Shown: one piece after another, positions 1 to 13,442 of the stretch
Layout of the letters: each line of letters starts with the position of its first letter
Numbering within the stretch: the stretch's first letter is position 1
Assembly (NCBI GenBank): GCA_024281135.1
Contig: JAMXLG010000040.1
Span: 1-13,442, forward strand
DNA length: 13,442 bases
Direction of reading: 5' to 3'
Origin: Vulcanimicrobiia bacterium
Lineage (GTDB): Bacteria > Eremiobacterota > Eremiobacteria > Baltobacterales > Baltobacteraceae
The notes under the pieces: model-generated
What the model was told of the DNA's origin: nothing
Databases searched by the model: none
The model's input: only the letters and a program-made list of their open reading frames with translations
Translations under genes and position numbers: made by a program

Positions 1-34
1 CTAAAGCGAACGGAGCCGCACAAAGAGGAACTGC

Positions 35-1453
35 ATGCTTCATTTCGTTCTCTCCGTTGCGCTTGGCCTTCATCTTTCGCCGTGCACGGTAACGAAGGCG
101 AACATCGCCGCAAAGTGCGGAACCTTCGGTGTCTACGAAAACCGGGAGACGCACAGGGGGCGCGTTATTGGGCTACGTGTGCTGGTCGTTTCCGCAAAAC
201 ACCCCAGCGGCCGCGCACTCACATGGCTAGAAGGTGGCCCCGGGGGAGGCGCCGTCGACACCGCGCCGTTCATCCTGAACGGTGACTACGCCAAAGAGTT
301 TGTAGCCGAACGAGACCGCTACGATGAAGTCTTCATGGACTTCCGGGGAACGGGAAAGTCGCATCCCTTCCATTGTCAATTCGCACCCGCAACGAATCCC
401 ACCGCATATTTTGCGCACCTATGGGATCCGGCACTGCTCAACACGTGCATTGCGTCAATGCGCGGGTATGCCGATCCGAACCAATACAACACGAACAGTG
501 CCGTCGATGATCTAGACGATCTTCGCGCGGCGCTCGGCTATAAGCGATGGGTTCTGGATGGTGGATCGTACGGCACATTCGCTGCTTTGATCTACATTCG
601 GCGCCATGAATCAAACGTGGCCGGAGCCATTCTCGACGGCGTCGATCCGCCGCATTTTCAAGCGCTTCCCGGCGCGCCGGAGGGTGCGCAGACTGCCTTC
701 GACGACGTTCTTGTGAAGTGCCGAAGCGATGCAACCTGTCGCCGCAAGTTTCCGAATACGGCCGAACAATTTCAGCAGCTTCTCGATCGCCTTGGACGAC
801 CGCTGCCGATGACGGTTACGAATGACAGGCTACATAAGACATATGAAGTGAAGCTTTCTAAGGAAGTCTTTGTCGATCAATTCCGTCACATGCTTTATCA
901 GCCTGGGACCATCGCGTTCGTACCGGTGATTTTGGATCGTGCGGCACACGGTGACGATCGTGGAGTCGCTCGCGGGATACAGCTTATCGCCGAGGGGTTC
1001 GGGCAGGCGGTGAATGGTGGAGCGAACCTGACGTACTCGTGCGCCGACCAGATACCATTCATCGGCGATGAGGCGATCCGGCAAGCGGCCGCGCAGTCTT
1101 TCGCCGGAGACCTGCGCGTGCGTGCGCAACAACGAGCCTGCGCGCACCTCAACGTGCGCCCGATGGCGTCTTCTTTTGATGATGCGGTTAGAAGCACCGT
1201 CCCGATCGTCATGCTGACCGGATCCGACGATCCAGCGACTCCACCACACTTGGCTGCATCGGCACTCGCGTATCTGCCGAATGCAAAAGAAGTCATCGTG
1301 CGGGGTGCTGGGCACGGCGCCGAAACGCCATGCACTGATGCGCTTGTGGAAAAGTTTCTCGTCACGCTCTCCGCGCAAGATCTTGATACGCAAGCGTGCG
1401 GCGTGACCGAGAAACCGTTCCCGTTCGCTACTTCACTGAAGCAGTTACCGTAG
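35..1453 (+). CDS. Exported TAP-like alpha/beta hydrolase (S33-type peptidase)
   Basis: Predicted serine hydrolase of the tripeptidyl-aminopeptidase-like branch of the alpha/beta hydrolase fold, 472 residues, a usual length for that family. Seen: EGGPGG at residues 66-71 (oxyanion-hole strand typical of S33 peptidases), DFRGTGKS at 102-109, nucleophile elbow GGSYG with Ser178, GSDDPATP with acid Asp399, and GAGHG with His427. Ten Cys residues suit a protein that forms disulfides outside the cytoplasm. The N-terminus is hydrophobic but lacks a clear positive n-region, so the signal peptide is weak. ATG 35 is the only usable start in the window: an in-frame TAA lies at 2-4, and AAAGAGGAA at 22-30 is a fair ribosome binding site. 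Inferred role: release of N-terminal amino acids or short peptides, or de-esterification. Its 3' end overlaps the convergent binding-protein gene by 26 bp. Confidence 0.85.
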   Translation: MLHFVLSVALGLHLSPCTVTKANIAAKCGTFGVYENRETHRGRVIGLRVLVVSAKHPSGRALTWLEGGPGGGAVDTAPFILNGDYAKEFVAERDRYDEVFMDFRGTGKSHPFHCQFAPATNPTAYFAHLWDPALLNTCIASMRGYADPNQYNTNSAVDDLDDLRAALGYKRWVLDGGSYGTFAALIYIRRHESNVAGAILDGVDPPHFQALPGAPEGAQTAFDDVLVKCRSDATCRRKFPNTAEQFQQLLDRLGRPLPMTVTNDRLHKTYEVKLSKEVFVDQFRHMLYQPGTIAFVPVILDRAAHGDDRGVARGIQLIAEGFGQAVNGGANLTYSCADQIPFIGDEAIRQAAAQSFAGDLRVRAQQRACAHLNVRPMASSFDDAVRSTVPIVMLTGSDDPATPPHLAASALAYLPNAKEVIVRGAGHGAETPCTDALVEKFLVTLSAQDLDTQACGVTEKPFPFATSLKQLP

Positions 1454-3008
1454 ACGGTGCCGCTCGACGCCAGGCAGCGATGTTCCACAAGTCGCTGCCG
1501 ACCGGGACTGCTTCGACGCCTTGCAGGTCACGCCGCGCGACCACCGACGACGGCGTCCATACGAGCGTGTAAAACGGCAGATCGTCGATCAAATGGCGTT
1601 GGATTGCATGATAGATTTCCGCCCGTTCGTTGCGATCGTAGGTTTCTAGTCCCCGTTGCACGAGTTGGTCGACCTCGTGATTTGAATACGCAGACGTGTT
1701 GGCGCCGTTTGGTGGAAGCGCAGACGTTGCGACGAAACGTTCGTCGTTCGGATCGGGTGAGACCGCCACGAAGGAAAAGAGCGCAATCTGGTAGTTCCCG
1801 CTCATGAGCAACCCGCGGTCGACGCTGCGAGCCAACAATAAATTCGCGGGCACATTTTTGATGGTAAGGTTGATGCCGATGTCGCGTAGTGCTGATTGCA
1901 CGCCGATTTCCAAACGGTAGCGCTGATCGTTGCCTGTGGTACTCACGAGCGTCAGTTGCGGATGGGTATATCCCGAGAGCGCTAGCTCTCGACGCGCCGT
2001 CGCTTGGTCGAAGCGATAGAATCCGATAGAAGGATCGCGTGCCCAGGACGACGGCGCTTGATCGAGCGGCGCGAGGCCGCCGAACCCATAGAGATAGGAT
2101 CGCTGCAGCAGCGCAGGGTCGAGCGCATATGCGATTGCACGTCGCACGTGAATGTTGCTTTGCGGACCACTCCCAGGTCGAAGATTGAAACTCAAATGTT
2201 CCCATTCGAGCGTATTGGTCGAATGCACCGTAAGCTGCGAATCGCGCTGCCCTTGCGCGAGGCTCGTCGTGCTCAGCAGCAACGCCGCATCGACGCTCCC
2301 GTCACGTAACGCGTTGAGAACGGATTGGTCGTCATGCATGAAGCGCAGTTCGATACGATCGAACGCGGGGCGGGGCACCGTATATGGATTGCGCTCGAAC
2401 TCAACTTCGTCGCCGCGGCGCCACTGCACGATGCGATACGGCCCCGTGCCGATGTACCCGTTGACCGCGTGCGCCGACACTATTGCGCCCTGACGGCCGC
2501 ACGCAAAGAGCGAAAGCACCGGCGCGTAACGTTCGCGCAAGCGAACGCGGACGGTCCATGGATCGGGCGCGTCGATCGAACTGATGCGGTCGTAGCCTGC
2601 ATGCGTCGGCACGTTACGCTTTGGGTCCATCAGCGCGTGCCAGGTGAAGATAACGTCGCGCGCCGTAAAGGGGACGCCGTCTTGCCAGCGCACGTCACGG
2701 CGCAAATGATAGACGACGGTGCGGCCGTCGTCACTGATACCTCCGTTTGCATGTGACGGCACCGCTAGCGCAAGATCGGGGAGAATTGCGCCGTCGGGCC
2801 CAAAACGCACGAGTCCGTCATAAGCAAGCGTAATCGTATCGTTCGCGGCGGCCAGATTCGCGAGCAGCGGATCGAGCGAATCAGGTTCTTCGGGGATCGC
2901 GATGACTAGCGTAGAGGCCTCATGGTCGATCGCTCGGTGCACGCGCGTGCATCCGGTCGACACGATGAGGGCCAACAGAATCGCTAACGCGATGCAGGCA
3001 GGCCGCAT
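1428..3008 (-). CDS. Oligopeptide ABC transporter substrate-binding lipoprotein (SBP family 5)
   Basis: Extracytoplasmic solute-binding protein of the DppA/OppA type, 526 residues. A hydrophobic signal segment (residues 4-17) ends in STGC, a lipobox with lipidated Cys20. Family features follow in order: EEPDSLDP near 40-47, the VRWQDGVPFTARDVIFTW stretch near 106-123, and GTGPYRIVQW near 187-196. Known family role: capture of di- or oligopeptides, sometimes nickel or sugars, for an ABC importer. No permease or ATPase gene lies nearby, so the importer must be elsewhere or the protein is an orphan. The start ATG lies 5 nt from the shared operator and has no Shine-Dalgarno sequence, which fits a leaderless message. 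The hydrolase on the other strand starts 2 or 26 bp away, giving a very tight divergent pair. Neighbouring peptidases support a peptide ligand. Confidence 0.9.
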   Translation of the reverse strand: MRPACIALAILLALIVSTGCTRVHRAIDHEASTLVIAIPEEPDSLDPLLANLAAANDTITLAYDGLVRFGPDGAILPDLALAVPSHANGGISDDGRTVVYHLRRDVRWQDGVPFTARDVIFTWHALMDPKRNVPTHAGYDRISSIDAPDPWTVRVRLRERYAPVLSLFACGRQGAIVSAHAVNGYIGTGPYRIVQWRRGDEVEFERNPYTVPRPAFDRIELRFMHDDQSVLNALRDGSVDAALLLSTTSLAQGQRDSQLTVHSTNTLEWEHLSFNLRPGSGPQSNIHVRRAIAYALDPALLQRSYLYGFGGLAPLDQAPSSWARDPSIGFYRFDQATARRELALSGYTHPQLTLVSTTGNDQRYRLEIGVQSALRDIGINLTIKNVPANLLLARSVDRGLLMSGNYQIALFSFVAVSPDPNDERFVATSALPPNGANTSAYSNHEVDQLVQRGLETYDRNERAEIYHAIQRHLIDDLPFYTLVWTPSSVVARRDLQGVEAVPVGSDLWNIAAWRRAAPSTVTASVK

Positions 3009-3010
3009 GT

Positions 3011-3808
3011 ATGCGTGTATACAATCTTGAGGCCATGCTTCCTGTAACCGCCGCCTATGCGGCGCCCGTCGATCGTGGCAAGCATCTTCTCGATATTTAT
3101 CGCCCCTCGAGCGCCGGTGCTCATTCCGTCGTCATCTTCGTACACGGCGGCGGTCTGACTGAAGGCGATCGAACGTGGTACCGCGCCGTCGGAAACTCTC
3201 TTGCGACGGGTGGATACGTCGCGGTCATTCCATCGTATCGTTACTATCCCGCGACGAATCCCGTCGGTTCGGCTCGTGACGTCGTCGATGCAGTTGCGTG
3301 GACCGCAACACATATTGCTCGCTATGGTGGCAATCCGAAGCATATTATTCTGATTGGGCATTCCGCCGGCGGATGGATGGTTGATTTGGCAATGATGAAC
3401 CGTCAGCTATGGACCGGCACCGGATTCTCGCACGCGCCCATAGCTGCAGCGGCATATCTCTCAGGCGATTTCGCAGACATCATGTATCCCGCGCCCAGCG
3501 AGTCGGCCGCGGATCGCGCGTCGGACGTCAAACTGGTCGGCCCTCCGGGAGAACAGCGTGCTCGTTTTTCGCCGGATCGTTACCCGCTCGCGCACGTCCC
3601 GTGGCTGCTGGTTTGTGCGACTCATGACGATCCGGGAACGTGCGACGATCGCGACGCGTACGCTAAAGCGTTGCGCAGTGCGTCGATACCGGCAACCACC
3701 TTCACCGACCGCGGCACTCACATGGGCGAAGTCGAGCACCTTCATACCATTGGATCGGGCTTGCGGACGGTGTTCGACGCGTGGGTTTTGAAAGTAAGGA
3801 GTCTATGA
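3011..3808 (+). CDS. Alpha/beta hydrolase, BD-FAE/HSL-like esterase
   Basis: Small alpha/beta hydrolase, 265 residues from ATG 3011. Seen: LLDIYRP near 26-32, oxyanion motif HGGG at 45-48, nucleophile elbow GHSAGG with Ser118, acid candidates Asp206, Asp207 or Asp213, and GTHMGE with His237. This pattern matches carboxylesterase, hormone-sensitive-lipase-like or kynurenine-formamidase-like enzymes; the exact substrate is unknown. The true start may be ATG 3035 (257 residues), because starting at 3011 puts the predicted operator inside the coding region. Neither start has a well-spaced Shine-Dalgarno sequence. No signal peptide is clear, so a cytoplasmic place is likely. The stop TGA overlaps the GntR start as ATGA at 3805-3808, so the pair is translationally coupled, and the regulator is probably controlled from the operator upstream of this gene. 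Confidence 0.85.
   Translation: MRVYNLEAMLPVTAAYAAPVDRGKHLLDIYRPSSAGAHSVVIFVHGGGLTEGDRTWYRAVGNSLATGGYVAVIPSYRYYPATNPVGSARDVVDAVAWTATHIARYGGNPKHIILIGHSAGGWMVDLAMMNRQLWTGTGFSHAPIAAAAYLSGDFADIMYPAPSESAADRASDVKLVGPPGEQRARFSPDRYPLAHVPWLLVCATHDDPGTCDDRDAYAKALRSASIPATTFTDRGTHMGEVEHLHTIGSGLRTVFDAWVLKVRSL
3014..3029 (+). promoter_or_regulatory. Predicted GntR/FCD operator 1 (divergent promoter core)
   Basis: CGTGTATACAATCTTG contains the perfect palindrome TGTATACA at 3016-3023. The same 16 bases recur, inverted, at 7781-7796 upstream of the S9 peptidase. Bacillus subtilis GntR binds ATACTTGTATACAAGTAT, and related FadR-subfamily regulators use the same core, so a site for the GntR gene at 3805 is likely. 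The site sits 5 nt from the binding-protein ATG at 3008 and 5 nt from the alternative hydrolase ATG at 3035. The embedded TATACA/TACAAT could also be the -10 element for both directions, so binding should block transcription. No convincing -35 element is visible. Confidence 0.7.
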
Positions 3809-4452
3809 GCGCGCTCAAGCTCCAGAGCACCTCCGATGCGCTGGCGACGCGAATCCGCGAGGAGATTCTCGACGGGACATTCGCTGCGGGCGATCCGCTG
3901 CCGCAAGAAGAGATGGCGGCACGCTACGGCGTGAGCCGTAGTCCGATTCGCGAAGCGCTGCGTCAGCTCGAAGCCGAGGGCTGGATCGTATATCATCCCA
4001 ACCGCGGCGCATTCGTCGCAAAGGTAAGCGCGCAAGACGTTCGCGAGCTCTACCAAGTCAGGCGCATCCTCGAGGTCGGCGCATTGCGTTTGGCGTTCCC
4101 AAAGATTGACGAGGCTGCGCTCAAACGCATGCGCGAGATCGACCGGGCGATGCGCAGAGCCGAAACGCCGAGAGAAGCAATGCAGCATCATCTCGATTTT
4201 CACGCCGCCCTCTATGGACTCGTCGGAAATCCGCGAATGCTGGTTGCAATCCGCGCACATCACGTGCGTGTGCAGCGGCTTCCCAATCCGAATGAGAGCA
4301 TCACGGGCGTCGTTCGTCTCTCGCGTGACGACCATCGCGCGCTGCTTGAAGCGCTAGAGCAGCGCGACCTCAAAGCCGCCGAGCGGACGACATTAGCGCA
4401 CATCGATCACCTCGAGGCGAACATGCTGCGTGCGCTGGAAGAGAGCGAGTAG
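3805..4452 (+). CDS. GntR family transcriptional regulator, FCD (FadR) subfamily
   Basis: DNA-binding regulator of 215 residues. An N-terminal winged helix spans about residues 8-72, with the GntR signature YGVSRSPIREALRQLEAEGW at 41-60. A helical FCD ligand domain spans about 78-206. Asp131/His133, His177 and His199 match the usual metal-ligand positions of FCD domains, where a metal helps bind small carboxylate effectors. A GTG at 3781 would add eight residues, but TAAGGAG at 3795-3801 and the ATGA overlap with the upstream hydrolase favour ATG 3805. The 3' end overlaps the convergent M20 gene by 46 bp. Inferred: represses the peptide-use locus and itself through the repeated TGTATACA sites at 3014-3029 and 7781-7796, and is released by a product of peptide breakdown. 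The effector is unknown. Confidence 0.93.
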   Translation: MSALKLQSTSDALATRIREEILDGTFAAGDPLPQEEMAARYGVSRSPIREALRQLEAEGWIVYHPNRGAFVAKVSAQDVRELYQVRRILEVGALRLAFPKIDEAALKRMREIDRAMRRAETPREAMQHHLDFHAALYGLVGNPRMLVAIRAHHVRVQRLPNPNESITGVVRLSRDDHRALLEALEQRDLKAAERTTLAHIDHLEANMLRALEESE

Positions 4453-5780
4453 CGGTCGAGTAAATCGGCGATCGCGCCCGCACCGCGGACAAAATCGCTC
4501 AATCGCACGTTTTCGTCCGGCGCATGTTTTCTCGACCCCGGGTAGCTGCAGCCGATGCTTGCAAACGGCACACCGAGGTGTCGTACGACGTGCGATGCAG
4601 GTCCAGTCCCGCCGACCATCGGCGTGACGAGCGGATCGCAGTCGTAATGTTCGCGCAGAACGTCGATCGCAAGTCCGATGAAGGGATGATCGGGATCGCT
4701 GCACGCAGCGAGTTGTCCTTCGCGCGCGACTACTTCGATGTCGCCGAATCCATGTCGCTGTAGATGTTCGCGTAGCGCGCTCAGGCAACGCTTCGGATCT
4801 TGATTCGGGGCCAGACGAAAATCGATGCGCGCGTGCGCGCTGCCCGGAATCACGGTTTTGTTTCCGTGCTCGATGTGCCCGGCCCAGATCCCCGATATGT
4901 TGCACGTCGGTGCGAACACTGCTTCACGCTGCGCGAGACCTTCGCGCCCACCGACGAAATGCTGTACGCCATACTCCGCGCGATACGTCGCCGCTTCGTC
5001 CGGCATATCGCGTAACAGTTCATATTGACGTGGTGTTGGTCCCGTAAGTTCGTCACCGAAACCATCGATCGTGACGTTGCCGTCCCGATCGCGCAACGTC
5101 GTTAGAGCCTCGATCAACCGCCAAGCGGCATTAGGCAGTACGTGGGCCCAGCCGGAGTGCGCGTCGTGACGCAGCGTGTGCGCGACGAGTTCAACGTAGA
5201 GTAGTCCGCGTACGCCGAGCCACAGATACGGACGCCCTTCGCCGTCGACCTGACCTGCCTCCCAAATGCACGCATCGGCCGTCAGCAGATCGCGATGTTC
5301 GAGGATGAACGGCTCGAGGTTGCGACTTCCGCTCTCCTCTTCACCTTCGACGAAGAACGTAAGCGCAAGCGGAAGTTCGTCGCCGTAGCGTGCACGCAGC
5401 ACGTCGAGCGCCGCAAGACGCGCCACAATTTCTCCTTTGTCGTCCATCACGCCGCGCGCGTAGAGTTTTCCATCGCGCAGAGTCGGTTCGAACGGCGGTG
5501 TCGTCCACGCGTCGATCGGTTCGGGCGGCTGCACGTCGTAGTGATTGTAGAGCAGCACCGTGCGTGCTCCACTGCCGATGGTTCCGACGACGACCGGGTT
5601 CCCCGCGGTCGGCAATATCTGCGTTTTCACGCCACGCCGTTCTAGTGCACGCGCCAACCACTGCGCGGCCTCCGTAATCCCGGTCGATTGGCTCGAGACA
5701 CTGGGAATGCTCGCAAACTCCGAGAGTTCCGCGACATACCGGCTGAGATTTTGCTCGATATACGTTGCAGCCTCGATCAT
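4407..5780 (-). CDS. M20 family metallopeptidase (dipeptidase)
   Basis: Zinc peptidase of the M20 family, 457 residues, close to the dipeptidase/carnosinase-like branch. Seen: NHYDVQP with metal ligand His80 and catalytic-support Asp82, GVMDDKG with bridging Asp113, EGEEESGS with catalytic Glu147 and metal ligand Glu148, a dimerisation (lid) domain around 185-300 including HDAHSG, and the C-terminal RKHAPDENV with metal ligand His419. Where many relatives have an Asp after the next strand, this protein has Glu174 (CIWEAG), a conservative metal-ligand change. No signal peptide, so it is likely cytosolic and cleaves imported di- or short peptides. An upstream in-frame ATG at 5852 would add 24 implausible residues; the ATGA overlap with the S9 stop at 5777-5780 fixes the start at 5780. 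The 3' end overlaps the GntR gene. Confidence 0.92.
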   Translation of the reverse strand: MIEAATYIEQNLSRYVAELSEFASIPSVSSQSTGITEAAQWLARALERRGVKTQILPTAGNPVVVGTIGSGARTVLLYNHYDVQPPEPIDAWTTPPFEPTLRDGKLYARGVMDDKGEIVARLAALDVLRARYGDELPLALTFFVEGEEESGSRNLEPFILEHRDLLTADACIWEAGQVDGEGRPYLWLGVRGLLYVELVAHTLRHDAHSGWAHVLPNAAWRLIEALTTLRDRDGNVTIDGFGDELTGPTPRQYELLRDMPDEAATYRAEYGVQHFVGGREGLAQREAVFAPTCNISGIWAGHIEHGNKTVIPGSAHARIDFRLAPNQDPKRCLSALREHLQRHGFGDIEVVAREGQLAACSDPDHPFIGLAIDVLREHYDCDPLVTPMVGGTGPASHVVRHLGVPFASIGCSYPGSRKHAPDENVRLSDFVRGAGAIADLLDRYSLSSSARSMFASR

Positions 5781-7756
5781 TTCGGCAGGCTCGCATCCGG
5801 AATCGCGATTCCGCCGTGCTGAGCAATCCACGCCATCGTCGCGCCGAACCAATTGATAACGCCTTGCGGATCATTCGGTCCGTGCCCCGCTTTCGTGTCG
5901 GCGATCATGCGCACGGGTGCTCCGTTTTCTGCGAGCGTCTTGTAGAATTCAATCGCTTGCATGTACGGCGCGCGCGTGTCGGCGAGACCGGCGATGATCA
6001 GTAGCGGAGTCTTCTCTTGCAAAGCAAAGGTGAGCGGAGACTGCGCTGTGAGGAGCGTCTGATTGGACGCCGGCTTATCACCGAAGAATCTGCGCGTGAT
6101 GTTCGGACTTTCGGAAAGCGTGTAATCCTGCAGCAGATCGGTGACGGGCACTTGCGCGACAGCTGCACGGAATCGCGTGCTGTGCGTCACCATCCACGAC
6201 GTGAGGTAACCTCCGTACGACCCGCCTTCGATAAACGTGCGGGCTGGGTCGCCGATGCCGGCTGCATTCAAGGCATCAAGTCCTGCGAAATCAGCGGCCG
6301 TCGGTACCTCTCCCCAGTTGCCGACGATTGCTTTATACGACCAATCACCGTACCCGTCGCTGCCGGGCGGATCGGGACGAAAGTAGACGTATCCGTAGCT
6401 CGCGAGATACTGCGCGAACCCGTCGAATGAGAAGTCGTCGGCGCACTGTGGACCGCCGTGCGGTTCCACGACCAGCGGTGCGGTTCGCAGCGATGCGCCG
6501 TTGCTAGGCAGCGTCAGTTGACCGTGCAGCGTGTGTCCGCTCCCGTCGCTCCAGGTAAAGAAACGTGTTTGCGCGAGCGGAAGATCGTGCGGTAGTGCGG
6601 CTACATGCGTGACTTGTCGCGTCGTGCCGTCGGGATCGCGCACGTACAACTCGTTCGGTTGTGTCGGTGTCGACCAGATATACGCAATGCGCCCCGTGTT
6701 TGCAATCGAGAATCCTTCGGCGGAACCGCTGTCGCTGGTCAGTGGTTTTGGTTCGGTGACCCCCGACGGATCGAGTTGATAGAGACGCATCGAGACGCCG
6801 TCGAGAAGATCCACGATCAAGCCGCCCTTCGACCAGGTCATCTCGCCGTTCGAGCACGACCAGAGATCGCGATCGAGCGTCGCGCTTACATCATGGCCGT
6901 TGACGAACACGTCTTCGCGCGACGCCAGCTTACCGTCCCACGAGTGCGTGTACGCAATCTCGTTTCCCGACGGAGCAAATGCGGGCGGAGCGCTGGCGGG
7001 ATACGCGAAGAACGCGTGGTCGACGACTTGCTTCGGGTCTGCGCTCGCGGTGTCGAGTGCGACGTATTGCGCATGTTCGAAATCACCGTAGACGGGCGTC
7101 GGCTGACGCACGACGACGAGTTGCTTCGAATCGGCGGACCACGACGGATCGTGATCGGTCTCCGGACCACCGTATGACCATCCGTCACCGGTCAAGCGTC
7201 GCGTCGTGCCGTTTGCAATGTCAACGATCCAGACGTCGCGTTGCGCGGGACGCGTGTCCCGGTAGTCGTTCTCTAAATCGAGCCAATGGAAACGTGGAAC
7301 TGTCATCGTTTTTCCCGTGGTCTCCACCGCCGCGATTGACGCACCGTTCGGCGCCCAGGTAAAGCCGATCACGTTACGCGTTCCTTGCGGATATTTGCGA
7401 AGCGTGCGGCCGCGCGCGTCGGTAACGAGGATCGCCGCATTTCCTTTCGGGTCTTGCGCCGTCCATGCGACCTGCTTCGAATCGGGCGACCACCGAGGAT
7501 GGCTGAACAACGACGAAAGCTCGTGTGTAGTGCCCGTCGCTACATCGACGACCTCGTAGCCTGTGTCGAAACTATTGTCTTTGAAGTTTGCGTGTCCGAC
7601 GCCGATGATTGCTTGCGTACCATCCGGCGAGAGTTGCACCTCCTGGATGAACGCCGGCGCTAGGGCATCGCGCATGGTCCAAGGCCGTGCGCTCGCCGCC
7701 CCCGCGCAGATCGCTACGAGCGCGGCCGAGCAAACGAACAGTCTGGTAATCCGCAT
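5777..7756 (-). CDS. Exported S9 family prolyl oligopeptidase
   Basis: Serine peptidase of family S9 (dipeptidyl-peptidase IV or acylaminoacyl-peptidase type), 659 residues. A Sec signal peptide (positive MRITR, hydrophobic 6-20) has a likely cleavage site after AASA near residue 23. Residues about 30-390 hold repeated SPDG and SPDSK-type turns of a WD40-like beta-propeller. The catalytic domain (about 400-650) has HGGP at 433-436, GGSYGG with Ser513, LADTRAP with Asp593 and KAGHGP with His625. It should trim peptides in the periplasm or at the surface. GGGAGG ending 7 nt before ATG 7756 (7764-7769) is a strong ribosome binding site. The predicted GntR operator lies 24 nt upstream of the start. 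It is the first gene of a two-gene operon with the M20 dipeptidase, joined by ATGA. Confidence 0.95.
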   Translation of the reverse strand: MRITRLFVCSAALVAICAGAASARPWTMRDALAPAFIQEVQLSPDGTQAIIGVGHANFKDNSFDTGYEVVDVATGTTHELSSLFSHPRWSPDSKQVAWTAQDPKGNAAILVTDARGRTLRKYPQGTRNVIGFTWAPNGASIAAVETTGKTMTVPRFHWLDLENDYRDTRPAQRDVWIVDIANGTTRRLTGDGWSYGGPETDHDPSWSADSKQLVVVRQPTPVYGDFEHAQYVALDTASADPKQVVDHAFFAYPASAPPAFAPSGNEIAYTHSWDGKLASREDVFVNGHDVSATLDRDLWSCSNGEMTWSKGGLIVDLLDGVSMRLYQLDPSGVTEPKPLTSDSGSAEGFSIANTGRIAYIWSTPTQPNELYVRDPDGTTRQVTHVAALPHDLPLAQTRFFTWSDGSGHTLHGQLTLPSNGASLRTAPLVVEPHGGPQCADDFSFDGFAQYLASYGYVYFRPDPPGSDGYGDWSYKAIVGNWGEVPTAADFAGLDALNAAGIGDPARTFIEGGSYGGYLTSWMVTHSTRFRAAVAQVPVTDLLQDYTLSESPNITRRFFGDKPASNQTLLTAQSPLTFALQEKTPLLIIAGLADTRAPYMQAIEFYKTLAENGAPVRMIADTKAGHGPNDPQGVINWFGATMAWIAQHGGIAIPDASLPK

Positions 7757-7780
7757 CCTTCAACCTCCCGCTTTCAGAGC

Positions 7781-7796
7781 CAAGATTGTATACACG
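7781..7796 (-). promoter_or_regulatory. Predicted GntR/FCD operator 2 (S9-M20 promoter)
   Basis: CAAGATTGTATACACG on the plus strand is identical over 16 bases to the reverse complement of 3014-3029, with the palindrome TGTATACA at 7787-7794. Read toward the S9 gene it is CGTGTATACAATCTTG, the same orientation as site 1 has toward the hydrolase-GntR pair. TACAAT within it could be the -10 element, giving a leader of roughly 20 nt containing the strong Shine-Dalgarno sequence. The wider 159-bp divergent region 7757-7915 also holds an AT-rich patch (7849-7871) that may serve the plus-strand pyruvate-kinase-like gene; no further clear promoter boxes are visible. Confidence 0.7.
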
Positions 7797-7915
7797 TATG
7801 CGATTTCCTTCGCCTTGAGTGTGCGGCGCCCGTGTGAGCGGCCGCTCGATTTTATTTAAAGAAACGTAAATGCATTGCTCAGGCGCTCTTCACAAAAGGC
7901 GGGTACGGTGAGCAC

Positions 7916-9403
7916 ATGATCTCGGCACGGCAAGCCGCCTCGGGTGCGACGGCGCTGCGCGAGGCAGTTGCGGAGCTGCGCGATGCAGTGATCCGCGATG
8001 CCGATCCGATTTACAACTCCTGGCATCTTCCGATCGAGCGCCGCGCGTTTCGGCTAGCGGCGTACAATCTCGCTTCGTACATGGCACTGCGGCGTCGCGA
8101 TTTGCGCGCGCTTCAGCAGGCACTCATGCCGCTCGGCCTCTCGTCGCTCGGACGATGCGAATCACGCGTGCGTCCAACGCTCGATGCGGTATTACGAAGC
8201 CTGACGTCTATCGCGGGAGAAAACGCCGACGGCGTTCCGATGTATCCGCGTCCCACGCAGTTCTTTCGCGGCGAGCGGCTGTTGCAGCGCAACACCGCAG
8301 AGCTTTTCGGCGCGCGCCCGGAGCGACGAACGACGCGCATCATGGTGACGCTTCGCACTGAAGCAGCAAGCGACGCTCCGTTCGTTCAGAAACTCGTCGA
8401 ACACGGAATGGACTGCGCGAGAATCAACTCCGCGCACGACGGTCCGGACGCGTGGCGAGCGATGGCCGCGAACGTGCGTGCCGCTTCCAAGGCTACGGGA
8501 CGCTTTTGCGCGGTACTCGTCGACATCGCCGGACCAAAGATGCGCATCGAGCAACTCGAGATGCCGGGGACCGACGAGCGCGTCCGCCCCGGTGATACCG
8601 TCGTCCTCGCGCACGGCGTGTACGGTCCGCGGCTCGAAGGCGCGCCGCGCGCGATCTGCCGTCTGCCCGAAATATTCCCTCAGCTCGAGATCGGACAACG
8701 CGTGATAATCGACGAGGGCCGGATCGGCGCACGCGTGCAGCGCATCGACAAAAACGGAGCGGTTCTCCTCGTCGATCGAGCGCGCGATACCGGCGAAAAA
8801 TTGCGAGCGCAGAAGGGTCTGAATTTTCCCGATACGCACCTAGAACTCACGCCGTTGACGCGGGACGACTTGCACACGCTCGATGTGATGGCCGAAGAAG
8901 CCGATCTCATCGGGTACTCGTTCGTTCGGAACGCCGACGATGTTGTGCTTCTCCAGAATGAGTTACGCAAGCGACGCCGCGGCGCGCTTCCGGGGATCGT
9001 GTTGAAGATCGAAACCGCAAGTGCGGTCGCGAACATGCCGTCGCTCATCGTGCAGAGCGCGCGCTTCGCGCCGACTGCCGTGATGATTGCACGCGGCGAT
9101 CTCGCCGTTGAGATCGGTTACCGGCGTCTGGCCGAGATGCAGGAAGAGTTGCTATGGATCTGCGAGGCGGCATCGATTCCAGTCATTTGGGCCACGCAAG
9201 TCCTCGATACGTTCGTGAAAAAAGGCCGCCGTTCGCGGGCCGAATTCACCGATGCGGCAATGGCGGAGCGGGCCGATTGCGTGATGCTCAACAAAGGACA
9301 GTACCTTCTCGATGCGTTGGAGCAAATGGACGATTTACTCGGACGCATGGAAGAACATCAAACGAAGAAGACGTCCCGTCTCCGCGCGCTTCATACCTGG
9401 TGA
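7916..9403 (+). CDS. Pyruvate-kinase-like protein with N-terminal extension, no C-terminal domain
   Basis: 495 residues. Residues about 1-135 are an Arg/Leu-rich helical extension absent from classical pyruvate kinase. From 140 on, pyruvate kinase landmarks appear in order: TRIMVTL (140-146), MDCARINSAH (165-174) with Arg169, DIAGPKMR (203-210), IIDEGRIGA in the B domain, KGLNFP (300-305), GYSFVRNADDV, LKIE with Lys364 and Glu366, ARGDLAVE with Asp395, and ATQVLDTF...RAEFTDAA. The usual SGETA after DCVML is replaced by NKGQY, and the protein stops about 35 residues later, so the C-terminal regulatory domain is missing. Alternative pyruvate kinases with this layout occur in other bacteria. Phosphoenolpyruvate/ADP chemistry is plausible from the retained catalytic Lys and metal ligands but not certain. 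A weak GGTGAG precedes ATG 7916. It appears monocistronic. Confidence 0.88.
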   Translation: MISARQAASGATALREAVAELRDAVIRDADPIYNSWHLPIERRAFRLAAYNLASYMALRRRDLRALQQALMPLGLSSLGRCESRVRPTLDAVLRSLTSIAGENADGVPMYPRPTQFFRGERLLQRNTAELFGARPERRTTRIMVTLRTEAASDAPFVQKLVEHGMDCARINSAHDGPDAWRAMAANVRAASKATGRFCAVLVDIAGPKMRIEQLEMPGTDERVRPGDTVVLAHGVYGPRLEGAPRAICRLPEIFPQLEIGQRVIIDEGRIGARVQRIDKNGAVLLVDRARDTGEKLRAQKGLNFPDTHLELTPLTRDDLHTLDVMAEEADLIGYSFVRNADDVVLLQNELRKRRRGALPGIVLKIETASAVANMPSLIVQSARFAPTAVMIARGDLAVEIGYRRLAEMQEELLWICEAASIPVIWATQVLDTFVKKGRRSRAEFTDAAMAERADCVMLNKGQYLLDALEQMDDLLGRMEEHQTKKTSRLRALHTW

Positions 9404-9424
9404 CCCGGGGTGCCGCTCGAGACC

Positions 9425-9456
9425 TTGACTCAGGAGTCGGGTACAGGGTTTAGAAT
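9425..9456 (+). promoter_or_regulatory. MerR-type promoter of the mercury locus
   Basis: A -35 box TTGACT (9425-9430) is followed after 19 bp by TTAGAAT (9450-9456) as the -10 box. An over-long 19-20 bp spacer is the hallmark of promoters activated by MerR family proteins through DNA untwisting. The spacer holds an imperfect dyad, including GACTC-AG-GAGTC at 9427-9438. It looks like PbrR/ZntR-type promoters (TTGACTC...AGGGT). The GTG of the MerT-like gene at 9463 lies 6 nt past the -10, about where transcription should start, so the message is probably leaderless. The regulator is likely the MerR encoded at 10688-11071. Confidence 0.75.
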
Positions 9457-9462
9457 CGGTGC

Positions 9463-9831
9463 GTGAATAGCGCCGGCGCCAAACATGAGATTGCGCCTAT
9501 TTCCGGAGCAGCAGCCGGAATAGGCGGCGCGGCGGCGGCCGCGGCAGTATCGGCATGCTGTGGCGGGCCTGCAATTGGCTCGCTCCTGATTTCTCTCGTC
9601 GGTATCGGACCAGCGGTCGCCATCGAGGGGTTGCGTCCCTATACCCCTGCGCTTCTTGCCGGATCCGGTGTCTTGATCGCCGGCTCGCTTTGGATGAACG
9701 CTCGTCAAAAGCGCTGCGGCGTAGATCGACGTGCCGTAGTGCTAGGCAGAATCTCTCGCGCGCTTTCGTGGATCTCTTCAGTCGCTTGGCTTGGTGCAGT
9801 CATTGTCGCGATCTATTCCCATGCGTATTGA
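9463..9831 (+). CDS. merT: MerT-like mercuric ion transport membrane protein
   Basis: 122 residues with three predicted membrane segments (about 12-31, 36-53 or 62-78, and 98-118). The vicinal pair Cys32-Cys33 in SACCGGP at the first membrane segment and the L-x-PY-x-P sequence near 57-61 match MerT, which takes Hg(II) from the periplasm through paired Cys residues and delivers it to a second thiol site in a cytoplasmic loop. Here that loop has a single Cys85, where classical MerT has two. The start is GTG 9463, with no room for a Shine-Dalgarno sequence after the MerR-type promoter. The stop overlaps the next gene by 11 nt. The neighbourhood (MerR-type promoter, MerR gene, thioredoxin-fold protein) supports mercury or related metal transport. 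No MerP is found; assignment to a distant MerT branch is likely. Confidence 0.75.
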   Translation: MNSAGAKHEIAPISGAAAGIGGAAAAAAVSACCGGPAIGSLLISLVGIGPAVAIEGLRPYTPALLAGSGVLIAGSLWMNARQKRCGVDRRAVVLGRISRALSWISSVAWLGAVIVAIYSHAY

Positions 9832-10147
9832 GATCCTGTCGTTCGCGGGTTGTCCGAACGCGCTTCCGACGCGCGATCTTGTATTACAGGCAGTGCTTCT
9901 CGAAGGCGCTGATGCGACGATTGAAATGGTTGACGTCGCTACTCCCGAAGAAGCAATTCGCTTACGATTCGTCGGTTCACCCTCGGTTCGCATCAATGGC
10001 AGTGATGTAGAGCATGCGGCGCGTAATCGTACTGATTGGGGTCTCATGTGCCGAGTGTACAGACACGGCGAAGACTTCCTTGGGGCTCCCCCGATTTCGA
10101 TGATTTGCGAATCGATTCGCGAGATGTCGCGGGAGCATCGCCGATGA
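9821..10147 (+). CDS. Small thioredoxin-fold protein of the mercury locus
   Basis: 108 residues from ATG 9821. The beta-strand/turn MRIEILSFAGCP with Cys11 followed by a helix (14-27), and the cis-Pro-like turn FVGSPSVRING at 50-60, are typical of short thioredoxin-fold proteins often annotated near mercury genes as thioredoxin-family or alkylmercury-lyase-associated. A second Cys77 lies in GLMCRVYRH. Only one Cys is present at the active-site turn, so it may bind metal or act as a thiol carrier and not as a classical dithiol enzyme. No signal peptide, so cytoplasmic. An upstream ATG at 9791 would add ten residues inside merT; ATG 9821 is preferred because it matches the family N-terminus and overlaps the merT stop for coupled translation. 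Its own stop overlaps the next start as ATGA at 10144-10147. Confidence 0.75.
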   Translation: MRIEILSFAGCPNALPTRDLVLQAVLLEGADATIEMVDVATPEEAIRLRFVGSPSVRINGSDVEHAARNRTDWGLMCRVYRHGEDFLGAPPISMICESIREMSREHRR

Positions 10148-10713
10148 AGCGGGCGGTTTTTCTGGGCGGAACGTTTTCCGCTGTCATGAGCGCGTGCGCG
10201 CCATTAGGTCCGCCGGCGTCGATTATCGATTTGAACGAAAATCTAGCGGCACTACGAAGCGCATTTAATGCAAGCAGTGACCGCACTCGCTTGATTTTGC
10301 TGCTGAGCCCAACTTGACCGATGTGTCTTCGGGGAGCTTCCGAAGTTGAGCGGACCGTGCTGTCTCGCATTACGTCGACAAACTTGGCAGCTTTTATCGT
10401 CTGGGTGCCTCAACTTCATGGCACGCGGCGCGATGCCATGCAAGCAAGTAGAATCATTGATGATCGCCGTACTCGCCACTATTGGGACGGATCGTACGCG
10501 AGCGGTCCGGCCTTCGAGCGAACTCTAGCAATCGGTGAACCGGCGTGGGACGTCTATCTCGCGTACGCGCCCGGTATTCGTTGGACCACTGATTTCCCGC
10601 CGCGCCCGACGTACTGGATGCATCAGCTCGGCGTCTCGAATGCGCCCCGTTTAGACGCAACGGTTTTTGCTGAGCACGTTCGAGATCTCACTCCGCAAGC
10701 AACGCTTCAATAA
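10144..10713 (+). CDS. Candidate selenoprotein, thioredoxin-like U-P-M-C protein (TGA read as Sec58)
   Basis: One 189-residue reading frame if the in-frame TGA at 10315-10317 is read as selenocysteine. Residues 1-17 look like an export or lipoprotein signal (MSAC at 15-18, weak lipobox). Then comes a helix with ALRSAF, strand LILLLSPT (50-57), Sec58-Pro-Met-Cys61, and the helix LRGASEVE. This is the strand-CxxC-helix start of a thioredoxin fold with the first Cys replaced. The frame stays open for 131 codons beyond the TGA, with coherent motifs (FIVWVPQL, HYWDG, AWDVYLAY, YWMHQLG) like those of Cys-containing redoxin-like proteins. A SECIS-like hairpin follows at 10327-10345. The start overlaps the previous stop (ATGA), placing it as third gene of the mercury transcript. 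Inferred role: envelope thiol/selenol redox or Hg(II) capture. The alternative is a nonsense mutation, less likely given the exact position. Confidence 0.8.
10315..10317 (+). other. In-frame TGA, predicted selenocysteine codon (Sec58)
   Basis: The codon order is AGC CCA ACT TGA CCG ATG TGT, giving S-P-T-U-P-M-C. In thioredoxin-like proteins this position is the attacking, redox-active Cys of CxxC, the residue most often replaced by Sec in bacterial selenoproteins. Codons on both sides share one frame from ATG 10144 to TAA 10711. Confidence 0.8.
10327..10345 (+). promoter_or_regulatory. SECIS-like hairpin
   Basis: CTTCGG (10327-10332) pairs perfectly with CCGAAG (10340-10345) around the 7-nt loop GGAGCUU; two further G-U pairs could shrink the loop to AGC. 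An outer CCG/CGG pairing (10318-10320 with 10351-10353) is possible. Bacterial SECIS elements are hairpins just downstream of the UGA whose small apical loop has a G in its first two positions; both hold here. The loop begins 18 nt from the U of UGA, at the short end of the usual range. Expected to recruit SelB with tRNA-Sec. Confidence 0.7.
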
Positions 10714-11071
10714 TTGGGCAGCCGGAATATTGCTCGCGTTGTTCGCAGGCCTCAACACTGCCCTCCAGCGCCGCCTCCAGCCTGCGCAGATCATCGATCT
10801 TTGTCCTCACGTTGACAAGACGCGCCTTCGCAAGCTGCTCCGCTTCATCGCAATCGGCCGTCGACAGTCGTAGCAACTCTGCTATGTCGTCGAGCGTAAA
10901 GCCGAGGCTTTGACCATGACGAATGAATCGAAGCCGCGTGGCATCCTCGTCGTCGTACGATCGGAAGCCGTGGTCGTGACGCGGCGGAATTCGCATTAAA
11001 CCGATGCGCTGATAATAGCGCACGGTTTCGGCCCGAACGCCTGCAGTTTTTGCAAGCTGCGATATGGTCAT
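10688..11071 (-). CDS. merR: Mercury-responsive MerR regulator
   Basis: 127 residues. The MerR winged helix-turn-helix (MTISQLAKTAGVRAETVRYYQRIGL) is followed by the wing, a long dimerisation helix and a C-terminal metal loop. Three Cys residues match the Hg(II) ligands of classical MerR: Cys in STADCDEAE near residue 75, Cys in SVEACEQREQ near 109, and Cys in YSGCPIIEAL near 118 (Cys82, Cys117 and Cys126 in Tn501 MerR). The spacing and the CPII ending separate it from CueR, ZntR and PbrR types. It should bind the long-spacer promoter at 9425-9456 and activate it with Hg(II). Unusually it is not divergent from the genes it should control: it is the last gene of the minus-strand polyketide operon, its ATG overlapping the methyltransferase stop (ATGA, 11068-11071), and its 3' end overlaps the selenoprotein gene by 26 bp. 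Confidence 0.9.
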   Translation of the reverse strand: MTISQLAKTAGVRAETVRYYQRIGLMRIPPRHDHGFRSYDDEDATRLRFIRHGQSLGFTLDDIAELLRLSTADCDEAEQLAKARLVNVRTKIDDLRRLEAALEGSVEACEQREQYSGCPIIEALLAE

Positions 11072-11577
11072 TTTCCCAATGTTTCACTTCGCGGTGCGAG
11101 CGCCTTATCTTCCGAAAAAATTCTGATCGCGAGCAATACGGCGTTAAGGATCGAAAACACCAGCGCGATGGTCCATGACCCGAACGCGAGCGGAAGTACG
11201 GCGATCTCGAGAGCGACGATGACATAGTTCGGGTGCTTGACGTAGCGATACGGCCCGGTTCGAATGAGTGGTGCGCCTGCAAGTGTGATGATCCGTGTCG
11301 TCCAGAAAGGCCCGAGCGTTCGAAGAACCCATAGCCGCGCTAGTTGCAGGAGAAAGAATGCTGCCAGGAGCCACCAATTCGGTACCGTAGCAGGGCCCAC
11401 AAGGACAAGAATCGAGACGAGCCACGCGGCATGTAAGGCGATGAAGAACGGATGCTGACCTGCGGCAACTTCGACTGCTCCACGCTGCAAGAGACGCCGC
11501 GTATTTCGTTCCGCATAGATCAGTTCGACGATGCGTTGAACGACGACGATCGCGACGACAACGTAGAGTATGCTCAC
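11068..11577 (-). CDS. Isoprenylcysteine carboxyl methyltransferase family protein (BpsB/SrsB-like)
   Basis: Integral membrane methyltransferase of 169 residues, the length of Bacillus BpsB (YpbQ). Hydrophobic segments lie near 2-20, 44-62, 66-85, 117-133 and 135-152. The S-adenosylmethionine-binding signature of the family is seen as RTGPYRYVKHPNY at 106-118, and HPFFIALHAAW lies at 42-52. Family knowledge: BpsB and SrsB O-methylate the alkylpyrones or alkylresorcinols made by a neighbouring type III polyketide synthase. Start chosen at GTG 11577, whose GTGA overlaps the synthase stop (11574-11577); the longer frame from 11643 would lie inside the synthase gene and adds an unlikely polar N-terminus. 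Its stop overlaps the merR start. Inferred product: a methyl ether of a membrane phenolic or pyrone lipid. Confidence 0.87.
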   Translation of the reverse strand: MSILYVVVAIVVVQRIVELIYAERNTRRLLQRGAVEVAAGQHPFFIALHAAWLVSILVLVGPATVPNWWLLAAFFLLQLARLWVLRTLGPFWTTRIITLAGAPLIRTGPYRYVKHPNYVIVALEIAVLPLAFGSWTIALVFSILNAVLLAIRIFSEDKALAPRSETLGK

Positions 11578-12620
11578 GGTTCGAGCGTGACGAAGGCCGC
11601 CGTAAATCCCGGACCCATCGCGGTGAGCAAGGCGCGTCGCCATCCGTTCGACGAAAGCGCACCGCGCTGCAGCGCGCGTTCCAGTACGAAGAGGAGCGTC
11701 ACCGACGACATGTTGCCGTAGTCGGCAAGCACCGCTCGGGAATCCGCGAGCGTCCCGTTTTTACATCCGAACGCGACTTCGAGCGCGTCGAGCACTTTCG
11801 TTCCGCCGGGATGCGAGAGGAAGTGATCGATATCGTCTCGCGTCAAACCAGATTCGGAGAGATAGGCGTCGACGACGTCGCGCAGTTCCGATTCCACGAG
11901 TTGCGGAATATCGCGTGAGAAGATTGCGGAGAGACCATCCTCGGCGACGTCCCAGCCCATGATGTCGAGCGTCGACGCAAACGTGTATTCGCCGCTCGCG
12001 CTCACCCGCGGTCCATCCGTATCGCTTGTAAAGACGGCGGCAGCCGCGCCGTCTCCGAAGAGCGCCGTTGCGACGATATTGCTCTTCGTGAGTTCGTCGC
12101 GGCGAAACCATAGCGCGCAGAGTTCGACGACGAGGAGCAACACAGTAGAACCGGGATGAGCATCTGCGAGTGTCGCGGCGCGTGCGATACCCACGGCACC
12201 GCCTACGCACCCAAGTCCGAAAATCGGCAGACGCCGCACGGTGCGTTTGAACGGCAGGCGATTCATCAGAAGCGCATCGAGGCTCGGCGTGGCAATGCCC
12301 GTCGTCGAAACGACGACAATCGTATCGACCTCTTCAACGGTACGTCCCGCTCGAGCGAGAGCGGTGCGTGCGGCCTCTTGCAAGAGACGCTGCGCGTAGT
12401 CGAGGTAAATCTCGTTTCGCTCGTGCCATCCGTGCGTGTCGTAGTACCAATCGACCGGTACGCAAGAATAGCGACGGGAAATACCCGTGTTCGTAAACAC
12501 GGGAAGCAAACGCGTGACGACGGCAGACTCACTGAATTGCGCGCGCAGGCGCGAGCTAATGTCCGTTTGATCCAGAACGTACGGTGGGACGGCCGTTGCA
12601 ATGCCGGCTATATGGGCCAC
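11574..12620 (-). CDS. Type III polyketide synthase (alkylpyrone/alkylresorcinol synthase-like)
   Basis: 348-residue thiolase-fold condensing enzyme. The catalytic triad of chalcone-synthase-like enzymes is visible: Cys138 in FGLGCVGGAVG, His270 in LSHPGGTKV and Asn303 in YGNMSS; the C-terminal GPGF loop lies at 336-339. Such enzymes extend an acyl starter with malonyl-CoA and cyclise it. The methyltransferase-family gene just downstream, as in bpsAB and srsAB, suggests a long-chain acyl starter and an alkylpyrone or alkylresorcinol product. Start is GTG 12620 with GGAGGT at 12624-12629 just upstream; it lies 15 nt after the HiPIP stop, so one transcript is likely. A FabH-type KASIII was considered, but SHPGG and the GPGF loop favour type III PKS. 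Substrate length cannot be read from the sequence. Confidence 0.92.
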   Translation of the reverse strand: MAHIAGIATAVPPYVLDQTDISSRLRAQFSESAVVTRLLPVFTNTGISRRYSCVPVDWYYDTHGWHERNEIYLDYAQRLLQEAARTALARAGRTVEEVDTIVVVSTTGIATPSLDALLMNRLPFKRTVRRLPIFGLGCVGGAVGIARAATLADAHPGSTVLLLVVELCALWFRRDELTKSNIVATALFGDGAAAAVFTSDTDGPRVSASGEYTFASTLDIMGWDVAEDGLSAIFSRDIPQLVESELRDVVDAYLSESGLTRDDIDHFLSHPGGTKVLDALEVAFGCKNGTLADSRAVLADYGNMSSVTLLFVLERALQRGALSSNGWRRALLTAMGPGFTAAFVTLEP

Positions 12621-12635
12621 CGTACCTCCGTGCGA

Positions 12636-12896
12636 TTACTCTTTGGGCGAAAACGCCGTGCACCAGCCGTTAGGACTAATCGGTCCGTCGACAACCTTGC
12701 ACTCCCCGTCTTCTGAAGCGTTTTTACCCGGTTCGAATAGCGAGCATTCCGAGCACTTCTCTTTGCCGTTGGGCTTATCTTGATACTTGAATTGCGATTT
12801 CGAGCCTTTGGCTTGTGCGATGGTCGTCGTCGTAGCAAAAAGACCGGCAAGGGCTGGCAGCACGATGATGTTCTGGAGAGCATCCCTACGGTTCAT
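12636..12896 (-). CDS. High-potential iron-sulfur protein (HiPIP)
   Basis: 86-residue exported electron carrier. The N-terminus has MNRRDALQN followed by a hydrophobic stretch to AQA near residue 29, a Tat-like signal as usual for HiPIPs, which are exported folded with their [4Fe-4S] cluster. Mature-part ligands are Cys48, Cys51, Cys66 and Cys79 (Cx2C-x14-C-x12-C), ending in the family sequence GPISPNGWCTAF. Spacing in Chromatium HiPIP is Cx2C-x16-C-x13-C, so this is a slightly compact version. GGAGG at 12902-12906 lies 5 nt before the ATG. It is first gene of the run HiPIP, type III PKS, methyltransferase, merR. Inferred role: periplasmic electron transfer linked to oxidation or reduction of the phenolic or quinone-like lipid made by the operon, or simply respiratory; the link is not proven. 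Confidence 0.88.
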   Translation of the reverse strand: MNRRDALQNIIVLPALAGLFATTTTIAQAKGSKSQFKYQDKPNGKEKCSECSLFEPGKNASEDGECKVVDGPISPNGWCTAFSPKE

Positions 12897-12964
12897 AATT
12901 GCCTCCGATGAACGAAAGATAAATCAAGACTTACGCTTGCTAGCCCCCATCGCCTCTCCGCAGC

Positions 12965-13442
12965 CTATTCCGTCAGAAAAATATAGTATCTAACTGCGCC
13001 GCTGAACGATTGCGCGGTGGCGAGCAGGCGGGCATTCGCAGGCCGTGCTTGGTTAGCGCCGAGCACCGCGAGCGTGCCGGGTGTCAAGCAGATCGGATCC
13101 ATTCGTTCCCGGATCGGTACCTTGAGGTCACGCAGGTAGTACGCGAAGAGCGTGAGCGAGTTCATGTCGTTGAGGCCTTGAAAACAAATGCGTCGCGCCT
13201 GCGGCGCGTACGTGCGAACGGTCAGAAACAGATCGCGGTTTTCGTATTGGTATGCGTTCGCAGCTGCGCTTAGGTACGAGATAAAGTACGCCTGGCAGAA
13301 CTGCGAGAGCGCGATGAACGCAAGCAGCGTAAATAATGCCGCCGCAATACGCGCATAACGCAGGTCACTGATCGCGCGCCACGCGAAGGCCAGCCCAATG
13401 CCGGTCAGGATCGCCGCGAGCGGTGCGCCGATCAGTGTACGA
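12965..13442 (-). CDS. C-terminal part of a multi-pass membrane protein (possible GT39-like glycosyltransferase)
   Basis: The frame runs from the window edge to a TAG at 12965-12967, giving the last 158 residues of a longer minus-strand protein; the start is outside. Two hydrophobic segments are visible (PLAAILTGIGLAFAW and IAAALFTLLAFIALSQF), followed by a soluble tail of about 110 residues (AYQYENRDLFLTVRTYAPQ, then NDMNSLTLFAYYL). A membrane bundle followed by an extracytoplasmic tail is seen in dolichyl-phosphate-mannose or ArnT-like glycosyltransferases, but no catalytic motif lies in this part, so the family is a guess. 68 bp separate it from the HiPIP gene on the same strand, enough for a promoter, though no clear boxes were recognised there. 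Confidence 0.65.
   Translation of the reverse strand, partial: RTLIGAPLAAILTGIGLAFAWRAISDLRYARIAAALFTLLAFIALSQFCQAYFISYLSAAANAYQYENRDLFLTVRTYAPQARRICFQGLNDMNSLTLFAYYLRDLKVPIRERMDPICLTPGTLAVLGANQARPANARLLATAQSFSGAVRYYIFLTE

What the first reader, a model, noticed from the sequence alone, without database searches (positions are those of the whole stretch)
10144..10713. Probable undescribed selenoprotein in a mercury locus: U-P-M-C thioredoxin-like protein
Seen: two frame segments (10144-10314 and 10318-10710) are in the same frame, separated only by TGA at 10315-10317. The TGA falls exactly at the first Cys position of a strand-CxxC-helix motif (LLLSPT-TGA-PMC). Downstream the frame stays open and well structured for 131 codons. 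Known: Sec replaces the attacking Cys in many thioredoxin-fold proteins, and selenols bind Hg(II) even more tightly than thiols. Inference: a Sec enzyme dedicated to mercury handling or selenol redox in the envelope, co-transcribed with merT. Standard gene callers would split or truncate it.
Basis: partly seen in the sequence, partly recalled or inferred. Interest (0 to 1): 0.95.

Follow-up and report, generated by a model that had tools for sequence, protein, structure and literature searches.

The report
Mercury-operon thioredoxin-like selenoprotein, undescribed family
Beside a mercury-transporter-like gene, a bacterial gene has an internal TGA stop codon exactly where cysteine stands in all 31 retrieved relatives whose sequences span the site; the codon is likely read as selenocysteine, giving a thioredoxin-like protein predicted to sit in the cell envelope and to bind or pass on mercury.

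Summary
Confirmed: 10144-10713 is one 189-codon frame broken only by TGA at 10315-10317. The selenocysteine reading is strongly supported at protein level. Of 121 homologs retrieved, 31 span the site, all with Cys there and at +3; the other 90 gene models begin 1-26 residues after it. P0053 starts just after the site of one domain copy and ends exactly at LLSPT of a second. Cys and broken forms alternate on the tree. The model is a ResA/TlpA-type thioredoxin fold, residue 58 between strand and helix. The gene is third of an overlapping trio (MerT-like, DF-family, this gene) behind TTGACT-N20-TAGAAT; a convergent MerR keeps three cysteines aligned with 5crl positions 82, 117, 126. Two homologs are natural MerT-like fusions. 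No Pfam or NCBIfam model matches it, nor any comparable entry among 119 selenoprotein families listed in 2026. Untested: Sec machinery (no genome held), relatives' DNA, mercury binding. The hairpin after TGA fits a SECIS in geometry but is less stable than the average synonymous control.

The parts
9425..9456 (+). MerR-type promoter candidate TTGACT-N20-TAGAAT, 6 nt upstream of the merT-like GTG
   Evidence: the only match in the window, 0 of 200 shuffles had one; but the pattern was written after I had seen the site. The link of long-spacer promoters to MerR regulators is recalled
9463..9831 (+). MerT-like small membrane protein (122 aa, SACCGG motif)
   Evidence: Weak by profile: Pfam MerT 13.1 bits (cut-off 32.9); NCBIfam MerT_CopZ_Se E 0.0063. 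49% identity over 83 aa to the first part of fusion P0027, 54% over 50 aa to that of P0026
9821..10147 (+). DF family (seleno)protein homolog, Cys form (108 aa, GCPN motif)
   Evidence: NCBIfam NF049942 99 bits, cut-off 70 (on the longer ORF from 9791); ATG 9821, stop TGA, no internal stop
10144..10713 (+). Predicted UxxC selenoprotein, ResA/TlpA-type thioredoxin fold, 189 aa; signal-like N-terminus with MSAC
   Evidence: its ATG overlaps the DF stop (ATGA)
10315..10317 (+). In-frame TGA, predicted selenocysteine U58 of U-P-M-C
   Evidence: Cys in 31 of 31 homologs that span it
10327..10345 (+). SECIS-like hairpin: 7-bp stem, loop GAGCT, loop begins 16 nt after TGA
   Evidence: geometry fits; -7.4 kcal/mol against a mean of -8.7 for 1000 synonymous controls, 695 of which are as stable or more; under a stricter rule made afterwards 6.8% of 20000 synonymous draws, and 4 of 331 TGA triplets with this one counted in, do as well
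10688..11071 (-). MerR-type regulator, convergent, Cys74/109/118
   Evidence: TIGR02051 137.4 bits (cut-off 150.85); aligned to PDB 5crl with those Cys at chain positions 82, 117, 126

Best explanation
The gene at 10144-10713 has one in-frame TGA at a position where each of the 31 retrieved relatives that span it has cysteine, and it is likely a selenoprotein gene in which UGA is read as selenocysteine, giving a predicted envelope-anchored thioredoxin-fold protein with a UPMC site that would bind soft metal ions, most likely Hg(II), and hand them to the co-encoded MerT-like membrane protein. Shown: the frame, the Cys alignment, the recurrent start of relatives' gene models just after the site, the operon layout, and natural fusions to the MerT-like protein. 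Predicted: the fold. Inferred: Sec insertion by SelB and a SECIS hairpin just downstream; export and lipid anchoring at Cys18; control by the neighbouring MerR when Hg(II) is present; relay of Hg(II) from the Sec58/Cys61 pair to the Cys-Cys pair of the MerT-like protein. On this reading the protein fills the place that MerP holds in classical mer operons, with another fold and a selenol. The DF-family protein would be a further thiol partner.
Against: No Sec machinery could be checked: no genome is held. No relative's DNA was reached, so TGA in relatives is inferred from where gene models start. The SECIS-like hairpin is less stable than the mean of synonymous controls. MerT and MerR matches lie below curated cut-offs. 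No merA, merP or merB appeared among the 15 window proteins scanned with Pfam, 7 of them also with NCBIfam. Mercury binding is not tested at all. 0 of 299 and 0 of 398 sampled genomes of the L001 phylum carry the family, and none was found in plasmids, phages or viral contigs, so its spread is unknown.
Confidence: 0.52

Rival explanations
1. It is a selenoprotein, but a redox enzyme and not a metal carrier: a ResA/TlpA-like reductase that keeps thiols of the MerT-like and DF proteins reduced, or reduces another envelope substrate.
For: The fold is closest to ResA, DsbE/DsbF and other exported thioredoxin-type oxidoreductases; the 2026 review says most uncharacterized selenoproteins likely serve redox functions and names UxxC as a redox motif (PMC13188914, section 7).
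Against: Fusion to a MerT-like protein and a MerR with all three cysteines point to metal handling; this does not exclude a redox role within it.
Confidence: 0.36
2. UGA is decoded here, but as cysteine or another residue by a special tRNA, not as selenocysteine.
For: The genome's tRNAs could not be examined; such tRNAs are known (recalled).
Against: 9 of 14 window genes stop at TGA. Cys61 is encoded normally in 28 of the 29 models that begin at +1 or +2, so there the break spares the second Cys of the pair; a general UGA=Cys would be expected to hit both.
Confidence: 0.06
3. The TGA is a real stop, a sequencing error or a dead gene, giving two fragments.
For: Single-base change from a Cys codon; no transcript or peptide data; no relative's DNA was read.
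Against: 90 of 121 homologs, from several source collections, begin just after the same site (longest contigs up to 194 kb), with the part after it conserved at about 40% identity or more. P0053 is bounded by the same site on both sides.
Confidence: 0.04

Closest known systems
ResA/TlpA/DsbE-type exported thioredoxins
   Different: No Pfam or NCBIfam hit at E up to 1 for the window protein; 6% identity; predicted Sec; own conserved HYWD, AWDVY and WMHQL stretches
Putative mercuric transport selenoproteins (PF02411 type, C/SxxU) and MerT/CopZ fusion selenoprotein NF045683
   Same: Sec and a MerT-like part linked to heavy metals (PMC13188914 Table 1)
   Different: Going by their names and motif, Sec there lies in the transporter or CopZ part; here the MerT-like gene has normal Cys codons and the TGA lies in a separate thioredoxin-fold gene
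MerP (periplasmic mercury-binding protein) and MerTP fusions
   Same: Encoded beside or fused C-terminally to MerT; pair of soft-ligand residues spaced CxxC; exported (MerP facts recalled)
   Different: Thioredoxin fold in place of the HMA fold, no HMA hit, predicted selenol
Hypothetical protein DF (NF049942)
   Same: Its Cys form is the gene directly upstream in this operon
   Different: A separate family; the window's DF copy has no internal TGA
SaoT and other UxxC thioredoxin-like selenoproteins in the 2026 table
   Same: UxxC, thioredoxin-like, some tied to organometal chemistry
   Different: SaoT (NF040730) and the table's other NCBIfam models give no hit to 40 family members at E up to 0.01; cd and PTHR entries of the table could not be scanned

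Membership tests
Bacterial selenoprotein | In-frame TGA aligned to a conserved Cys of homologs | tested here: met
   31 of 31 that span the site, of 121 retrieved
Bacterial selenoprotein | TGA conserved in other members | tested here: inconclusive
   90 of 121 models start 1-26 residues after the site and P0053 ends just before one, but no relative's DNA was read
Bacterial selenoprotein | SECIS hairpin downstream of UGA | tested here: inconclusive
   Present with fitting geometry; 695 of 1000 synonymous controls as stable or more; 6.8% of 20000 under a stricter after-the-fact rule; no Rfam hit
Bacterial selenoprotein | selA, selB, selD, tRNA-Sec in the genome | not testable with these tools
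   No genome held; none was recognised in the 13.4-kb window
Thioredoxin fold, ResA/TlpA type | Fold | tested here: met
Thioredoxin fold, ResA/TlpA type | Match to a family profile (Pfam/NCBIfam) | tested here: not met
   No hit at E up to 1
Thioredoxin fold, ResA/TlpA type | cis-proline opposite the active site | not tested
   P155 is conserved in at least 90% of rows and precedes strand 157-160; model coordinates were not examined
MerP | HMA domain with GMxCxxC | tested here: not met
   No HMA hit at E up to 1; a thioredoxin fold is predicted
MerT (neighbour 9463-9831) | Pfam/NCBIfam score over cut-off | tested here: not met
   13.1 against 32.9 bits; 10.9 against 150
Mercury-responsive MerR (neighbour) | Three Hg-ligand cysteines | tested here: met
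   C74, C109, C118 align with positions 82, 117, 126 of 5crl; that these bind Hg is recalled
Mercury-responsive MerR (neighbour) | TIGR02051 score over cut-off | tested here: not met
   137.4 against 150.85
DF family (neighbour) | NF049942 score over cut-off | tested here: met
   99 against 70

The most novel reading that the evidence does not exclude
A selenol-based mercury relay: a large undescribed family of exported thioredoxin-fold selenoproteins has taken the place of MerP in MerR-controlled MerT-like operons, catching Hg(II) with selenocysteine and passing it to the transporter, and in some lineages it is fused to it.
Probability: 0.35. Interest if true: 0.86.

Novelty: new variant of a known kind. 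Interest (0 to 1): 0.7.

Why it matters
If right, a whole protein family is mis-annotated: 90 of the 121 homologs seen here would be stored without their first 58 or more residues. The profile search passed 865 proteins, but only 120 were listed and the rest may include non-members. It would add a family outside the 119 listed in 2026 and would give a direct way to ask whether bacteria use selenocysteine on purpose to handle mercury, with Cys and Sec forms of one protein as natural controls.

Tried and rejected
Sequencing error or pseudogene: rejected because the gene models of most retrieved relatives begin just after the same site (90 of 121). TGA reassigned genome-wide: unlikely for this window because 9 of 14 genes stop at TGA.

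Led nowhere. Relatives' DNA was sought in viral contigs with A1 (none), with a TGA pattern (two matches whose frames are full of stops) and with A2 (none); in plasmids with P0001 and P0059 (none); in phages with P0001 (none). In genome contigs one locus was found; it encodes a protein (MauD-like by my recall) that shares LFLSPTCPMC but is only 25% identical, so it is not counted as a member. Whole genomes of that locus's phylum: 0 of 299 and 0 of 398 (the two draws share at least the 20 genomes listed in both); the tool itself says that such an empty answer shows nothing. The 57-aa first segment as query found only the window's own ORF, so a first-half piece of a relative that ends at the site is seen only inside P0053. 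A positive SECIS test was hoped for and not obtained on energy: the hairpin is at -7.4 kcal/mol, the mean control at -8.7. The stricter rule was made after seeing the hairpin. Folding z-scores of four cuts: 0.19, -0.97, 0.97, -1.48. Viral structure library: 0 matches at E <= 0.001. PDB by sequence profile: one hit, E 0.63.

Rows dropped: counts leave out P0001, P0002 and P0124 (the window's own). P0105 stays as one of the 90, though its start looks misaligned; it is left out of the tree (121 rows = 120 homologs + the window). The 745 further hits were not shown and are not counted. Two of the 31 site-spanning models begin only 4 and 6 residues before the site. My notebook gives the DF start as 9822 and one wrong hairpin letter; 9821 and the letters in parts are right.

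Full report
Observation. Frame 10144-10713 on the + strand reads MKRAVFLGG...LLLSPT-TGA-PMCLRGASE...TLQ-TAA: 57 codons, TGA at 10315-10317, 131 codons, stop. A GGGAG stretch precedes the ATG, and that ATG overlaps the stop of the gene before it (ATGA, 10144-10147).

Homologs. A search of 5.8 billion proteins with the read-through protein returned 18 proteins, one of them the window's own. A profile search passed 865, of which 120 were listed. Without the window's own three records, 121 retrieved homologs remain. Of these, 31 cover residue 58, and all 31 have Cys there and Cys at 61. The other 90 begin 1 to 26 residues after residue 58, 51 with M, 29 with V and 10 with L, that is at possible start codons following the site. 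Of the 29 that begin at +1 or +2, 28 carry Cys61 in their first residues; the exception, P0105, looks misaligned. This is the mark that an in-frame stop at the first Cys would leave on gene models: the spanning set has Cys, the rest lose everything up to the site. Contig ends cannot explain it for all, since broken models lie in clusters whose longest contigs reach 194 kb (P0108) and 116 kb (P0075).

The telling case is P0053 (180 aa, longest contig 7475). It starts MCLRGASE and matches residues 60-172 of the window protein (45% identity over 113 aa). After a linker comes a second first-half that ends in LLSPT and matches residues 30-57 (57% over 28 aa). It is what an ORF caller would give between the TGAs of two tandem copies.

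A tree from residue 81 on (121 rows, quick method, few columns) puts the window in a starred clade of 19 rows, all broken-type. Cys and broken types change at least 4 times on starred branches and 13 times on the best tree, against a mean of 27.7 for shuffled labels. Some broken rows may be Cys forms cut for other reasons, so 13 is an upper reading.

What limits the Sec claim. No relative's DNA was reached and no source genome is held, so the Sec machinery is unchecked. The one homolog with an organism name is a Vulcanimicrobiaceae MAG (P0010), so the window probably comes from that group (inference). Downstream of the TGA there is a hairpin CTTCGGG-GAGCT-TCCGAAG (10327-10345) whose loop begins with G, 16 nt after the TGA, which fits published SECIS rules (recalled). 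As a test it is weak, or even against: it is at -7.4 kcal/mol, the mean of 1000 synonymous redraws is -8.7, and 695 of them had an equally good or better hairpin under loose rules. Under a stricter rule made afterwards, 6.8% of 20000 redraws did as well, and 4 of 331 TGA triplets in the window, this one counted in.

Operon. MerT-like 9463-9831, DF-family 9821-10147 and this gene 10144-10713 overlap in turn. TTGACT-N20-TAGAAT at 9425-9456 is the only such match in the window; I wrote the pattern after noticing the site. The convergent regulator at 10688-11071 scores best as MerR (137.4 bits, cut-off 150.85) and keeps Cys at positions 82, 117 and 126 of 5crl. The MerT-like protein is below Pfam's cut-off, but it is 49% identical over 83 aa to the N-terminal part of P0027 and 54% over 50 aa to that of P0026, and in both the C-terminal part is this thioredoxin domain. 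Such fusions tie the two proteins in function. The order, membrane part first and soluble domain last, is that of MerTP fusions (recalled). No merA, merP or merB was seen among the 15 window proteins scanned with Pfam, 7 of them also with NCBIfam, so a full mercury detoxification locus is not shown.

Function. Most likely the Sec58-Cys61 pair captures a soft metal, Hg(II) first of all, in the envelope and gives it to the MerT-like protein. Shown are gene order, fusion and regulator type, with the fold predicted; capture and transfer are inferred. A thiol-reductase role is the main rival and is not excluded.

Literature. PMC13188914 (2026 review; section 7 parts 1-2 of 3 with Table 1 read, passages elsewhere) lists 119 families or subfamilies, among them a putative mercuric transport protein with Sec and hypothetical protein DF. 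No entry with an NCBIfam or Pfam model corresponds; entries under cd or PTHR accessions could not be scanned. PMC12013277 (abstract, outline and the section on new selenoproteins read) describes DF, without TGA-containing homologs in other Sec-using bacteria. PMC2398784 (passages) lists MerP and a putative mercuric transport protein, 2 sequences each, among ocean selenoproteins. Seven searches were seen as listings only: 20 of 56 papers listed; 0; 17 of 17; 20 of 82; 10 of 51; 20 of 94, none with the word selenocysteine; 12 of 114. No listed title or abstract start describes this family; unlisted papers were not seen. Haft's 2025 and 2023 papers and the 2026 groundwater paper cited by the review are not held, so a description there under another name cannot be excluded.

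Verdict. I put the Sec reading at about 0.9 and the envelope mercury relay at somewhat over half given that; the family is undescribed as far as could be searched.

Noticed in passing
9456-9463: The promoter's -10 hexamer ends 6 nt before the merT-like GTG, so the operon's mRNA may start at or near the start codon (leaderless).
   Followed up: no
P0053 (180 aa, from the protein search): A gene model that seems to run from one TGA to the next of a tandem two-domain selenoprotein.
   Followed up: partly
9821-10147: DF-family protein with GCPN and no second Cys of a CxxC; DF as a Sec protein was reported from one Desulfosediminicola genome. Its place beside another predicted Sec protein may hint at a shared pathway.
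   Followed up: partly
11068-12620 (-): ICMT-type methyltransferase and type III polyketide synthase (nearest NCBIfam DpgA, below cut-off) encoded together downstream of merR.
   Followed up: no
12636-12896 (-): Small high-potential iron-sulfur protein (HIPIP, 30.2 bits).
   Followed up: no
7916-9403: Pyruvate kinase barrel with an extra N-terminal part of about 135 residues, best NCBIfam PRK14725 (541 bits, below its cut-off of 642).
   Followed up: no
L001:3993-4331: A MauD-like protein (name recalled) with LFLSPTCPMC, near-identical active-site letters to the window protein apart from the Sec, at 25% identity overall.
   Followed up: partly
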